Part shown: piece by piece, positions 1-64,000 of the stretch
Position numbering within the stretch: the first letter of the stretch is position 1
How the letters are laid out: every line of letters begins with the position of its first letter
From: Streptomyces sp. SLBN-31
Lineage (GTDB): Bacteria > Actinomycetota > Actinomycetes > Streptomycetales > Streptomycetaceae
Assembly (NCBI RefSeq): GCF_006715395.1
Contig: NZ_VFNC01000001.1
Span: 1,860,001-1,924,000 of the forward strand
Length of the DNA stretch: 64,000 nucleotides
Reading direction: 5' to 3'
Notes under the pieces: generated by a model
Told to the model about the DNA's origin: nothing
The model's input: the letters and a program-made list of their open reading frames with translations, nothing else
Database searches by the model: none
Made by a program: the position numbers and the translations under genes

Positions 1-664
1 TGCGGGACGGCGTGTAGCGGGCGGTCAGCTGCAGATGGCGGGGAAGTTCGGGCAGCAGGGAACGCTGCAGGCGCTCGGCGATGCGCTGGGTCTCCTGGTG
101 CAGGCGTGCGTTGTCGACGGCCAGAGCGATGCGGTGGGCGAGATCATCCACCAGGGCGAGGTCCTGCTCGCACAGAGCTGCCCGCCCGCTCGTACGCGCG
201 ACGGTCAGAGCACCCAGCACCTGGCGGCGGGCCCGCAGTGGAGCGATGATCACGGAATCGGCGCCCATGTGCGCGAAGAGTTCGAGTTGGCGGGCGCGCA
301 GTGGGTTGTCCGGGACCGTCTCGTGCGTCGCCATGCCGGTCAGCAGCAGCGGTCCTGCTCCCCGTAGGACGCGTGCCAGTGGGCCGGGATTGGTCTTGGG
401 CAGGGGCGGCAGGCAGCCTTCCAGGGCGCTGGCGGGAAGGGCCATCGGGTCACGGTGCATGACACAGACGCGGTGCGGATGGTCCTGCTCGTCCTGCAGA
501 TCGACCACACACCAGTCACCGAGCCGGGGCACCGCGACCCGGCAGACCCGGCGCAGGCCCTCGTCGATGTCCAGCGTGCTCGACAACGCCGAGGTGGCCT
601 CTGCCAGCAGCGTCAGCCGGTCCAGCGCCTGCTGCAGTATCTCGTCGACGTCATAGTCATCCAT
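1..664 (-). CDS. GAF-domain PP2C (SpoIIE/RsbU-type) phosphatase, partial
   Basis: About 221 N-terminal residues are visible; the gene leaves the window at base 1. It starts at the ATG at 664 (MDDYDVDEILQQAL). Residues 1-190 read as a helical lead-in and a GAF sensor domain (DWCVVDLQDEQ, VIIAPLRARRQVLGALTVA, LVDDLAHRIALAVDNARL). Then comes the linker QRIAERLQRSLLPELP, the usual entry into the PP2C catalytic domain of Streptomyces RsbU-like phosphatases. The family dephosphorylates STAS anti-anti-sigma proteins and so controls alternative sigma factors. The catalytic metal-binding Asp residues lie outside the window. The family call is secure; the partner is unknown. Confidence 0.85.
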   Translation of the reverse strand, partial: MDDYDVDEILQQALDRLTLLAEATSALSSTLDIDEGLRRVCRVAVPRLGDWCVVDLQDEQDHPHRVCVMHRDPMALPASALEGCLPPLPKTNPGPLARVLRGAGPLLLTGMATHETVPDNPLRARQLELFAHMGADSVIIAPLRARRQVLGALTVARTSGRAALCEQDLALVDDLAHRIALAVDNARLHQETQRIAERLQRSLLPELPRHLQLTARYTPSR

Positions 665-787
665 CGGTCTCTCACCCAGGTCGCGGCGGTGCACAAGAAC
701 ACCGTTCCCATGATTGACTCCGCGGTGGTCGCCAGTCCACATCGGCTACCGCAGCGTAGTGATGGGACGGTCGGAGGATGGTCGGTG

Positions 788-1024
788 TCAGCCGGCATCG
801 TGGGCCGGATGGTGAGCGGGCGGCCGGCGACGCCGGAGCGGACAAGGACGTGGTCGATGCGGCTGCCGGCGATGCCACTCCTGAATCGTCGCTTGGCGAG
901 GCGGCTGCGCAGGCTGAGCCGGCGGAGCCGGAGGTCGAGGCTGTCCAGCCTGGTGTCCTGCACGCCCCGCCCGTGGGCCGTCGCCCTGCTGCTCGCGGTG
1001 TCCGTCGGAGCAGGTGTCCGGCAT
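788..1024 (-). pseudogene. Possible frame-broken small gene, unknown function
   Basis: An ATG at 1024 follows a strong ribosome site (GGAGG at 1031-1035) and begins MPDTCSDGHREQQGDG. By eye, the G/C-third-position signal leaves this frame near 970 and continues for about 55 codons in the neighbouring frame (VQDTRLDSLDLRLRRL...). The first frame stops at 788. One extra G in the G-run near 966-972 would join the two parts. I recognise no domain; the product would be small and rich in Arg and Leu. It may be a decayed gene, a sequencing indel, or no gene at all. The rest of 665-1160 shows nothing convincing. Confidence 0.3.
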
Positions 1025-1172
1025 CACCACCTCCGAACCCTGGGTGATATGGCGTTCGCCGCCGACTGGCCCGTGACGCTGTACGTGGCGTTCCGGTTGC
1101 TGTGCCGCTGGACGGAGCCCTGAGCGTTGCCCCGGAAGGACGTGGGACACCCGTCCGCAGGAGGTGACCACC

Positions 1173-1373
1173 ATGCCGGAACCTGGAAGCAAGAAGTACG
1201 ACACCAAGCGGGCGAGGTTGCGCAAGGAGGCGGAGCGGTCGGGGATCTCCGACCAGGACGCCAACGCGGCGGCCAACGAGTCCCTGCAGCGGGAGCCGGA
1301 GCACCAGAGGCGCGGCCCGCGGACGGAACGTGGCCGGGGCCCGAAGGGCGAACGCCCGGAGAACACGGGCTGA
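1173..1373 (+). CDS. Small basic/hydrophilic hypothetical protein
   Basis: A 66-residue protein (MPEPGSKKYDTKRARL...) that is charged and lysine/arginine rich, with no membrane segment or signal peptide. The ATG at 1173 is preferred because GGAGGTG lies just upstream (1160-1165); a GTG at 1164 in the same frame overlaps that site. Similar short proteins with a helical KRxRxKxEAExxG core are common in Streptomyces, sometimes labelled plasmid-stabilisation-like without experimental support. It is monocistronic and ends just before a strong hairpin. Confidence 0.6.
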   Translation: MPEPGSKKYDTKRARLRKEAERSGISDQDANAAANESLQREPEHQRRGPRTERGRGPKGERPENTG

Positions 1374-1383
1374 CCAGCTGTCC

Positions 1384-1426
1384 ACGAACGGGGCGGGGAC
1401 GCAGAGCGCGGCCCCGCCCCGTTCGT
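1384..1426. terminator. Bidirectional hairpin terminator
   Basis: A perfect 15-bp inverted repeat (1384-1398 with 1412-1426) with a 13-nt loop. It lies between the convergent ends of the small plus-strand gene (stop at 1373) and the long minus-strand sugar operon (stop at 1447), so it can serve both. There is no marked U-tract, which is usual in Streptomyces. Confidence 0.8.
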
Positions 1427-1446
1427 GTGCCCTGGTCCCGCGGGCT

Positions 1447-2343
1447 TCAGCCCACGTAACGGCGGGCGGCCGAGCGCTGCTGCGCCTCCTCCAGGATGCG
1501 CATCCGCGCCTCGATTTCCGTCGGCAGGACCCGCCGCTCGCGCAGCACCCACGGGAGGGCGGCCGCGGCCTCGGCGAAGGCCCGTAGAGACACCCTGTCG
1601 TGGGGGACCGTGCGGGCCAGGTACACGGTGCGGCGCAGCGCGGGTCCGGCCGGGCGGCGCAGCCAGGTGAACCAGAGGGTGTTGCGGATGCCGTGCGCCC
1701 GGCGCAGCGTCGGGTCCCGCACCGCCGACGGCTGGTGATGGACCGTCAGGTGGTCGGCGTATGTCAGCCACCATCCGTTCGCCGCCAGGTCGGCGGCGAG
1801 CAGTTCCTCCTCGCCGCCCAGCCACAGCCGGGGGTGGAAGCCGCCCGCGGTGCCGAAGGTGTCGGTGCGCAGGACGGTGGCGGCGGCCAGGAAGGAGCCC
1901 AGCGCGGGGCCGGGCAGCCAGTCCGGAGCGGGCACGGGCGAATTGCGCAGTTCCTCGTTGATCGGGTCCTCGGCGCTCCCTGGCTCGACCAGGATGCGGG
2001 CCGTGACGGTGGCGAGCGCCGGGTACCGGTCGAGGAGGTCGGCGGCGCCGGACAGGGCGCCGGGGCTCCACCAGGAGTCGTCGTCGCAGAAGGCCACGTA
2101 GGGCGTGCGGACTTCGCGGACGGCGAGGTTACGGCCGATGGCGCCGAGGTTGCGGCCGGGGCACAGCAGCCGTACCCGCGGGTGGTGGCGGGAGACCGCG
2201 TCGGCGGTGCCGTCCGTGGAGGCGTTGTCGACGACGATCACCTGCGGCTGTTCGGGGAGTTCGGCGAGGTGGTCGAGGGTGTGCAGGAGTTCGGGGCGGC
2301 GGTTGTGGGTGATGACGACGACGGTGGTGCGGGGGTCGGTCAT
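1447..2343 (-). CDS. Glycosyltransferase family 2
   Basis: 298 residues, GT-A fold. The N-terminus TTVVVITHNRRPELL, the nucleotide-binding stretch VIVVDNASTDGT and the metal-binding DDDSWW (about residues 103-108) mark a GT2 enzyme that transfers a sugar from a nucleotide donor. The acceptor is unknown. A C-terminal region with HHQPSAVRDP and a helical tail follows. The start at the ATG at 2343 overlaps the stop of the upstream gene by 4 bp (ATGA). It is the last gene of the operon. It is clearly paralogous to the next gene upstream (same DDDSWW and GGEE layout), so the pair probably arose by duplication. Confidence 0.88.
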   Translation of the reverse strand: MTDPRTTVVVITHNRRPELLHTLDHLAELPEQPQVIVVDNASTDGTADAVSRHHPRVRLLCPGRNLGAIGRNLAVREVRTPYVAFCDDDSWWSPGALSGAADLLDRYPALATVTARILVEPGSAEDPINEELRNSPVPAPDWLPGPALGSFLAAATVLRTDTFGTAGGFHPRLWLGGEEELLAADLAANGWWLTYADHLTVHHQPSAVRDPTLRRAHGIRNTLWFTWLRRPAGPALRRTVYLARTVPHDRVSLRAFAEAAAALPWVLRERRVLPTEIEARMRILEEAQQRSAARRYVG

Positions 2344-3206
2344 GGCTGTGCTCCGTCCAGCGTGCGGGCGGCCTGCTCCAGGTGCGGGGGCAGGGGGCGG
2401 CGGGCGCGCAGGGCGGCCGGCAGGCGCGTGAGGGTCTGGCGCAGGGCCTGCCGGGCGGTCGGGTCGCGGCGGGCGTCGGCGGCCAGGTCCCGGGTGCGGG
2501 CGAGGGCGTGGGGCAGGGGGCGGCGTAGCCAGGCGGTGAGGAGTTCGTTGCGGCGCTGGACGGCCGGGCGGCCGTTGCGGGGCGCCGGGTCCGGGTGGTG
2601 GTGGGCGATGACGTCGGGGCAGTGGGTGACGCCCCAGCCGCGTGCGGCGAGGTCGTAGGCGAGGAGGGTCTCCTCGCCGCCGAAGAACAGCAGGGGGTGG
2701 AAGCCGCCCGCGTCGAGGTACGCCTCGCGGCGGACGACGGAGGCGCAGGCGAGGAAGCCGAGGACCTGGGTTCCGGGCAGATCCCGAGCCACACCTAGCG
2801 GGGAGGCGGTGAGGACGTCGTTGAGGGGGTCGGGTTCCTCGGCGGGGCCGACCAGGGTGGCGGCGGCGATCAGGCCGAGGCGTGGGTGGGTGTCCATCAG
2901 CTTGGCCGCGGTCTCCAGGGCGCCGGGTGCCCACCATGAGTCGTCGTCGCTGAACGCCAGGTACGGGGTGCGCAGTCGGCGAACGCCGTCGGTGCGGGCG
3001 AGCGCCCCCCGGTTGAACGGCAGGGACAGCACCTGCACCGTGGGGAAGTCGTGGGCGAGCCGGGCGCGGGTGTCGTCGGTGGAGGCGTTGTCGACGACGA
3101 GGATCTCCGGCTGCTCGGGCAGGTTGAGGAGCCGGCCCAGGGTGCGGGCCAGGCTCGCCGACCGGTTGCGGGTGGCGATGACGATGCCTATGGGCGCTTG
3201 GTTCAT
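2340..3206 (-). CDS. Glycosyltransferase family 2
   Basis: 288 residues (MNQAPIGIVIATRNRS...). It has the same architecture as the downstream GT2: ILVVDNASTDDT for nucleotide binding, SDDDSWW as the metal site and FFGGEETLLAYDLAARGW in the acceptor half. The start at the ATG at 3206 overlaps the preceding GT9 gene by 4 bp, so the genes are probably translationally coupled. Donor and acceptor cannot be read from sequence. Within a heptose operon it is likely to extend the glycan built by the GT9 enzymes. Confidence 0.88.
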   Translation of the reverse strand: MNQAPIGIVIATRNRSASLARTLGRLLNLPEQPEILVVDNASTDDTRARLAHDFPTVQVLSLPFNRGALARTDGVRRLRTPYLAFSDDDSWWAPGALETAAKLMDTHPRLGLIAAATLVGPAEEPDPLNDVLTASPLGVARDLPGTQVLGFLACASVVRREAYLDAGGFHPLLFFGGEETLLAYDLAARGWGVTHCPDVIAHHHPDPAPRNGRPAVQRRNELLTAWLRRPLPHALARTRDLAADARRDPTARQALRQTLTRLPAALRARRPLPPHLEQAARTLDGAQP

Positions 3207-4153
3207 GGGGTGTCGGGGAGCTGGTCGAGGGCGTGCAGTACGTCGTCGGTGGCGATGCGCAGCAGTGCCGGGTCCGTGCGGCGGCCGTGCGGGTCGCCGT
3301 CCTGGCCGGGGTGCCACAGCACGCGGTGGCGGGGGTCGGGCGGCGGGCCCCAGCGGCTCGGCGGGACCGGACCGAACAGGGTCACCGAACTGGTGGCGTG
3401 GGCGACGGCGAGGTGGGCGATGCCGGTGTCGCCGCTGACGACCGCGGAGGCGTCGGCGACCAGCGCGGAGAGCCGTTCGAAGGGGAGGCCGCCGCCGAAG
3501 GTGTCGGTGTCGGGCAGCCGCGCCTGCTTGGCGAGGCGGGCCACGAGGTCGTCCTCGCCCGCTCCTCCGGTGACCACGACCCGGTGGCCGCGCTTGCGCA
3601 GGGCGGTGGCGACGGCGGCGTAGCGGTCGACGGGCCAGCATCGGGAGGGGGCACCGGCGCCCGGGTGCAGTACGACGGCCCCTGGCGCGGGGGAGGCACT
3701 CTGTGGGCGGGGCAGCCGTAGGTCGGCCGGGTCGGCGGGGACGCCGTAGAACTCCAGGAAACGGCACCAGCGGTCCCGCTCGTGTTCCTCCGCCCGCCAG
3801 CGCGGACCGTCGATCTCCGGGTTGTCCGGGTGGGCGAAGGCGAAGAGGCGGCGCGGGCACAGCGCCTGGAGCAGGCGGTGGCTGGGCGGTCCGTTGCCGT
3901 GCAGGTCGACGGCGATGTCGGGTGGCGGGCCGGCCCAGTCGAGGATGCGCGGTACGGCCCGGCCGGGGGCGGAGGCGGGCAGCAGCCGGTCGACGGCTCC
4001 CGTCGCCGCGGCCACCGGTTCGAGTTCGGCGGGGGCGGCCAGCACCAGCTCGTGGCCGGGAAAGGCCCGTCGCAGGGCGCGCAGGGCCGGGACCCCGGCA
4101 AGGAGGTCGCCGAGGCCGAGGGCGCGCAGGACGAGCAGGCGGGGGCGCGTCAT
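3203..4153 (-). CDS. Glycosyltransferase family 9 (heptosyltransferase-like)
   Basis: 316 residues, GT-B fold. Family features are the N-terminal RPRLLVLRALGLGDLLAG loop, VVLHPGAGAPSRCWP at the start of the C-terminal domain, and SGDTGIAHLAVA followed by TLFGPVPPSRWG in the ADP-sugar site. GT9 enzymes such as WaaC, WaaF and WaaQ transfer heptose from ADP-heptose to lipopolysaccharide in Gram-negatives. There is no LPS here, so the acceptor must differ. The ATG at 4153 overlaps the hldE stop by 4 bp. It sits directly after the heptose-activating gene, which supports a heptose donor. Confidence 0.88.
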   Translation of the reverse strand: MTRPRLLVLRALGLGDLLAGVPALRALRRAFPGHELVLAAPAELEPVAAATGAVDRLLPASAPGRAVPRILDWAGPPPDIAVDLHGNGPPSHRLLQALCPRRLFAFAHPDNPEIDGPRWRAEEHERDRWCRFLEFYGVPADPADLRLPRPQSASPAPGAVVLHPGAGAPSRCWPVDRYAAVATALRKRGHRVVVTGGAGEDDLVARLAKQARLPDTDTFGGGLPFERLSALVADASAVVSGDTGIAHLAVAHATSSVTLFGPVPPSRWGPPPDPRHRVLWHPGQDGDPHGRRTDPALLRIATDDVLHALDQLPDTP

Positions 4154-5568
4154 CGGGCACCCGCCGCCGCCCGGTCCAGAAGCGTGGTCGAGGACCGCCC
4201 GGCGAGGTACGGCAGCAGCACCGCCTGCCCGCCCCACTCCTGCAGCAGCGCCGCCTCGGGCAGGTCGGCGCCGGTGTAGTCGCTGCCCTTGACCCAGACG
4301 TCGGGCCGCAGGTCGGCGAGCAGCTGTTCCGGGGTGTCCTCGTCGAACACGGCCACAGCGTCGACGCAGGCGAGGGCGCGCAGTACCCGGACCCGGTCGG
4401 CGAGCGGATTCACCGGTCGGCCCTCTCCCTTGCGGCGCCGTACCGACGCGTCCGAGTTGAGGCACACGACGAGGCAGTCGCCGATCCGCCGGGCGGCCTG
4501 GAGCAGGCCGACGTGCCCGGCGTGCAGCAGGTCGAAGCAGCCGCCGGCGGCCACGACGATACCGCCGGCCGCTCGCACCCGGGCGATCACGGTGTGCGGG
4601 TCCGGGTCCGTGTGGGGGTCCGCGCCCTCCTCGCCGGACGGACGCGGGTCCGCCTCGGGGGAGGCGCCGTCGGCCAGTCCGCCCGCGCCACCCGCGGCGA
4701 CGAACCCGGTCGCGGCGGCGACGGCGCCTTCCACCGCCTCGCCGACGAGTGTTCCGTCGGCCAGCAGGCCGGCCGCCGTGGCGGCGAACCGGTCGCCGGC
4801 ACCGCAGGGGTCGCCGTGATGCGCGGCGGGTGCAGGGACGAGCAGGGGGTGTTCGCCGTAGGACAGCAGGGCGCCGCGCGCGCCCATGGTCACCGCGACA
4901 CAGGCAACCCGCCAGTGCCGAACGAGCGCGGCGGCCTCGCGGGCGGCGGCGCGCAGGTCGCTGCCCGGCGCCTCGGTGGTGTTCTGGTCCGCGGCGGTCG
5001 CCGCGAAAGCGTGCGCCTCCGACCGGGCGGGAGTCACCAGCCGTGTCCCCGGCACCGGCGGTCCGCCGCGCGGGTGCGGGTCCCAGACGACGGGCGGGCG
5101 TTCGGCCAGTACGTCGCGCAGGGCGTCGGCCGCGCCCCGGCCGTAGTCGGAGACCAGGACGGCCGGGGCCGAGCGGACCGCCTCGCGGGCCTCGTCGGTG
5201 GCCTCGCGGACGCGGCCGTCACCGCGGTCCAGCCGCACGACCGGGCGGCCCTGCGCCAGCACGCGGGTCTTCTCCGCCAGCCCACCGGTCAGCGGCAGGC
5301 CGATCACCTTCACCCGGCCGCCGAGCAGCCGGCGCAGCTCCTCGCTCGCCGGGTCGTCGCCCACGCCGGTGACCAGGGTGACCTCCCGGCCGTCGCGGGC
5401 GGCCAGGCAGGCCGCGAGAGCGGCGCCGCCGGGCCGCGCCCGCCGGGTGTGCTCGGTGACGACGGGTACGGGCGCGTCGGGGGCGAGCCGGTCGGCGGTA
5501 CCGGTCAGGTCGCGGTCGAGCAGGGCGTCGCCGACCACGACGAGCGGGGACTTGCCGGAGCCCGCCAT
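4150..5568 (-). CDS. hldE: Bifunctional heptose-7-phosphate kinase / heptose-1-phosphate adenylyltransferase
   Basis: 472 residues. Residues 1-300 are a PfkB/ribokinase-type kinase ending in the catalytic motif CGAGD (about 255-259). Residues 325-472 are a cytidylyltransferase-like nucleotidyltransferase with GCFDLLHAGHV (HAGH at 349-352) and KGSDYTG. By family, the enzyme phosphorylates D-glycero-D-manno-heptose 7-phosphate at C1 and, after GmhB acts, adenylylates the 1-phosphate to ADP-heptose. A low-complexity linker (about 300-325) joins the domains. The start at the ATG at 5568 follows GGGAGGTG. It forms one transcription unit with gmhA, separated by 2 bp. Confidence 0.93.
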   Translation of the reverse strand: MAGSGKSPLVVVGDALLDRDLTGTADRLAPDAPVPVVTEHTRRARPGGAALAACLAARDGREVTLVTGVGDDPASEELRRLLGGRVKVIGLPLTGGLAEKTRVLAQGRPVVRLDRGDGRVREATDEAREAVRSAPAVLVSDYGRGAADALRDVLAERPPVVWDPHPRGGPPVPGTRLVTPARSEAHAFAATAADQNTTEAPGSDLRAAAREAAALVRHWRVACVAVTMGARGALLSYGEHPLLVPAPAAHHGDPCGAGDRFAATAAGLLADGTLVGEAVEGAVAAATGFVAAGGAGGLADGASPEADPRPSGEEGADPHTDPDPHTVIARVRAAGGIVVAAGGCFDLLHAGHVGLLQAARRIGDCLVVCLNSDASVRRRKGEGRPVNPLADRVRVLRALACVDAVAVFDEDTPEQLLADLRPDVWVKGSDYTGADLPEAALLQEWGGQAVLLPYLAGRSSTTLLDRAAAGAR

Positions 5569-5570
5569 GG

Positions 5571-6158
5571 TCACCTCCCGTTCCTCTCCACGGCCGCGTC
5601 GAACGCCTCGCACACCATGTGCACCGCCACCAGGTGGAGTTCCTGGACGGTCGCGGTGGAGGAGCCCGACACGCACAGTGCCTCGTCGCTGCAGGCCACC
5701 AGAGGGTTGGGGGCCGGGCCGGTCAGCGCCCAGACGGTCAGGCCCGCCGCGCGTCCGGCGTCGGCGGCGGCCAGCAGGTTGGCGCTGGCGCCGGAGGTGG
5801 ACAGCAGCATCAGGATGTCGCCGGGGCGGCCGTGGGCGCGGACCTGGCGGGCGAACACCTCGTCGACGCCGTAGTCGTTGGCGATGGCGGTGGTGGAGGA
5901 GGTGTCGGCGTGCAGGGCGATCGCGGAGAACGGCGGGCGGTCGTCGCGGTAGCGGCCGACGAGTTCGGCGGTCAGGTGCTGGGCCTGGGCCGCGCTGCCG
6001 CCGTTGCCGGCGGCCAGCAGCCGACCGCCACCGCAGAGAACGGCGGCGAGTTGCCCGCCCCACCGCTCGGTGAAATGGGCCCGTTCACGGAACCGGACCA
6101 GGGCGTCGAGCAGTTCGTCGCAGTGCGCGGTGACGGACGATTCGGCGTGGGTGCTCAT
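5571..6158 (-). CDS. gmhA: Sedoheptulose-7-phosphate isomerase
   Basis: 195 residues, the usual GmhA length. A single SIS domain carries GNGGSAAQAQHL (51-62) and STSGAS (120-125). The residues known to be catalytic or metal-binding in GmhA sit at the expected positions: H61, E65, Q172 and H180. It converts sedoheptulose 7-phosphate to D-glycero-D-manno-heptose 7-phosphate, the committed step of heptose synthesis. Its start overlaps the last base region of the GT4 gene upstream, and hldE follows after 2 bp. I consider the assignment firm. Confidence 0.94.
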   Translation of the reverse strand: MSTHAESSVTAHCDELLDALVRFRERAHFTERWGGQLAAVLCGGGRLLAAGNGGSAAQAQHLTAELVGRYRDDRPPFSAIALHADTSSTTAIANDYGVDEVFARQVRAHGRPGDILMLLSTSGASANLLAAADAGRAAGLTVWALTGPAPNPLVACSDEALCVSGSSTATVQELHLVAVHMVCEAFDAAVERNGR

Positions 6159-7375
6159 CAGGCGACCTCCGTACGCAGTTCACGGCCCAGGGCGGTCTGC
6201 CGGTAGACCTGTTCCGCTCCGTCCGCGACGCGCCGCCAGGTGTAGCGGGCCAGCACACGCTCGCGGCCGGCCGCGGCGAAGCGGCGGCGCCTGCGCTCGT
6301 GTCCGAGCAGGTCGCGCGCGGCGTCGGCGATCGCCGGGGCGTCGCCCGGCGGCACGAGCCGTCCGGTGCGCCTGTCGGCGACGGTGTCCCGGTGGCCACC
6401 GACGGCGGTGGCGACGACGGGTGTCCCGCAGGCCATGGCCTCCAGCGGAACGATGCCGAAGGGCTCGTAGACGGGAGTGCACAGGACCAGGTCCGCGCCG
6501 GCCATGAGCGCCGGCATCCGGCGCGGTTCGACGGCGCCGAGCAGGCGCACCCGGTCGGCCACGCCCTGCTCCTCGGCCAGTTTCAGCAGCCGCCGGGCCT
6601 CGGGTTCGGTGTTCAGCCGGTCGGAGGGCGGGCCGCCGGCGATGAGGAGTTCGGTGTCCGGGATCCTGGTGAGGGCGCGGATCGCCTGGTCGTACCCCTT
6701 GCGGGGGACCAGCCGGCCGCAGGCGAGCAGCCGGTGCCGCTGCTCGCGCGCGGGGGCGTCGGCGGTGTCCGCCCCGGGGTGGAAGTGGTCGGCGTCGACG
6801 CCGCACGGCACCACGGACACCCGGCTGGAGGACACCCCCATGGCAGCGAGCTCCTGAACCTCGTCGGTGCAGGTCGCCAGGATCCGCTCGCACGTATGGG
6901 CTATCTGACGTTCGATGCCGATGCGTTCGATCGGGCTGGTGTCGTCCCGGCCCTGGTGGCGTCGCTTGACGGTGCCCAGAGCGTGGAACGTCTGGATGAC
7001 GGGGATGCCATGCGGGTGGGCGCCGATCTGGGATGCCATGCCGGACATCCAGAAGTGGGCGTGCACCACGTCGGGCCGCTCCCGCAGCCAGACCCGGGAC
7101 AGGTGGACGGCGAAGGCGGGCATGTGCTCGAACAGGGCGTCCTTGGGTATGGCCTCGGGTGGCCCGGCGGGCACATGCTCGACGACGGCGCCGCCGGGCA
7201 GGGGCACACGGTCAGGCAGGTCGGCGGAGTCACGCCGGGTGTAGACGGTGACGTCGTGGCCACGACGCGCCAACTCCTCCGAGAGGCGGGCGACATACAC
7301 GTTCTGGCCACCGGCGTCGACACCGCCGAGCGCGGCGAGCGGACTCGCGTGCTCGGACACCATGGCGATCCTCAT
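6158..7375 (-). CDS. Glycosyltransferase family 4
   Basis: 405 residues, GT-B fold. The N-terminus VSEHASPLAALGGVDAGGQN is the glycine-rich acceptor-side loop of GT4 enzymes such as MshA and sucrose synthase. The donor domain has RLVPRKGYDQAI and the EPFGIVPLE nucleotide-sugar motif followed by AMACGTPVVATAVGG. Donor and acceptor are unknown. It resembles D-inositol-3-phosphate glycosyltransferase, but the context favours glycan assembly over mycothiol. The ATG at 7375 overlaps the upstream gene by 4 bp. Confidence 0.87.
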   Translation of the reverse strand: MRIAMVSEHASPLAALGGVDAGGQNVYVARLSEELARRGHDVTVYTRRDSADLPDRVPLPGGAVVEHVPAGPPEAIPKDALFEHMPAFAVHLSRVWLRERPDVVHAHFWMSGMASQIGAHPHGIPVIQTFHALGTVKRRHQGRDDTSPIERIGIERQIAHTCERILATCTDEVQELAAMGVSSSRVSVVPCGVDADHFHPGADTADAPAREQRHRLLACGRLVPRKGYDQAIRALTRIPDTELLIAGGPPSDRLNTEPEARRLLKLAEEQGVADRVRLLGAVEPRRMPALMAGADLVLCTPVYEPFGIVPLEAMACGTPVVATAVGGHRDTVADRRTGRLVPPGDAPAIADAARDLLGHERRRRRFAAAGRERVLARYTWRRVADGAEQVYRQTALGRELRTEVA

Positions 7376-8328
7376 CGGGTCACCTCCTTCAGCAGCCGCT
7401 CCCAGTCGTCCAGGAAGCGGGACAGTCCGTAGCGGGCGAGCGCCGCCGCGCGTGCTCTCTCGCCGACCGTGCGTGCGTGCAGCGGGTCGGCGACGAAGTC
7501 GCGGACGGCATCGGTCAGTACATCGATGCGGTTGGAGACCACTCCGGCGCCGGGCGGCACGGCCTCGGTCACCTCCGTGGTCGCCAGCGCGACCACGGGC
7601 ATGCCCAGGTGCATCGCTTCCAGCAGGGACAGACCCAGTGACGTCCAGCGGACCGGATGGAGGTAGAGGCGGCGCCTGGCCATCGCCAGGTGCAGCTCGC
7701 GTTGGACGAGTTCATGTGAACGGCAGCGCTCGGGCGTGAGACCCAGGTGGCCGGCGAGGCCGGCGGTCCTCATGCCGAAGACGTCCAGCGCAGCCGCCTC
7801 GGCGAATGTGGGCAGCAGATCGGTGCCGGTCGTACGGCCGCGCCGGATCGGCTCGTTGACGGCGACGGCCGCGTGCGGGATCTCGCCGGTCCACAGGGGA
7901 CCGGGGTCGACGATGCCGTGTTCGATGACGGTGGTCTCGGTGTTCCCGGCGTCCCACATCAGGCGGTTGAAGTGGGTGACATGGACCAGCGGCACGCCGG
8001 GCAGGTCGGCGGCCGGGTGCCGGGTGTCCGGTACTCCGGGGGAGCCGTGGGGGGCGTTGTGCTCCAGGTACACCATGGGCGGCCGCCGGCCCAGCCACTG
8101 CTCCACGAGGGTGTACTCGTGCGGGCGTTGCAGGATCACCACGTCGATGTCCGCGTCCCGCAGCCGCTCCGGCGGGAGCTCGATCACCGACTGAGGCCAG
8201 TCGAAGGTGCGGGCACGGCCGAGACCGTCGGGCCCGCGGTCCGGGGTGACGGGGACGACGTAGGTGTGCGGGCCCTGCACGAAGGCCGTGGTCCACGACC
8301 CGTGCACGTGCCAGATCAGGATCCTCAT
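7372..8328 (-). CDS. GT-B glycosyltransferase (GT4-type)
   Basis: 318 residues (MRILIWHVHGSWTTAFVQG...). The C-terminal half holds LYLHPVRWTSLGLSLLEAM and GMPVVALATTEV, the donor-binding segment of GT4-type enzymes. The N-terminal half (VVILQRPHEYTLVEQWLGRR, LEHNAPHG) is typical of actinobacterial relatives in heptose clusters. The ATG at 8328 is chosen because it overlaps the preceding GT9 stop by 4 bp, matching the rest of the operon; a longer in-frame extension to 8436 would run into that gene. Substrate unknown. Confidence 0.84.
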   Translation of the reverse strand: MRILIWHVHGSWTTAFVQGPHTYVVPVTPDRGPDGLGRARTFDWPQSVIELPPERLRDADIDVVILQRPHEYTLVEQWLGRRPPMVYLEHNAPHGSPGVPDTRHPAADLPGVPLVHVTHFNRLMWDAGNTETTVIEHGIVDPGPLWTGEIPHAAVAVNEPIRRGRTTGTDLLPTFAEAAALDVFGMRTAGLAGHLGLTPERCRSHELVQRELHLAMARRRLYLHPVRWTSLGLSLLEAMHLGMPVVALATTEVTEAVPPGAGVVSNRIDVLTDAVRDFVADPLHARTVGERARAAALARYGLSRFLDDWERLLKEVTR

Positions 8329-9314
8329 TCCGCGACCATCACCTTCTCCACGGCGGCCACCACATCCTCGGCGCTCACCGACTCCAGGCACGGATGGCCG
8401 GGCACCGGGCACTGCCGGGCGCGGCTGTCCGCGCAAGGCGCGCCCTGGTCGCCGAGCAGCACGTACGGGACGCCGTAGGGCCGCCAGCGCTCGGCCGGGA
8501 CGACCGGGGCGAACAGGGAGACGACGGGGGTGCCGACGGCGGCGGCGAGATGGGCGGGCCCGGTGTTGCCGGTGACGACGGCCCGCGCCCCGGCGAGCAC
8601 GCCGGCCAGTTCCGCGGCGTCGGTACGGCCGCCGAGGTCGAGACCGTGCTCACCGGCGACGTACGCGGTCAGCTCGCGCTCCCCCCGGCCGCCGGTCACC
8701 ACGACCCGCTGTCCGGCCGCCGCGAGTTCACGCACCGCCTCGGCGCACCGCTGCCGGCTCCAGGCCCGGGCGGGGACGCTGGCACCGGGATGCAGCACGA
8801 CGTACGGCTCAGGGCCGGTCAGCCGGAGGGCGTTGGGCGGGGGCAGCACGCGCAGCCGGCCGTCGTCGACGCGGGGGAAGCCCGCGGCCTGGGCGAGGTC
8901 GAGCGCGGCTTCCACCTCATGGGCGTGCGGGGCGCGCTGGTGGCGTACGTCGAGCAGCGAGCCGGGGTAGTCCACGCTGTCGGCGGCGATGTGCGCCACG
9001 CCGGCCAGGCGCAGCAACAGCGCTGTGGGCAGCGGGGACTGGTGGAAGGAGGTGAGGACCAGCGCCGCGTCGGCGTCGATCGTGTCGACGAGCAGCTCGA
9101 CCTCTCCGCGGCCGACCGCCGGGGGCGTGAGGCCCACCCAGGGCGCGTCCCAGACGAGGACGTCGTCGACGCCCGGCAGCATACGGGCGGCGGGGGCGCC
9201 GAGCCGGCCGCACAGGACGGTGACGTGGTTGGCCCGAGCGGCTACAGCACGGATCGCGGGCCCGGCGAGCAGCACGTCGCCAAAACTGTCCAGGCGGGCC
9301 ACGAGGGCTCTCAT
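8325..9314 (-). CDS. Glycosyltransferase family 9 (heptosyltransferase-like)
   Basis: 329 residues. The N-terminal LVARLDSFGDVLLAGPAIRA loop, YVVLHPGASVPARAWS and TGNTGPAHLAAAVGTPVVSLF are the GT9/WaaF signatures. The C-terminus has Cys residues (PCADSRARQCPVPGHPCLE) that also occur in other GT9 members. It is the second heptosyltransferase-like gene in the operon and differs clearly from the one at 3203-4153, so the glycan may carry more than one heptose. The start overlaps the gmhB stop by 4 bp. Confidence 0.88.
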   Translation of the reverse strand: MRALVARLDSFGDVLLAGPAIRAVAARANHVTVLCGRLGAPAARMLPGVDDVLVWDAPWVGLTPPAVGRGEVELLVDTIDADAALVLTSFHQSPLPTALLLRLAGVAHIAADSVDYPGSLLDVRHQRAPHAHEVEAALDLAQAAGFPRVDDGRLRVLPPPNALRLTGPEPYVVLHPGASVPARAWSRQRCAEAVRELAAAGQRVVVTGGRGERELTAYVAGEHGLDLGGRTDAAELAGVLAGARAVVTGNTGPAHLAAAVGTPVVSLFAPVVPAERWRPYGVPYVLLGDQGAPCADSRARQCPVPGHPCLESVSAEDVVAAVEKVMVAE

Positions 9315-9904
9315 CGGATCCTCCCGGTGGTGCCGTAGGCGGCCTCCACGGGCCGCTCCTCGGTGAGGCCCCGGCCGAGCGGCAGCCGTCCGGACAGCAC
9401 CGCCCGCACGGCGGTGGACAGGTCGGGTGCCACGTGTCCAGCAGCCGCGATCTCCTCCGGCCGGGTCTGCACGGTGGGGACGAGGACGCCGAGGGCACCG
9501 GCCCGGCGGGCGGCCTCGACGTCGGCGCCGATGTCACCGATCACGGCGATCCGCTCCGGCGGGGTGCGCAGCCGGTCGGCGGCCAGAAGGATCATGCCGG
9601 GACGGGGCTTGCGGCAGTGGCAGCCGTCCTCGGGGCCGTGCGGGCAGACGGCCCACACGTCGAAGGGGCCGAGCAGCTCGTCGATCCGCTCGTTGACCCG
9701 GCGGACGTCGGCGGTGGAGAGCAGCCCGCGCGCGATGCCGGACTGGTTGGTGACCACGCCGGTGCCGATGCCCCGGGCGCGCAGCAGGTCGAGCGCCCGG
9801 CGGGCGCCGCCGACCGGGCGGACCAGGTCGGGGTCGCCGTTGTAGGGAACGTCATGGACGAGGGTGCCGTCGCGGTCGAACAGCACGAGGTCGATCTCGT
9901 TCAC
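9311..9904 (-). CDS. gmhB: D-glycero-D-manno-heptose-1,7-bisphosphate 7-phosphatase
   Basis: 197 residues, HAD-IIIA phosphatase. The nucleophile motif is LFDRDGTL (D10, D12), followed by TNQSGIARG (motif II) and a CPHGPEDGCHC loop giving the Cys/His zinc site characteristic of GmhB; IGDIGADVEAA supplies the last acidic residues. It removes the 7-phosphate between the two HldE reactions. The start is the GTG at 9904, with GGAGG 8-10 bases upstream and a 4-bp overlap with the preceding GT2 stop (GTGA). With gmhA and hldE it completes ADP-D-glycero-D-manno-heptose synthesis. The window shows no obvious HldD epimerase. Confidence 0.92.
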   Translation of the reverse strand: MNEIDLVLFDRDGTLVHDVPYNGDPDLVRPVGGARRALDLLRARGIGTGVVTNQSGIARGLLSTADVRRVNERIDELLGPFDVWAVCPHGPEDGCHCRKPRPGMILLAADRLRTPPERIAVIGDIGADVEAARRAGALGVLVPTVQTRPEEIAAAGHVAPDLSTAVRAVLSGRLPLGRGLTEERPVEAAYGTTGRIR

Positions 9905-10905
9905 GGCGCCACCTCCAGCCAGGGGGCGGCGTCGCGGTGGCGCCACATGCCGCTGAACCAGTGCCAGGTGGCCGCGGGCGGGATGAGCACGCTGGTGGCG
10001 AGCATGGTGTTGACCTCGTGCCGGGTGCGCGGGCCGGGCGCGATGCGCGCCCAGGCGAACTCGCCGGTGCCGGCGGCCCAGCTGAGCGCTGCCGCCGCGG
10101 CGGCCCGGCGGTGCCCGGTCAGGGCGAGGGCGCAGGCGGCCAGGCCGGTGGCCGTGACCGCGAGATGGTTGCGCAGCCGGCCGCGCGGTGCCATGGCCCG
10201 GTGCCACCAGCCGGGTCCGTGAAGGCGCCGCATGAGGGCGTCGTCGGCGTTGCCCCGCTGGGCTCGCAGTGACACCCAGCGGTCGGCGGGCCGCACCGGG
10301 TGCTGGGTGGTGCGCCGCCCCTGCCGGATCCGCCATCCGGCGTCCAGCACCCGCAGGGCGAGGTCGGCGTCCTCGCGGAAGGCCCGCCGGAACCGCTCGT
10401 CGAAGCCGCCCACCTGCTTCAGCGCCTCTGCGCGAAACGCCATGTCGGCGGTGATCCAGCGCGCCTGAGCCAGTCCCGCGGTGCCGCGCTCCCAGTCGGT
10501 TGGGCGGCGCTCACCCGGAAGCGGCACGGCGATGACGCCCTGCACGCCGCCGGTCTCGGGGCTGGCTTCCGCCAGGTCCTGGGAGAGCTGGTCGCACCAG
10601 TGCGGTCCGACCTTTACGTCGTCGTCGAGGAAGGCGACCCAGGGTGCCGTGACCGCGCGCGCTCCGCTGTTGCGGGCGGCGGCGGGCCCGCGCCCGCCAC
10701 TGTGGATCACCAGGGTGCGCTCGCGCAGCTCGCCTAGAACGCTCAGCGGGTGTTCCAGCGCGTCGGGGTCCGGCTCGGGCTCGGGCCGGTCGTCGACGAG
10801 GACGATCTCCTCGGGCTTCGGACCGGTCGCGGCGGCCAGTGCGGTCAGGCAGTCGGCGAGCGTGTCGCGGACCAGGGTGGGGATGACGACGGCGTACGCG
10901 GTCAT
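9901..10905 (-). CDS. Glycosyltransferase family 2 with C-terminal hydrophobic segments
   Basis: 334 residues. The GT-A domain shows VVIPTLVRDTLADCL, IVLVDDRPEPEPD, PAAARNSGARA, the metal site FLDDDVKVGPHW and FREDADLALRVLDAGW. After about residue 230 come two hydrophobic stretches (AVTATGLAACALALTG and AAAAALSWAAGTGEF), suggesting membrane association at the cytoplasmic face. It could start the glycan on a lipid carrier, but that is inference. It follows the carbamoyltransferase by 3 bp. Confidence 0.86.
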   Translation of the reverse strand: MTAYAVVIPTLVRDTLADCLTALAAATGPKPEEIVLVDDRPEPEPDPDALEHPLSVLGELRERTLVIHSGGRGPAAARNSGARAVTAPWVAFLDDDVKVGPHWCDQLSQDLAEASPETGGVQGVIAVPLPGERRPTDWERGTAGLAQARWITADMAFRAEALKQVGGFDERFRRAFREDADLALRVLDAGWRIRQGRRTTQHPVRPADRWVSLRAQRGNADDALMRRLHGPGWWHRAMAPRGRLRNHLAVTATGLAACALALTGHRRAAAAAALSWAAGTGEFAWARIAPGPRTRHEVNTMLATSVLIPPAATWHWFSGMWRHRDAAPWLEVAP

Positions 10906-10908
10906 GGG

Positions 10909-12543
10909 TCAGGCCCTCCCGAACATCACGCCCCGGCGCACCACGAAGGGTCCGATGGCAAGCAGGTCCACGGGAGCCGAGCCGAAGCACTCCAGGGCGT
11001 CACGCGGGTCGTCGACCATGGGTCGCCCGGCGGTGTTCAGGCTGGTGTTGACCACGACGGGCAGCCCGGTGCGCTCCTCGAAGGAGCTCAACATGCGCGC
11101 CACGAGCGGCTCCTGGCGGGCGTCGACGGTCTGGATGCGGGCGGTGCCGTCGACGTGCACGACGGCCGGGATACGGTCGCGCCACCGGTCCGCGACGTCG
11201 TGCACGAACAGCATGTACGGGCTGGGCAGCGGGCCACCGGAGAACAGCTCGTGGGCGCGTTCGGCGAGCACCATGGGCGCGACCGGCCGGAACTCCTCGC
11301 GGCCCTTGACCCGGTTCAGCCGCTCCAGGTTCTCCGCCCGGCCCGGGTGGGCCAGCAGGGAACGGTGGCCCAGGGCGCGCGGCCCGTACTCGCTCCGTCC
11401 CTGGAACCAGGCGACGACGCCGTCCCGGGCCAGCTCCTCGGCGACAGCCTCGGCGATGTCGGAGGGCTCCTCGTACGGCACGCCGGCCTCCTGAAGCCAG
11501 GCGCGGATCTCCTGGTCGCTCCAGCCGCGGCCGAGGTCGGCGCCGGACATGGGCTCCGGGTTCTCCGCCAGGTGCAGGGCCCCGCCGAGCGCGGTCCCGG
11601 CGTCACCGGCGGCGGGCTGTACCCAGACGTTCCGGTACGGCCCACGGGCGGCGATCTTGGAGTTGGCGACGCAGTTGAGGGCGACGCCGCCGGCCAGGGC
11701 GAGGGCCTCGCCGCCGGCCTCGCGGTGCAGCCAGTGCACGAGTTCGAAAAGGACCTCTTCGAGGACGGCCTGGGTGCTGGCGGCCAGGTCGGCATGGTCC
11801 TGGGTCCACGGCTCGTTCTTGCCGCGGGGCGGGGCGAGCGCGGCCCAGTCGACGCCGTGGGCGCGGAAGCCGCCGTCGCCGGTGGCGTGCACGTACTGCC
11901 GCAGCTGGGGCAGGAAGCGGGGCTTGCCGTAGGAGGCGAGCGCCATCACCTTGTACTCGTCGCTGCTGCGCAGGAAGCCGAGGTGCTGGGTCAGGTCCTC
12001 GTAGACCAGGCCGAGCGAGTGGGGCAGCGGCTGCGTGAAGAGCGTGTCGAGCTTGCCGTCGTCGTAGCGGCCGGCCAGGTGGGAGGCGCACTCGCCACGG
12101 CCGTCCAGGACGAGGACCGCGCTGTCCGGGTGCGGCGCGGCGCGTCCGGCGGAGGCGGCGTGCGCGACGTGGTGCGGGACGAAGACGACCCGCTCGGGGT
12201 CCAGGCCGGGAAGCGCCTCGGCGAGGAACTCGGGGGCGCGCCGGGCGTAGTCCTGGCGCATCGGGTCCCAGGGGTCGTCCAGCCCCATGTCGGCGGCGGG
12301 CCGGGCGAGCTTCGGGTCGTAGGAGTAGGTGACCGCGTCCAGTTCCTCGGGCCGAACGCCGGCATGCTCCAGGCACCAGCGGGCGGACAGCTCGGGCAGC
12401 TCCCAGGCGGAGAACGGCACCGGGCGTTTGCCGTGTTTGCGCCGACTGAAGCGCTCCTCCTCGGCGGCCGCGACCGTGCGGCCGTCCACGACGAGGGCGG
12501 CGGCGGGATCGTGGAACAGGGCGTTGATTCCAAGAATGCGCAT
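10909..12543 (-). CDS. NodU/CmcH-family carbamoyltransferase
   Basis: 544 residues. The N-terminal half is the Kae1-like fold with FHDPAAALV, EEERFSRRKHGK and the metal-coordinating PHHVAHAASA (HHxxHA). The C-terminal half has SEYGPRALGHRSLLAHP and VVNTSLNTAGRPMV. The family transfers a carbamoyl group from carbamoyl phosphate, via carbamoyl-AMP, to a hydroxyl of a sugar or antibiotic (NodU, CmcH, TobZ). The ATG at 12543 is chosen because MRILGINALF matches family N-termini and GGAG precedes it; an upstream start at 12576 is less likely. It leads the overlapping gene chain, so the promoter probably lies in 12544-12724. Confidence 0.9.
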   Translation of the reverse strand: MRILGINALFHDPAAALVVDGRTVAAAEEERFSRRKHGKRPVPFSAWELPELSARWCLEHAGVRPEELDAVTYSYDPKLARPAADMGLDDPWDPMRQDYARRAPEFLAEALPGLDPERVVFVPHHVAHAASAGRAAPHPDSAVLVLDGRGECASHLAGRYDDGKLDTLFTQPLPHSLGLVYEDLTQHLGFLRSSDEYKVMALASYGKPRFLPQLRQYVHATGDGGFRAHGVDWAALAPPRGKNEPWTQDHADLAASTQAVLEEVLFELVHWLHREAGGEALALAGGVALNCVANSKIAARGPYRNVWVQPAAGDAGTALGGALHLAENPEPMSGADLGRGWSDQEIRAWLQEAGVPYEEPSDIAEAVAEELARDGVVAWFQGRSEYGPRALGHRSLLAHPGRAENLERLNRVKGREEFRPVAPMVLAERAHELFSGGPLPSPYMLFVHDVADRWRDRIPAVVHVDGTARIQTVDARQEPLVARMLSSFEERTGLPVVVNTSLNTAGRPMVDDPRDALECFGSAPVDLLAIGPFVVRRGVMFGRA

Positions 12544-12724
12544 AGGTGCTCCGTCCCGGGCGGCGTGCGACGTCACTCTGGTCTCGGCGAGTGCCGCACT
12601 GCGGTTGTCTCAAACCTGTGGAGACAGCTCATCCCGGGATAGGCCAGATCTGTCACGGTATGTGGTGATTTGTTACGATAGGTGTCGCCGCCGCGGGGGC
12701 TGCGTTCACACGCCAAGCGCTGCC

Positions 12725-13687
<963 letters not shown>

Positions 13688-13747
13688 GGGACTCTCCTCG
13701 CTCTTCGGTTCACTTGCGTGTCCGCTTGAGTAACCAAACCCGACGGT

Positions 13748-13785
13748 TGCATGCCTGGAGCCCCGGTGCATGCGTGGAGCCCCGG
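13748..13785. repeat. Two tandem 19-bp direct repeats
   Basis: Positions 13748-13766 and 13767-13785 are 19-bp direct repeats differing at one base (core TGGAGCCCCGG). They lie in the 161-bp region between divergent genes, the SDR on the minus strand and the baeRF2-like gene on the plus strand. They could be an operator pair, since 19 bp is close to two helical turns. Confidence 0.6.
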
Positions 13786-13848
13786 GTGTCCCTCGCCGCC
13801 GCTCGGGCACCCGGACCGAGACCCCACCGGGACGAACGAGGAGGAAAC

Positions 13849-15033
13849 GTGCAACTGTCATTCCTGGAACCACTCTTCGACCGGCCCGGCCCTTGGGCCA
13901 CCGTCTACTTCGACCCCGGCGAGAACGACGAGTCGGGTGCCAAGCGGCGCGAGCTGTCCGTACGGGACGTCTGCCGGACGCTGGAGGGGCAGGGGGCCGA
14001 CGCGGAGACCATCAGGGCGGTACACGACGTCCTGATCGACATGAGCCCCGCCGAGGACCCGGCGGGCCGGGTGGTCTTCGCCACCGGTGGCGAAGTGGTG
14101 CTCAGCCATCGTCTTGCCCGGCCGCCGCAGCGACATCTCGCGTCCTGGGCTGTGCTGCCCCGGCTGATCCCGCTGTTGGAACTGTGCGGCCAGGACCCCG
14201 CCTGCCTCGTGGCGTACATCGACCGGACCGGCGCGGACTTCGAAGTGCGCGGGGCGGCCGGGCCGCGGGACGCCGGGCGGGTGGAAGGGCGGCAGCGGCC
14301 GGTGCACCGCACGGCCTCGGCGGACTGGTCAGAGCGGCACTTCCAGCTCAAGGTGGAGAACACCTGGGAGCACAACGCCGGCGAGATCGCCGAAGCGCTG
14401 GGCGCGGCGTACGAGGAGTGCGGCGCCGAACTGGTGGTGCTGGTCGGTGATCCCCGCGAACGGCCCGCGGTGCACGAGAGGCTCCCCGACGCCGTCCGCG
14501 CGGTCACGGTGGAGACCGAGCACGGAGGCCGCGCCGCCGGCTCGTCCTCTCCCGCCCTGGAAGAGGCCATCGAGCAGGCCCGGCACCAGCACACCCGCCG
14601 TCGCGTCGAGGAGGCGCTGGACCGCTTCCGCGCCGGACGCGTGGGCACCGACCGGCCGACGGACGCGGTCGAGGGCGTCCCGGCCGTGGTGGAGGCGGCA
14701 CGGGAGCACCGCATCGACACGCTGCTGATCCGGCCCGAAGGATCCGACCTGGGCCGTGAGACGTGGGTGGGCGCGCAGCCCGACCAGGTCGCGGTGCGCC
14801 GCACCGACGCGCAGACCCTGGGCGAGAGCGATCCCGTCCCCGTACGCGCCGACGACGCGCTGCTGCGTTCGGCCGCCGTCACGGCCGCCGACGTACTGGT
14901 CGTCCCTGCTGCGGATCCTTTGGAGACCTCGGATGGTTCGGACGGTTCCGAGGGGTCGAGGGAAGACGCCGACATCCCGGTCGGCGGTCTCGGCGCCCTG
15001 CTGCGCTGGACATACGAGCCCACCGCGGGGTGA
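13849..15033 (+). CDS. baeRF2/Vms1-like (Rv2629 family) protein
   Basis: 394 residues beginning MQLSFLEPLFDRPGPWATVYFD, the characteristic N-terminus of the actinobacterial Rv2629/baeRF family 2. These proteins resemble archaeal/eukaryotic release factor 1 and the Vms1/ANKZF1 peptidyl-tRNA hydrolases. The N-terminal domain (1-140) and middle domain (RHFQLKVENTWEHNAGEIAEAL) match the family. The C-terminal domain carries RVEEALDRFRAGR and TLLIRPEG. A role in ribosome rescue under stress is a family-level proposal, not shown. The start is the GTG at 13849 with GAGGAGG just upstream. The DUF2795 gene 61 bp downstream may be co-transcribed. Confidence 0.82.
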   Translation: MQLSFLEPLFDRPGPWATVYFDPGENDESGAKRRELSVRDVCRTLEGQGADAETIRAVHDVLIDMSPAEDPAGRVVFATGGEVVLSHRLARPPQRHLASWAVLPRLIPLLELCGQDPACLVAYIDRTGADFEVRGAAGPRDAGRVEGRQRPVHRTASADWSERHFQLKVENTWEHNAGEIAEALGAAYEECGAELVVLVGDPRERPAVHERLPDAVRAVTVETEHGGRAAGSSSPALEEAIEQARHQHTRRRVEEALDRFRAGRVGTDRPTDAVEGVPAVVEAAREHRIDTLLIRPEGSDLGRETWVGAQPDQVAVRRTDAQTLGESDPVPVRADDALLRSAAVTAADVLVVPAADPLETSDGSDGSEGSREDADIPVGGLGALLRWTYEPTAG

Positions 15034-15094
15034 CGACAGCAGACGGACGGTGACGGTAACGACGGCCCCCTCGGAAAAACGGAGGTGTTCGACA

Positions 15095-15517
15095 ATGGAG
15101 CGAGGCAGCAACCCGGTCGGTCCGCGCAAGGACGACGAGATGAAGCACGAGCTGGAGGGCCTGCTGCGGTCCGGCCGGGCCACCCACGCGGAGGAGGGCA
15201 ACGACCCCGAGCCGCCCGCCGACGACGACCTGCGCGTTGACGCGAGCGGACCGGTGCCCCCGCCCGGCGAGGAGCGTGACCGGGCTCGGGCGGAGACGGA
15301 AGCGGACTCTCTGCGACGGGAGTTGGCACGCCACCTGGACCGTACGGCCTTCCCGGCCGACCGGCGGACCGTACTGGACGTCCTGGCGGCGCACCACGCG
15401 CCCGGCCCCGTGCTGGAGGCGGCGCGGAGCCTGCCGGACAGCGGCTCCTACGCGAACGTGACCGAGATCGTCGACGCGCTCGGCGGCGCACCCGGCACGG
15501 GGCGTCGGACAGGCTGA
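15095..15517 (+). CDS. DUF2795-domain protein
   Basis: 140 residues. Residues 1-70 are hydrophilic and disordered-looking (MERGSNPVGPRKDDEMKHEL, rich in Pro, Asp and Glu). The C-terminal 60 residues form a DUF2795 domain (LARHLDRTAFPADRRTVLD and DSGSYANVTEIVDAL). The function of the domain is unknown; such proteins are frequent in actinobacterial stress loci. The ATG at 15095 has GGAGGT at 15081-15086. It is transcribed with the baeRF2-like gene and converges on the minus-strand gene ending at 15531. Confidence 0.72.
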   Translation: MERGSNPVGPRKDDEMKHELEGLLRSGRATHAEEGNDPEPPADDDLRVDASGPVPPPGEERDRARAETEADSLRRELARHLDRTAFPADRRTVLDVLAAHHAPGPVLEAARSLPDSGSYANVTEIVDALGGAPGTGRRTG

Positions 15518-15530
15518 GACACAGGGTGTC

Positions 15531-16010
15531 TCACGCCCCGAGTTTCGACACCATGGTGTTCAAAGTGGCGGCCAAGGCGTCGAGTTCGCGTTCCGAGCGG
15601 GCGCCCGGCGGTACCTGACGGGTGAGCTCCTCGCCGGAGACGACCTCAAGGGCACCGGCGTAACGGCCGGACCCGAGGTCGTCGGCGGGCACCACTTGGG
15701 CCCGGCCCTCCACAACGACGAGGGTCGGCCCGTCGTCGCGGGCTTCGAGCAACTCCCGCACATGCTCCCGCGTGACCGGCCCGGGCCCTTCGCCACCCTG
15801 TGCGGCCTGTGCGGACTTCTCGACCCCGGCAAGAGGGTCGCCCTGTGCCGTTCCGTTCTGTGACGGGTAGCCCCCGGCAGCACTTGCCGTGCCCGGCAGG
15901 ACCCGCTCCCGTGCCTGGCTCTCCCCACCGGAATGAGCCCCCGGCTCCTCGTCGGTCCGCGCCCGGGCGTACCTGTCCGGCTCTTCCGCGGAAGGTGTCT
16001 GCTCGCTCAT
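15531..16010 (-). CDS. Hypothetical hydrophilic protein
   Basis: 159 residues. Residues 1-85 are low-complexity and acidic with many Gly, Ser and Gln. The C-terminal 75 residues look folded (VTREHVRELLEARDDGPTL, VVVEGRAQVVPADDLGSG, SERELDALAATLNTMVSKLGA). I do not recognise a domain. The ATG at 16010 (MSEQTPSAEEP) has GGAG about 10 bases upstream, while the in-frame codons further upstream do not look coding. It ends 13 bp from the convergent DUF2795 gene. Confidence 0.6.
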   Translation of the reverse strand: MSEQTPSAEEPDRYARARTDEEPGAHSGGESQARERVLPGTASAAGGYPSQNGTAQGDPLAGVEKSAQAAQGGEGPGPVTREHVRELLEARDDGPTLVVVEGRAQVVPADDLGSGRYAGALEVVSGEELTRQVPPGARSERELDALAATLNTMVSKLGA

Positions 16011-16270
16011 CGGTGCATCTCCACACATTCGCCGGAAGGCAGTGACAACGTCACCTCGCCACCTCGCCGATGTGCGCATGCGGCCCTCCGGAAGGTCCGT
16101 GCGCAAGGCTCCACGAGTACCCGGACCCCACGGCCCCATCCGTGGGCGGGTTCCGGGTCGGCGTCCCTCGGAAAGCCGGGATACGGGGTAGGAGAAAAGA
16201 GGAGCATGCGCCGGCTGAGCACTGGACGGCAGGCCGTGCACCGTACGCGTCGGCACCTCCCTCGCGGCAG

Positions 16271-16310
16271 GTGCGTCCAAGGAGGTTCGAGTGCGTCCAA
16301 GGAGGTCGGA
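16271..16310 (+). repeat. Tandem duplication of a ribosome-binding site and start
   Basis: Two adjacent 20-bp units (16271-16290 and 16291-16310), each holding a GTGCGT start-like sequence and AAGGAGG, sit directly before the topoisomerase start at 16311, which itself begins GTGCGT. The result is three GTGs spaced 20 bp apart, each in a different reading frame, with a Shine-Dalgarno sequence in each unit. Only the 16311 GTG opens the long frame. Confidence 0.75.
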
Positions 16311-17345
16311 GTGCGTCTTCACCACAGCCGTCCCACTGACCCCGGGTACCGCCGCCTGCGCCACGGACGCGGCTTCCGTTACCTCGACGCCCACGGTGAG
16401 CCGCTGCGCGATCCCGACGAGCTGGCCCGTATCCGGGAGCTGGTCATACCGCCGGCCTGGTGGGACGTGTGGATCTGCACCCGGCGCAACGGGCATCTGC
16501 AGGCCGTCGGTACCGACGCCGCCGGACGCCGCCAGTACCTGTACCACCCGCAGTTCCGTGCTGAGCAGGAGCAGGCCAAGCACGAGCACGTGCTGGATGT
16601 CGCCGAGTCCCTGCCCGCGGTGCGGGAGGCCGTCGAGGGGCATCTGCACGACCGCGGACTGACCCGGCAGAGGGTCCTTGCCACCGCCGTGCGCCTGCTC
16701 GACCTCGGCTTCTTCCGCATCGGCAGCGACCGCTACACCGAACTGAACAACAGCTACGGCCTCACCACGCTGCTGCGAGAGCACTCCCGCTGCCAGGCCG
16801 GCGCGATCCTGTTCGCCTACACCGGTAAGCACGGCAAGGAGATCGTCCAGACCATCGCGGACCCTGCCGCCTGCCGCAGCCTCACCGCGCTGCTGCGGCG
16901 CCGGGGCGGCGGTGAACGGCTCCTGGCCTACTGGGACCGGCAAGCCTGGCACGACGTGAGCGGTGATGATGTCAACGCGTACCTCAAGGAACTGACGGGC
17001 CTCGACATCACCGCCAAGGACTTCCGAACCTGGCACGCCACCGTCCTGGCCGCCGTCGCACTGGCCGTCTCGCAGCCCGTCGCACGCAGCGAGACCGCCC
17101 GGCGCCGTGCCATCGCCCGGGCGGTGCGCGAGGTGTCCGGCTACCTCGGCAACACACCGGCCGTCTGCCGGGCTTCCTACATCAACCCGCGGGTGATCGA
17201 GTTGTACGAGGAGGGCGTGACGGTCGCAGCCGCGCTGCCCCGTCTCGGCGACGAGGGCGCGTACGGCATCCCCGCGACCCAGGGCCCCGCCGAACGGGCT
17301 GTGCTGCGCATGCTCCGGAACGGACACGCACCCGAGGGGGCGTAA
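16311..17345 (+). CDS. DNA topoisomerase IB
   Basis: 344 residues starting MRLHHSRPTDPGYRRLRHGR, the normal N-terminus of bacterial (poxvirus-like) topoisomerase IB. Motifs are GRGFRYLDAHG, RIGSDRYTELNNSYGLTTL, YTGKHGKE (catalytic Lys), FRTWHATVLAAVAL and ASYINPRVIELYEEG with the nucleophilic Tyr near residue 290. The enzyme relaxes supercoils through a 3'-phosphotyrosyl intermediate. The GTG at 16311 is favoured by the family N-terminus and GGAGG at 16301-16305. Many actinomycetes carry this accessory enzyme, often in stress-related loci. Confidence 0.9.
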   Translation: MRLHHSRPTDPGYRRLRHGRGFRYLDAHGEPLRDPDELARIRELVIPPAWWDVWICTRRNGHLQAVGTDAAGRRQYLYHPQFRAEQEQAKHEHVLDVAESLPAVREAVEGHLHDRGLTRQRVLATAVRLLDLGFFRIGSDRYTELNNSYGLTTLLREHSRCQAGAILFAYTGKHGKEIVQTIADPAACRSLTALLRRRGGGERLLAYWDRQAWHDVSGDDVNAYLKELTGLDITAKDFRTWHATVLAAVALAVSQPVARSETARRRAIARAVREVSGYLGNTPAVCRASYINPRVIELYEEGVTVAAALPRLGDEGAYGIPATQGPAERAVLRMLRNGHAPEGA

Positions 17346-17542
17346 GGAGCGTGGTTCTTTTCCCCGCAGCCCTCCGGTCCGATGTCCGCCTCGTCCAGCG
17401 CCCGCTTCCTGCATGGACCGCCCCGCCCCTTCCGGCTCGTACCGGCATGGCCGGCAGAGGTGACTCGGTGCTTCCGGGTACCCGTCCGCCGGCGGGTCCG
17501 GACACGACAGGCCGGGCAGGGGCCGAGCCGAGGAGGTACGGA

Positions 17543-18532
17543 ATGGGACTGAGGAACCAGGTGGTCGTGGTGACCGGCTCGTCCAGCGGGATCGGACGGG
17601 CCACGGCCGAGGTGTTCGCCCGCAAGGGGTGCGCCGTGGTGCTGGCCGCGCGCCGCGAGGAGGCACTGGAAGCGACCGCCCGGGAGTGCGCGAAGCACCG
17701 TGGGGCGCGGACGCTGGTCGTGCCGACCGACACGACGGACGTCAAGGCGGTCGACGATCTGGCGCGGCGTGCCGTGGAGGAGTTCGGCCGGATCGACGTC
17801 TGGGTCAACAACGCGGCCGTCAACGCCTTCGGCCGTTTCGAGGACGTACCGCTCGAGGACTTCCGCAGGGTCCTGGACGTCAATGTGATGGGCTACGTGT
17901 ACGGGGCCCGAGCGGCTCTGCGGGTGATGCGGGAGCAGGGTACGGGCACCCTGATCAACATCTCCTCCATCGCGGGCGCCGTCGCGCAGCCGTACAGCCA
18001 CCCCTACAGCATGTCGAAGCACGCTGTCCAAGGGCTTGGATCGAGCCTCCGGCAGCAGCTACGGGTGGAGGGAGTGAAAGGCGTTCACGTGTGCACCGTG
18101 ATGCCCGCGACCATCGACACCCCCCACTTCGAGCAGGCGGCCAACTACACCGGGCGCAAGGTGGTCGCCATGCCGCCCGTCTACAGTCCCGAGCGGATCG
18201 CCAAGGCCGTCGTGAACCTCGCCCGCCACCCCCGCCGTGAAGTGGTGGTCGGCCCCGCGGGCCGCGCACTGGTGCGCCAGGCGCGCAAGGCACCGGGACG
18301 CGCGGAACGGGTGATGGCGCGGCAGACGGACAAGAGCCACCTCGACCACGACGAAGAGGCCCCGGACACGCACGGAGTGCTGCACGTGCCGGCTCCCGGG
18401 GAGGGCGCGGTGCACGGCGGCTGGAACGGGCGGCGGCGCACCGCGGTGCGCAGGACAGCCGTCGCTGCCGCGCTGGCGGGAGCGGCCGTTGCCGCAGGGC
18501 GGCGGATGAGTCGGGGGCCGGTGGGCGTCTGA
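17543..18532 (+). CDS. Short-chain dehydrogenase/reductase
   Basis: 329 residues. It is a classical SDR with the cofactor loop VVTGSSSGIGRATA (8-21), NNAAVNAFG, ISSIAG with the catalytic Ser, and YSMSK as the Tyr/Lys pair. After residue 250 there is an extension with basic residues and a final Ala/Arg-rich hydrophobic segment (RTAVAAALAGAAVAAGRRM), which may be a membrane tail. The substrate is unknown. The ATG at 17543 is preceded by AGGAGG. It reads in the same direction as topoisomerase IB after a 197-bp gap and ends at a hairpin. Confidence 0.86.
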   Translation: MGLRNQVVVVTGSSSGIGRATAEVFARKGCAVVLAARREEALEATARECAKHRGARTLVVPTDTTDVKAVDDLARRAVEEFGRIDVWVNNAAVNAFGRFEDVPLEDFRRVLDVNVMGYVYGARAALRVMREQGTGTLINISSIAGAVAQPYSHPYSMSKHAVQGLGSSLRQQLRVEGVKGVHVCTVMPATIDTPHFEQAANYTGRKVVAMPPVYSPERIAKAVVNLARHPRREVVVGPAGRALVRQARKAPGRAERVMARQTDKSHLDHDEEAPDTHGVLHVPAPGEGAVHGGWNGRRRTAVRRTAVAAALAGAAVAAGRRMSRGPVGV

Positions 18533-18537
18533 CCCAC

Positions 18538-18578
18538 ACCCGGCCGTGTGCGGGGCGGGGACCGGCACACGGCCGGGT
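18538..18578 (+). terminator. Hairpin terminator after the SDR
   Basis: A perfect 14-bp inverted repeat (18538-18551 with 18565-18578) begins 6 bp after the SDR stop codon. It is GC rich with no U-tract, like many Streptomyces terminators. Confidence 0.75.
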
Positions 18579-18912
18579 AAGTAGAGGTGCCCGCGTGGTG
18601 AGATGCCGTGGGGACGGGCGCTGGGACTCGTCTCGGGGCCGGCGAGTACGTGGGACGCCGCAGGCAGCCGACTGTACGGCCCCGGCCCTCTCGTTCCTCG
18701 ACGTGGCCCTTGTGCCGACCGTGGATGTGGAGCGTGGCCGCCACCGCATCTGACCGACATTCACGCCGCGACAGCGGTCCGGTCCAACTCCGCTGGGCTC
18801 TGTCACCTCGGCCCGCCTCGGAGCCGCACGAGCACCGTGTCGCTCTCGCGGTTCACCAGTTCGCGGCATCGTCGCCCATGGTCTTCGAGCGGGCCCCTTT
18901 TCCACGTGGCCG
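18579..18912. other. Intergenic, no gene seen
   Basis: 334 bp between the SDR terminator and the convergent P450 gene. Open frames exist on both strands but lack the third-position G/C pattern and a ribosome site. I see no repeat or RNA signature. Confidence 0.5.
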
Positions 18913-20187
18913 TCAGCCCGCCGCCCGTCCTGCGCCGTGGACCGGCGCCGGAACACGAACGGATTCGATGACGAACCCGCTGCGTACGCGGCTCGGCACG
19001 CGGTTCAGGGGGATTCGCAGGTCCTGTTCGGGCACGTCGTACTCCAGCCGTGCCAACCGTGGCCCGAGGGTCCCCAGCAGAGCGATCGTGATGTCCTCAC
19101 CGGGGCAGCGGTGGCCGGCGGTGCGGTCGCCGCCGCCCTGCGGGACGAGTTCGTCGCGGTGCGGCGGCCGATCGAAGAAGCGGTCCGGGTGGAAGGCGTA
19201 CGGCTCGCCCCACAGGTCGGGGTCGTGGTTCTGCCCGTACAGGTCGAGCAGGATCAGCGTGCCGGACGGGATCGGCTCTCCCCGCCACTCCAGGTCGGTG
19301 ACGGCCCGGCCGCCGAGGAAGGGGGCGAAGGGGTAGAAGCGCCGCAGTTCGTGGGCGAACGCCACGGCGTACGAGGGATCGTCCTCGCGCAGCCGCTCCC
19401 GGACGTCGGGCCTGGCACGCAGGGCGTGACCGGCGTAGGCGACGAACCAGCACACCGCCACCGTCGGACGGATGACATTGAGGAGTTCCACCGCGGCGGT
19501 GTGCGGGTCGAGGAACCCGTCGTCGGCGTCCCGGTGGCGGACCACCACGTCCAGCACCGACCCGGCCGGTGCGGTGACCGTCCCTTCCCTCACGTCCTCG
19601 ACGAGGCGCCCCAGCCACGCCTCACACCGGGCCCGCGCGCGGCGAGCCCGCCAGTGGCGCGGTCCCGGCGTGGCGAAGCCGTCGACCATGGCGACCAGGT
19701 CCCGGGCGACCGGCCCCGCGTCGTCCAGGGGGACCCCGGCCCACTGGCAGACACCTCGGGTGAGCACCCGGCTCGCCTCGTCGAACAGCACGACCGACGG
19801 ACGGCCGGGCCAGGACTCCACGACCTCGTCCCACGCCGCGGCGACTCGTTCCACCAGGCCGGCGACCGCCTCAGGGCTGGTGAGCAGCGACAGGAACATC
19901 CCCTTGCGTACCCGGTGAGCCTGCCCGTCCAGGGTGTGCACGGCTCCATGACCGAACAGTGTGCTCAGCACCGGCCCGGGAAGCGCCGTCCCTCGCTCCA
20001 CATGCCGCTCGTCGTAGAAGAACCGCACTGCTTCGGGGCCGTGTACGGCGACGGCGTGCTGTCCCATCAGCCGGGCCCGCACGAGAGGTCCGGCGGTACG
20101 GCGCCGACGGTCGGGCAGCCAGGCGTATCCCTTGGCGAGGACGGCGAGTGAGCTGTCGACGATCGGGGCACCAGGATTTCGATTCAT
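18913..20187 (-). CDS. CYP152-type cytochrome P450 (fatty-acid peroxygenase)
   Basis: 424 residues. The heme ligand is Cys361 in GHRCPGEDITIALL. The I-helix reads ELLNVIRPTVAVCWF: the usual acid/alcohol pair is replaced by Arg240-Pro241. This is the signature of the CYP152 peroxygenases (P450-BSbeta, SPalpha, OleT), in which that Arg binds the fatty-acid carboxylate and H2O2 replaces redox partners. No ferredoxin or reductase gene is adjacent, in keeping with this. Expected activity is alpha/beta-hydroxylation or decarboxylation of fatty acids. The ATG at 20187 (MNRNPGAPIVDSSLA) follows AAGGA; a longer frame to 20208 is less likely. Confidence 0.9.
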   Translation of the reverse strand: MNRNPGAPIVDSSLAVLAKGYAWLPDRRRRTAGPLVRARLMGQHAVAVHGPEAVRFFYDERHVERGTALPGPVLSTLFGHGAVHTLDGQAHRVRKGMFLSLLTSPEAVAGLVERVAAAWDEVVESWPGRPSVVLFDEASRVLTRGVCQWAGVPLDDAGPVARDLVAMVDGFATPGPRHWRARRARARCEAWLGRLVEDVREGTVTAPAGSVLDVVVRHRDADDGFLDPHTAAVELLNVIRPTVAVCWFVAYAGHALRARPDVRERLREDDPSYAVAFAHELRRFYPFAPFLGGRAVTDLEWRGEPIPSGTLILLDLYGQNHDPDLWGEPYAFHPDRFFDRPPHRDELVPQGGGDRTAGHRCPGEDITIALLGTLGPRLARLEYDVPEQDLRIPLNRVPSRVRSGFVIESVRVPAPVHGAGRAAG

Positions 20188-20333
20188 GGATCCTTGGGTC
20201 CCCGGCACCGCCCACCGAAAACGCGGGCCCGCTCACACTCACTCGAACCGGGAGTGCCCTGTCACTCCGGAAGAAACCGGGCAACCGCCGGACGGCCGAG
20301 TGCATGTCACCCGTGGATCACGGGTGGAGCTGG

Positions 20334-21026
20334 TCAGAGCCGGTCACGACGCTCGGTGCGGACCCGCTGAGCGATGTCGCGCAGCTTGATGTTGTGGTGC
20401 TGGGAGAGCCGGCGCAGCACGTCGAAGGCGTCGCTCTCGCTGAGCCGGTGGCGTTCCATGAGGATGCCCATGGCCTCGCCGATGGCGTGCCGGGTCTCCA
20501 TGGCGTGCTGGAGCTGGTCGATGGTGCGGGCGTCGGCGAGGGCCACCGCGGCGTGCGACGCCAGCAGCCAGCTCGCCGTCTCGAATTCCTCGGTGAAGGC
20601 TCCCGGGCTGCGGGCGTACAGGTTCAGCGCGCCGAAGTCCTCGTCGAGGGTGTAGAGCAGGACCCCGGTCATGCTGCCGAAGCCCAGCTCGTGTGCCGCC
20701 GCGGCGAACTTCGGCCAGGTCGGCTGGGGCTGGGTCATGTCCGCGATCCGGTACACGCGCTCACCACCGGCATGACGGGCGAGATCGAAGCAGGGCCCCT
20801 CACCCAGTTCCCCCTGCAGGCGATCGGCCTCCTCGACCATCTCCCCGCACGCTGACACCGTCACGGCTCGGCCCTTGCGCACCGCCAGGATCCCGGCCGC
20901 GTCACAGCCGTCCACCAGCTTCACCGCCGACGCCGCGATCTCGTCCAGCGTCCCCTGCACCGAATCCTGCGCCAGCAGATCCCGGGCGAGCACCGCCATC
21001 GCCTCGGCAAACCCGCGCCACTCCAT
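20334..21026 (-). CDS. GAF-ANTAR transcription antiterminator
   Basis: 230 residues. Residues 1-160 form a GAF domain (LVDGCDAAGILAVRKGRAV, GEGPCFDLARHAGGERVY, LYTLDEDFGALNLYAR). Residues 165-225 form an ANTAR RNA-binding domain (QLQHAMETRHAIGEAMGILM followed by SESDAFDVLRRLSQHHN). ANTAR proteins bind paired hairpins in nascent RNA and prevent termination. The ATG at 21026 fits family N-termini. The downstream PP2C gene reads in the same direction; the pair may share a stress signal, but no target hairpins were identified. Confidence 0.88.
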   Translation of the reverse strand: MEWRGFAEAMAVLARDLLAQDSVQGTLDEIAASAVKLVDGCDAAGILAVRKGRAVTVSACGEMVEEADRLQGELGEGPCFDLARHAGGERVYRIADMTQPQPTWPKFAAAAHELGFGSMTGVLLYTLDEDFGALNLYARSPGAFTEEFETASWLLASHAAVALADARTIDQLQHAMETRHAIGEAMGILMERHRLSESDAFDVLRRLSQHHNIKLRDIAQRVRTERRDRL

Positions 21027-21201
21027 CGCTCACCACCCGCCCAGATCATCAGTGCGGTCACACTACCTCCAGCCGTTCGGCTCCGACTGGCCGAGCACCT
21101 CGACCCGAGCGCCGCCGAAAACGCACCCTCCTCGCCGGGCATCGCCTTTCCTCTCCGTCAACCTCTTGGTCAAGGGCCGCGCTGCCGCCCACGGCGCTGT
21201 G

Positions 21202-22422
21202 TCAGGGCGTCAGGTCGTCCTGGCCGGTGTCGCGCCATTCGGCCAGCAGGACGGTGGCGTCGTCGTCGAGGTGTCCGTCGTGGTGGTCCAGGACGGCGTG
21301 GGTGAGGCGGCGCAGTGTCTCGTGGACGGTGAGGCGGTCGGCGTGATGGCGGACGACGAAGTCGACGAAGCGGTCGAGGCCGAACAGTTCACTCTTCCTG
21401 TTGCGGGCTTCGACGACTCCGTCGGTGTAGAGCAGCAGCCGGTCACCGGGCTGGAGCTGTTCGTGGCAGACGGTCACCGGCAGGCCCAGAGCGACACCCA
21501 TGGGGCCGGCCGGAGGGCATTGCAGCTCGCTCGACCACCGACCGTCGCGGATGAGTACGGGCAGGTGGTGGCCGCGGTTGATCCACTCCAGCCGGCCGGT
21601 GGTCAGGTCGAGGTCGGCCAGGATGCCGGTGACGTAGCGGCTGGTGCCGAACTGCTCGATGAGGGCTTCCTCCACCGCTTGGCTGGTCTCCGCCAGGTCG
21701 GCGCCCTGGCGGCGGGCGTTGCGGCAGGTGGCGACCGCCATGTTGGCGGTCAGCCCGGCGGTGGCGTCGTGTCCCATGGCGTCGAATATGGACAGATGCA
21801 GGGTGTCTCTGGAGACGGCGTAGTCGAAGGCGTCCCCTCCGACCTCGTACGCCGGCTCCGACGCGGCACCGACGGTGGAGGTACGGCCGGCGAAGGCCGA
21901 GGGCGGGGTGAGGTGCCACTGCATCTCCGCGGCCACGCTCATCGGCGCCGTACGGATCAGGCGGGCGTAGGAGTCGCTGTGGGAGCGTTTGCTCAGCAGC
22001 AGCAGCGCCACCATCGACGCCAGGGCCCGCAGCGCTTGGGGGACGGTCTCATCGTCGGCCGCGGTGTCCGCGCGCAGCACCCCGAGGCGCTCGACACCGT
22101 CGGTGATCGGTACCCACCACCGGCGCAGGTTCCGCCTGCCCGTCCGGTCCGGTTCCGTGACCAGATCCACGCGCTGGAAGGCCAGGCCGGCCACGGTGCC
22201 GTGCACCGTGAACCGCAGGCCGCCTTCTCCGGCGTCGGGCCCCCTTCCGGTCACCTGGCGCAGGATCTTCCCCTGCAGGTCCACCACGAAGAAGGCCACC
22301 TCGTGAAGGCCCACCGCGTCAAGGTGCGCGGCCACCATCTCGGGCAGGTCCTCCAGCGCCGCGACATGGCTGACCAGCATGAGGTCGGTGAGCGCGCTTG
22401 TCACCTTCGCGTAAGCGGTCAC
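21202..22422 (-). CDS. PP2C (SpoIIE-type) serine phosphatase
   Basis: 406 residues. The N-terminal 170 residues form a GAF-like sensor (DAVGLHEVAFFVVDLQGKIL, RWWVPITDGVERLGVLRAD). The PP2C domain has EPAYEVGGDAFDYAV with metal-binding Asp residues, LSIFDAMGHDATAGLTANM, YVTGILADLDL, NRGHHLPVL and DDDATVLLAEW. By family it acts on STAS-domain antagonists of anti-sigma factors. The GTG at 22422 (VTAYAKVTSALTDLM) is chosen because AGGAGGAGG lies 8 bases upstream; the longer open frame to 22809 lacks a site and reads like intergenic sequence. Confidence 0.86.
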   Translation of the reverse strand: MTAYAKVTSALTDLMLVSHVAALEDLPEMVAAHLDAVGLHEVAFFVVDLQGKILRQVTGRGPDAGEGGLRFTVHGTVAGLAFQRVDLVTEPDRTGRRNLRRWWVPITDGVERLGVLRADTAADDETVPQALRALASMVALLLLSKRSHSDSYARLIRTAPMSVAAEMQWHLTPPSAFAGRTSTVGAASEPAYEVGGDAFDYAVSRDTLHLSIFDAMGHDATAGLTANMAVATCRNARRQGADLAETSQAVEEALIEQFGTSRYVTGILADLDLTTGRLEWINRGHHLPVLIRDGRWSSELQCPPAGPMGVALGLPVTVCHEQLQPGDRLLLYTDGVVEARNRKSELFGLDRFVDFVVRHHADRLTVHETLRRLTHAVLDHHDGHLDDDATVLLAEWRDTGQDDLTP

Positions 22423-22788
22423 GAGGTGAACCTCCTCCTCCTGGTCCGGGACCGCCACAGCCCCTCCAGACGCGGCTGCGGCTGACGGCAGTGCCCGACG
22501 TGCCAATGCCACCACACACCCCGACCGCAGCACGGGGGAGGTCATTCCGCCTGCCCCTGTCGGCGCATCTACGAGGGGCGGGATCCGTCGGCTGTCCGCG
22601 AGCGGCGTCCCACGAGCAGGATCGATCACTCCGAAGGCGGCGGACGGCCCGCTGCCCGGCCATGACGGCCGCGACGGACAGCGGGTCGACAGCCCATGCT
22701 GGCAGGCATCACATTCCCCCACGTCGCCCAAAGTCGTGCACGGCGTCTGCCGGACCGATCGCGGGGGCGGGCATCCAGCTGTCAAGGC
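22423..22788. other. Intergenic upstream of the PP2C gene
   Basis: 366 bp holding the AGGAGGAGG ribosome site of the phosphatase and its promoter region. No gene with a credible coding pattern was seen on either strand. Confidence 0.5.
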
Positions 22789-22829
22789 GACGAAGGGGCG
22801 GCCATCCACGCGGAAGCCGCCCCATCGTC
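22789..22829 (-). terminator. Terminator of the first csp gene
   Basis: Inverted repeat 22789-22802 with 22816-22829 (13 of 14 positions pair, one internal A/A mismatch) and a 13-nt loop. It starts 9 bp beyond the stop codon of the cold-shock gene. Confidence 0.7.
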
Positions 22830-22837
22830 ATGTGAGT

Positions 22838-23041
22838 TCAGCCGCGCACGATGTTCTGGGCCTGTGGACCCTTCTGTCCCTGGCCGATATCGAAGGTGAC
22901 ATGCTCGCCCTCGGTCAGCTCCCGGTATCCGCTGCCCTGGATCTCGGAGTAGTGCGCGAACACGTCCGGGCCGCCGCCATCCTGGGCGATGAACCCGAAG
23001 CCCTTCTCAGAGTTGAACCACTTCACGACGCCGCTGGCCAT
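22838..23041 (-). CDS. Cold-shock protein (CspA family)
   Basis: 67 residues, the standard length. It is a single cold-shock domain with RNP1 KGFGFIAQ and RNP2 DVFAHY, plus the usual [11 protein letters not shown] start. It binds single-stranded RNA/DNA as an RNA chaperone. The ATG at 23041 (MASGVVKW) is used because AAGGA sits about 9 bases upstream and family members begin there; an in-frame ATG at 23059 would add six residues. It is the first of three csp genes in this window. Confidence 0.93.
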
Positions 23042-23600
23042 ACCACTCTTGTCCTTCATCTACGCTCGGGAGCGGCCCTGGAACGGGGCCCGCCCCAGCT
23101 CCTGCGTCTACAGGAACCCACAGCCGTTGTACCCCCGACCAGCCCACTTATCCGACGGACGACACGCTCCGCTCGGACACCGGGCTGTGCCGGGCTGCGC
23201 CGACTTCCGGGAGAACCCCCTGTGCGGCATGTCGTGCGGCACTGCTTGCGGGGTGGCCGGTTCAGGACGGCTGCAGTGATCTCGGCGAGTGTCTGTCCGA
23301 GCGAGGAACTGCTGCGGTACCTGACGGTCCACCAGGTCAATGTCGTGCGCACGGCCCTCGAGGACGTCAATCAGTAAGAGGGACGCGCTGTCGCTCGTGA
23401 CGCTCGTTTGACGCTCCGGCCGCCTCGCAGCCCGTCTCCGAGGCGGGAAAACATCGTCTGACCTGCACTTTTTCTCGTCCGCTTCCTTATAACGTCTTTC
23501 CTATGACCCACCAGATCGGTGTGCCGCGATCCTTGGACCGGTCGAGAAGAGCTCCTGAACTGCGGTCGTGCGGGCGCACAAGAAGATGCGGTGCGGGCGT
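23042..23600. other. Intergenic, upstream of csp
   Basis: 559 bp between the csp start and the next minus-strand gene end. The part from 23440 to 23520 is unusually A/T rich for this genome (TTTTTCTCG, CCTTATAACG), consistent with regulatory DNA. The plus-strand stretch 23281-23377 (SEELLRYLTVHQVNVVRTAL) has coding-like third positions but no start or partner, so it may be a gene fragment. Nothing firmer can be said. Confidence 0.35.
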
Positions 23601-25013
23601 TCAGTAGATGGGGCCGTAGGGGCTCCAGTGCCCGAGGAAGGGTTTCAGGTCGTCGGCCCGTGGGTTGGGGATGTTGGGCAGCTGGGGCGGTGTGTTCAGT
23701 GGGTCGAGGCGCTCCACGGTGGCTGCTGCCCAGCTGATCCATGTTTCGGCTTCGGTTCTGGCCTGGACCGGTGGCATGGCCTCGACTCGTGTGCGTACGG
23801 CGCTCACGTATTGGGTCAGTCGGGTGGCGTGGCGCCATGCCGCTTCCTGGGCTTCAAGGTGCTTGACGCGGTAAGCCTCCGCGTAGCGGATGCGGGCTTG
23901 TTCCATGGCGGCTTCCCAGCGGATGTGCTTCTGGCGTGCTGCTTCGGCCTCGTCCTGGCGTCTGCGTTCGGCGGCTTGGCCGCGAAGCGTGACCTCCTGT
24001 GCGATCTCGGCGAGCCGGTCTTCGAGGGCGTGGCCGGGAGCGTCGGCCCATTCGCTCGCCCGGTGTGGCTGGCCGCCGCTGAGGATGATGCGGAGGCGTT
24101 CGGACGGGGTGTAGTCGAAGCGGGGGATTCTGACCCAGGAGTGCTTCTTGGCCTCGGCGAGTTCCTTCTCGGTGGCGACGTGCTCGGTCCGGTCCTGTTC
24201 CTGGAGGACGAGAATCCCCACGGGCTGGCCCTGTGCGGTGATGGTGAAATGAGGATGTGCCCTGCGGCGGCGATGGGACGGGGGTGCGAAGCCGGTTTGC
24301 CGGGCCGAGCAGGTGTGTCCTTCGGCCTCGGTGGTGGTGATCAGTGCCTGGATGAGTCGGAGAGCGCGTCCTTGGACGGGCTTGGTCAGGCCGAGCGGCT
24401 GGCGTTCGTTCTGCATGGCCCGGATAACGGTGTGCGGCCGAGTGAGCCGCGAGGGCACGGGGACGGGGTCGAGGACGGCAAGGCGCCAGGCGGGGATGTC
24501 GACGAGCTTGATCTCGTACCCGTCGCGGCACCAGTTTCCGTACAGTTCCTTCGTCTCCGGAATCCTTCCGGATCTGCGTGCGGCGGCGACGCGGGACGGC
24601 CACTTCTCCAAGTCGGGACCGCTGCCGCTCTTGACGATCCTGCCGTCGGCCTCCGCGAGTTCTTGCAGCAGCTGCTCCGTGAACGTCACGCGAGGCTGTG
24701 ATGGAGGGCTTGGCTTCCGCTGGGTGGGCGACTTTTCCTGCGCTCGGATGGACGGGGGTCGTGGAGCGGCGACTTGAGTCTCCCGCGGGCGTGATCCGCG
24801 GGGAGGGTACGTGCCGTGTGCCAGGTAGTGCTGGCCGGCGCTCGTCAGGGCGACGCTCCACTGCCCGGCCTTCCGGGAGAGCGTTACCAGGCCCCGGTTG
24901 TGCAGTGCCTGACAGGTGGTCTTGTAGGAGCTGGTCTCCCAAATGCCGGCAGGACACCCGGCTTCCACCCACTGCAACACCGAGAGCTGCCGCTCATTGA
25001 CCCGCCGTTCCAA
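23601..25013 (-). CDS. Hypothetical protein, winged-helix-like N-terminus and coiled-coil middle
   Basis: 470 residues from a TTG at 25013. Residues 1-75 look like a winged helix (RRVNERQLSVLQWVEAGCP, SYKTTCQALHNRGLVTLSRK, WSVALTSAGQHYLAHG). Residues 130-280 form a conserved-looking globular region (DGYEIKLVDIPAWRLAVLD, RALRLIQALITTTEAEG). Residues 330-440 are a Glu/Ala/Arg-rich coiled coil. I recall similar unannotated proteins in Streptomyces but no function. An IS110 transposase fragment on the other strand ends exactly at the start region, so the original start may be lost; a GTG at 25064 in the same frame is the alternative. Confidence 0.55.
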   Translation of the reverse strand: MERRVNERQLSVLQWVEAGCPAGIWETSSYKTTCQALHNRGLVTLSRKAGQWSVALTSAGQHYLAHGTYPPRGSRPRETQVAAPRPPSIRAQEKSPTQRKPSPPSQPRVTFTEQLLQELAEADGRIVKSGSGPDLEKWPSRVAAARRSGRIPETKELYGNWCRDGYEIKLVDIPAWRLAVLDPVPVPSRLTRPHTVIRAMQNERQPLGLTKPVQGRALRLIQALITTTEAEGHTCSARQTGFAPPSHRRRRAHPHFTITAQGQPVGILVLQEQDRTEHVATEKELAEAKKHSWVRIPRFDYTPSERLRIILSGGQPHRASEWADAPGHALEDRLAEIAQEVTLRGQAAERRRQDEAEAARQKHIRWEAAMEQARIRYAEAYRVKHLEAQEAAWRHATRLTQYVSAVRTRVEAMPPVQARTEAETWISWAAATVERLDPLNTPPQLPNIPNPRADDLKPFLGHWSPYGPIY

Positions 25014-25209
25014 TGGTCCGGTCTCAACCGCGGCGGCGACCGCCAAGCTAACGCGACCCTGCACCGGATCGTGCAGACCCGCCTGCGCGTCGACCCGCGC
25101 ACCCAGGACTACTACGAACGTCGCAGCAAGGAGGGCAAGACCCGGCGCGAGATAGTCCGAAGCCTCAAGCGCTATGCGGCCCGGGAGGTTTTCCAACTGG
25201 TCAGACTGT
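25011..25209 (+). pseudogene. IS110-family transposase fragment (C-terminal)
   Basis: About 66 codons read SGLNRGGDRQANATLHRIVQ, DPRTQDYYERRSKEGKTRRE and VRSLKRYAAREVFQLV. This is the C-terminal conserved segment of the Transposase_20 domain of IS110/IS116/IS902 elements. The N-terminal DEDD catalytic domain and both element ends are absent. The 5' break point coincides, to the base, with the start region of the opposite-strand gene ending at 23601. Confidence 0.75.
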
Positions 25210-25424
25210 GCAGTCGTAACCTCCGTTATAGGGGCAGTGTGATCGCTCGTGACCACGTGAGGACCCCCGTCGGCTTGCTTCGCCGGGGGTCCGGCTGTTA
25301 GCCGGCGGCCCTCCGCGTGCCGGAACCGTGCCCGCTCCGGCCGCTCCCGCCTCATTCGCCCCTGCCGCCTCGCTTCACGGCAGATCGTCAGGGAAGGAGG
25401 TGAGGCCGACGGGAGCGCAGGCCG

Positions 25425-25870
25425 TTACTGGGGGCGGCGTCCGGTGATGTCCCCGCCAGGGTCGTCAGGCAGGGCGATGCGGGCGGTGATGCGTTTGCCG
25501 ACCGGCTCCCGTTGAGCCTCGAAACCCTGGGCGACGGCCATGACGATCTCCAGCCCGTGCTGCCCGACTCTGCCCGCATCGGCGGCCCGCGCCACTGGCA
25601 GGACGGGATCGCTGTCCCACACGACCACTTCCACGACGGCGCCGATGACGCGCAGTTCCATCAGCACGGGCCCAGGGGCGTATTTGCGGGCGTTGGTGAC
25701 GAGCTCGCTGACCACCAGTTGGGTCAGGTCCATCGCGCGAGCGGACACCGGAGGCCGTGCTTCGCCTGGACACGGGTGAGGAAGTCCACCGCCCGGTGTC
25801 GGGCCTCAGCGATCACGTGCCCGTCACCGTCCAGCGCGACGGTGTCCTGTATCCGAGGGGCGTCCGGCAT
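25425..25870 (-). pseudogene. ATP-binding (RsbW-like HATPase) gene with a single-base frameshift
   Basis: The 5' part (ATG 25870, MPDAPRIQDTVALDGDG, then ARHRAVDFLTRVQAKHGL) and the 3' part (VSARAMDLTQLVVSELVTNARKYAPG ending near 25425) form one HATPase_c anti-sigma-like protein of about 148 residues. They lie in different frames. Adding one C to the short C-run at 25748-25751 restores a continuous frame (HGL-P-VSARAM). The N-box SELVTNARKYA is intact. It is either a recent pseudogene or a sequencing indel. The family binds sigma factors or phosphorylates STAS partners. Confidence 0.75.
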
Positions 25871-26082
25871 CACGCTGCCCTCACCCTCGGGGACTGATTC
25901 AGCCGGGTCCACCCTCGTTCCCCCTTCAGTCGTCCTGCGCGTACCCGGCACTCTGCCTCACATGTCCCGTGAGAACGGCATAAAGGGCCGCACACGCGTT
26001 CGCCGTAGCATCGAGGCAGGTTTACCGGCGCACTGTCACGCCGGGCCTTGAGGTCCCATCAACGGGCGCGGTCGAGGGAACG

Positions 26083-26220
26083 GTGACAGATATCCGCGGA
26101 GCAGCCCGGCCCGGCCACTGTCGATCCGCCACACCGCCATCAGCGGCATCCGGGTGGTCACCACGCACGGCGAGATCGACCACGCCGTCAAGGACATGCG
26201 CAGCGAGGCCCTCCTGTCCT
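26083..26220 (+). pseudogene. STAS-domain (anti-anti-sigma) gene fragment
   Basis: A GTG at 26083 with GAGGGA upstream begins VTDIRGAARPG. One frame over, from about 26118, LSIRHTAISGIRVVTTHGEI and DHAVKDMRSEALLS match the N-terminal half of Streptomyces STAS antagonists. The joint requires a frameshift near 26112, and the motif with the phosphorylatable Ser is missing. The stretch 26221-26502 shows no recognisable continuation. Confidence 0.6.
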
Positions 26221-26502
26221 ACGACGGCGCGGCTGCCGAAGCCGACACAGCGTCCGTGACCGCGGGGCTGCCCCTGAGCGAAGGCGCTGAGTCTTTCGAA
26301 GCCGCCGAGCTGCAACTGAGCCTGGTGATGTGCAGCCCTTCCACACCGGCGCACTGGCGCAAGATCCGTTCCACGCCCGCGGACTGGCCGTGGTGCGGGA
26401 AGGCACGGCTGGAGGCGCTGAAGGCGGCCGCCCGGTCACGGAAATCGGTGGCCGCATTCTGGAAGAACCTCTGCAGGAGCCCTCGGGGGGCTGGAACATC
26501 CG

Positions 26503-26640
26503 GTGCTCCCCACAGAGCTGATCGTCGGTGAGCTGGTCACCAACGCCGCCCGCTCCGGCGGCGCCCCAGTGGGCCTGCGGCTGATTCGGGATCATCGTCT
26601 GATCTGCGATGTCTCCGATCTGAGAAGGTCAACGCCGAGT
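26503..26640 (+). pseudogene. HATPase fragment of a PP2C/HATPase phosphatase
   Basis: A short stretch reads [29 protein letters not shown] then [10 protein letters not shown]. This is the N-box region of the HATPase_c domain found at the C-terminus of many Streptomyces SpoIIE-type phosphatases. The rest of the domain (DxGRGL, GT motifs) is absent and the frame runs into the csp leader. With the STAS fragment and the frameshifted ATP-binding gene it forms a graveyard of sigma-factor regulators. Confidence 0.55.
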
Positions 26641-26925
26641 GAATCAATATCTGTTCCCGAGGGATCAGTTTTTGGAGGGTCGCGCAGCGGGAGTTTTTGC
26701 CGCGAAGAGCGGAGTGGAATTATCCAACGCACAGGGGCGGCTCCGGCGTGCTACTGTCTATCTCAGTTGCAGTTGTGGTTCCCAAAACTTCAAGTGCCCC
26801 CGCCAGGCTTCTGCCGGGCGAGAGGACTTTTGTATTTCCGGTCATTTCCGGTCGGGGTAATCATCGCGGCGACACGGCGTCCGCGCAGTGCGGACGCCGA
26901 TGCACTGCCCCAAAGGAGATATGAC
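26641..26925 (+). promoter_or_regulatory. Leader region of the second csp gene with a 10-bp hairpin
   Basis: The 285 bp before the ATG at 26926 are clearly less GC rich than neighbouring genes, as expected for a long cold-shock leader. A perfect 10-bp stem with a 5-nt loop (26875-26884 with 26890-26899) ends about 13 bases before AAAGGAG. It could control ribosome access or early termination. No promoter could be assigned with confidence. Confidence 0.5.
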
Positions 26926-27129
26926 ATGGCTGCTGGTACCGTGAAGTGGTTCAACGCGGAAAAGGGCTTCGGCTTCATCGAGCAGGACGGTGGCGGCGCC
27001 GACGTGTTCGCCCACTACTCGAACATCGCCGCGCAGGGCTTCCGCGAGCTGCTCGAGGGCCAGAAGGTGAACTTCGACATCGCGCAGGGCCAGAAGGGCC
27101 CGACGGCCGAGAACATCGTTCCGGCCTGA
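26926..27129 (+). CDS. Cold-shock protein (CspA family)
   Basis: 67 residues ([18 protein letters not shown]...). It is a single cold-shock domain with KGFGFIEQ (RNP1) and DVFAHY (RNP2). The ATG at 26926 has AAAGGAG 7 bases upstream; an ATG at 26921 is out of frame. In Streptomyces a csp of this type often lies beside a DEAD-box helicase, as it does here. Its mRNA ends at a strong hairpin. Confidence 0.94.
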
Positions 27130-27147
27130 CGCTCACGCGCAATCCGT

Positions 27148-27185
27148 AGCTGGGGCCCGCATCCCTCGGGGTGCGGGCCCCAGCT
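27148..27185 (+). terminator. Terminator of the second csp gene
   Basis: A perfect 14-bp stem (27148-27161 with 27172-27185) with a 10-nt loop, 19 bp after the csp stop codon. Confidence 0.8.
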
Positions 27186-27474
27186 GCACGTGTATTCCGC
27201 AGCGGCTTTTGCCCGCGGGACGACTCGGAGGAACCCGCAGTACCACCACAAGCGGTTCCTCCCCCAGGGCGCAGGCGCGTCCTGAAGCGCTGCACCGCAG
27301 CGGGCGCCCGGATCTCAAGGTCCCCATCGCGTCACCCATTTCAGCACCTGTGCCCACGGATGTTTCCGCCGGCCAGATCTGCTTTCTTTTGTCACCGGTC
27401 CATACTTGTAATTCTCCGTGCCATGCATCGCGGCGGGAATTCCTTGATATGTGCCACATCGAGGAAGGTTCCGC

Positions 27475-28974
27475 ATGAACCGCACGTACACGAACGACCG
27501 CTCCGCCCGCGCCCGCGCCCGTGACGGCCGTGCCGATGCCGGAAGGGGCGGCAGCGGCTACGGCTCGCGGGCACCGCGTCGTACCGGCGGCCCCGTCCGC
27601 TCCGGCGGTTACGGCCGTCGGCCCGCCGCCGTGCAAGGTGAGTTTGCGCTGCCCCGGACGATCACCCCCGCGCTGCCCGCCGTCGATGGCTTCGCCGATC
27701 TCGGCATGCCTGAGCAGTTGCTGGCCGAACTCGGCAGGCAGGGTGTGACCGCGCCGTTCCCGATCCAGGGAGCGACGCTGCCGAACTCCCTGGCGGGCCG
27801 TGACGTCCTGGGCCGCGGTCGCACCGGTTCCGGTAAGACCCTGGCCTTCGGCCTCGCCCTGCTCGCGCGTACCGCTGGGCAGCGTGCTGAGCCCCGTCAG
27901 CCGCTGGGGCTGATCCTCGTCCCCACGCGTGAGCTGGCACAGCAGGTGACAGACGCGCTGACCCCGTACGCCCGTTCCGTCGGGCTGCGGCTGGCCACGG
28001 TGGTAGGCGGCATGTCGATCGGCAGGCAGGCCGGCGCGCTGCGCGGCGGAGCCGAGGTCGTGGTCGCGACACCGGGACGGCTCAAGGACCTCATCGACCG
28101 CGGCGAGTGCAGGCTGAACCACGTGGGCATCACGGTGCTGGACGAGGCCGACCAGATGGCCGACATGGGTTTCATGCCCCAGGTCACCGCGCTGCTCGAC
28201 CAGGTGCGCCCCAAGGGGCAGCGGATGCTGTTCTCCGCCACCCTGGACCGCAACGTCGACCTGCTGGTACGCCGCTACCTGACCGACCCCGTCGTGCACT
28301 CCGTCGACCCGTCGGCCGGTGCGGTCACGACGATGGAGCACCACGTCCTGCACGTCCACGGCGCCGACAAGCACGCCGCCACGACCGAGATCGCCGCCCG
28401 CGACGGCCGCGTGATCATGTTCCTGGACACCAAGCACGCCGTCGACCGGCTGACCCAGGACCTGCTCAACAGCGGGGTGCGGGCCGCCGCGCTGCACGGC
28501 GGCAAGTCGCAGCCCCAGCGCACCCGCACGCTGGCGCAGTTCAAGACGGGGCACGTCACCGTGCTGGTGGCGACCAATGTCGCGGCGCGCGGCATCCACG
28601 TCGACAACCTCGACCTGGTCGTCAACGTCGATCCCCCGACCGACCACAAGGACTACCTCCACCGCGGAGGCCGCACCGCCCGCGCCGGTGAGTCCGGCAG
28701 CGTCGTCACCCTGGTCACGCCGAACCAGCGCCGAGGCATGGTGCGTCTGATGTCGGACGCCGGAATCCGGCCGCAGACCACCCAGATCCGCTCGGGCGAC
28801 GAGGCCCTGAGCCGGATCACCGGCGCCCAGGCCCCGTCCGGCATCCCGGTCGTCATCACCGCACCTGTGGTCGAACGCCCCAAGCGCAGCGCCACCTCCC
28901 GAGGCCGCCGTCGCCCCGCCTCGGCGACCAGGCGCACCCCCGGACGCCAGTCCGGCTTCGGCGCGGTGGCCTAG
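27475..28974 (+). CDS. DEAD-box ATP-dependent RNA helicase
   Basis: 499 residues. Residues 1-60 are an Arg/Gly-rich tail. The core shows the Q-motif region (FPIQGATLP), Walker A GRTGSGKT, PTRELAQQV, the VLDEADQMADMGF box, LFSATLDR, VIMFLDTKHAVDRL, VATNVAARGIHV and HRGGRTARAG. A basic C-terminal tail follows. It unwinds RNA secondary structure, probably during cold shock, given the adjacent csp gene. The ATG at 27475 has GAGGAAGG upstream. The 289-bp gap before it shows no gene and may be a long leader. The frame is intact and all motifs are present. Confidence 0.93.
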   Translation: MNRTYTNDRSARARARDGRADAGRGGSGYGSRAPRRTGGPVRSGGYGRRPAAVQGEFALPRTITPALPAVDGFADLGMPEQLLAELGRQGVTAPFPIQGATLPNSLAGRDVLGRGRTGSGKTLAFGLALLARTAGQRAEPRQPLGLILVPTRELAQQVTDALTPYARSVGLRLATVVGGMSIGRQAGALRGGAEVVVATPGRLKDLIDRGECRLNHVGITVLDEADQMADMGFMPQVTALLDQVRPKGQRMLFSATLDRNVDLLVRRYLTDPVVHSVDPSAGAVTTMEHHVLHVHGADKHAATTEIAARDGRVIMFLDTKHAVDRLTQDLLNSGVRAAALHGGKSQPQRTRTLAQFKTGHVTVLVATNVAARGIHVDNLDLVVNVDPPTDHKDYLHRGGRTARAGESGSVVTLVTPNQRRGMVRLMSDAGIRPQTTQIRSGDEALSRITGAQAPSGIPVVITAPVVERPKRSATSRGRRRPASATRRTPGRQSGFGAVA

Positions 28975-29020
28975 AACTTTCGTGATCAGGAAGCCGGCCC
29001 ATCTCTGCAGGAGGCACCTT

Positions 29021-29425
29021 TTGACGCTGATTCAGACACAGTCCCAGTCGGCGGACGCCGACCCCGCCCACAGGACAGCGGTGGAGGCCATGGACGCGGC
29101 CGGACCGCAGGTCTGTGACGACATGAGCGTCGAGGTGGCGCTGGCCGTCATGGCTGCCGCCCGCACGGTCCGACTGGTCGTCTGCGACCAGGACGGCCAG
29201 TGCACCGGCCTGGTCACCCATGCCGAACTCGCCGCCGTCCGTGACAGCTCCGACTACACGGACCGTGTCCGCCTGCGAGACATCCTCGGCGACCACGGTT
29301 CGTTCGCCTCACCCGTGACCACGATGGCCGAAGCCGAGCACGCGATGCGCACCCGTCGGCTCGGTGTCCTGCCGGTGGTCGACGAGCAAGGCAGCGCCCT
29401 GGGCGTCCTCGCCCTCTCCCGCTGA
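29021..29425 (+). CDS. CBS-domain protein
   Basis: 134 residues with a pair of CBS motifs: DDMSVEVALAVMAAARTVRL with VVCDQDGQCTGLVT, and MAEAEHAMRTRRLGVLPVVDEQGSALGVL. CBS pairs bind adenine nucleotides and regulate partners. The TTG at 29021 is proposed as the start because CAGGAGG lies 8 bases upstream; an in-frame GTG at 28982 has no ribosome site. It follows the helicase by 46 bp and is probably co-transcribed with it and the next gene. Confidence 0.78.
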   Translation: MTLIQTQSQSADADPAHRTAVEAMDAAGPQVCDDMSVEVALAVMAAARTVRLVVCDQDGQCTGLVTHAELAAVRDSSDYTDRVRLRDILGDHGSFASPVTTMAEAEHAMRTRRLGVLPVVDEQGSALGVLALSR

Positions 29426-29475
29426 AACACCCGGCCCCTGATCGGACCGTTCTTCCCTTCTCTCTGTGAGGCCAC

Positions 29476-29784
29476 ATGCGCTGCGTCATCGCCCGCTTCC
29501 CCTTCGAGCTCACCAAGGCTGGCGTGCTGGAATCGATGAAGGGCATCAAGCCCGAACCGGTCACCGGCCAATCGGTGATCATCGGCCGCCGCCACTACCC
29601 CGTCAAGCAAGTCGGCCAGGTCATCACGCGCCAGGACCGCCGTGACTTCAGCGCCGCCGAAGTCCTGCGGGCCATGGCTCAGCTCGGCTTCACCTGCCGC
29701 GCCGTTCCCAAGGCAGCGCCCCTGGGCATTCTCAGCACGATGCAGCACGCTTCCGCGATGCTCGGCACCCCCGTCATGGCCTGA
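29476..29784 (+). CDS. Conserved small protein (SCO5918-like family)
   Basis: 102 residues (MRCVIARFPFELTKAGVL...; KPEPVTGQSVIIGRRHYPVK). I recall near-identical proteins beside the cold-shock DEAD-box helicase in other Streptomyces, described as the SCO5918 family, with no known role. There is no signal peptide or membrane segment. RHYPVKQVGQVITRQDRRDF is the most conserved-looking part. It has GAGG upstream of the ATG at 29476 and lies 51 bp after the CBS gene in the same orientation. The helicase-CBS-small protein order suggests a shared cold-shock function. Confidence 0.75.
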   Translation: MRCVIARFPFELTKAGVLESMKGIKPEPVTGQSVIIGRRHYPVKQVGQVITRQDRRDFSAAEVLRAMAQLGFTCRAVPKAAPLGILSTMQHASAMLGTPVMA

Positions 29785-30230
29785 TCGGGTAAACAGACAC
29801 GAGCCGACACCTGAGCAGCAATGTCGGCCCGACCCGTACGCCGGTCGGGCCCACACCTGTGCAGCGGGTTCCCGTCACCGTTGCCCTGCAGGATCCGGGC
29901 GACAGGGAACTGCAGGCGCGTGGGCGGCCCGTCCTCCTTCACGGGGCGTCGAAGACGGCGGGTGAACTCGCCCGAGTGGGCGAAATCCCACGGCACAGCC
30001 GACACCCTCTGCCTCCACAGCGCTTCGGCTGCCGGCCGACCGGGTGACGGCAGCGCCACCGGTGGCCGCGGCCAGGGACTTCTGGTGCTACCCGACCCCT
30101 GTGCCCCGCCCTCCACCTGCCAACCCCGCAGAGCCCCAGTGCTTGCCTGAGGGGGCGGAGGACCACGGCCGACGCATGACGGCACCCGCTGCCGTGAGCC
30201 CGTGTCTCCGCAGCCCGCGGACTGCTCGCG
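29785..30230. other. Intergenic, no gene seen
   Basis: 446 bp after the small conserved gene. Frames on both strands lack ribosome sites and coding-like third positions. No hairpin or repeat stood out. Confidence 0.4.
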
Positions 30231-30579
30231 TCAGGGGCCGTACCGGTTCGCCACCAGCTGCTCGATCATCCCGGGATCGTCGAGGGCGGCCCAGGGCCTT
30301 CTGTCACGCTCGTCAACGGCCGACCTGGGGGCGTCACGGCTAGAAACGTCCGTGCCGGTCGGTGGTGTTCTCACGAGACGCAGTGTTGGCCGGTGCCGCC
30401 GACGGTAGCCGCGGCGCAGGCGCGGCGACGCCACGCCCAGCCCGACATGCCACGCGGTGGTGGGTCACTGTGAGCGCCGGACAAAGCCTCGCAGCTGCTT
30501 GAACCATCCATGGGTACCGGTCGAGGCGGAGCACCTCATCTTCCAGCGCCCGGAAATCTATACCCGCTGGAGTAGACAT
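30231..30579 (-). pseudogene. Possible decayed gene, unknown function
   Basis: An ATG at 30579 opens MSTPAGIDFRALEDEVLRLD RYPWMVQAA. The end of the stretch, in another frame, reads DRRPWAALDDPGMIEQLVANRYGP before a stop at 30231 with coding-like third positions. The middle has no continuous coding frame. It looks like the head and tail of one small gene with a damaged middle. I recognise no family, and chance cannot be excluded. Confidence 0.25.
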
Positions 30580-30627
30580 TGGCCGACGGTGTGGTTAGGG
30601 TTTCTGTCGTAGCCGAGATCAAGAGAG

Positions 30628-31020
30628 GCCCGGCAGAGATGAACTGCCGGGCAGCAGTACGCAGTTGCAGTTCGCAGGACGGTGCGGTGGTGGAGTTCCG
30701 AAGCCAGAGCGGTTGCAGGACGGCGACGGGACTGACGACCGGACCGGGTGGCCCGCAGTGATCAGGGGCCGCCATGAGCAGTACCGCAGTGGCAGTACCA
30801 GTAAGTGAAGGTTCGCTGTACCCAGCAGTGAAGTTAGTGAGCAGTACCTCGGTGAAGGCGTCGGCTGCGGGCGCGCGCACCGGGAGGTTCGGCAGTGGAG
30901 TTCCAAGCCAGAGCAGACGCAGGAGGGGCGACGGGGCTGGTTGCCGAAGAGTGGCGCTGTTCGAGGCCACCAGCAGTTCGCAATACCAGTAGTACGCAGT
31001 TCCCGTTAGTGAGTAGTTGA
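30628..31020. repeat. Repetitive leader-like region with iterated GCAGTAC/GTTAGTGAG motifs
   Basis: It starts with a 9-bp hairpin (30628-30636 with 30644-30652). It then contains repeated short words: AGCAGTAC at 30653, 30778 and 30840; AGTACGCAGTT at 30656 and 30991; GTTAGTGAG at 30834 and 31005; CAGTTCGCA at 30669 and 30974. Two longer degenerate copies containing GGAGTTCC(G)AAGCCAGAGC lie at about 30691 and 30897. The repeats are interspersed and not protein-periodic. They lie upstream of the MerR-like gene at 31289. Confidence 0.6.
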
Positions 31021-31226
31021 TCAAGAGGGAAGAACGGAGGAGCCGAGCGCCATCAGGATCGCCCGGGCGGAAGTCTTGGACCCGGGTACCGCAGGACATC
31101 GATAGTGAGGTGGTCTCCGGTCGAGCAACCGCGATCCCCGCGCCCCCGACAGCGTCTCGGTCGGGTCTGCGGAAACAGAGGGCCGGTGCAGTATCAGGGC
31201 CGGCAGATGGTGTAGTAGTTCCTTCG

Positions 31227-31259
31227 GGGCCCTGGTGCCAGTACGGCGCCAGGGCCCCT
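31227..31259 (+). promoter_or_regulatory. Strong hairpin before the MerR-like gene
   Basis: A 14-bp stem (31227-31240 with 31246-31259, one G-U pair) closes a 5-nt loop, AGTAC, the same word repeated in the upstream leader. It ends about 22 bases before the GAGAGGTG ribosome site of the gene at 31289. It could be an attenuator for the leader or a terminator of an upstream transcript. Confidence 0.6.
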
Positions 31260-31288
31260 CAATGCGTGCCACAGAACAGAGAGGTGCA

Positions 31289-31627
31289 ATGACAGCAGAC
31301 GACATGTTCGGCCGTCTCGATGACGACGACTACCCCGCCTACACCATGGGCCGGGCCGCCGAGATGCTCGGCACCACGCAGAGCTTCCTCCGTGCCATCG
31401 GCGAAGCCCGCCTCATCACCCCGCTGCGCTCCGCGGGCGGACACCGCCGCTACTCCCGCTACCAGCTGCGCATCGCCGCCCGCGCCCGGGAACTCGTCGA
31501 CCAGGGCACTCCCATCGAGGCCGCCTGCCGCATCATCATCCTCGAAGACCAGCTCGAAGAAGCCCGGCGCATCAACGCCGAATACCGCCGCGCCACCGAG
31601 TCGGCGAACCAGACCGCAGCAGCGTGA
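31289..31627 (+). CDS. MerR-like helix-turn-helix regulator
   Basis: 112 residues. Residues 15-75 are a MerR-type winged helix (YTMGRAAEMLGTTQSFLRAI, RLITPLRSAGGHRRYSRYQL). A helical tail follows (AACRIIILEDQLEEARRINAE), probably for dimerisation; there is no ligand-binding domain. It resembles BldC-like and other small MerR proteins of Streptomyces. The ATG at 31289 has GAGAGGTG upstream. The leader carries a strong hairpin and repeat array, and the gene ends at a U-tract terminator. The target is unknown; the csp gene 240 bp downstream is a candidate. Confidence 0.85.
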   Translation: MTADDMFGRLDDDDYPAYTMGRAAEMLGTTQSFLRAIGEARLITPLRSAGGHRRYSRYQLRIAARARELVDQGTPIEAACRIIILEDQLEEARRINAEYRRATESANQTAAA

Positions 31628-31756
31628 GATGAGCGTGCCCCTCCGTGTCGGCGGGCACCGCACGCATGCTCTGCCGTGTGGCGTCGTTTCCTGTGGTGAC
31701 GCGGCGTGTGGCCGTGTAGCGTCTGCCTCAGCTGTCGTGGTTCGGAATTCCCTCTT

Positions 31757-31784
31757 GCCCACGCCTTCGGTGTGGGCGTTTTGC
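31757..31784 (+). terminator. Rho-independent terminator after the MerR-like gene
   Basis: A 9-bp stem with one G-U pair (31757-31765 with 31769-31777) and a TTC loop, followed by GTTTTG. It is one of the few hairpins in this window with a T-run. Confidence 0.75.
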
Positions 31785-31867
31785 TGTGCTGTGCCGCAGG
31801 GACCAGGGCGATCACCTCTGCCTTCCACATGGAGTGGTAGGCGTTCATCGACTGGAAGGCATCAGAC

Positions 31868-32071
31868 ATGGCAACGGGAACTGTGAAGTGGTTCAACGCG
31901 GAGAAGGGCTTCGGTTTCATCGCCCAGGACGGCGGCGGCCCGGATGTCTTCGCGCACTACTCCGCGATCAACTCCACGGGGTTTCGTGAGCTCCAGGAGG
32001 GCCAGGCCGTGACGTTCGACGTCACCCAGGGCCAGAAGGGTCCGCAGGCCGAGAACATCACCCCGGCCTGA
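31868..32071 (+). CDS. Cold-shock protein (CspA family)
   Basis: 67 residues ([18 protein letters not shown]...) with KGFGFIAQ and [12 protein letters not shown]-binding motifs. It is very similar to the csp at 26926 and more distant from the one at 22838. The spacer to the MerR-like gene contains a terminator, so it needs its own promoter within 31785-31867. A very strong hairpin lies about 100 bp after its stop. Confidence 0.94.
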
Positions 32072-32177
32072 CCTCACAGACCCGCCCGAGGGATCGCGCA
32101 CACTGCGCCCGGTGAGCGCCGCCCGTGTGGTCTTTGCCGTCCACCGGGCGAAGCGCCTGCTCTCGTGCAGGGCTGCA

Positions 32178-32219
32178 AGATCAGGGGCCGCGCAGCCGTG
32201 GCTGCGCGGCCCCTGATCT
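32178..32219. terminator. Strong bidirectional terminator
   Basis: An inverted repeat of about 19 bp (32178-32196 with 32201-32219) closes a tetraloop. It lies between the convergent csp gene (stop 32071) and the minus-strand gene ending at 32335. Confidence 0.82.
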
Positions 32220-32334
32220 GTTGACACGGGTGTGACCTCGGCCGAACTACCTGACCTCAGTTGCTTCGAGCGTCGTCCGGTTCGTGTGCCGCATGCCCTG
32301 CGCCTCTGCGCGCGCAGTTCGGAGCGGTAGACGG

Positions 32335-32895
32335 TCAGGTGCCCGTCCAGGCGGCGAGGAAGGCTTGCCGTCCATCCGGATCGTCCCATCTGCGGTCCGC
32401 ATGCAGAACGCGCCAGGCGGTGAGCTCGAGATCTCGGAGCCACAACTCGCCGATGACCTGGGTCTTGAGGTCGGGCAAATGGTCGGACTCGGCGAGGGCT
32501 TGACCGATCACCTCTCCGGCCGCCACGCGCTGGGGCGGAGTCATCTCATCGATGGCCGAGAGGATCTGCCTGGCCAGGGCCGTTCCCTCTCCTTCCAGAG
32601 AACGCAGCACCTGAGCCTTCATGTTGACGGGTAGCAGGTACGCGGTGCCCGACGACCTCCACAGGTCCGACCAAAAGCGTTCGCCTGCCTCGGTGGGGGC
32701 AGGCAGCGCGGCCAGCAGCCCGAGGAGACGGCCGGTGGCCGCGTAACCATCGGAGTGGGCGGCTGCGACGACTGCGATGCCGGCGACGCCCTCCACATCG
32801 AGCCGGCCGGCCTCGAGATGCGGAGCCAGGTCCAGTTGGTGTTCCAACTGGTCTGCGAGGGCGGTGGATACGTGGGGGCGGACGTCAGGAAGCAT
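32335..32895 (-). CDS. Hypothetical alpha-helical protein
   Basis: 186 residues (MLPDVRPHVSTALADQLEHQ...), mostly Ala/Leu-rich helices with repeated LxxLLxxLPxPxxAxE-type segments (RLLGLLAALPAPTEAGERFW). There is no signal peptide, membrane segment or recognised domain. The ATG at 32895 has AAGGA 7 bases upstream; an in-frame ATG at 32957 has no site. It diverges from the TrhA-like gene at 33161. Confidence 0.6.
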   Translation of the reverse strand: MLPDVRPHVSTALADQLEHQLDLAPHLEAGRLDVEGVAGIAVVAAAHSDGYAATGRLLGLLAALPAPTEAGERFWSDLWRSSGTAYLLPVNMKAQVLRSLEGEGTALARQILSAIDEMTPPQRVAAGEVIGQALAESDHLPDLKTQVIGELWLRDLELTAWRVLHADRRWDDPDGRQAFLAAWTGT

Positions 32896-33160
32896 CGGCG
32901 ATCCTTGCGCGTAGGCGAGCGAAGATGCCCGTTCGGAAGCCCTGATCTTTCCCATGGTCGGCCGTTTTACTCGGCTTCGGCAGGCCCGATCGGCGGGAGG
33001 GTCAACGGGACTGGAGTTCACGCGGTGGAGAGTCCGGGCCCGGCGACGTGGCTCTGGGGTTCTGGACCGACCTCCCATGAATGCCTGCCGGAGTGAGGTC
33101 TTTTAGCATTACCGCATTGCTGCCAGTGACGCCCAGTCGCCCGGGGGAGAACGAGAAGCA

Positions 33161-33946
33161 GTGTCCCGTGATGCCGCTGAAGTCGAATACGGTCACGCCG
33201 CCTCAGCGCGTGGAGAGCGCCGTGAAGGCGGGCTACCCGACGGATCGCAAGGCGGACACGCAGGGGAGAAGGCTCACTCGGTCTCCGCCCTGGCGGAGTG
33301 GGCGGCCGACCTCGCCGAACCGATCAAGCCTAAATTGCGTGGCTGGCTCCATGCCGGAATGGTCCCCGCCGCACTGATCGCGGGCGTCGTACTCGTCTGC
33401 CTGGCCCGTACTCCGCAGGCAGTCCTGGCCTGCGCCGTGTACTCGGTCACCGCCTTGCTGCTGTTCGCAACGAGCGCCGTCTACCACCGTGGCACCTGGG
33501 GACCACTGGGCGAGGCTCTTCTACGACGACTCGACCACGCCAACATCTTCCTGATCATCGCCGGCACCTGCACCCCCCTGGCCGTGCTCCTCCTGCGGCC
33601 TGAACAGCGGTCCATGCTGCTGTGGATCGTATGGACTGGGGCATTGGCCGGCATCGTGTTCCGGGTCCTGTGGGTCGGAGCCCCGCGATGGCTGTACACC
33701 CCGTGTTACCTGGCCCTGGGGTGGGCGCCGGTGCGCTACCTGCCCGACTTCCTGCACACCGGCGGAGCGGCCGTAGTCGTCCTGATCGTTGTCGGCGGTC
33801 TCCTCTACAGCGCGGGCGCGGTCGTCTACGCCCTGCAGCGGCCCGACCCCTCACCCCGCTGGTTCGGCTACCACGAGGTCTTCCACGCCCTGACCGTGGC
33901 AGCCTTCACCGCGCACTACATCGCCATCTCCCTGGCCACCTACTGA
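33161..33946 (+). CDS. PAQR/hemolysin-III family membrane protein (TrhA-like)
   Basis: 261 residues with seven hydrophobic segments from about residue 65 on. The motifs SAVYHRGTWG, LRRLDHANIFLIIAGTCTP and FGYHEVFHALTVAAFTAHYIAI carry the conserved Ser, Asp and the three His of the zinc site of PAQR/HlyIII proteins. Bacterial members affect membrane lipid homeostasis; haemolysis is not implied. The GTG at 33161 is the likely start, although the hydrophilic first 55 residues are longer than usual and an internal start is possible. Confidence 0.85.
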   Translation: MSRDAAEVEYGHAASARGERREGGLPDGSQGGHAGEKAHSVSALAEWAADLAEPIKPKLRGWLHAGMVPAALIAGVVLVCLARTPQAVLACAVYSVTALLLFATSAVYHRGTWGPLGEALLRRLDHANIFLIIAGTCTPLAVLLLRPEQRSMLLWIVWTGALAGIVFRVLWVGAPRWLYTPCYLALGWAPVRYLPDFLHTGGAAVVVLIVVGGLLYSAGAVVYALQRPDPSPRWFGYHEVFHALTVAAFTAHYIAISLATY

Positions 33947-34018
33947 GGGCGCGGCGACGAGTACTGCCTCGCTCGCCGCTAATACTTCCTCCAACTTCCC
34001 CCACCACTCCGAGGATTG

Positions 34019-34129
34019 GTGGCGAAGGGCCTGTTCCACCTGCTCGTCACCGGTGTGGTGGTCCTGACCGCTGTCTTCGTCCCTGTCAGGCGGCGCCTGG
34101 GCCGCCTCCGGAGGCGCCTGCCCCGGTGA
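34019..34129 (+). CDS. Possible small membrane protein (36 aa)
   Basis: A short frame from the GTG at 34019, with GAGGA just upstream, encodes MAKGLFHLLVTGVVVLTAVF then VPVRRRLGRLRRRLPR. That is one transmembrane helix with a strongly basic C-terminal tail, a layout typical of single-pass microproteins. Third positions are mostly G/C. It lies 70 bp after the TrhA-like gene in the same direction. It is too short to be sure that it is translated. Confidence 0.3.
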   Translation: MAKGLFHLLVTGVVVLTAVFVPVRRRLGRLRRRLPR

Positions 34130-34207
34130 ACGCCGCCATCCTGGGCAAAGCACCCCTGGGGCGTCCGCCCAAGGGCCCGCAGCAGCCGGGACCGGAGAAG
34201 GCCCGAG

Positions 34208-35118
34208 TCATCGTCCGGGAACGCTCTGCCTCGTCCGCGACGGGGCGGACGCGTCGGTGAGGTCGGCACCGGTGTCGTCGGCCCGCCGGGAGTGGCCGAC
34301 GCCCTGCCAGTCCAGGCACATGACCGTCGCATCGTCCTGCAGGTGACCGTGGTGGGCCTCGACGATCGCCGCGATGAGGGTGCGGGCGGCCTCGCGGGGG
34401 TGGAGCGCGCGCGTGCGCACGATCAGGTCGGGCAGATCGAGGCTGCCTGCGTTGCACTCCAGCATGCCGTCGGTCAGCATCACCAGCCGGTCGCCCGGCC
34501 GCAGGTCCAGCGATTGGACCCGGTAGCTGTGAGGGGCAGGAAAGCCGAATGGCATATCGATCTTCGGAACGATCTCCCGCACCTGTCCGTCCCGCATCCG
34601 CAGCGGCCAGGGATGCCCGGCGTTGATGAACTCGGTCTCGCCGTCGATCAGGCTTATCCGCAGAAGCTGACCGTCACGTAACCCTGGCGGCCGTGCTCGC
34701 GCATGGCCTGGTCTGCCTGGCGGGCCTGTTCGGCCAGGCCGGCGCCGGCCCGTCGGGCCCGGCGCAGCGCGCCCACCAGCAGGGTGGCCAGCAGTGCGGC
34801 GTCGAAGTCGTGACCCATGGCGTCGGTGACGGAGAGCTGGACCGTGTCCCGGTCGATCACGTAGTCGAAGGTGTCACCCCCTACATGGTCGGCCGGCTCC
34901 AGCGCCCTGGCCACCGCGAATTGCGCCGCCTCACACGCCAGCGACGACGGCAGCAGCCGGTGCTGGATCTCCGCGGCCAGGCTCAGTGGGACGGTACGGC
35001 GGCCCCACTGGTACACGTCGGTGTAGGACCGGTTCGCGATGACGATGTAAGCCAGGGCGTGCGCGGTCTCGCCGATCTCCCGCATCACCTCCGCGTCCGG
35101 CGCCGCGGGCAGGAACAA
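34208..35118 (-). pseudogene. PP2C (SpoIIE-type) phosphatase, truncated and frameshifted
   Basis: The 5' part reads EVMREIGETAHALAYIVIAN, LSLAAEIQHRLLPSSLACEA, DHVGGDTFDYVID and LSVTDAMGHDFDAALLATLL. It ends at a stop at 34654 just after GYVT. One frame over, QLLRISLIDGETEFINAGHP to DDATVMCLDW continues the PP2C domain to 34208. Adding one G near 34671 (GYVT-G-QLL) restores the frame. The N-terminus is also missing: an in-frame stop lies a few codons before the TTG at 35118, where an integrase remnant begins on the other strand. Confidence 0.8.
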
Positions 35119-35275
35119 GTGAAGTGGCGAAGCTGCGCCGCTCTATCGTCGGCTGCCTTCACCAGGGTTTGTGCGCGGGCGCGGACCCGGCGGAGGCCGC
35201 CCAGCGAGCAGGCAACAGCGTGGAGGTTCGCTGTCCCCGTACGCGAGGTGTCTCGATGACCGGCGCAGCGCAGCG
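35119..35275 (+). pseudogene. Tyrosine recombinase (integrase) C-terminal remnant
   Basis: The plus strand reads LRRSIVGCLHQGLCAGADPAE then AAQRAGNSVEV and, after a one-base shift, YARCLDDRR. Streptomyces integrases end with AGNSVEVLL(S)RYAKCLDG, so this is the segment around the nucleophilic Tyr. The catalytic domain upstream is missing, replaced by the truncated PP2C gene. The remnant ends at the stop codon of the opposite-strand rpoA. Confidence 0.6.
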
Positions 35276-35276
35276 T

Positions 35277-36299
35277 TCAGTATTGCTCGGTCTCCACGAA
35301 ACCCGCGTCCGGTGCGTCGTCGGCGCCGAAGGCGTCGGCAGCGGCGGTCGGGTCGAATCCGGGCGGGCTGTCCTTGAGGCCCAGGCCCATGCCGGCCAGC
35401 TTCGCCTTGACCTCGTCGATCGACTTCGCACCGAAGTTGCGGATGTCCAGGAGGTCCGCCTCGGAGCGGGCCAGGAGCTCACCCACCATGTGAACGCCCT
35501 CGCGCTTGAGGCAGTTGTACGAACGGACCGTGAGCTCGAGCTCCTCGATCGGCAGCGCCAGGTCGGCGGCCAGGGCGGCGTCCGTGGGGGACGGGCCCAT
35601 GTCGATGCCCTCGGCGTCGATGTTCAGCTCACGGGCCAGACCGAACAGCTCGACCAGGGTCCTACCGGCCGACGCCAGGGCGTCACGCGGACGCATGGCC
35701 TGCTTGGTCTCGACGTCGACGATCAGCTTGTCGAAGTCGGTGCGCTGCTCGACACGGGTCGCCTCGACCTTGTACGTGACCTTGAGAACCGGCGAGTAGA
35801 TGGAGTCGACCGGAATACGGCCGATCTCCTGGCCCAGCTGCTTGTTCTGGACGGCGGAGACGTAGCCGCGACCGCGTTCGACGGTCAGCTCCATCTCCAG
35901 CTTGCCCTTGCCGTTGAGCGTGGCGAGGACGAGGTCGGGGTTGTGCACCTCGACACCGGCCGGGGATGCGATGTCGGCGGCGGTGACGAGACCCGGGCCC
36001 TGCTTGCGCAGGTACATCACGACCGGCTCGTCGTGCTCCGAGGAGACGACCAGCTGCTTGATGTTGAGGATCAGGTCGGTGACGTCCTCCTTGACGCCCG
36101 GCACGGTGGTGAACTCGTGCAGCACGCCGTCGATGCGGATGCTGGTGACAGCGGCGCCGGGGATCGAGGACAGCAGGGTACGGCGCAGGGAGTTGCCGAG
36201 GGTGTAGCCGAAGCCCGGCTCCAGCGGCTCGATCACGAACCGGGAGCGGAACTCGTCGACGACCTCTTCGGTCAGGGACGGACGCTGAGCAATCAGCAC
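35277..36299 (-). CDS. rpoA: RNA polymerase alpha subunit, copy outside the ribosomal operon
   Basis: 340 residues, full Streptomyces length and intact. The N-terminal dimerisation domain ([21 protein letters not shown]) and the C-terminal DNA/activator-binding domain ([41 protein letters not shown]) are complete, ending GFVETEQY. From memory, it differs at only a few positions from the normal Streptomyces RpoA. The usual neighbours (rpsK upstream, rplQ downstream) are absent. The start is a GTG at 36299 after GGAGGCAATACCCC, where I recall ATG in the ribosomal-operon copy. It lies between two plus-strand integrase remnants. It is probably a second, transferred or duplicated rpoA. Confidence 0.92.
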
Positions 36300-36302
36300 G
36301 GG

Positions 36303-36370
36303 GTATTGCCTCCAGTGGTTTGGCGCCCGCTGTGCGACGCCGTAGACACCACGAAGGGTACGGGCGGTAC
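36303..36370 (-). promoter_or_regulatory. Retained upstream region and ribosome site of rpoA
   Basis: GGAGG at 36309-36313 (minus strand), 9 bases before the GTG, is the ribosome site. The following ~60 bp upstream (ACCACTGGAGGCAATACCCC and CGTGGTGTCTACGGCGTCGC) match my memory of the rpsK-rpoA spacer of Streptomyces. The copy therefore seems to have moved with part of its native leader. Similarity appears to end near 36360-36370. Confidence 0.45.
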
Positions 36371-36739
36371 AGACGATACGGCCTCCGTGGGCTGCGCTGC
36401 ACTTCCTCGTGGTGCACGGCCCCCGCAACCGCAACTGCCGCACGGGATGAGCCTCAGTGCTCATCCCCGATGGCGTGACCTTGTACTCGGGTCCTTCGGG
36501 GTGGGCTCCTGATCGAGGTGCACCGGGGATGGTGAGGCTGGAGTCCGCCGGTGGTGAGCGGAACATAGACCATGATCGCCGGTTGGCCAAACCGGCGATG
36601 GTGACGACCATTGAAGTTGTCCCATTCGGCTGAGCTCGGCGGGGGACCCGTACCAGACAAGGTGACCGCGGCGCCCTTCGCTGAAATGCAGCGGCGCCTG
36701 TGCCTGCGTGGAAGGGTTCCACGCCCTCGAGGAGAGTGA

Positions 36740-37821
36740 GCAGTCCTGTCTAATCGGGAGGCGAAGGTCGAGTACGCGCGCATCACGAACCGTCGCTACG
36801 AAGGGACGTTCATCGAGCCCAACGAGATCACGGTGATCGAATGCTGGATCAGTGGCTCGACAGGAAGGCGGAGGATCTGGAAGAGAGCACCGTTTACAGC
36901 TACAAGATGACCCTGGCTCGTGTCCGGGGGAAGCTCGGGCACATTCGGCTCCAGGAACTGACCGAGGACCACGCCGAGGCGTGGATGAGGTGGGCGCTTG
37001 GGGAGGGCCGCGTTCGTGGTGACAAGGCGGGTGCGGGCCTGGGGGTGACCTCGGTTGAGATGTCCCTGGCGCGGCTGAAGGAGGCACTGAACCGGGCAGT
37101 GGCCCGGCGCCGGATTGCCGCGAACGTTGCCCAGGAAGTCACGATCCCTCGGAAGGCGCGCAAGGCGGAACGCAGTGCCAAGGCAGTCGTGCAGCCCTGG
37201 AACGTCGAGGAGGTTCATGCCTTCGTGCGCGCGGTGAAGGACGACCGCCTCTACGCGCCTCTCCTTCTCTCGCTGATGGGCCTGCGGCCGGCGGAGATCT
37301 GTGGCATGTGCTGGGCCGATGTCGACCTGAGCGCGGCGACCTTGACTGTTGCCAACACGCGGATGCTGATGGGGAACAAGACCGTGGTGGAGAAGGACAC
37401 GAAGTCCCTCGCCGGTGAGCGGCAGCTTCCCCTGCCCGATCTGGTTCGGGAGGCGCTGGCGCGTCTCAGGGCCATGCACGTGGCCGAGGAGCTGGCGGCG
37501 GGGAAGAGGTATGAGGACAGCGGGTACGTGCTCGTGGACGAACTCGGCAGGGCGCTCAACGGGCGGCAGCTGCGCGAGCGGGCGTACAAGGTCATGGACG
37601 AGCACGGGCTGCGCCGGGTCCGCTTGTACGACGCTCGCGCGAGTTGCTTCACGTACCTGGCGAACAACGGTGTGCCGGATCACCTGCTGGCCCGGTGGGC
37701 CGGGCACACCGACGTCAAGACCACGAAGCGCTGGTATGTGAAGCCGGGTGTGGAGGATCTTCGGCCGGCGGCGGATACGTGGGGAGGTCTGGCGAGCGTC
37801 TCCACCCCCGCTCCTGCATAG
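36740..37821 (+). pseudogene. Phage-type tyrosine integrase, frameshifted N-terminus
   Basis: From the ATG at 36841 the frame encodes about 326 residues: a SAM-like core-binding domain (MLDQWLDRKAEDLEESTVYS) and a catalytic domain with LMGLRPAEICGMCW (first Arg), LYDARASCFTYLANNGVPDH (YDAR in place of HDxR), ARWAGHTDVKTTKRWYVK (GH and the Tyr). The arm-binding N-terminus (EAKVEYARITNRRYEGTFIE, PNEITVIE) lies one frame over and joins if one A is added at 36838-36841. More N-terminal sequence (GFHALEESE) is in yet another frame. Catalytic residues survive, so residual activity of the C-terminal part cannot be excluded. Confidence 0.75.
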
Positions 37822-37847
37822 AGTGTGAGATGTGGGAGCGTGGGCGG

Positions 37848-39158
37848 GTGAGTGAGACGAACGTCGAAACCCTGCAATACCGCTTTGACGGGCCAGAACA
37901 GGCGCCGGTCCTGGTCATGGGATGCTCCCTCGGTGCTACATGGCACATGTGGGACCGCCAGGTCCCGGAGCTGACCAGGCAGTGGCGTGTCTTCCGCTTC
38001 GACCTGCCGGGACACGGCGGCGCACCCGCCTACCCGGCCGGGTCGGTCACCGAGCTCACGGAGCGGCTGCTGGCCACCCTCGACCGGCTCGGCGTGCAGC
38101 GCTTCGGCTACGCGGGCTGCGCGCTCGGCGCCGGCCTCGGCCTGGAGCTCGCCCTGCGCCACCCGGAGCGGCTGGCCTCGCTGGCGGTGATCGCCGCCTC
38201 GCCGCGCTTCGGCACGGCGGACGAGTTCCGCCAGCGCGGGGTGATCGTGCGCACCAACGGGCTGGACCCCATCGCCCGTACGTCCCCCGACCGCTGGTTC
38301 ACCACCGGGTTCGCGGCGACGCAGCCCGCGATCACCGACTGGGCCGTGCAGATGGTGCGCACCACGGACCCCGGCTGCTACATCGCCGCCTGCGAGGCGC
38401 TGGCCTCGTTCGACGTGCGGGGTGAGCTCGGCCGGGTCGGTGTGCCGACCCTCGTCCTCGTCGGTTCGGACGACCAGGTCACCGGTCCCGCCGAGGCCCG
38501 CACCCTGGTCGCCGGCATCCCCGACGCCCGTCTCGCCGTCGTGCCGGGCGCCTCCCATCTGGTGCCGGTCGAGCAGCCCGCCGCCGTCACCGACCTGCTG
38601 GTCCGGCACTTCTCCACCGCCTGGCAGCCCGGCTACGTAGAGTCCTCCACCGGCCAGATCGCGATCCCGGCGGCCCCTCTCAAGGCCGCCATCGCCGCCC
38701 AGCCGCAGCCCCGGCAGCCCGCGCCCATCGCCGAGATCGCACCGCCCGCCGCCGTCCCCTCGCCGGCGGCCGGACACCCCGACCTGTACGACACCGGCAT
38801 CAAGGTCCGTCGCGAGGTGCTCGGCGACGCGCACGTCGACCGGACGCTGGCCGAGACCGACGCGTTCTCCGGGGACTTCCAGGAGCTCCTCACCAGATAC
38901 GCGTGGGGCGAGATCTGGAACCGGCCCGGCCTCGACCGTCGCTCGCGCAGCTGTGTCACCCTCACCGCCCTCGTCGCCGGCGGCCACCTCGACGACCTCG
39001 CCGCCCACACCCGGGCCGCCCTGCGCAACGGCCTCACCCCCCTCGAGATCAAGGAGGTGCTGCTGCAGGCGGCCGTCTACTGCGGCATACCGGCGGCGAA
39101 CAGCGCCTTCAAGGTGGCGCAGCAGGTCATCCGGGAGGAGACGACACCCGAGGAGTGA
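37848..39158 (+). CDS. pcaL: Fused 3-oxoadipate enol-lactonase / 4-carboxymuconolactone decarboxylase
   Basis: 436 residues. Residues 1-260 are an alpha/beta hydrolase (VLVMGCSLGATWHMWDRQVP, DQVTGPAEARTLV, PGASHLVPVEQPAAV). A Pro/Ala-rich linker follows, then a carboxymuconolactone decarboxylase domain (312-436; EIWNRPGLDRRSRSCVTLTA, GLTPLEIKEVLLQAAVYCGI). The fusion catalyses two successive steps of the protocatechuate branch of the beta-ketoadipate pathway. The nucleophile elbow reads GYAGCALGAG, with Ala where the catalytic Ser is expected. No other pca genes are nearby. The GTG at 37848 has GGGAG upstream. Confidence 0.88.
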   Translation: MSETNVETLQYRFDGPEQAPVLVMGCSLGATWHMWDRQVPELTRQWRVFRFDLPGHGGAPAYPAGSVTELTERLLATLDRLGVQRFGYAGCALGAGLGLELALRHPERLASLAVIAASPRFGTADEFRQRGVIVRTNGLDPIARTSPDRWFTTGFAATQPAITDWAVQMVRTTDPGCYIAACEALASFDVRGELGRVGVPTLVLVGSDDQVTGPAEARTLVAGIPDARLAVVPGASHLVPVEQPAAVTDLLVRHFSTAWQPGYVESSTGQIAIPAAPLKAAIAAQPQPRQPAPIAEIAPPAAVPSPAAGHPDLYDTGIKVRREVLGDAHVDRTLAETDAFSGDFQELLTRYAWGEIWNRPGLDRRSRSCVTLTALVAGGHLDDLAAHTRAALRNGLTPLEIKEVLLQAAVYCGIPAANSAFKVAQQVIREETTPEE

Positions 39159-39207
39159 CCCCGGGCCCGGGTGGGTCGGCGGGCGGGTACGACGGCAGGA
39201 TGGATCC

Positions 39208-39843
39208 ATGAAGCTCACCAAGAAGTCGCACTCGTGCGTGCGCCTCGAAAAGGACGGGCGCACGCTCGTCCTCGACCCCGGGGGATTCAGCGAGGAGGAC
39301 GCGGCGCTCGGCGCGGACGCGATCCTCGTCACGCACGAGCACCCCGACCACTTCGACGAGGGGCGGCTGCGGGCGGCCATGGAGGCCGACCCGGGCGCCG
39401 AGATCTGGACCCTGGCCTCCGTCGCCGGGCAGATCTCGGCCGCCTTCCCCGGCCGCGTGCACACCGTCGGCCACGGCGACACCTTCACCGCCGCGGGCTT
39501 CGACGTCCAGGTCCACGGCGAGCTGCACGCGGTGATCCACCCGGACATCCCGCGCATCACCAACGTCGGCTACCTGATCGACGGCGGCAGGGTCTTCCAC
39601 CCCGGCGACGCCCTCACCGTCCCCGACCACCCCGTCGAGACGCTGATGCTCCCGGTGATGGCCCCCTGGAACAAGATCTCCGAGGTCATCGACTACGTCC
39701 GCGAAGTCCGGCCGCAGCGCGCCTACGACATCCACGACGCCCTGCTCACCGACCTCGCCCGCCCGATCTACGACCGGCAGATCGGGGCCCTGGGCGGCTC
39801 GGAGCACCTGCGGCTGACGCCGGGCGGCACGGCGGAGGTCTGA
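39208..39843 (+). CDS. MBL-fold metal-dependent hydrolase
   Basis: 211 residues. It has the metallo-beta-lactamase fold of the UlaG/YycJ-like group: AILVTHEHPDHFDEG (HxHxDH metal motif), ELHAVIHPDIPRITNVGYLI, VFHPGDALTVPD and a terminal His (AYDIHDALL). The substrate is unknown. It starts MKLTKKSHSCVRLEKDGRTL at the ATG at 39208, as in other actinobacterial members, and is followed after 53 bp by the exonuclease III gene in the same direction. Confidence 0.87.
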   Translation: MKLTKKSHSCVRLEKDGRTLVLDPGGFSEEDAALGADAILVTHEHPDHFDEGRLRAAMEADPGAEIWTLASVAGQISAAFPGRVHTVGHGDTFTAAGFDVQVHGELHAVIHPDIPRITNVGYLIDGGRVFHPGDALTVPDHPVETLMLPVMAPWNKISEVIDYVREVRPQRAYDIHDALLTDLARPIYDRQIGALGGSEHLRLTPGGTAEV

Positions 39844-39896
39844 GCCCGGACGGCGGGCGGGAGGCGTTGTCAGTGCCGCCGGGTAGGTTGTGGGGC

Positions 39897-40676
39897 ATGC
39901 GCATCGCGACCTGGAACGTGAACTCGATCACCGCCCGCCTGCCGAGGCTTTTGGCCTGGCTGGAGAGCAGCGGCACCGATGTGCTCTGCCTGCAGGAGGC
40001 CAAGCTGGCCGAGGAGCTGTTCCCGTTCGACCAGCTGCGCGAGCTGGGCTACGAGGCGGCGGTGCACGCGACCGGCAGGTGGAACGGCGTGGCGGTGCTC
40101 TCCCGCGTCGGCATCGAGGACGTGGTCAAGGGCCTGCCCGGCGACCCCGGTTACGACGGCTCCACCGAGCCCCGAGCGATCTCGGCGACCTGCGGCGAGG
40201 TCCGCGTCTGGTCGGTGTACGTACCCAACGGCCGTGAGGTGGACCACCCGCACTACGCGTACAAGCTCCAGTGGTTCGAGGCCCTGAGGACCGCCGTCGC
40301 CGGCGACGCGGCCGGCAGCCGCCCCTTCGCGGTCCTCGGCGACTACAACGTCGCGCCGACGGACGACGACGTCTACGACAGGGCCGCCTTCGAGGGCCTC
40401 ACCCATGTCACCCCGGCCGAGCGCGCCGCCCTCGCCGCCCTGCGCGAGGCGGGCCTGTCGGACGTGGTCCCGCGCCCCCTGAAGTACGAGCACCCCTTCA
40501 CGTACTGGGACTACCGCCAGCTGTGCTTCCCCAAGAACCGCGGCATGCGCATCGACCTGGTGTACGGCAACGAGCCGTTCGCGAAGGCGGTCAAGGACGC
40601 GTACGTGGACCGGGAGGAGCGCAAGGGCAAGGGCGCCTCGGACCACGCGCCGGTGGTCGTGGACCTGGACGTCTGA
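39897..40676 (+). CDS. xth: Exodeoxyribonuclease III
   Basis: 259 residues. It has the EEP-fold AP endonuclease/exonuclease III motifs: RIATWNVNSITAR, CLQEAKL (metal Glu), VYVPNGREVDHPHY, LGDYNVAPTDDDVYD (catalytic Asp/Asn), FPKNRGMRIDLVYG and the final GASDHAPVVVDLD (DH pair). The enzyme acts in base excision repair on abasic sites. The length matches the family. The ATG at 39897 follows a modest GGTAGG. It converges on the SGNH esterase gene with a 4-bp gap. Confidence 0.93.
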   Translation: MRIATWNVNSITARLPRLLAWLESSGTDVLCLQEAKLAEELFPFDQLRELGYEAAVHATGRWNGVAVLSRVGIEDVVKGLPGDPGYDGSTEPRAISATCGEVRVWSVYVPNGREVDHPHYAYKLQWFEALRTAVAGDAAGSRPFAVLGDYNVAPTDDDVYDRAAFEGLTHVTPAERAALAALREAGLSDVVPRPLKYEHPFTYWDYRQLCFPKNRGMRIDLVYGNEPFAKAVKDAYVDREERKGKGASDHAPVVVDLDV

Positions 40677-40680
40677 CGCC

Positions 40681-42447
40681 TCACAGCAGCCTGAGGTCCA
40701 CCGACCGGGCGAGCGCCGCCAGTCCCGCGTCCCCCGGGTGCAGATGATCTCCGCTGTCGTACACGGGCAGCATCCGCGCCGGTCGTGCGGGGTCGCGGAC
40801 GACGGCGTCGAAGTCGAGGACGCCGTCGAACGCGTCCGTCGCCCGGACGAACTCGTTGACCGCGACCCGCTCGGCGTCCACGGCGGGGGTGCACCTGGCC
40901 TCGCCCTCGCACGGCAGGACGGTCGCCACCAGCATCCGCAGCCCCCGCGCGTGCCCCCGGCCGGCGATCTCACGCAGCCCGGCGATCACCTGCTGCGCCG
41001 TCGTGCCCCGCCGCACGTCGTTGACGCCCTCGAAGACGATCGCCGTGCGCGCCGAGGTCTGGGCCAGGGCGTCGCGGTCGAGGCGGTGCAGCGCGCTCAC
41101 ACCACCGGTGTCCGTGGACACGCCGTCCCCGGGATACCCGTCGCTCACCACCTTGTTCCCGGAGATGCCCAGGTTGAGCACCCCGTAGCGGGGGACCCGG
41201 TGCTGCTCGCGCAGCCGGTCGGCCAGCACGTCGGGCCAGCGCCGGTTCGCGTCCCGCGTCGAGTTGGTGCCGTCGGTGATCGAGTCCCCGATCACGGCCA
41301 CCGCTCCCGGCCCGCCGCAGACGTCCACACCGGTCAGCAGCGGCCAGCCGGTCAGCGTCGTGGTGAACGCCGCCGCGGAGCCCTCCGCCGTGTGGTCGCC
41401 GGGCGCGCTCAGGTACGACCGCTGCATCGCGACCCGGTGCACGGGCGCGGCCGTCACCGGGTCCGGCAGGTGGAAGCTCACCAGCAGGTTGGTGTCCTCC
41501 GGCACCGCGAAGGACAGCGGGTCGCTGAACACCTGTGCCCCCGCGGGGATCTCGGCCCCGGCCGCTCCCCGGAAGGACACCGGCACCGGCGCGTCCAGTG
41601 CCGCCGCCCCGGCCGCCTGCACGGCCACGGTCGCGCTGCCGATCCGCACCGGAGCCGCCGCGAAGGTGTTGTCGAACCGCAGCCGAGCCCGCGGACCGCC
41701 CGCCGACGTGTGCACCACCAGCCGCAGCGTCCTGTCGCTCCACGGCCCCACGGCCGGATACCCGGACGTCGCCGCCGCCCAGCTCCCCGTCCAGCCCGCC
41801 CCGGACGCCCGGACGGCCAGCGCGAACACGTGCAGGCCGGTCGCCCGCGGCAGCCGGACCGAGGCGACCGGGCGATCCCCGACCAGCGGCACGGTCACGA
41901 CGTACAGCCTGGCCCGCTCGGTGAGCCGGCCGCCCGGGGTGTTGACGTGGGGAAGTGCCACCGCCTTCGTGGCGAGCGGCCCGGTGCGCCAGTCGGGAGC
42001 CGTCAGCACGTACGAGGAGCGGGTGCCGTTCGTGTACGACACCGAGCCCGCGCCGCCCGGCTCGCCCCCGCCGGTGCCCGTGACCAGGAAGGCGAGCGCG
42101 TCGCCGCGCCCGCGCACCCGCACGGACTGTCCGTCGGCCCGGACGTTGTCCGGCTCGCCCGGCTGCCGGTCCGGCCAGGTCAGCCGGGCACCCTGCACGG
42201 TCAGCGCACGGCCCGGCGTCCATCCCGCGGCCGCCAGATCGGCCGCCGAAAGGGAGGCGCCCGAGCAGTCCAGGTCCGCCGCGGCCGGCCGGGAGTCGTC
42301 ACTGACGGCCCTGTTGTCGAAGAGCCACTCCAGCGGCAGCGGCTTCGCCGGGCGGCCCGCGACGGCCTCGGCCTGGGCCGAGACGGCCGGCACCAGGGCG
42401 GCGAAGAGGACGATGGCGATCGTGAAGCCCCGAACCCGTCGGCTCAC
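40681..42447 (-). CDS. Secreted SGNH/GDSL esterase
   Basis: 588 residues. The N-terminus is a signal peptide (RRVRGFTIAIVLFAALVPAVSAQAEA). A beta-rich region of about 320 residues precedes the SGNH hydrolase domain: VIGDSITDGTNS (catalytic Ser), LNLGISGNKV (Gly), FEGVNDV (Asn) and DSGDHLHPGDAG (Asp-x-x-His). The enzyme is extracellular, probably an esterase on a polysaccharide or lipid. The GTG at 42447 is chosen because GGGAGGAG precedes it by about 8 bases; a GTG at 42468 would add seven residues. Confidence 0.88.
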   Translation of the reverse strand: MSRRVRGFTIAIVLFAALVPAVSAQAEAVAGRPAKPLPLEWLFDNRAVSDDSRPAAADLDCSGASLSAADLAAAGWTPGRALTVQGARLTWPDRQPGEPDNVRADGQSVRVRGRGDALAFLVTGTGGGEPGGAGSVSYTNGTRSSYVLTAPDWRTGPLATKAVALPHVNTPGGRLTERARLYVVTVPLVGDRPVASVRLPRATGLHVFALAVRASGAGWTGSWAAATSGYPAVGPWSDRTLRLVVHTSAGGPRARLRFDNTFAAAPVRIGSATVAVQAAGAAALDAPVPVSFRGAAGAEIPAGAQVFSDPLSFAVPEDTNLLVSFHLPDPVTAAPVHRVAMQRSYLSAPGDHTAEGSAAAFTTTLTGWPLLTGVDVCGGPGAVAVIGDSITDGTNSTRDANRRWPDVLADRLREQHRVPRYGVLNLGISGNKVVSDGYPGDGVSTDTGGVSALHRLDRDALAQTSARTAIVFEGVNDVRRGTTAQQVIAGLREIAGRGHARGLRMLVATVLPCEGEARCTPAVDAERVAVNEFVRATDAFDGVLDFDAVVRDPARPARMLPVYDSGDHLHPGDAGLAALARSVDLRLL

Positions 42448-42613
42448 GCTCCGACTCCTCCCGCTCACCCGTGGGACGAAAGACGCAGGGTGAAGCTAGG
42501 GAGGCGGGAGGGGTCCGTCAACGAGGCGTGCACGGACTCGGCGCGAAATCACCCCGAAGTGACCATCCGCGCGCCTGTGGTGCGCACGCCGGTGCGAGTG
42601 ACAGGCTGGACGT

Positions 42614-43021
42614 ATGAAGATCCCTTTTCTGGGCCACCGGCACGAGGAGTACGGCGCCCTCGATCCCGAAGGCATCGCCGAACTCCTCGCCGAGTGTGAG
42701 CTGCTCCGGTCGCTGGCGTCCCGAGAGGGCGTACAACTCGACGACTCCGCCGCGTCGTTGGAGGACCTCGACCAGGTCGTGCCGCGCTGGCGGGACGACG
42801 AGGAGGTGCTGCCCTGGCTCGGCAACGACGCGGGGCTGTACCTGGGCACGGTCATCGTGCGCACGGTCCCCGGCGCCGCCTGGGAGATCCGCTCCGACGG
42901 CCAGCCCGTCGTCCTGCTCGAATCCGGCCGGGAGTTCGACGTCGTGGAATCCGGCCAGGAATGGGCGGCCAGCGGCGCGCCCGAGCTCTCGCAGCTGTAC
43001 GCCGAGGTCGCGGAGTCGTAA
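42614..43021 (+). CDS. Conserved hypothetical protein (DUF6278-like)
   Basis: 135 residues (MKIPFLGHRHEEYGALDPEG...). The fold looks alpha/beta: a helical N-terminus (IAELLAECELLRSLASREGV) and a strand-rich middle (DAGLYLGTVIVRTVPGAAWE, QPVVLLESGREFDVV). It is acidic, with no membrane or secretion signal. It resembles a conserved Streptomyces family that I recall as DUF6278, with no known function. It stands alone, diverging from the SGNH gene. Confidence 0.7.
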   Translation: MKIPFLGHRHEEYGALDPEGIAELLAECELLRSLASREGVQLDDSAASLEDLDQVVPRWRDDEEVLPWLGNDAGLYLGTVIVRTVPGAAWEIRSDGQPVVLLESGREFDVVESGQEWAASGAPELSQLYAEVAES

Positions 43022-43123
43022 ATACGGCTAATGCCCGAAAAGTGCGTGTCGCGTATCAACTGGACGCCGGGCCTGGATAGTTTGCGGCAACCACGACACA
43101 GCTGAGAGTGAGTAGGGCTGCGT

Positions 43124-43378
43124 ATGGCCGTCGATCCGTTGATCGAGCTGCGTGACGTCGACAAGAACTACGAGGAGGGGGAGGTGCTCGTGGTCCCGGC
43201 GCGGCTTACCGGCGGCCGTCGGCGGCGCGGGGCCGTCACCCGCGCCCTGGCCACGGAGCCGGAGGCGCCGCGGTGCGGCCGGCCTGCCCCCATGCCCACC
43301 CCGGAGGCGATCGCCGTCACCGACGAGCCGGGCCCCGCCCGCTCCGCCGCCGACCGGGTCCTGCTCCTGCGGCACTGA
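43124..43378 (+). pseudogene. Collapsed amino-acid ABC transporter ATPase (in-frame remnant)
   Basis: 84 residues in a single intact frame. Residues 1-24 (MAVDPLIELRDVDKNYEEGE) match the N-terminus of GluA-like polar amino-acid ABC ATPases. Residues 31-46 (GGRRRRGAVTRALATEP) resemble the segment after the signature motif (GQQQRVAIARALAMEP). Residues 64-83 (IAVTDEPGPARSAADRVLLL) resemble the H-loop segment (IVVTHEMGFARSAADRV). Walker A, Walker B and the H-loop His are lost, so ATPase activity is not possible. Third positions remain G/C rich. No permease genes are adjacent. Confidence 0.55.
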
Positions 43379-43427
43379 ACCCCCACACGTACCGACAGAG
43401 CCGAACCCGCCCGGCGGCGGCCGGAGA

Positions 43428-44993
43428 TCACTGCTCGCGCAACGGAATCGACACGTACGACGGGTCGTCCGCCGGTGAGGAGAAGGTCAGCTGCGCGCCG
43501 GACGGGTTGTGCTCCATGTAGAGCGGGTCGACCGTGTCGACGACCAGGGCCAGCCGGTGCCCCGCCGGGACGTCGTAGGCCGTGGAGAACAGCTCCAGGT
43601 CGACGCCGAACGATTCGCCGGGCGTGCGGCCGTGGAAGGTGTACGGCGCGTTGCTGACCAGCTTGCCGAGGCCGAGCGGTCCCACGTCGTACAGGTAGGC
43701 GACGAGGGTGCCGCTCTCCTTGGTCGGGGTGAGCGTCGTGTGCAGCTTCGCGGTGCCGCGCACCCGGCGGCCCGTGGCGTACTTCTCCGACTGCCATACG
43801 GCCGCCCAGCGGCGGGGGAGCAGGGGGATGGCCGCGACCGGCGGTATCCGGGCGACCTGGTCGAGGATGCTGGACAGGAAGACGATCCCGCCGTCCGCTC
43901 CGGAGTCGACGTTGGTGTGGATCGTGGTGGTGCCGCCCAGGGCGATCCTGTCACGTGTCTCGCCCACCGACTTCCAGTCCGGGTATCCCTCGTAGCCGCC
44001 CGTCGAACGGGGCTTGAGCTGGACCGGCTGCTCGCGGTCGATGCCGTTGTCCGCGCCCTTGAGGTAGTGGTCGAACCAGCGCTCGGTGTCCGTCCAGACG
44101 TCGTTGGGCAGTCCGAACAGCCCGGTCAGCTCGGCAGTCGCGTGGTCGCCGGGGCGGAACTCCAGTCTCTTCGGGACGGTCAGCTTCTCGTAGAAGTCGG
44201 CGTACTGGTTGGCGGGGAAGACCGTGTCGCCCCAGGCGTTGGCCATCAGGACGGCGGCGCCGTTCTTGTTCAGCTGGTCCACATATGTGGCGGCAGAACG
44301 TTTCTTCCCCCAGTCGATGAGGTCCTGCTCCTTGGCGAGGTTGGAGGCGTAGAAGTCGTCGAAGACCTGCCGGACCTCGGGGTCCTGCCGGCCGGTGACC
44401 ACGCTCACGCCGTCCAGCAGGGCCGCCGCCTGGACGTGCTGGGTGCGGCCGGAGTAGATCGAGCCGATCAGGTCGGCCCAGCCGCTCAGCGAGGCGACCG
44501 CCTTGATCCGCTTGTCGTGCGCGGCGGCGAGCAGGCTGATCCCGGCGCCGTAGGAGACCCCGCCCATGCCGATGTGGGCCGCGTCGGCCGGGGTGTTGGC
44601 GAGCGCCCAGTCGATGACCTTGGAGGCGTCGGCCGTGTCCTGCGGGCCTGCCACCTCCACCTGCCCGCCGGACTGCCAGAAGCCGCGCACGTTGTAACCG
44701 ACCACGATGTAGCCGGAGTCGGCGAGCTTCTGCGCCTGAGCGAGGTATTCGACCTGAGGGAAGCCCCAGCTCGTGGGGAGCACGATCAGCGGGTGGCGAC
44801 GGGTGCCGTCGGCGCCCGCGGGCAGGGTGACGTTCGCCTTGAGGATCGTGCCGCCGTCACCGGTGATGTCGACGAATCGGACGGCGCTCGTCGCCTGGGC
44901 GGCGGGGGCGAGCCCGAGGACGCCACCGGCGATCAACGACGCGGAGACGGCGCCCACGGCGGTCGTGCGCAGGGCCCTGCGATGGTGTCCCAC
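43428..44993 (-). CDS. Secreted CocE/S15-family alpha/beta hydrolase
   Basis: 521 residues. A signal peptide (RRALRTTAVGAVSASLIAGG ending AQA) precedes the alpha/beta hydrolase domain with GGVSYGAGI (nucleophile Ser), NAWGDTVFP (Asp) and PGDHA (His). A C-terminal jelly-roll domain of X-Pro dipeptidyl-peptidase type follows (VRGTAKLHTTLTP, VAYLYDVGPLGLGKL, HRLALVVDTVDPLY). It is an extracellular peptidase or esterase of unknown substrate. The GTG at 44993 has GAGGAG 7 bases upstream; the GTG at 44999 directly abuts that site and is less likely. Confidence 0.85.
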   Translation of the reverse strand: MGHHRRALRTTAVGAVSASLIAGGVLGLAPAAQATSAVRFVDITGDGGTILKANVTLPAGADGTRRHPLIVLPTSWGFPQVEYLAQAQKLADSGYIVVGYNVRGFWQSGGQVEVAGPQDTADASKVIDWALANTPADAAHIGMGGVSYGAGISLLAAAHDKRIKAVASLSGWADLIGSIYSGRTQHVQAAALLDGVSVVTGRQDPEVRQVFDDFYASNLAKEQDLIDWGKKRSAATYVDQLNKNGAAVLMANAWGDTVFPANQYADFYEKLTVPKRLEFRPGDHATAELTGLFGLPNDVWTDTERWFDHYLKGADNGIDREQPVQLKPRSTGGYEGYPDWKSVGETRDRIALGGTTTIHTNVDSGADGGIVFLSSILDQVARIPPVAAIPLLPRRWAAVWQSEKYATGRRVRGTAKLHTTLTPTKESGTLVAYLYDVGPLGLGKLVSNAPYTFHGRTPGESFGVDLELFSTAYDVPAGHRLALVVDTVDPLYMEHNPSGAQLTFSSPADDPSYVSIPLREQ

Positions 44994-45030
44994 GGTCACT
45001 CCTCACTTGGTCAGAGCAAAGTGACCAGAC

Positions 45031-45087
45031 GGTAACCGCACCGCTTTACCGGAAGTAACCCGTCGGTAAGTTACGTGCCAGTAACGA
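45031..45087. promoter_or_regulatory. GGTAAC/TTACC repeat cluster, possible operator
   Basis: Within 57 bp lie CGGTAACCG (45031-45039), TTACCGG (45047-45053), GTAACCCGTCGGTAAGTTAC (45056-45075) and AGTAACG (45081-45087). The core TAACC-CGT-CGGTAA is a near-palindrome. The cluster sits in the promoter region of the secreted hydrolase on the minus strand, about 40-95 bp from its start. It resembles TetR-type operators, but no regulator is adjacent. Confidence 0.4.
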
Positions 45088-45107
45088 TTGTTGGGATGTG
45101 AATCAAT

Positions 45108-45872
45108 TCAGGACGACCGGTGGGAGTTGCGTGGAGCCGGTGTCGTCGTCGCGGCCGGGGCAGGCGGGGTGGTCTGGGCCGCCCGCGTCACGTCGGCGAC
45201 CAGCTCCACCACATCGGGGCCGTAGGCCTGCGAGTTGACGACCTTGAGCAGGAGCACGAAGGACTTGTTGCCGTACTTGCGCGCCAACTGCTCGTGATGG
45301 CGGGCGAGATACCGCGTCGCGGCCTGGTTGGTGATCGCGCGCTGGCCGCAGAAGAGGAACACCGGGCGGGACTGTCCCGTGGTGATCCGGGCCAGCAGGA
45401 CGAACTCGGTGATGCCGGGTTCCATCCGGTAGCGCTCGGTCCCGATCTGGAAGGCGCCCCGGTCCGGCCCCGGTTCGGGATCGATGTTGACCCGTACGCC
45501 CGGCAGCATGGCCGACATGTGGGCGAGCATCCGCCGGTTCGACCCCGGTCCGCCCACGCAGAACTCGGTGCGCTCGCCGAAGCCCTGCTGCGCCGCGTCC
45601 TGAGTGACGACCTGCGCGTTCGCCCCGCAGTCCTTGATGAGCGCGGACAGCTCCAGCAGGGCGAACACGTCGTACCGGTGCACCGCCAGATCCGGGCTGC
45701 CCGCGTCGCGGTTCACGACCAGCAACGTCTCGGAGTTGTCGGGCAGCCCGAAGAACGCCTGCTTGCGGCGGAGTTTGCGCTTCCACAGGTAGGTGCGGGC
45801 GAGCCAGCCGAGCGCGGCACTGATGCCCGCCGCGATCACTCCCAGCACGATGTTGCGCACGTCGTCATTCAT
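45108..45872 (-). CDS. Membrane-anchored conserved hypothetical protein
   Basis: 254 residues (MNDDVRNIVLGVIAAGISAA...). One N-terminal transmembrane helix (residues 7-25) is followed by a Lys/Arg patch (YLWKRKLRRKQ), giving a cytoplasmic body. That body has alpha/beta-looking segments (ETLLVVNRDAGSPDLAVHRY, FALLELSALIKDCGANAQVV, FLFCGQRAITNQAATRYLAR) and a Thr/Pro-rich tail. I recall close relatives across Streptomyces without function. The ATG at 45872 is chosen because the membrane segment begins there; the longer frame to 45944 lacks a ribosome site. Confidence 0.7.
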   Translation of the reverse strand: MNDDVRNIVLGVIAAGISAALGWLARTYLWKRKLRRKQAFFGLPDNSETLLVVNRDAGSPDLAVHRYDVFALLELSALIKDCGANAQVVTQDAAQQGFGERTEFCVGGPGSNRRMLAHMSAMLPGVRVNIDPEPGPDRGAFQIGTERYRMEPGITEFVLLARITTGQSRPVFLFCGQRAITNQAATRYLARHHEQLARKYGNKSFVLLLKVVNSQAYGPDVVELVADVTRAAQTTPPAPAATTTPAPRNSHRSS

Positions 45873-45989
45873 GGGCGCGCATGCTAGCGGGCCCACGCAA
45901 ACCCGTGTTCGAGGCACGCGTCCGCGCCTTCCTGACGTGGCCATGAGGATGGCATAGGCTGCCCGGACGGCCCTTCACTGGAGGTACGG

Positions 45990-47792
45990 ATGCGTCGCCC
46001 TGTCGCGAGAAAACTGTCGGTCCTGGCGATCTCGGCCGCCGTGGTGACGGTGGGGGCGGCGGCGCCACCCACGGACGCGACGAGGGGCACCCCCGCGAAG
46101 GTCCCGGTCGCCGTCGGCTACGGGGGAGCCGTCGCGAGCGTCGACGCGGACGCCTCCGCGGCCGGTATCGAGGTCCTGCGCAAGGGCGGCAACGCGGTCG
46201 ACGCGGCCGTCGCCACGGCCGCCGCGCTCGGCGTCACCGAGCCCTACTCCTCCGGCATCGGAGGCGGCGGCTACTTCGTCTACTACGACGCCAAGTCCCG
46301 CACGGTGCACACCATCGACGGCCGCGAGACCGCCCCGCTGACCGCCGGCTCCGACCTCTTCCTCGAGAACGGCAAGCCGCTCGCCTTCGCCGACGCCGTC
46401 AGCAGCGGCCTGAGCGTCGGCACCCCGGGCACGCCAGCCACCTGGCAGACGGCGCTGGACCGTTGGGGCAGCAGGAGACTCGGCACGGTGCTCAAGCCCG
46501 CCGAGCGGATCGCCCGCGACGGGTTCGTCGTCGACGACACCTTCCGCTCGCAGACCGCCGCTAACGAGACCCGCTTCCGCTACTTCCCGGACACGGCAGG
46601 GCTGTTCCTGCCGGGCGGGCAGCTGCCGGCGGTCGGATCCACCTTCAGGAACCCCGAACTCGCCCAGACCTACAAGGAGTTGGGCAGGAAGGGCGTCGGG
46701 GCGATCTACCACGGCGACCTCGGGCGGGAGATCGTGAACACCGTCGAGAAGCCCCCGGTGGACCCGGCCTCGGGCTGGAACGCGCGACCGGGCAAGCTCA
46801 CCGAGAAGGACCTCGCGGCCTACGCCGCCAAGCTCCAGGCGCCCACCGAGACGGCGTACCGCGGCCTGAAGGTGTACTCGATCGCACCGTCCTCCTCCGG
46901 CGGCACCACGGTCGGCGAGGCCCTCAACATCCTGGAGAACGCGGACCTTTCGAAGGCGAGCGAGGTCCAGTACCTGCACCACTACATCGAGGCCGCCCGG
47001 ATCGCGTTCGCCGACCGCGGCCGCTGGGTCGGCGACCCGGCCTTCGAGGACGTACCGACGAAGGAACTGCTGTCGCAGAAGTACGCCGACTCGCGAGCCT
47101 GCCTCATCAAGGACGACGCGGTGCTGACCAGCCCGGTGGCACCGGGCGACCCCCGGCATCCCGCGGCCTGCGGTTCGGGCGGCACGGCGGCCCCGACGAC
47201 GTACGAGGGCGAGAACACCACCCATCTGACGGTCGCCGACAAGTGGGGCGACGTGGTGTCCTACACGCTGACCATCGAGCAGACCGGCGGCAGCGCGATC
47301 ACCGTGCCCGGGCGCGGGTTCCTGCTCAACAACGAGCTGACGGACTTCTCCTTCGCCCCCGCCAACCCCGCTGTGCACGACCCGAACCTGCCCGGCCCCG
47401 GCAAGCGTCCGCGCTCGTCCATCTCCCCGATGATCGTCCTCGACCGGCACAACAGGCCCGTGGTCGCCGTGGGTTCACCCGGCGGGGCGACCATCATCAC
47501 CACGGTGCTGCAGGTGCTGACCGAGTTCCTCGACCGTCACCTGCCGTTGGTCGACGCGATCGCCGCGCCGCGGGCCAGCCAGCGCAACGCCGCAAAGACC
47601 GAGCTCGAACCCGGCCTCTACGACAGCGACTTGAGGACCCGGTTGGAGGCCATCGGGCACTCGTTCTCGCTGAACCCCGAGATCGGGGCGGCCACCGGGG
47701 TGCAGCGGCTGCCGGGCGGCAAGTGGCTGGCGGCCGCCGAGACCGTGCGACGGGGCGGGGGATCGGCCCAGGTGGTGGATCCGGTCCGCTAG
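45990..47792 (+). CDS. ggt: Gamma-glutamyltransferase
   Basis: 600 residues. A signal peptide (KLSVLAISAAVVTVGAAA) implies export. The heavy-chain part has VASVDADASAAGIEVLRKGG, EPYSSGIGGGGYFVYYD and DGRETAP. Autocleavage is expected before Thr410 in ENTTHLTVADKWG, which becomes the N-terminal nucleophile of the small subunit. RSSISPMIVL and GSPGGATIITTVLQV form the rest of the active site. It hydrolyses or transfers the gamma-glutamyl group of glutathione-like peptides. The ATG at 45990 has GGAGGT upstream. It ends at a hairpin shared with clpC. Confidence 0.93.
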   Translation: MRRPVARKLSVLAISAAVVTVGAAAPPTDATRGTPAKVPVAVGYGGAVASVDADASAAGIEVLRKGGNAVDAAVATAAALGVTEPYSSGIGGGGYFVYYDAKSRTVHTIDGRETAPLTAGSDLFLENGKPLAFADAVSSGLSVGTPGTPATWQTALDRWGSRRLGTVLKPAERIARDGFVVDDTFRSQTAANETRFRYFPDTAGLFLPGGQLPAVGSTFRNPELAQTYKELGRKGVGAIYHGDLGREIVNTVEKPPVDPASGWNARPGKLTEKDLAAYAAKLQAPTETAYRGLKVYSIAPSSSGGTTVGEALNILENADLSKASEVQYLHHYIEAARIAFADRGRWVGDPAFEDVPTKELLSQKYADSRACLIKDDAVLTSPVAPGDPRHPAACGSGGTAAPTTYEGENTTHLTVADKWGDVVSYTLTIEQTGGSAITVPGRGFLLNNELTDFSFAPANPAVHDPNLPGPGKRPRSSISPMIVLDRHNRPVVAVGSPGGATIITTVLQVLTEFLDRHLPLVDAIAAPRASQRNAAKTELEPGLYDSDLRTRLEAIGHSFSLNPEIGAATGVQRLPGGKWLAAAETVRRGGGSAQVVDPVR

Positions 47793-47797
47793 ACCGC

Positions 47798-47831
47798 GAC
47801 CGCGGGGACCGGTCGCCCGGTCCCCGCGGTC
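47798..47831. terminator. Bidirectional terminator between ggt and the ClpC gene
   Basis: A perfect 15-bp stem (47798-47812 with 47817-47831) with a TCGC loop fills almost the whole space between the convergent stop codons at 47792 and 47832. Confidence 0.85.
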
Positions 47832-50360
47832 TCAGGCCACCTGCCCGGCGCGGAAGTCCAACGCACCGCCGGACACGTCCACCGTCACCCGGCCGCCCTT
47901 CTTGACCGTGCCGTCGAGCAGCAGCAGGGACAGGCGGTTGTCCACCTCGCGCTGGATCGTGCGGCGCAGCGGGCGGGCGCCGTACTCCGGCTGGTAGCCG
48001 CGCTCCGCCAGCCAGTCCACCGCCGCGTCCGTGAAGTCGACCGCGATGTCCTGGGCCTGCATCAGGCGCCGCGTCCGCTCCAGCAACAGTTCGGTGATGC
48101 GCCGCAGCTGATCACTCGTCAGCTGACGGAAGACGACGATCTCGTCGATGCGGTTGAGGAACTCGGGGCGGAAGTGCTCGCGCAGCGGACGCAGGATCTG
48201 CTCGCGCCTGGCCTCCTCGTCGGCGTCCGCGCCGCCCGCCCCGAAGCCGATGCCGGCGCCACGCCGGGTGATGGCCTCGGAGCCGAGGTTGCTGGTCATC
48301 ACGATGACCGTGTTGGTGAAGTCGACCGTGCGGCCCTGGGAGTCGGTCAGGCGGCCGTCGTCGAGCACTTGCAGCAGGACGTTGAAGACGTCCGGGTGCG
48401 CCTTCTCCACTTCGTCCAGGAGAAGCAGCGAGTACGGGTGCCGGCGGACCACCTCGGTGAGCTGGCCGGCCTCCTCGTGGCCGACGTAACCGGGCGGGGC
48501 GCCGACCAGACGGCTGACGGTGTGGCGCTCCTGGTACTCGCTCATGTCGAGGCGGACCATGCGCTCCTCGCTGCCGAACAGGGCCTCGGCGAGCGCGCGG
48601 GCCAGTTCCGTCTTGCCCACGCCGGTCGGTCCGAGGAAGAGGAAGCTGCCGATCGGGCGGTCCGGGCTGGCCAGTCCGGCGCGGGAGCGCATGACCGCCT
48701 CGGAGACCACGGCGACCGCCTCGTCCTGGCCGACGACCCGCTCGTGCAGGTGCCCCTCCAGGCCGAGCAGCTTCTCCTTCTCCTCCTGGGTGAGGCTGGC
48801 GACCGGGATGCCCGTCTGCCGGGACACCACCTCCGCGATCGCCTCGGCCGTCACCTCCAACTGGCCCTCGTCGGCCTGGTCCTCGCCCGAGGTGTCGGCG
48901 ATCCGCTGCTTCAGCTCCGCGATACGGTCCCGCAGCTGGGTCGCCCGCTCGTAACTCTCGTCGGCGACCGCCTGGTCCTTGTCGCAGGTCAGCTGCTCGA
49001 TCTCGCGCTCCAGGGTCCGTACGTCCGTGCCCTTCGTGCGGGCGCGCAGCCGAACGCGGGCGCCCGCCTGGTCGATCAGGTCGATGGCCTTGTCGGGCAG
49101 GCGGCGTTCGGTGAGGTAGCGGTCGGACAGCTCGACGGCGGCGACCAGGGCCTCGTCGGTGTAACGGACCTGGTGGTGGGCCTCGTAGCGGTCGCGCAGA
49201 CCGCGCAGGATCTCCAGGGCGTCCGGGACGGAGGGCTCGGGCACGAGGATGGGCTGGAAGCGGCGGGCCAGGGCCGCGTCCTTCTCGATCCGGCGGAACT
49301 CCTCCAGCGTCGTCGCCCCGACGATGTGCAGCTCGCCCCGGGCCAGCGCCGGCTTGAGGATGTTGCCCGCGTCCATCGAACCGCCCTCGCCGCCACCGCC
49401 CGCACCGACGACTGTGTGCAACTCGTCGATGAACACGATCAGTTGGTCGGAGTGGGCGCGGATCTCACCGACGATGTTGTTGAGCCGCTCCTCGAAGTCG
49501 CCCCGGTAACGGGTGCCCGCGACGACACCGGTCAGGTCCAGGGCGACCACCCGTCGGCCGATCAGCACGTCGGGGACGTCGCCGTCCGCGGTCCGCTGGG
49601 CGAGCCCCTCCACGATGGCGGTCTTGCCGACGCCCGCGTCCCCGATGAGCACCGGGTTGTTCTTGCCGCGCCGGGACAGCACCTCGATGGTCTGCTCGAT
49701 CTCGTCGTCCCGGCCGATCACCGGGTCGATACGGCCCTGCCGGGCCAGGTCGGTCAGGTCGCGGCCGTACTTGTCGAGGGTGGGTGTGCCCGTCGAGCGC
49801 GGCCGTTCGGGGCGGGGCTGGGCCGTCTCCGGCTGCTCGGGCGGCAGTCCGGCCGGGGCGAAGCGGGCCGAGTTGAGGATGTGCCCGGCGGCCGAGTCGG
49901 GGTTGGCCGCGAGCGCGCTGAGGACGTGCTCGGGGCCGATGTAACCGGCGCCGCTCGCCCGCGCCAGGTCGTGCGCGTCCAGCAGGGCGCGCTTGACGGC
50001 CGGGGTCAGCGACAGCGAGGTGGGCGCCGGTGCCTCCTCGGGGGTGTGCTGGACGGGGCCGGAGCGTTCGTCGATCTCCGACGCCAGCGAGTCGGGGTCC
50101 GCGCCGGCCCGGCTGAGCAGGCTCCGGGTCGGCTCGGCGCTCAGCGCGGCCCGCAGCAGATGCTGGGTGTCCAGGTCCCGGCTGCCGTGCTCGGCCGCGT
50201 ACTGGGCGGCGCCGCGGACCAGTTCCCGGGCAGGCTGACTGAGCAGACGGCCTATGTCGATCTGCCGGGGGCCCTGGCGGGGTCCGCCGAAGAAGCGGGC
50301 GAAGAATTCCTGGAAGGGGTCCGATCCGAAGTCGCCGGGACCGGGGAAACCGCTGGTCAT
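47832..50360 (-). CDS. ClpC-type AAA+ unfoldase, divergent paralogue
   Basis: 842 residues. The N-terminal repeat domain (1-150) is divergent: it begins [20 protein letters not shown] and is Gly/Phe rich, unlike ordinary ClpC. The first AAA domain has [21 protein letters not shown] and RRFQPILV; a UVR-like coiled middle follows; the second AAA domain has [23 protein letters not shown] and TSNLGSEA. It unfolds proteins for ClpP or disaggregates them. The canonical ClpC of Streptomyces has a different N-terminus, so this is probably a second copy. The ATG at 50360 was chosen because upstream sequence is a tandem repeat. Confidence 0.9.
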
Positions 50361-50605
50361 GAGCGTTCGTTCCGTTCCGGCGTCCCGGCGCCTGGCGGGA
50401 CGCGCTCGCTGATCGACGTGCCGGTCCACGCGGGTGCCCCTGCAGGGCCCGGTTACACCACCTTGGCACGGCCCCCGGACGGGGGCACGTCCAGCGGGGC
50501 CGACGGGGGCGGGCGGCCGGTACGCCGGGGTCCGGCGGCGGTGGCCCGGCAGTGGTCCGACGGGCGGGACGACGTCGGTGCGGGCGGTCAGTCGAAGGGC
50601 CGGAG
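50361..50605. other. Upstream region of the ClpC gene
   Basis: 245 bp, part of the 612-bp space between map and clpC, presumably holding the clpC promoter. No gene is credible here. Long open frames exist on both strands, but they run through the neighbouring minisatellite. Confidence 0.45.
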
Positions 50606-50915
50606 TCCACGCTCGCGCGGGGTGGACGGGGGAGCAAGGCCGACTCAGGGGGCGGACGGAGGGGCCCACGCTCGCGCGGGGTGGACGGGGGAGCAAGGCC
50701 GGCTCAGGGGGCGGACGGAGGGGCCCACGCTCGCGCGGGGGTGGACGGAGGTGCAAGGCCGGTTCGGAGGCGGACGGACGGGCCCACGCTCGCGCGGGGT
50801 GGACGGAGGTGCAAGGCCGGTTCGGAGGCGGACGGACGGGCCCACGCTCGCGCGGGGTGGACGGAGGAGCAAGGCCGGTTCGGGGCGACCCGACAGGCCC
50901 ACGCTCGCTCGGGGG
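50606..50915. repeat. 59-bp tandem repeat (minisatellite), about five copies
   Basis: The anchor CCCACGCTCGCGCGGGG or a close variant recurs with its CAC at 50608, 50667, 50726, 50785, 50843 and 50900, a period of 59, 59, 59, 58 and 57 bp. Units share GTGGACGG(A/G)GG, GCAAGGCCG and GGCGGACGGA, with a few substitutions; the last is more diverged. The period is not a multiple of three, so it is not a protein repeat. It lies between the convergently placed ends of the clpC upstream region and map. Confidence 0.88.
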
Positions 50916-50972
50916 CGGGATGCGCACCGCTTGGTCGGGCTCGGCGCTCGCGGCTTGTGCCGCCCGTGGGAA

Positions 50973-51740
50973 TCACCGCTCGCTGAGGATCCGCGGCCCG
51001 TCGTCGGTGATCGCCACCGTGTGTTCGACGTGGGCCGCGCGGGAGCCGTCGTTCGTGCGCAGGGTCCAGCCGTCCGCCGCCTCGTGGTAGCCGTCCCGGC
51101 CGCTCGCGATCAGCATGGGCTCGATCGCGAGGGCCATGCCGTGGCGCAGTGGGAAACCCCGGCCCGGACGGCCCTCGTTGGGCACCGAGGGGTCCTCGTG
51201 CATACGGCGGCCGATGCCGTGGCCACCGAAACCCTGCGGGATGCCGTATCCGGCGTCCCGGCACACCGTGCCGATCGCGTGCGCGATGTCGCCGGTGCGG
51301 TTGCCGACCACCGCGGCCTCGATGCCGGCCGCCAGCGCCCGCTCCGCCGTCTCGATCAGTCGTACGTCGGCCGGGCGCGGCTCGCCCACGACGAAACTGA
51401 TCGCCGAGTCGCTCGCCCAGCCGTCCAGTTCGGCCCCGCAGTCGATGGAGACGAGGTCGCCGTCGCGCAGCCGGTAGCCGGTCGGGATGCCGTGCACGAT
51501 CGCGTCGTTCACCGAGGCGCAGATGACGGCGGGGAAGGGGACCGGCGCGAAGGAGGGGCGGTAGCCGAGGAAGGGGGAGGAGGCACCGGCCTCCCGCAGC
51601 ACCCCGCGGGCCACCTCGTCCAGCTCCAGCAGGGAGACGCCCACGTCCGCGGCCTGCCGTACGGCCGTCAGGGTCCGGCCGAGCACCTGGCCCGCCGCGT
51701 GCATCGCGTCGATCGATGTGTCTGTCTTCAGCTCCACCAT
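50973..51740 (-). CDS. map: Type I methionine aminopeptidase
   Basis: 255 residues, pita-bread fold. The metal ligands are visible in order: SIDCGAELDGWASDSA (two Asp), GGHGIGRRMHEDP (His), IEPML (Glu) and HVEHTVAI (Glu). ICASVNDAIVHGIP is the substrate-side motif. It removes the N-terminal Met from nascent proteins. No zinc-ribbon extension is present. Streptomyces usually has several map genes; this is not the one in the ribosomal-protein operon. The ATG at 51740 has no ribosome site; a promoter -10 box lies 7 bp upstream, so the mRNA is probably leaderless. Confidence 0.93.
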   Translation of the reverse strand: MVELKTDTSIDAMHAAGQVLGRTLTAVRQAADVGVSLLELDEVARGVLREAGASSPFLGYRPSFAPVPFPAVICASVNDAIVHGIPTGYRLRDGDLVSIDCGAELDGWASDSAISFVVGEPRPADVRLIETAERALAAGIEAAVVGNRTGDIAHAIGTVCRDAGYGIPQGFGGHGIGRRMHEDPSVPNEGRPGRGFPLRHGMALAIEPMLIASGRDGYHEAADGWTLRTNDGSRAAHVEHTVAITDDGPRILSER

Positions 51741-51747
51741 GCCAATT

Positions 51748-51776
51748 ACTATACCGGCTTACTCGACCGGGTTGAA
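51748..51776 (-). promoter_or_regulatory. Leaderless promoter of map
   Basis: On the minus strand, TTCAAC (51776-51771) and TATAGT (51753-51748) are separated by 17 bp. The -10 box ends 7 bases before the ATG at 51740, so transcription should start at or next to the A of ATG. No Shine-Dalgarno sequence is present. Confidence 0.65.
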
Positions 51777-51791
51777 ATGCGGGATTAGAAT
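51763..51791 (+). promoter_or_regulatory. Leaderless promoter of the XRE regulator gene
   Basis: On the plus strand, TCGACC (51763-51768) and TAGAAT (51786-51791) are separated by 17 bp. The -10 box ends 6 bases before the ATG at 51798. It overlaps the -35 part of the divergent map promoter. Confidence 0.65.
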
Positions 51792-51797
51792 GGCGGC

Positions 51798-52049
51798 ATG
51801 GTGCGCACCCCTCTCACCCCCGAAGAGCGCGAACGCGGCGAGCGTCTCGGGCGGTTGCTCCGCGAGGCCCGCGGCGGGCGAAGCATGACGGACGTCGCGG
51901 CGGCGGCGGGTATCTCCGCGGAGACGCTGCGCAAGATCGAGACGGGACGGGCGCCGACACCGGCCTTCTTCACGGTCGCCGCGCTCGCCCGCACGCTCGG
52001 TCTGTCGATGGACGACCTAGTGGAACGGTGCGCTCTGCTGGTCGTGTGA
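51798..52049 (+). CDS. XRE-family helix-turn-helix regulator
   Basis: 83 residues, a single lambda-repressor-like HTH domain (LGRLLREARGGRSMTDVAAA, AGISAETLRKIETGRAPTPA, FFTVAALARTLGLSMDDL). There is no effector domain. It diverges from map by 57 bp with overlapping promoters, so it is a natural candidate to regulate itself and map. The first ATG is used because the -10 box lies just before it; no ribosome site is present. I have seen similar solo XRE proteins beside map in Streptomyces, but the role is not established. Confidence 0.85.
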   Translation: MVRTPLTPEERERGERLGRLLREARGGRSMTDVAAAAGISAETLRKIETGRAPTPAFFTVAALARTLGLSMDDLVERCALLVV

Positions 52050-52175
52050 CGCTCATCGGTCAAGATCCCGTAATGAGCTCTCCGCGCGCCCGATGCAAAC
52101 TGCCCGTAGCACCGCCGTAACACAACTGGTGTTGCCTACGGAACCGGAGTGCTCCGGTCTGGCGGGAGTTGAGCG

Positions 52176-53978
52176 ATGGCTGTGGATCAACTCCCGGGAC
52201 AGGTACGGGAGTTCGCGAACTACCTGAGCGGCCTGCTGGCACGCCTGGACCAGCGTGGCGGCTGGTGCGCGGTGTTCTGGCAGCGCGACCCCGACGGCAT
52301 GCGGGCCTGTCTCGACGGGCGCGAGGTGCCGCCCTGGGACGTCATGGAGGCGCTGCTGCACGACCTCGCGGCCGCGTTCGGCCCCGGCGCGGCCGCCCCG
52401 GAGCAGGAGCGGGCCCGCGCACTGCACACCGCAGCGCTCACCGCGTACGACGCCCGGCCCGGCGGCCGGGACGCCCTGAGCGACCGGCTCGACGTGATGC
52501 TCCGCGAACAGCGCTACGCGGCCGAACGGCAGGCCGGGCTGGGCCGCCTCCTCGCCTCCGCCGCCACCCGCCAGGAGGCCGAAGCCCTCCGCCTCGACCT
52601 CGCCTGGGCCCGCGACGACCACGACCGCGCCACCGCCCGGTGCGCCGAACTCCGCGCCCGCATGGCCGAGGCGGATCGGCGCGCAGCGGGCGAACGGGTG
52701 TCGGCGCTCCGTCACGGCCATCTGCCGGAGAGTGCCGGGTACCGCGTCGACGCCACCCCACCGAGAGATGCCGCACCGTCCGGCGACGCCACCCCACCGA
52801 GAGATGCCGCACCGTCCGGCGACGCCTGGGCGGGCCGAGGGACCGCGGGCGCGGACGACGGTGCGCGTCGGCAGACCGGGCCGTACCACTCCGGCGCTCC
52901 GGCCACGCGGCCGAACTCCGCCCCGCGCGCCGCCGCCGCATCGGCCTCGCACTCCCCGGACCCAGGGTTCCGGACCCCGTCCCAGGCACCCGACCTGCGC
53001 GAACGGCACGACCCGCACGCTCGCGAAGCCCCCGGAGCCGCGGGCCCCGCGCCCGCTCCCACCCCGTTCGCTCCCGAAGCCTCCGTCTTCGAAGCCCGCG
53101 GTTCCGATCCCCACGCCTTCGATGCCCGCGGTTCCGAGGCTCGCGGTTTTCATCCCGCCGCCCCCGAGGCTTCCGCACTCGAAGTTCCGGGGGCAGAAGC
53201 CCCGGCCCCCGAAGCCCCCACCCCTGAAACCCCCGCCCCCAAGCAACGCAAGCGCCGCCGCGGTAGCGCTCGGTTCGCCGGGATGGTGGAGGAGGCCGCT
53301 TCCGTCGTCGCGCCGCCGGCAGGCGTGCCCGGCGCTGCCGCTGCCGGTCCTGCCGCCACCGGGGGCCGCACCCCGCGCGGAGCCCGGTTCGCCGGGGCCG
53401 AGGAGGCTTCCGAGTGGCGGCCGGAGCCCGAGGCGGAGCCGGTGGACGCGGCCGGGCCGCGGGAGGTGGCCGAGGCGGTCGGGAGGCTGGTGCGGCTGCG
53501 TGCCGAGGGACGCAGCGGTGACGCGCACGCGCTGCTCGTCGAGGCCGCGCACTGGCCCGCCGCCCGGTTCCCGCTGCTCGCCGTGGAACTGCACGAGAAA
53601 GGGCTCGGCTTCGACTGGACGACACTGCTGTGGGAGGCCGCCTCGCTGCCCGCCGACCGGCTGGTCGCCGCGGCGGACGCGCTGGTCGCGGCGGGGCGTG
53701 CGGCCGACGGCGAGCAGATCCTGCGGCAGGGCGTCGTCCGGCCCGCCGCGGAGATCGGGCAGGCCGTGCTGGGCCTCGCGGCCGAAGGGCGACGGCGCGA
53801 GGTCGGCGCGCTGCTCGACGCCTACGTCCGAGTCCGCACCCCGGAGGAGGCGGCCCGCAGCGCGGAGCCCGATCCCGGCACCCTCGTACCCCTTCTGCTG
53901 GAGGCGGCGCACGGTGTGTCGGACGAGCGACACTGGGATCTGGTGCACGCCCTCCGGGTAGCCGGTTTCACCGTCTGA
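52176..53978 (+). CDS. Large hypothetical protein with a Pro/Ala-rich middle
   Basis: 600 residues. Residues 1-170 are a helical domain (VREFANYLSGLLARLDQRGG, WCAVFWQRDPDGMRACLDGR, LRLDLAWARDDHDRATARCA). Residues 180-400 are low complexity with repeats: a 12-residue unit (ATPPRDAAPSGD) in two tandem copies, and several ARGS/PHAF units. Residues 420-600 form a helical domain (VGRLVRLRAEGRSGDAHALL, LLWEAASLPADRLVAAADAL) resembling TPR-like arrays. The N-terminal domain often follows an XRE HTH in Streptomyces proteins, and here such a regulator is the upstream neighbour. Function unknown. The ATG at 52176 fits the coding pattern. Confidence 0.7.
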   Translation: MAVDQLPGQVREFANYLSGLLARLDQRGGWCAVFWQRDPDGMRACLDGREVPPWDVMEALLHDLAAAFGPGAAAPEQERARALHTAALTAYDARPGGRDALSDRLDVMLREQRYAAERQAGLGRLLASAATRQEAEALRLDLAWARDDHDRATARCAELRARMAEADRRAAGERVSALRHGHLPESAGYRVDATPPRDAAPSGDATPPRDAAPSGDAWAGRGTAGADDGARRQTGPYHSGAPATRPNSAPRAAAASASHSPDPGFRTPSQAPDLRERHDPHAREAPGAAGPAPAPTPFAPEASVFEARGSDPHAFDARGSEARGFHPAAPEASALEVPGAEAPAPEAPTPETPAPKQRKRRRGSARFAGMVEEAASVVAPPAGVPGAAAAGPAATGGRTPRGARFAGAEEASEWRPEPEAEPVDAAGPREVAEAVGRLVRLRAEGRSGDAHALLVEAAHWPAARFPLLAVELHEKGLGFDWTTLLWEAASLPADRLVAAADALVAAGRAADGEQILRQGVVRPAAEIGQAVLGLAAEGRRREVGALLDAYVRVRTPEEAARSAEPDPGTLVPLLLEAAHGVSDERHWDLVHALRVAGFTV

Positions 53979-54123
53979 CGACCGCCTGACAACCTGCGCA
54001 GAATCCGCCGACACCCTCCAACCACCGGCCCCTCCGATCACCCACAGGAGTGCGAAACATGATCGACTCAGCGGGTTGACGGCGATGGTCTTGGCAAGGC
54101 TCTCCCGGAGGCTTACGTTCATC

Positions 54124-54153
54124 CCTCTACGGCCGTGTCTACGGGCGTAGAGG
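54124..54153. promoter_or_regulatory. Inverted repeat upstream of the pyrimidine operon
   Basis: CCTCTACG (54124-54131) and CGTAGAGG (54146-54153) form a perfect 8-bp inverted repeat with a 14-bp centre that holds a further TCTACGG. It lies 30 bp before the ATG at 54183 and could be an operator for the adjacent PucR regulator or an RNA hairpin. Confidence 0.4.
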
Positions 54154-54182
54154 CTCTGACGTCCCCGCCGAAGGAGCAGCTC

Positions 54183-55025
54183 ATGGCCAACGTCGTACGT
54201 GCCGCTCTGGTCCAGGCCACCTGGACCGGCGACACCGAGTCCATGGTGGCGAAACACGAGGAGCACGCCCGCGAGGCGGCCCGACAGGGTGCGAAGGTCA
54301 TCGGCTTCCAGGAAGTGTTCAACGCCCCCTACTTCTGCCAGGTCCAGGAACCCGAGCACTACCGCTGGGCCGAGCCCGTGCCCGACGGGCCGACCGTCCG
54401 TCGGATGCAGGACCTCGCCCGGGAGACGGGCATGGTCGTCGTCGTCCCGGTCTTCGAGGTCGAGCAGTCCGGTTTCTACTACAACACCGCCGCCGTGATC
54501 GACGCCGACGGCACCTTCCTCGGCAAGTACCGCAAACACCACATCCCGCAGGTCAAGGGCTTCTGGGAGAAGTACTACTTCAAGCCGGGCAACATCGGCT
54601 GGCCGGTTTTCGACACGGCGGTCGGCAAGGTCGGCGTCTACATCTGCTACGACCGCCACTTCCCCGAGGGCTGGCGACAACTCGGCCTCAACGGAGCCCA
54701 GTTGGTGTACAACCCGTCGGCCACCCACCGCGGCCTGTCCTCCTACCTCTGGCGGCTGGAACAGCCCGCCGCGGCCGTCGCCAACGAGTACTTCGTCGCC
54801 GCCATCAACCGCGTCGGCCAGGAGGAGTACGGCGACAACGACTTCTACGGGACGAGCTACTTCGTCGACCCGCGCGGCCAGTTCGTCGGCGACGTCGCCA
54901 GCGACTCCAAGGAGGAACTCGTCGTCCGCGACCTGGACTTCGACCTGATCCAGGAAGTGCGCCAACAGTGGGCGTTCTACCGCGACCGACGACCCGACGC
55001 CTACGAGGGGCTGGTGCAGCCGTGA
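54183..55025 (+). CDS. Nitrilase-family amidohydrolase (beta-ureidopropionase-like)
   Basis: 280 residues. The carbon-nitrogen hydrolase triad is visible: Glu in GFQEVF, Lys in GKYRKHHIPQ and Cys in ICYDRHFPEGW. The FPEGWR and NPSAT segments match actinobacterial N-carbamoyl-beta-alanine amidohydrolases. It would convert N-carbamoyl-beta-alanine to beta-alanine, CO2 and ammonia, the last ring-derived step of reductive pyrimidine degradation. The ATG at 54183 has AAGGAG upstream. The next gene overlaps its stop by 4 bp. A close paralogue lies at 58048. Confidence 0.86.
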   Translation: MANVVRAALVQATWTGDTESMVAKHEEHAREAARQGAKVIGFQEVFNAPYFCQVQEPEHYRWAEPVPDGPTVRRMQDLARETGMVVVVPVFEVEQSGFYYNTAAVIDADGTFLGKYRKHHIPQVKGFWEKYYFKPGNIGWPVFDTAVGKVGVYICYDRHFPEGWRQLGLNGAQLVYNPSATHRGLSSYLWRLEQPAAAVANEYFVAAINRVGQEEYGDNDFYGTSYFVDPRGQFVGDVASDSKEELVVRDLDFDLIQEVRQQWAFYRDRRPDAYEGLVQP

Positions 55026-56302
55026 GCGACCTCTACGCACGCCATCGATCCGTCCTGCCGGACTGGCTCGCCCTCTACTACGAGGACCCGATCGAGATCA
55101 CCCACGGCGAGGGCCGCCACGTCTGGGACTCGGACGGCAACAAGTACCTCGACTTCTTCGGCGGCATCCTGACCACGATGACCGCGCACGCGCTGCCCGA
55201 GGTGACGAAGGCGGTGAGCGAGCAGGCGGGCCGCATCCTCCACTCGTCGACCCTCTACCTCAACCGTCAGATGGTGGAACTCGCCGAGCGCATCGCCCAG
55301 TTGAGCGGCATCCCGGACGCCCGCGTCTTCTTCACCACCTCCGGCACCGAGGCCAACGACACCGCGCTGCTGCTCGCCACCACCCACCGGCGCAGCAACA
55401 CGATCCTGGCGATGCGCAACAGCTACCACGGCCGCTCCTTCAGCGCGGTCGGCATCACCGGCAACCGCGGCTGGTCACCGACCTCGCTGTCCCCGCTGCA
55501 GACGCTCTACGTCCACGGCGGCGTCCGCACCCGCGGCCCGTACGCCTCCCTGAGCGACGCCGACTTCATCGCGGCCTGCGTCGACGACCTCAAGGACCTC
55601 CTCGGCCACACCCGCCCGCCCGCGGCCCTGATCGCGGAACCGATCCAGGGCGTCGGCGGCTTCACCTCGGGCCCGGACGGCCTGTACGCGGCCTTCCGCG
55701 AGGTCCTCGCCGAGCGCGGCATCCTGTGGATCGCCGACGAGGTGCAGACCGGCTGGGGCCGCACCGGCGACCACTTCTGGGGCTGGCAGGCACACGGGCA
55801 GAACGGACCGCCGGACATCCTGACCTTCGCCAAGGGCATCGGCAACGGCAGCTCCATCGGCGGTGTCGTCGCCCGCGCCGAGATCATGAACTGCCTGGAC
55901 GCCAACAGCATCTCGACGTTCGGCGGCACCCAGATCACCATGGCGGCGGGCCTGGCCAACCTCACCTACCTGCTGGAACACGACCTGCAGGGCAACGCCC
56001 GGCGGGTCGGCGGTCTGCTCATGGAACGGCTTCGGGCCGTCGCCGCGCAGGTTCCGCACGTACGCGAGGTGCGCGGGCGCGGTCTGATGCTCGGCGTCGA
56101 ACTGGTCAAGCCGGGGACGGACCGGGCCGATCCGGACGCGGCGGCCGCCGTGCTGGAGGCGACCCGCGCGGGCGGGCTGCTGATCGGCAAGGGCGGCGGC
56201 CACAACACCAGCGCCCTGCGCATCGCCCCGCCGCTGTCGCTGACCGTCGCGGAGGCCGAGGAGGGCGCCGCGATCCTCGAATCCGCTCTGAGGAGCCTGT
56301 AG
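55022..56302 (+). CDS. Class III (omega) aminotransferase, PLP-dependent
   Basis: 426 residues. It has HVWDSDGNKYLDFFGGILTT near the N-terminus, TSGTEANDTAL for PLP phosphate binding, NSYHGRS, AEPIQGVGGF, WIADEVQTGWGRTG and the PLP lysine in LTFAKGIGNG. The family acts on omega-amino groups; in this operon the likely substrate is beta-alanine or beta-aminoisobutyrate with pyruvate. The GTG at 55022 overlaps the preceding stop (GTGA), so the two genes are translationally coupled. Confidence 0.88.
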   Translation: MSDLYARHRSVLPDWLALYYEDPIEITHGEGRHVWDSDGNKYLDFFGGILTTMTAHALPEVTKAVSEQAGRILHSSTLYLNRQMVELAERIAQLSGIPDARVFFTTSGTEANDTALLLATTHRRSNTILAMRNSYHGRSFSAVGITGNRGWSPTSLSPLQTLYVHGGVRTRGPYASLSDADFIAACVDDLKDLLGHTRPPAALIAEPIQGVGGFTSGPDGLYAAFREVLAERGILWIADEVQTGWGRTGDHFWGWQAHGQNGPPDILTFAKGIGNGSSIGGVVARAEIMNCLDANSISTFGGTQITMAAGLANLTYLLEHDLQGNARRVGGLLMERLRAVAAQVPHVREVRGRGLMLGVELVKPGTDRADPDAAAAVLEATRAGGLLIGKGGGHNTSALRIAPPLSLTVAEAEEGAAILESALRSL

Positions 56303-56332
56303 TAGCCGTGCGCTGAGCAAGGGAAGACCCTG

Positions 56333-57892
56333 ATGACCACCACCTTCGGGACCCTCGAACCCGCGCTGTCGGTGCGCCAGGTGCTGACCCTGGAACGGGT
56401 GCTCGCCGGGGAGCCCGAGGTGGTGGCCGGCGCGGGCCAGCTCGACCGGCCGGTGCGCTGGGTGCACGTCGCCGAGGCACCCGACGTGGGCGTGATGCTC
56501 AGCGGCGGCGAGATGGTGCTCACCACCGGGGTGCTGCTCGCCGGCGACGAGGAGAAGCAGGCCGAGTACATCCGGTCCCTGCACCGCGCCGAGGCGGCGG
56601 CCGTGGTCCTCGGCCTGGGACGCGCCTTCCCGGCGCCCCCGGACGTGATGCGCCGGGCAGCCGAGCGGTGCGGGCTGCCGATGGTCGTCCTGCACCGGCC
56701 CTTCCCCTTCGCCGAGCTGACGGAGGAGGTCCAGGCCCGGCTGGTGCGGCGGAAGTTCGCCGCCGTCAGCCTGTCGGAGTCCGTACGGACCGCCCTGACC
56801 GGCCTCATCACCGCCGGCGCCCCGCTGCAACGCCTCCTCGACGAGGTCGCCCAGCACAGCGCCTGCCCGGTCGTCGTCACCAACCTCGCCCACCGCGTCC
56901 TGGCCACCGCCGGGGAACGGCCGGCCGTGGACGACGTCCTGCGCGACTGGGAGCGCATCGCCAGGCAGGCCGGCGGCAGCGAGGGCGACGGCTGGATCCG
57001 CGCCGAGCTGGGCGGACGCGGAGAACGCTGGGGACAGATCGTGCTGTGCGGGCACCGCGGGGACACCGCCACCGGACGGCTGCTGGCCGACCGGGCGGCC
57101 GAGGCCCTCGTCCTGCACCGCATGCTCGGCGGCAACTCCGCCCACACCTGGGAGGAGCAGTCGGCGCAGAGCCTGCTGACCGACCTCGTCAGCGGGGTCG
57201 TACCGGCACGGCAGCTGCTGCCCCGCGCGCGGGCCGCCGGGCTGCCCGTCAACCGGCGCACCTTCGTGCCGCTGGTCGTCCGGGACGGCGAGCCCGCCCA
57301 ACTGGAGCGGGTGCTGAGGATGTTGGGACTGCCCGGCATCGTCGCCGAGCTGGCCGACGGGGCCACCGCCGTGCTGCTGAGCCTGGCGCGGGACCAGGAC
57401 GCCACCGTGCTCGTGGCCAACTTCGCGGCCCGGCTGCGCTCGGAGGCCGCCCGGACGGCCGTGGCCGCCGCCGACCCGCGCACCGCCTGGGACGACGTGC
57501 CCGCCGGACTGCGCGAGGCCCAGCACGTCGCCGACGCCGTGGCGGACTCCTCGGCCGCCCTCGACCTCCCGGCCGTCGTCCGCCTGAGGGACGTACACCT
57601 GCGCGGCCTGATCCGACTGCTGCGGGACGACCCGCATGTGCAGTCGTTCGCGGAGCGGGAGCTGGACGGGCTGCTGTGCTCGGGTGACGACGACCTGCTG
57701 CCGGTGCTGCGCACCTACCTCGCCACCGGCCGCAACAAGTCCCGCACCGCCCAGCTCCACCACGTCTCCCGGCCGGCGCTCTACCGCCGGCTGGAGGCGA
57801 TACAGGGCCGGCTGGGCGTGGACCTCGACGACTTCGAGCAGGCGGCCTCGGTGCACATCGCGCTCCTCGCGCATGACGCGCAACAGGGGTGA
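56333..57892 (+). CDS. PucR-family transcriptional regulator
   Basis: 519 residues. The N-terminal PucR domain (LSVRQVLTLERVLAGEPEVV, VRWVHVAEAPDVGVMLSGGE, EMVLTTGVLL) precedes a GGDEF-like middle. The C-terminal HTH (LLPVLRTYLATGRNKSRTAQ, LHHVSRPALYRRLEAIQGRL) is the PucR/CdaR type. Such regulators control purine, pyrimidine or amino-acid catabolism and respond to pathway metabolites. It sits within the locus it probably controls, 30 bp after the aminotransferase. Direct-repeat pairs follow in the next promoter region. Confidence 0.9.
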   Translation: MTTTFGTLEPALSVRQVLTLERVLAGEPEVVAGAGQLDRPVRWVHVAEAPDVGVMLSGGEMVLTTGVLLAGDEEKQAEYIRSLHRAEAAAVVLGLGRAFPAPPDVMRRAAERCGLPMVVLHRPFPFAELTEEVQARLVRRKFAAVSLSESVRTALTGLITAGAPLQRLLDEVAQHSACPVVVTNLAHRVLATAGERPAVDDVLRDWERIARQAGGSEGDGWIRAELGGRGERWGQIVLCGHRGDTATGRLLADRAAEALVLHRMLGGNSAHTWEEQSAQSLLTDLVSGVVPARQLLPRARAAGLPVNRRTFVPLVVRDGEPAQLERVLRMLGLPGIVAELADGATAVLLSLARDQDATVLVANFAARLRSEAARTAVAAADPRTAWDDVPAGLREAQHVADAVADSSAALDLPAVVRLRDVHLRGLIRLLRDDPHVQSFAERELDGLLCSGDDDLLPVLRTYLATGRNKSRTAQLHHVSRPALYRRLEAIQGRLGVDLDDFEQAASVHIALLAHDAQQG

Positions 57893-57985
57893 AACATACG
57901 ACGACCTGGGAAAACGGCGGTGAAACATGGGCCCACGACAGGGTGACACCGTGACACGCGGCACCGCCGCAGACGTGACACCGTG
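57888..57985. repeat. Two pairs of direct repeats in the hydA-side promoter region
   Basis: GGTGAAACAT occurs at 57888-57897 and 57919-57928 (31 bp apart). GTGACACCGTG occurs at 57943-57953 and 57975-57985 (32 bp apart). Both spacings are close to three helical turns. They lie between the PucR gene and the second amidohydrolase gene (start 58048), making them candidate regulator sites. Confidence 0.55.
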
Positions 57986-58047
57986 CAACTCAAAGCCTCT
58001 TTCCGGACTTCCTAGTCTTCTCGCACACCGAGCGACCGGAGGTCCCG

Positions 58048-58890
58048 ATGAGCAGAGTGATTCGTGCCGCCCTCTTCCAGACCGCGTGGACGGGCGACAA
58101 GGAGTCGATGATCCAGGTGCACGAGCAGGCGGCCCGGGACGCGGCCGCGCAGGGCGCCCAGGTCCTGTGCTTCCAGGAGCTGTTCTACGGACCCTACTTC
58201 TGCCAGGTCCAGGACAAGGCGTTCTACGAGTACGCGGAGCAGGTCCCGGACGGCCCGATCGTCAAGCGCTTCCAGGCGCTGGCCAGGGAGCTGGGCCTCG
58301 TCCTGATCCTGCCGATGTACGAGGAGGAGCAGCCCGGCGTCCTCTACAACACGGCCGCCGTGATCGACGCGGACGGGTCCTACCTGGGCAAGTACCGCAA
58401 GCATCACATCCCCCAAGTCCCGGGCTTCTGGGAGAAGTTCTACTTCCGCCCCGGCAACGTGGGCTGGCCGGTCTTCGAGACGGCCGTCGGCCGGATCGGC
58501 GTCTACATCTGCTACGACCGCCACTTCCCGGAGGGCTGGCGGGCGTTGGGCCTGGAGGGCGCCGAGATCGTCTTCAACCCGTCGGCCACCTCGCGCGGAC
58601 TGTCCCGCTACCTCTGGCAGTTGGAGCAGCCGGCGGCGGCCGTCGCCAACGAGTACTTCGTCGGCGCGATCAACCGGGTCGGTGTGGAGGACCTGGGCGA
58701 CAACGACTTCTACGGGACCTCCTACTTCGTGGACCCGGAGGCCCAGTTCGTCGGCGAGGTCGCCTCCGACAAGGAGACCGAACTCGTCGTACGCGACCTG
58801 GACCTGGCCAAGCTGCGCGAGGTCCGCGACCGCTGGCAGTTCTTCCGGGACCGCCGGCCCGACGCGTACGCCCCGATAACGGCGCCTTAG
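58048..58890 (+). CDS. Nitrilase-family amidohydrolase (beta-ureidopropionase-like), second copy
   Basis: 280 residues, the same length as the protein at 54183 and easily aligned with it. The Glu (CFQELF), Lys (GKYRKHHIPQ) and Cys (ICYDRHFPEGW) are all present. Differences cluster at residues 40-75 and at the C-terminus. With hydA 99 bp downstream it is the better candidate for N-carbamoyl-beta-alanine hydrolysis; the two copies may differ in substrate (carbamoyl-beta-alanine versus carbamoyl-beta-aminoisobutyrate, or a hydantoin-derived product). The ATG at 58048 has GGAGG upstream. Confidence 0.87.
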   Translation: MSRVIRAALFQTAWTGDKESMIQVHEQAARDAAAQGAQVLCFQELFYGPYFCQVQDKAFYEYAEQVPDGPIVKRFQALARELGLVLILPMYEEEQPGVLYNTAAVIDADGSYLGKYRKHHIPQVPGFWEKFYFRPGNVGWPVFETAVGRIGVYICYDRHFPEGWRALGLEGAEIVFNPSATSRGLSRYLWQLEQPAAAVANEYFVGAINRVGVEDLGDNDFYGTSYFVDPEAQFVGEVASDKETELVVRDLDLAKLREVRDRWQFFRDRRPDAYAPITAP

Positions 58891-58910
58891 CAGCCGGCAG
58901 TCGTCCCCGT

Positions 58911-58959
58911 GCCCCGACGGGGCGCGGGGAACTGCGCGACCAGCCCCCGACGACCCGCA
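58911..58959. repeat. Dispersed Streptomyces intergenic repeat
   Basis: GGGGCGCGGGGAACTGCGCG and the following GACCAGCC... match a short sequence that I recall recurring, often partly palindromic, in intergenic regions across Streptomyces genomes. Here it lies between the second amidohydrolase gene and hydA. Its origin and role are not known to me; a hairpin (CCCCGACGGGG) forms at its left end. Confidence 0.5.
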
Positions 58960-58989
58960 CTTTTCGACAACCGAACGGAGCGTGAACCC

Positions 58990-60393
58990 ATGGTCGGCCG
59001 CACCCTCGTCCGCGGCGGTCTCGTCATCACCGCATCCGACGAACTCCACGCCGACGTCCTCATCGAGGACGGCCGCATCACCGCCCTGGCTGTCGCCGGC
59101 ACTTCCGCCGCCGAGGCCTTCACCGCCGAGCGGACGATAGACGCCACCGGGAAGTACGTCATCCCGGGCGGTGTCGACGCCCACACCCACATGGAGCTGC
59201 CGTTCGGCGGCACCTTCGCCTCCGACACCTTCGAGACCGGCACCCGGGCCGCCGCCTGGGGCGGCACCACCACGATCGTCGACTTCGCCGTGCAGAGCGT
59301 CGGGCACTCCCTGCGCGAGGGGCTGGACGCCTGGCACGCCAAGGCCGAGGGTAACTGCGCGATCGACTACGGCTTCCACATGATCGTCTCCGACGTCAAC
59401 CAGGAGACGCTGAAGGAGATGGACCTGCTCGTGGAGGAGGGCGTCACCTCCTTCAAGCAGTTCATGGCCTACCCCGGCGTCTTCTACTCCGACGACGGCC
59501 AGATCCTGCGCGCCATGCAGCGCTCCGCCGAGAACGGCGGCCTGATCATGATGCACGCCGAGAACGGCATCGCGATCGACGTGCTCGTGGAACAGGCGCT
59601 GGCCCGCGGCGAGACCGACCCGCGCTACCACGGCGAGGTCCGCAAGGCCCTGCTGGAGGCCGAGGCCACGCACCGCGCCATCAGGCTCGCGCAGGTCGCG
59701 GGCGCGCCGCTGTACGTCGTGCACGTCTCGGCGATGGAGGCGGTGGCCGAGCTGGCGCGGGCGCGCGACGAGGGGCTCCCGGTGTTCGGCGAGACCTGCC
59801 CGCAGTACCTGTTCCTGTCGAGCGACAACCTCGCCGAGCCCGACTTCGAGGGCTCGAAGTACGTGTGCAGCACACCGCTGCGGCCGAAGGAGCACCAGGC
59901 CAAGCTGTGGCAGGGGCTCAGGACGAACGACCTCCAGGTCGTCTCCACCGACCACTGCCCGTTCTGCTTCGTGGGCCAGAAGGAACTGGGGCGCGGCGAC
60001 TTCTCGAAGATCCCGAACGGCCTCCCCGGCGTCGAGAACCGCATGGACCTGCTCCACCAGGCCGTCGTCGACGGGCACATCAGCCGCCGCCGCTGGATCG
60101 AGATCGCCTGCGCCACCCCCGCCCGGATGTTCGGCATGTACCCGAAGAAGGGCACCATCGCCCCCGGCGCCGACGCGGACATCGTCATCTACGACCCGAA
60201 CGCCGAGCAGGTCATGTCCGCCGAGACGCACCACATGAACGTCGACTACTCGGCCTACGAGGGGAAGCGCACCACCGGCCGGGTCGAGACGGTCCTCTCG
60301 CGCGGCGAACCCGTCATCACCGAGCGGGAGTACACCGGACGCGCCGGACACGGCGTCTACACCCCGCGCTCCACCTGTCAGTACCTCAACTAG
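58990..60393 (+). CDS. hydA: Dihydropyrimidinase / D-hydantoinase
   Basis: 467 residues of the amidohydrolase superfamily. Metal and active-site motifs appear in order: GVDAHTHMELPF (HxH), SFKQFMAYPG (carbamylated Lys), MMHAENG and YVVHVSAMEA (His ligands), STDHCPFCF (Asp). It opens dihydrouracil or dihydrothymine (or hydantoins) to the N-carbamoyl-beta-amino acid, which the flanking nitrilase-family enzymes then hydrolyse. The ATG at 58990 has GGAG about 10 bases upstream. It is followed after 11 bp by the LLM oxidoreductase gene. Confidence 0.93.
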   Translation: MVGRTLVRGGLVITASDELHADVLIEDGRITALAVAGTSAAEAFTAERTIDATGKYVIPGGVDAHTHMELPFGGTFASDTFETGTRAAAWGGTTTIVDFAVQSVGHSLREGLDAWHAKAEGNCAIDYGFHMIVSDVNQETLKEMDLLVEEGVTSFKQFMAYPGVFYSDDGQILRAMQRSAENGGLIMMHAENGIAIDVLVEQALARGETDPRYHGEVRKALLEAEATHRAIRLAQVAGAPLYVVHVSAMEAVAELARARDEGLPVFGETCPQYLFLSSDNLAEPDFEGSKYVCSTPLRPKEHQAKLWQGLRTNDLQVVSTDHCPFCFVGQKELGRGDFSKIPNGLPGVENRMDLLHQAVVDGHISRRRWIEIACATPARMFGMYPKKGTIAPGADADIVIYDPNAEQVMSAETHHMNVDYSAYEGKRTTGRVETVLSRGEPVITEREYTGRAGHGVYTPRSTCQYLN

Positions 60394-60404
60394 GAGTGGC
60401 GCAC

Positions 60405-61424
60405 ATGGACTTCGGACTCGTCCTGCAGACCGACCCACCGGCCTCGAAGGTCGTCAGCCTGATGAAGCGCGCCGAGCGCAACGGCTTCACCCACGGCTGG
60501 ACCTTCGACTCGGCCGTGCTGTGGCAGGAACCGTTCGTGATCTACAGTCAGATCCTGGCGAACACGCAGAAGCTGACCGTGGGCACGATGGTGACGAACC
60601 CCGGCACCCGCACCTGGGAAGTCACCGCCTCCACCTTCGCCACCCTCAACGACATGTTCGGCAACCGCACCGTCTGCGGCATCGGCCGCGGCGACTCCGC
60701 GATGCGCGTCGCGGGCCGCAAGCCCAACACGCTGGCCCGCATCAGCGAGGCGATGAAGGTCATCCGGGCCCTCGGCCGGGGCGAGGAGGCCGACCTCGGC
60801 GGCGCGGTCGTCAGGTTCCCGTGGATCAAGCCCGGCGCCGAACTCCCCGTATGGATGGCCGCGTACGGGCCCAAGGCCCTGAAGATGACCGGCGAGGAGG
60901 CCGACGGGTTCATCCTGCAGCTGGCGGACCTCTACCTGACGGAGTACATGGTCAAGGCCGTGAAGGACGCGGCCGTGACCGCGGGCCGCGACCCCGCCGA
61001 CGTCCGCATCTGCGTCGCCGCCCCCGCCTACGTCACCGAGGACGACTCGCCCGAGGCCCTCGCCCACGCCCGGGAGCAGTGCCGCTGGTTCGGCGGCATG
61101 GTCGGCAACCACGTCGCCGACCTTGTCTCCAAGTACGGCGAGCACTCCTCGCAGGTCCCGGAGGAACTCACCGACTACATCAAGGCGCGGGAAGGGTACG
61201 ACTACTCCCACCACGGCCGCGCGGACAACCCCGACACCCAGTTCGTGCCCGACGAGATCGTCGACCGGTTCTGCGTCATCGGCCCCGTCGAGAAGCACAT
61301 CGAGAAGCTGAACGCCCTGCGCGAACTGGGCGTCGACCAGTTCGCCGTGTACGACATGCACGACGCGCAGGAAGCCGTGATCGACGCGTACGGCGAGAAG
61401 ATCATCCCGGCCCTCAACGCCTGA
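60405..61424 (+). CDS. LLM-class F420- or flavin-dependent oxidoreductase (TIGR03842-like)
   Basis: 339 residues, TIM-barrel luciferase-like fold (MDFGLVLQTDPPASKVVSLM, FTHGWTFDSAVLWQEPFVIY, VGTMVTNPGTRTWEVTASTF, GIGRGDSAMRVAGRKP). I recall this subfamily beside hydantoinase genes in actinobacteria and assigned to F420 use. It may reduce the pyrimidine ring, replacing the NADPH-dependent dihydropyrimidine dehydrogenase that is otherwise missing from the locus; that is inference. The ATG at 60405 follows GGAG and lies 11 bp after hydA. Confidence 0.85.
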   Translation: MDFGLVLQTDPPASKVVSLMKRAERNGFTHGWTFDSAVLWQEPFVIYSQILANTQKLTVGTMVTNPGTRTWEVTASTFATLNDMFGNRTVCGIGRGDSAMRVAGRKPNTLARISEAMKVIRALGRGEEADLGGAVVRFPWIKPGAELPVWMAAYGPKALKMTGEEADGFILQLADLYLTEYMVKAVKDAAVTAGRDPADVRICVAAPAYVTEDDSPEALAHAREQCRWFGGMVGNHVADLVSKYGEHSSQVPEELTDYIKAREGYDYSHHGRADNPDTQFVPDEIVDRFCVIGPVEKHIEKLNALRELGVDQFAVYDMHDAQEAVIDAYGEKIIPALNA

Positions 61425-61534
61425 CCCTCCTCCCCATCCCCCCACTCCAGAACTCCCCTCCCCACCTCCCCGGGGAGGGGAACCCGGAGACCCGCACGGC
61501 CTTTCCGGACCACCCTTCATCGATTGGCCTGCCC

Positions 61535-63061
<1,527 letters not shown>

Positions 63062-63089
63062 AAACCCTGCGGAGGGCGGCCGGTGAACG

Positions 63090-63758
63090 CTACCGGCTGC
63101 CCTTCAGCGCGGCCACGGCGTCCTTCGCGGCCTTGATGGCACCCTTGTTGATCTCGTCCGTGCCGGGTGCCTTCTTCGTCTCGAAGTCACTGCCGTTGTA
63201 GGTGGTGACCACCAGGACGTTGGACACCTGGGCGATCACCACGCCCTCCCGGGTCTGCTGCTTGTCCTCGGTGGTGAGGTTCACGACCGAGTAGCCCGCG
63301 TCCCCGAGCCCCGGTACGGCACCCCCGCCGCTCTTCTCCGCGGTCCGCTCCTTGAACTCCTTCTGCGCCGCCGCGTCGGAGTCCAGAACCTCGAAGGAGA
63401 CGTCGAGCCAGCGGTAGTCGTAGCCCTTGAGAGCGTTCCAGGAGCAGGTGCGGCGCAGCTTCTCGTCGGTGGACCTGATCTCCTTCCCGGCCGTCTTGGC
63501 GCCCGGGACGAGCGACTTGACCGTCGCCGTGGCCACGCTGCCGCACGGCGCGGGGGCGGCGCCGTACGACTTGGTCGCCGCTGCCGCCGTCGACGGCGCG
63601 GGGGGCGCCGAAGTGCTCTTGTGCTCCGCCTCGTTGGTGTGCTGGTCGGCCGGCGTCGCCGGGCTCGACGACAGCGCCCAGCCCACCGCGGCGAGCACGA
63701 CGACGGGGGACAGGCGCGCGGTCAGAGCGAGCGGCAGAGGAAATTCACGCACGGGCAC
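63090..63758 (-). CDS. Secreted hypothetical protein, DUF3558-like
   Basis: 222 residues. An N-terminal hydrophobic segment (LALTARLSPVVVLAAVGWAL) is followed by a Ser/Thr/Ala-rich linker (30-62). A single domain then contains PCGSVATATVKSLVPGAK, RRTCSWNALKGYDYRWLDVS and VSNVLVVTTYNGSD. The Cys pair (APC and TCSW) probably forms a disulphide, as in DUF3558 proteins. No lipobox is visible, so it is either secreted or held by the N-terminal helix. The GTG at 63758 is the likely start; another GTG lies two codons downstream. Confidence 0.65.
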   Translation of the reverse strand: MPVREFPLPLALTARLSPVVVLAAVGWALSSSPATPADQHTNEAEHKSTSAPPAPSTAAAATKSYGAAPAPCGSVATATVKSLVPGAKTAGKEIRSTDEKLRRTCSWNALKGYDYRWLDVSFEVLDSDAAAQKEFKERTAEKSGGGAVPGLGDAGYSVVNLTTEDKQQTREGVVIAQVSNVLVVTTYNGSDFETKKAPGTDEINKGAIKAAKDAVAALKGSR

Positions 63759-63788
63759 ACTTCTCGGTGGGGGACGGTGTGCGGAGGA

Positions 63789-63847
63789 GTCCGCACTGCG
63801 GACGGAGCGCCAGTCTCACATGAGTCCCTGTGAGACGGAAGTGTCAA
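63789..63847 (-). promoter_or_regulatory. Promoter region with two palindromes before the secreted-protein gene
   Basis: On the minus strand TTGACA (63847-63842) is a consensus -35 box. An 8-8-8 palindrome, GTCTCACA-N8-TGTGAGAC (63813-63836), covers the spacer and -10 position, a typical repressor site. A second palindrome, GTCCGCACTGCGGAC (63789-63803), lies closer to the gene start at 63758. No clear -10 hexamer is visible. The last 150 bp of the window show no other feature. Confidence 0.5.
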
Positions 63848-64000
63848 CTCGCTCCGTGCTCGGGCGGTCACGGAGGCCGGTGCCGACGGGCCGTGACCAA
63901 CCGGGCGCCGCCCGAGCAAGCGGCGACGATCCCCTCGTATGCGCATAAAACCACTCTGGAACCACTGAAATCGGATAAAGGGTTCGCCGTCGTCAGGACG

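Follow-up and report, generated by a model that had tools for sequence, protein, structure and literature searches.

Second rpoA genes described in bacteria

The gene for the alpha subunit of RNA polymerase, rpoA, is generally regarded as a core gene that is present once per genome and passed on vertically. In Francisella, two such genes, rpoA1 and rpoA2, are present, one of them outside the ribosomal operon, and both alpha subunits were found in RNA polymerase, as stated in the accessible part of PMC3294249. The same part reports two rpoA genes in Streptomyces avermitilis, found among 1055 genomes of all bacteria and called a fairly recent duplication. In Psychromonas ingrahamii, an alpha operon segment that includes ribosomal protein genes is duplicated (accessible part of PMC8046335), and the accessible text of PMC13118837 mentions rpoA in passing among conserved genes. 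Within the open-licence PMC literature, no description of a Streptomyces rpoA family was recognised beyond PMC3294249 among the matches listed.

The second rpoA studied here lies in a stretch of 64,000 nucleotides (the window, G000:C1:1860001-1924000) and was compared with further second copies (extras) and with native rpoA genes. Like the Francisella pair, it represents the case of two rpoA genes of which one is placed outside the ribosomal operon. While the accessible part of PMC3294249 describes the Francisella pair as lineage-specific, diverged and forming an oriented heterodimer, the copies considered here are 0.875-0.984 identical in DNA within a genome, patchily distributed, found also on plasmids, and apparently converted in many genomes. 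An alpha2 of the Francisella type would be expected to show changes in beta-binding or dimer determinants; the equivalents of E. coli R45 and L48, which bear on assembly, are identical in 70/70 extras, that of the window included. The second rpoA of S. avermitilis comes from the same genus, is likewise outside the operon and perhaps belongs to the same family as the gene of the window. The published account differs, however, from the present picture of a family that occurs in about a fifth of the species sampled, has its own type of leader and is carried by plasmids as well. P. ingrahamii has a second rpoA too, but there the whole segment is duplicated, whereas here rpoA stands without rpsK and rplQ.

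The second rpoA of the window

The gene, labelled rpoA2 here, and its leader are located as follows:
35277-36299, minus strand: rpoA2, full-length second gene for the RNA polymerase alpha subunit (340 aa, start codon GTG)
36300-36391, minus strand: rpoA2 leader of a type common to other extras, with GGAGG at 36309-36313

A complete extra rpoA of 340 aa with a GTG start had been proposed in the original prediction, and it is present and intact at this position. The product contains the three RpoA Pfam domains RNA_pol_L, RNA_pol_A_bac and RNA_pol_A_CTD above cut-off, and the solved alpha structure 7vpd, which we take to be that of S. coelicolor, matches residues 1-340. The search for a rpsM-rpsK-rpoA-rplQ operon elsewhere in the genome, suggested together with the prediction, recovered an operon rpoA in exactly this gene order at G000:C1:139594-140613, so a second rpoA does exist. 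The alignment of the two proteins, also suggested, gave 97% identity, with 94% DNA identity (957/1022) in an alignment that begins at base two of the start codon and reaches the stop. The two proteins differ, native to rpoA2, by M1V (the GTG start), P112S, V155L, M208L, K213R, I269V, S271M, V276L, A307G, D329A and A330P. When the 4-kb native locus was compared with the window by BLASTN, the sole match besides rpoA was a distant 27-bp word.

Distribution of second copies

Across 392 genomes of the same genus, with five candidates scored per genome, an rpoA match was present in 390, and 86 genomes besides G000 had more than one. A repeat search covered these in two groups of 45 and 41 genomes, and second copies were counted by hand in 41/45 and 38/41 of them (set aside: G025, G060, G115 and G234 in the former, 4/45, and G075, G198 and G375 in the latter, 3/41). 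Together with G000 this gives about 80/392, a total that is approximate because contig ends leave some copies fragmented, others are broken, and draft assemblies may merge copies that are nearly identical; it takes in 17 genomes with copies in pieces and also G242, whose copy contains a stop. The statement that Streptomyces normally have one rpoA therefore applies to roughly 80% of the genomes sampled in the genus but fails for those with a second copy. More than one match was also seen in 17/112 genomes of other genera of the family and in 5/177 genomes elsewhere in the class, both figures counting matches and not true copies. The exact leader-plus-start pattern was found in 72 stretches of named genomes, all of them Streptomyces save Actinobacteria bacterium OV320. 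Two single genomes may be mentioned: G142 has three extra rpoA copies on three contigs (L035, L063, L072), and in G375 (C1:4792687-4793702), a genome rated 55% complete, rpoA lies in overlapping pieces of different frames, perhaps through sequencing errors.

A common leader type among the extras

For the comparison, 70 extras from 63 genomes were set against 90 natives, of which 64 come from genomes with more than one match (in two of these the second match is a fragment) and 26 from others. As the extras were picked among near-full-length matches, intact copies are over-represented, and fragments exist; six duplicate or partial loci (L001, L007, L010, L012, L100, L106) were left out of the tree and the statistics. 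The start codon is GTG in 57/70 extras and ATG in 13/70, and the length is within 9 aa of 340 in 68/70 of those fetched.

Over 75 nt of leader, mean identity is 0.709 among the extras and 0.591 among the natives, whereas extras compared with natives reach 0.481 within a genome (own native) and 0.479 against other natives. The nearest leader in another genome belongs to an extra for 67/70 extras but for only 3/90 natives, and several leaders of extras are 0.87-0.92 identical to that of the window. In most rows the stretch that matches the window comprises some 60-90 bp of leader and the gene, and ends about 9 bp past the stop. The ribosome sites differ as well: GGAGG occurs within 110 nt upstream in 68/70 extras and 11/90 natives, GAAGGA in 3/70 and 86/90, respectively. 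The view that the window gene had kept its native ribosome site was therefore mistaken, its GGAGG being the site of extras and not the GAAGGA of natives. As to the further claim that about 60 bp of the rpsK-rpoA spacer had apparently been retained, the leader that matches other extras measures some 60-90 bp in most rows. Because TACCCTT (49/70 extras, 85/90 natives) and GGCGTCA (51/70 and 50/90) occur in both kinds of leader, the rpoA2 leader was likely derived from such a spacer.

By leader, start codon and 3' end, the extras look mostly like one family, for which the label rpoA2 is used, and this family appears to have spread horizontally in Streptomyces and probably in other Streptomycetaceae. 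The window gene has both the extras-type leader and a position outside the ribosomal operon. Native-like leaders are found in a few extras (L069, L082, L093). The last of these (G388:C1:10638395-10639408) is a third rpoA with a leader 0.93 identical to that of its own native, perhaps a separate recent duplication beside rpoA2.

Likeness of the coding region to the resident rpoA

In the tree of coding sequences the extras do not form one clade, and many pair with their own native. For 43/67 extras with a usable own native, this native is the closest of the 90; for the other 24/67, the window rpoA2 included, it is not the best match. The longest identical tract is shared with the own native rather than with any other native in 42/67 extras, and the tract shared with the own native reaches at least 200 nt in 41/67. 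In windows of 150 alignment columns, the own native is among the top four in a fraction of 0.75-0.76 mid-gene (0.76 at columns 451-600) and of 0.10 in the last one (columns 901-1050). Similarity of extra leaders tracks similarity of native coding sequences weakly (Spearman 0.16; pairs of 62 genomes that are not independent).

The best reading of the mid-gene tracts would be gene conversion between the extra and the resident rpoA, as judged against the 90 sampled natives and without a species-tree model. In some draft genomes both rpoA copies break at the same points, which fits gene conversion. Concerted evolution, in which housekeeping paralogues are kept alike by gene conversion, is familiar from duplicated tuf genes; the present case differs in that one partner sits at varying places and on plasmids, with ends that stay distinct. 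The window rpoA2 appears as an exception, as it shows no sign of a recent conversion event: its own native ranks 26th of 90, and the longest identical tract shared with it is 88 nt. In G254, two rpoA2 copies in opposite orientation (C1:608773-609789 on the plus strand and 10931041-10932057 on the minus strand) are at zero tree distance and sit near both chromosome ends, perhaps in terminal inverted repeats.

Plasmids and chromosomal sites

The gene is held by 21 Streptomyces plasmid records. The eight that were opened measure 79 to 799 kb, six being recorded as linear and two as circular, and all eight have an ATG start and, by eye, an rpoA2-like leader. Typing classed seven of them as non-mobilizable and one, the linear NZ_CP108499 (129.9 kb, MOBF relaxase), as mobilizable; on the latter a single gene separates rpoA2 from a terminal-protein gene.

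The extras are found at scattered sites. On large contigs (37 rows, 35 genomes; some contigs may be rotated) they lie nearer to the contig end than the natives, at a median of 0.27 of the half-length against 0.82 for the natives (Wilcoxon p 0.00025). Carriage on one large syntenic element was rejected, since in an all-against-all comparison of ORFs around the 70 extras at most seven loci of other genomes shared any ORF among the 60 top-ranked. Carriage by phages was rejected as well: of 20 matching phage records, one reaches 60-80% identity and 19 stay below 60%, no Streptomyces phage is named among them, and these matches are probably the rpoA of other bacteria.

A probable island around rpoA2

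The window rpoA2 lies towards the right end of a stretch with the following features:
25243-37824, no strand: probable island of about 12.6 kb
26932-27120, plus strand: another cold-shock domain of the island, recognised by domain match
27451-28974, plus strand: DEAD-box helicase
28982-29425, plus strand: CBS-domain protein
30521-31629, plus strand: stretch with a MerR-family regulator gene (31235-31627), common to two linear plasmids beside rpoA2
31868-32071, plus strand: cold-shock protein gene (CSD), with relatives near rpoA2 in five other genomes
33161-33946, plus strand: HlyIII-family protein, with relatives near rpoA2 in G099 and G142
34208-35118, minus strand: SpoIIE-type phosphatase, split into two parts in different reading frames (34208-34597 and 34654-35118)
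about 35119-35274, plus strand: left integrase remnant, frameshifted C-terminal end in two frames, convergent with rpoA2
36841-37821, plus strand: right integrase remnant, tyrosine integrase ORF of 326 aa with a Phage_integrase domain, ending at the right island edge
37851-39158, plus strand: gene right of the island, with alpha/beta hydrolase and carboxymuconolactone decarboxylase domains

In 11/12 loci of relatives that were read, the match to the right flank begins no more than 20 bases from 37825, immediately past the integrase stop. In four of the twelve (G016, G017, G003, G004) the adjoining sequence matches the window at about 25.0-25.24 kb and the island is absent, the match ending at about 25.24 kb being joined directly to that starting at about 37.83 kb. 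Because these relatives join its two flanks, 25243-37824 is probably an insertion. Alternatively, the stretch could have been lost in the relatives. At the 37825 site, an integrase-like stretch was found in four others (G006, G007, G010 and G013; L252, L254, L256 and L261), so that this place, upstream of the hydrolase/decarboxylase gene, may be a hot spot for integration; in G009, G002, G015 and G005 neither the match to the window at about 25 kb nor an integrase-like stretch was seen there. Direct repeats of at least 10 bp with at most one mismatch were absent from the stretches compared at the island ends, and no tRNA was found within the window.

The two tyrosine-integrase remnants that had been noted beside rpoA2 are both there. 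The right one is accompanied by an out-of-frame N-terminal piece from 36740. The locus combines an integrase gene beside the edge of the probable insertion with an empty site in relatives, as in integrative elements, the integrase itself being broken. The left one we take to be the C-terminal end of a tyrosine recombinase, from a motif seen by eye; neither this remnant nor a matching 509-aa frame in L065 had a Pfam hit, and a PHROG scan of the remnant returned nothing useful. Over 36 aa it is 83% identical to the remnant that occupies this position in G285 (L083), and it also matches long open frames in L065 and L242. A like remnant end, convergent and at the same place, is found in nine other genomes (G285, G212, G370, G262, G108, G275, G049, G193, G377), and in G141 a long open relative faces rpoA2. 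This recurrence suggests that an older rpoA2 element had the recombinase of the left remnant.

Among the other island genes, the SpoIIE-type phosphatase has a relative, about 60% identical, on plasmid NZ_CP108499, and two linear plasmids contain a counterpart of window positions 30521-31629, at 84 and 88% DNA identity, with a MerR gene 1.6 and 1.9 kb before rpoA2. Cold-shock genes lie within about 6.5 kb of extras at seven loci in six genomes, the window included, where about one would be expected by chance (estimated from 10 such genes in the 9.47-Mb genome of the window; the loci are not independent). Three of the ten cold-shock domain matches of the genome fall within about 9 kb of each other in the window (22847-23035, 26932-27120, 31874-32065), and two of these share the island with the DEAD-box helicase and the MerR gene.

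Selection on rpoA2

Between the window rpoA2 and its own native, dN is 0.019 and dS 0.224 (ratio 0.087), and the median dN/dS over 600 sampled pairs is 0.107 for extras and 0.025 for natives. Separated by part (at most 400 sampled pairs), the values for extras and natives are 0.065 and 0.030 in the N-terminal domain (NTD), 0.115 and 0.000 in the C-terminal domain (CTD), and 0.301 and 0.031 in the tail. Selection on rpoA2 is purifying and weaker than on rpoA, with the strongest relaxation in the tail and the CTD; it may have acted in earlier hosts. Relaxation in these parts would agree with the effect of a second alpha on activator response that the original prediction suggested. The equivalents of E. 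coli R265, N268, C269, K271, G296, K298 and S299, presumably the DNA-contact positions of the alpha CTD, are identical in 70/70 extras, that of the window among them. Asp replaces the Glu of E. coli E261 in 18/70 extras, the window rpoA2 not being one of them.

Possible role of a mobile alpha subunit

Taken together, the gene of the window is probably a member of a horizontally spread rpoA2 family and an intact, functional mobile alpha, with mobility and intactness read from sequence and the role by extension. The rpoA2 protein would enter the host RNA polymerase as an alpha homo- or heterodimer. Conversion would leave the middle of the coding sequence and that of the resident rpoA alike in many carriers while leader and 3' end stay rpoA2-like; an NTD matched in this way would keep the second alpha compatible with the resident beta and beta-prime, and a freer CTD and tail would let the plasmid or island tune activator contacts or the supply of alpha. 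In the window rpoA2 is intact within a carrier in partial decay. More tentatively, plasmids and islands might bring their own alpha into the host enzyme and so shift the promoters that are served, an exchangeable mobile regulator in which conversion keeps the assembly domain compatible and CTD and tail remain under control of the element; we regard this extension as possible but doubtful.

Perhaps rpoA2 is instead a passive passenger, repeatedly acquired, recombined with the resident gene and lost again without benefit to host or element. Selection weaker than on rpoA, broken copies such as those of G242 (in-frame TAG) and G234 (53-aa fragment), the patchy distribution and the lack of a widely conserved neighbourhood would all agree with this, and conversion alone could keep the mid-gene intact. 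However, dN/dS among extras is well below 1, in the NTD above all, and the window copy, which lacks recent conversion, is constrained as well, so that we hold a mere passenger to be unlikely, if still the most serious competitor. A recent duplication of the resident rpoA within the lineage, as suggested for S. avermitilis in the accessible part of PMC3294249, would account for the close likeness of extra and own native seen in many genomes and for L093 of G388 with its native-like leader. For the window it is most improbable, as the own native takes only rank 26 and the leader resembles those of several extras far more closely than extras resemble their own natives on average. The original prediction of duplication or acquisition on an integrative element is consequently narrowed: acquisition agrees with the absence of the island in relatives, the plasmids and the remnants, while duplication of the own rpoA is at odds with leader and rank.

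That a spare alpha serves to escape phage proteins that cut or modify alpha is conceivable, as the phage protein Rac acts on Pseudomonas alpha (accessible part of PMC7552054), and mobile carriage and a relaxed CTD would suit such a counter-inhibitor. Yet no neighbour family is common to more than a few loci and the DNA-contact residues looked at are unchanged, and we give this explanation hardly more than a slim chance. Even less credible is an assembly artefact or contamination, the former being one of the outcomes that would have overturned the prediction. Nothing specific speaks for it, although draft genomes do break at the repeat. It is unlikely because single-contig genomes (e.g. G007, G009, G040, G049) also carry both copies, and the locus lies inside a 4.2-Mb contig among neighbours common to other genomes.

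If about a fifth of the species sampled in the genus do have such a mobile second alpha, mobile DNA would be able to provide hosts with an alternative core polymerase subunit. Conversion between resident and mobile rpoA would disturb trees and typing based on this gene, and it would explain why such copies resemble recent duplications.
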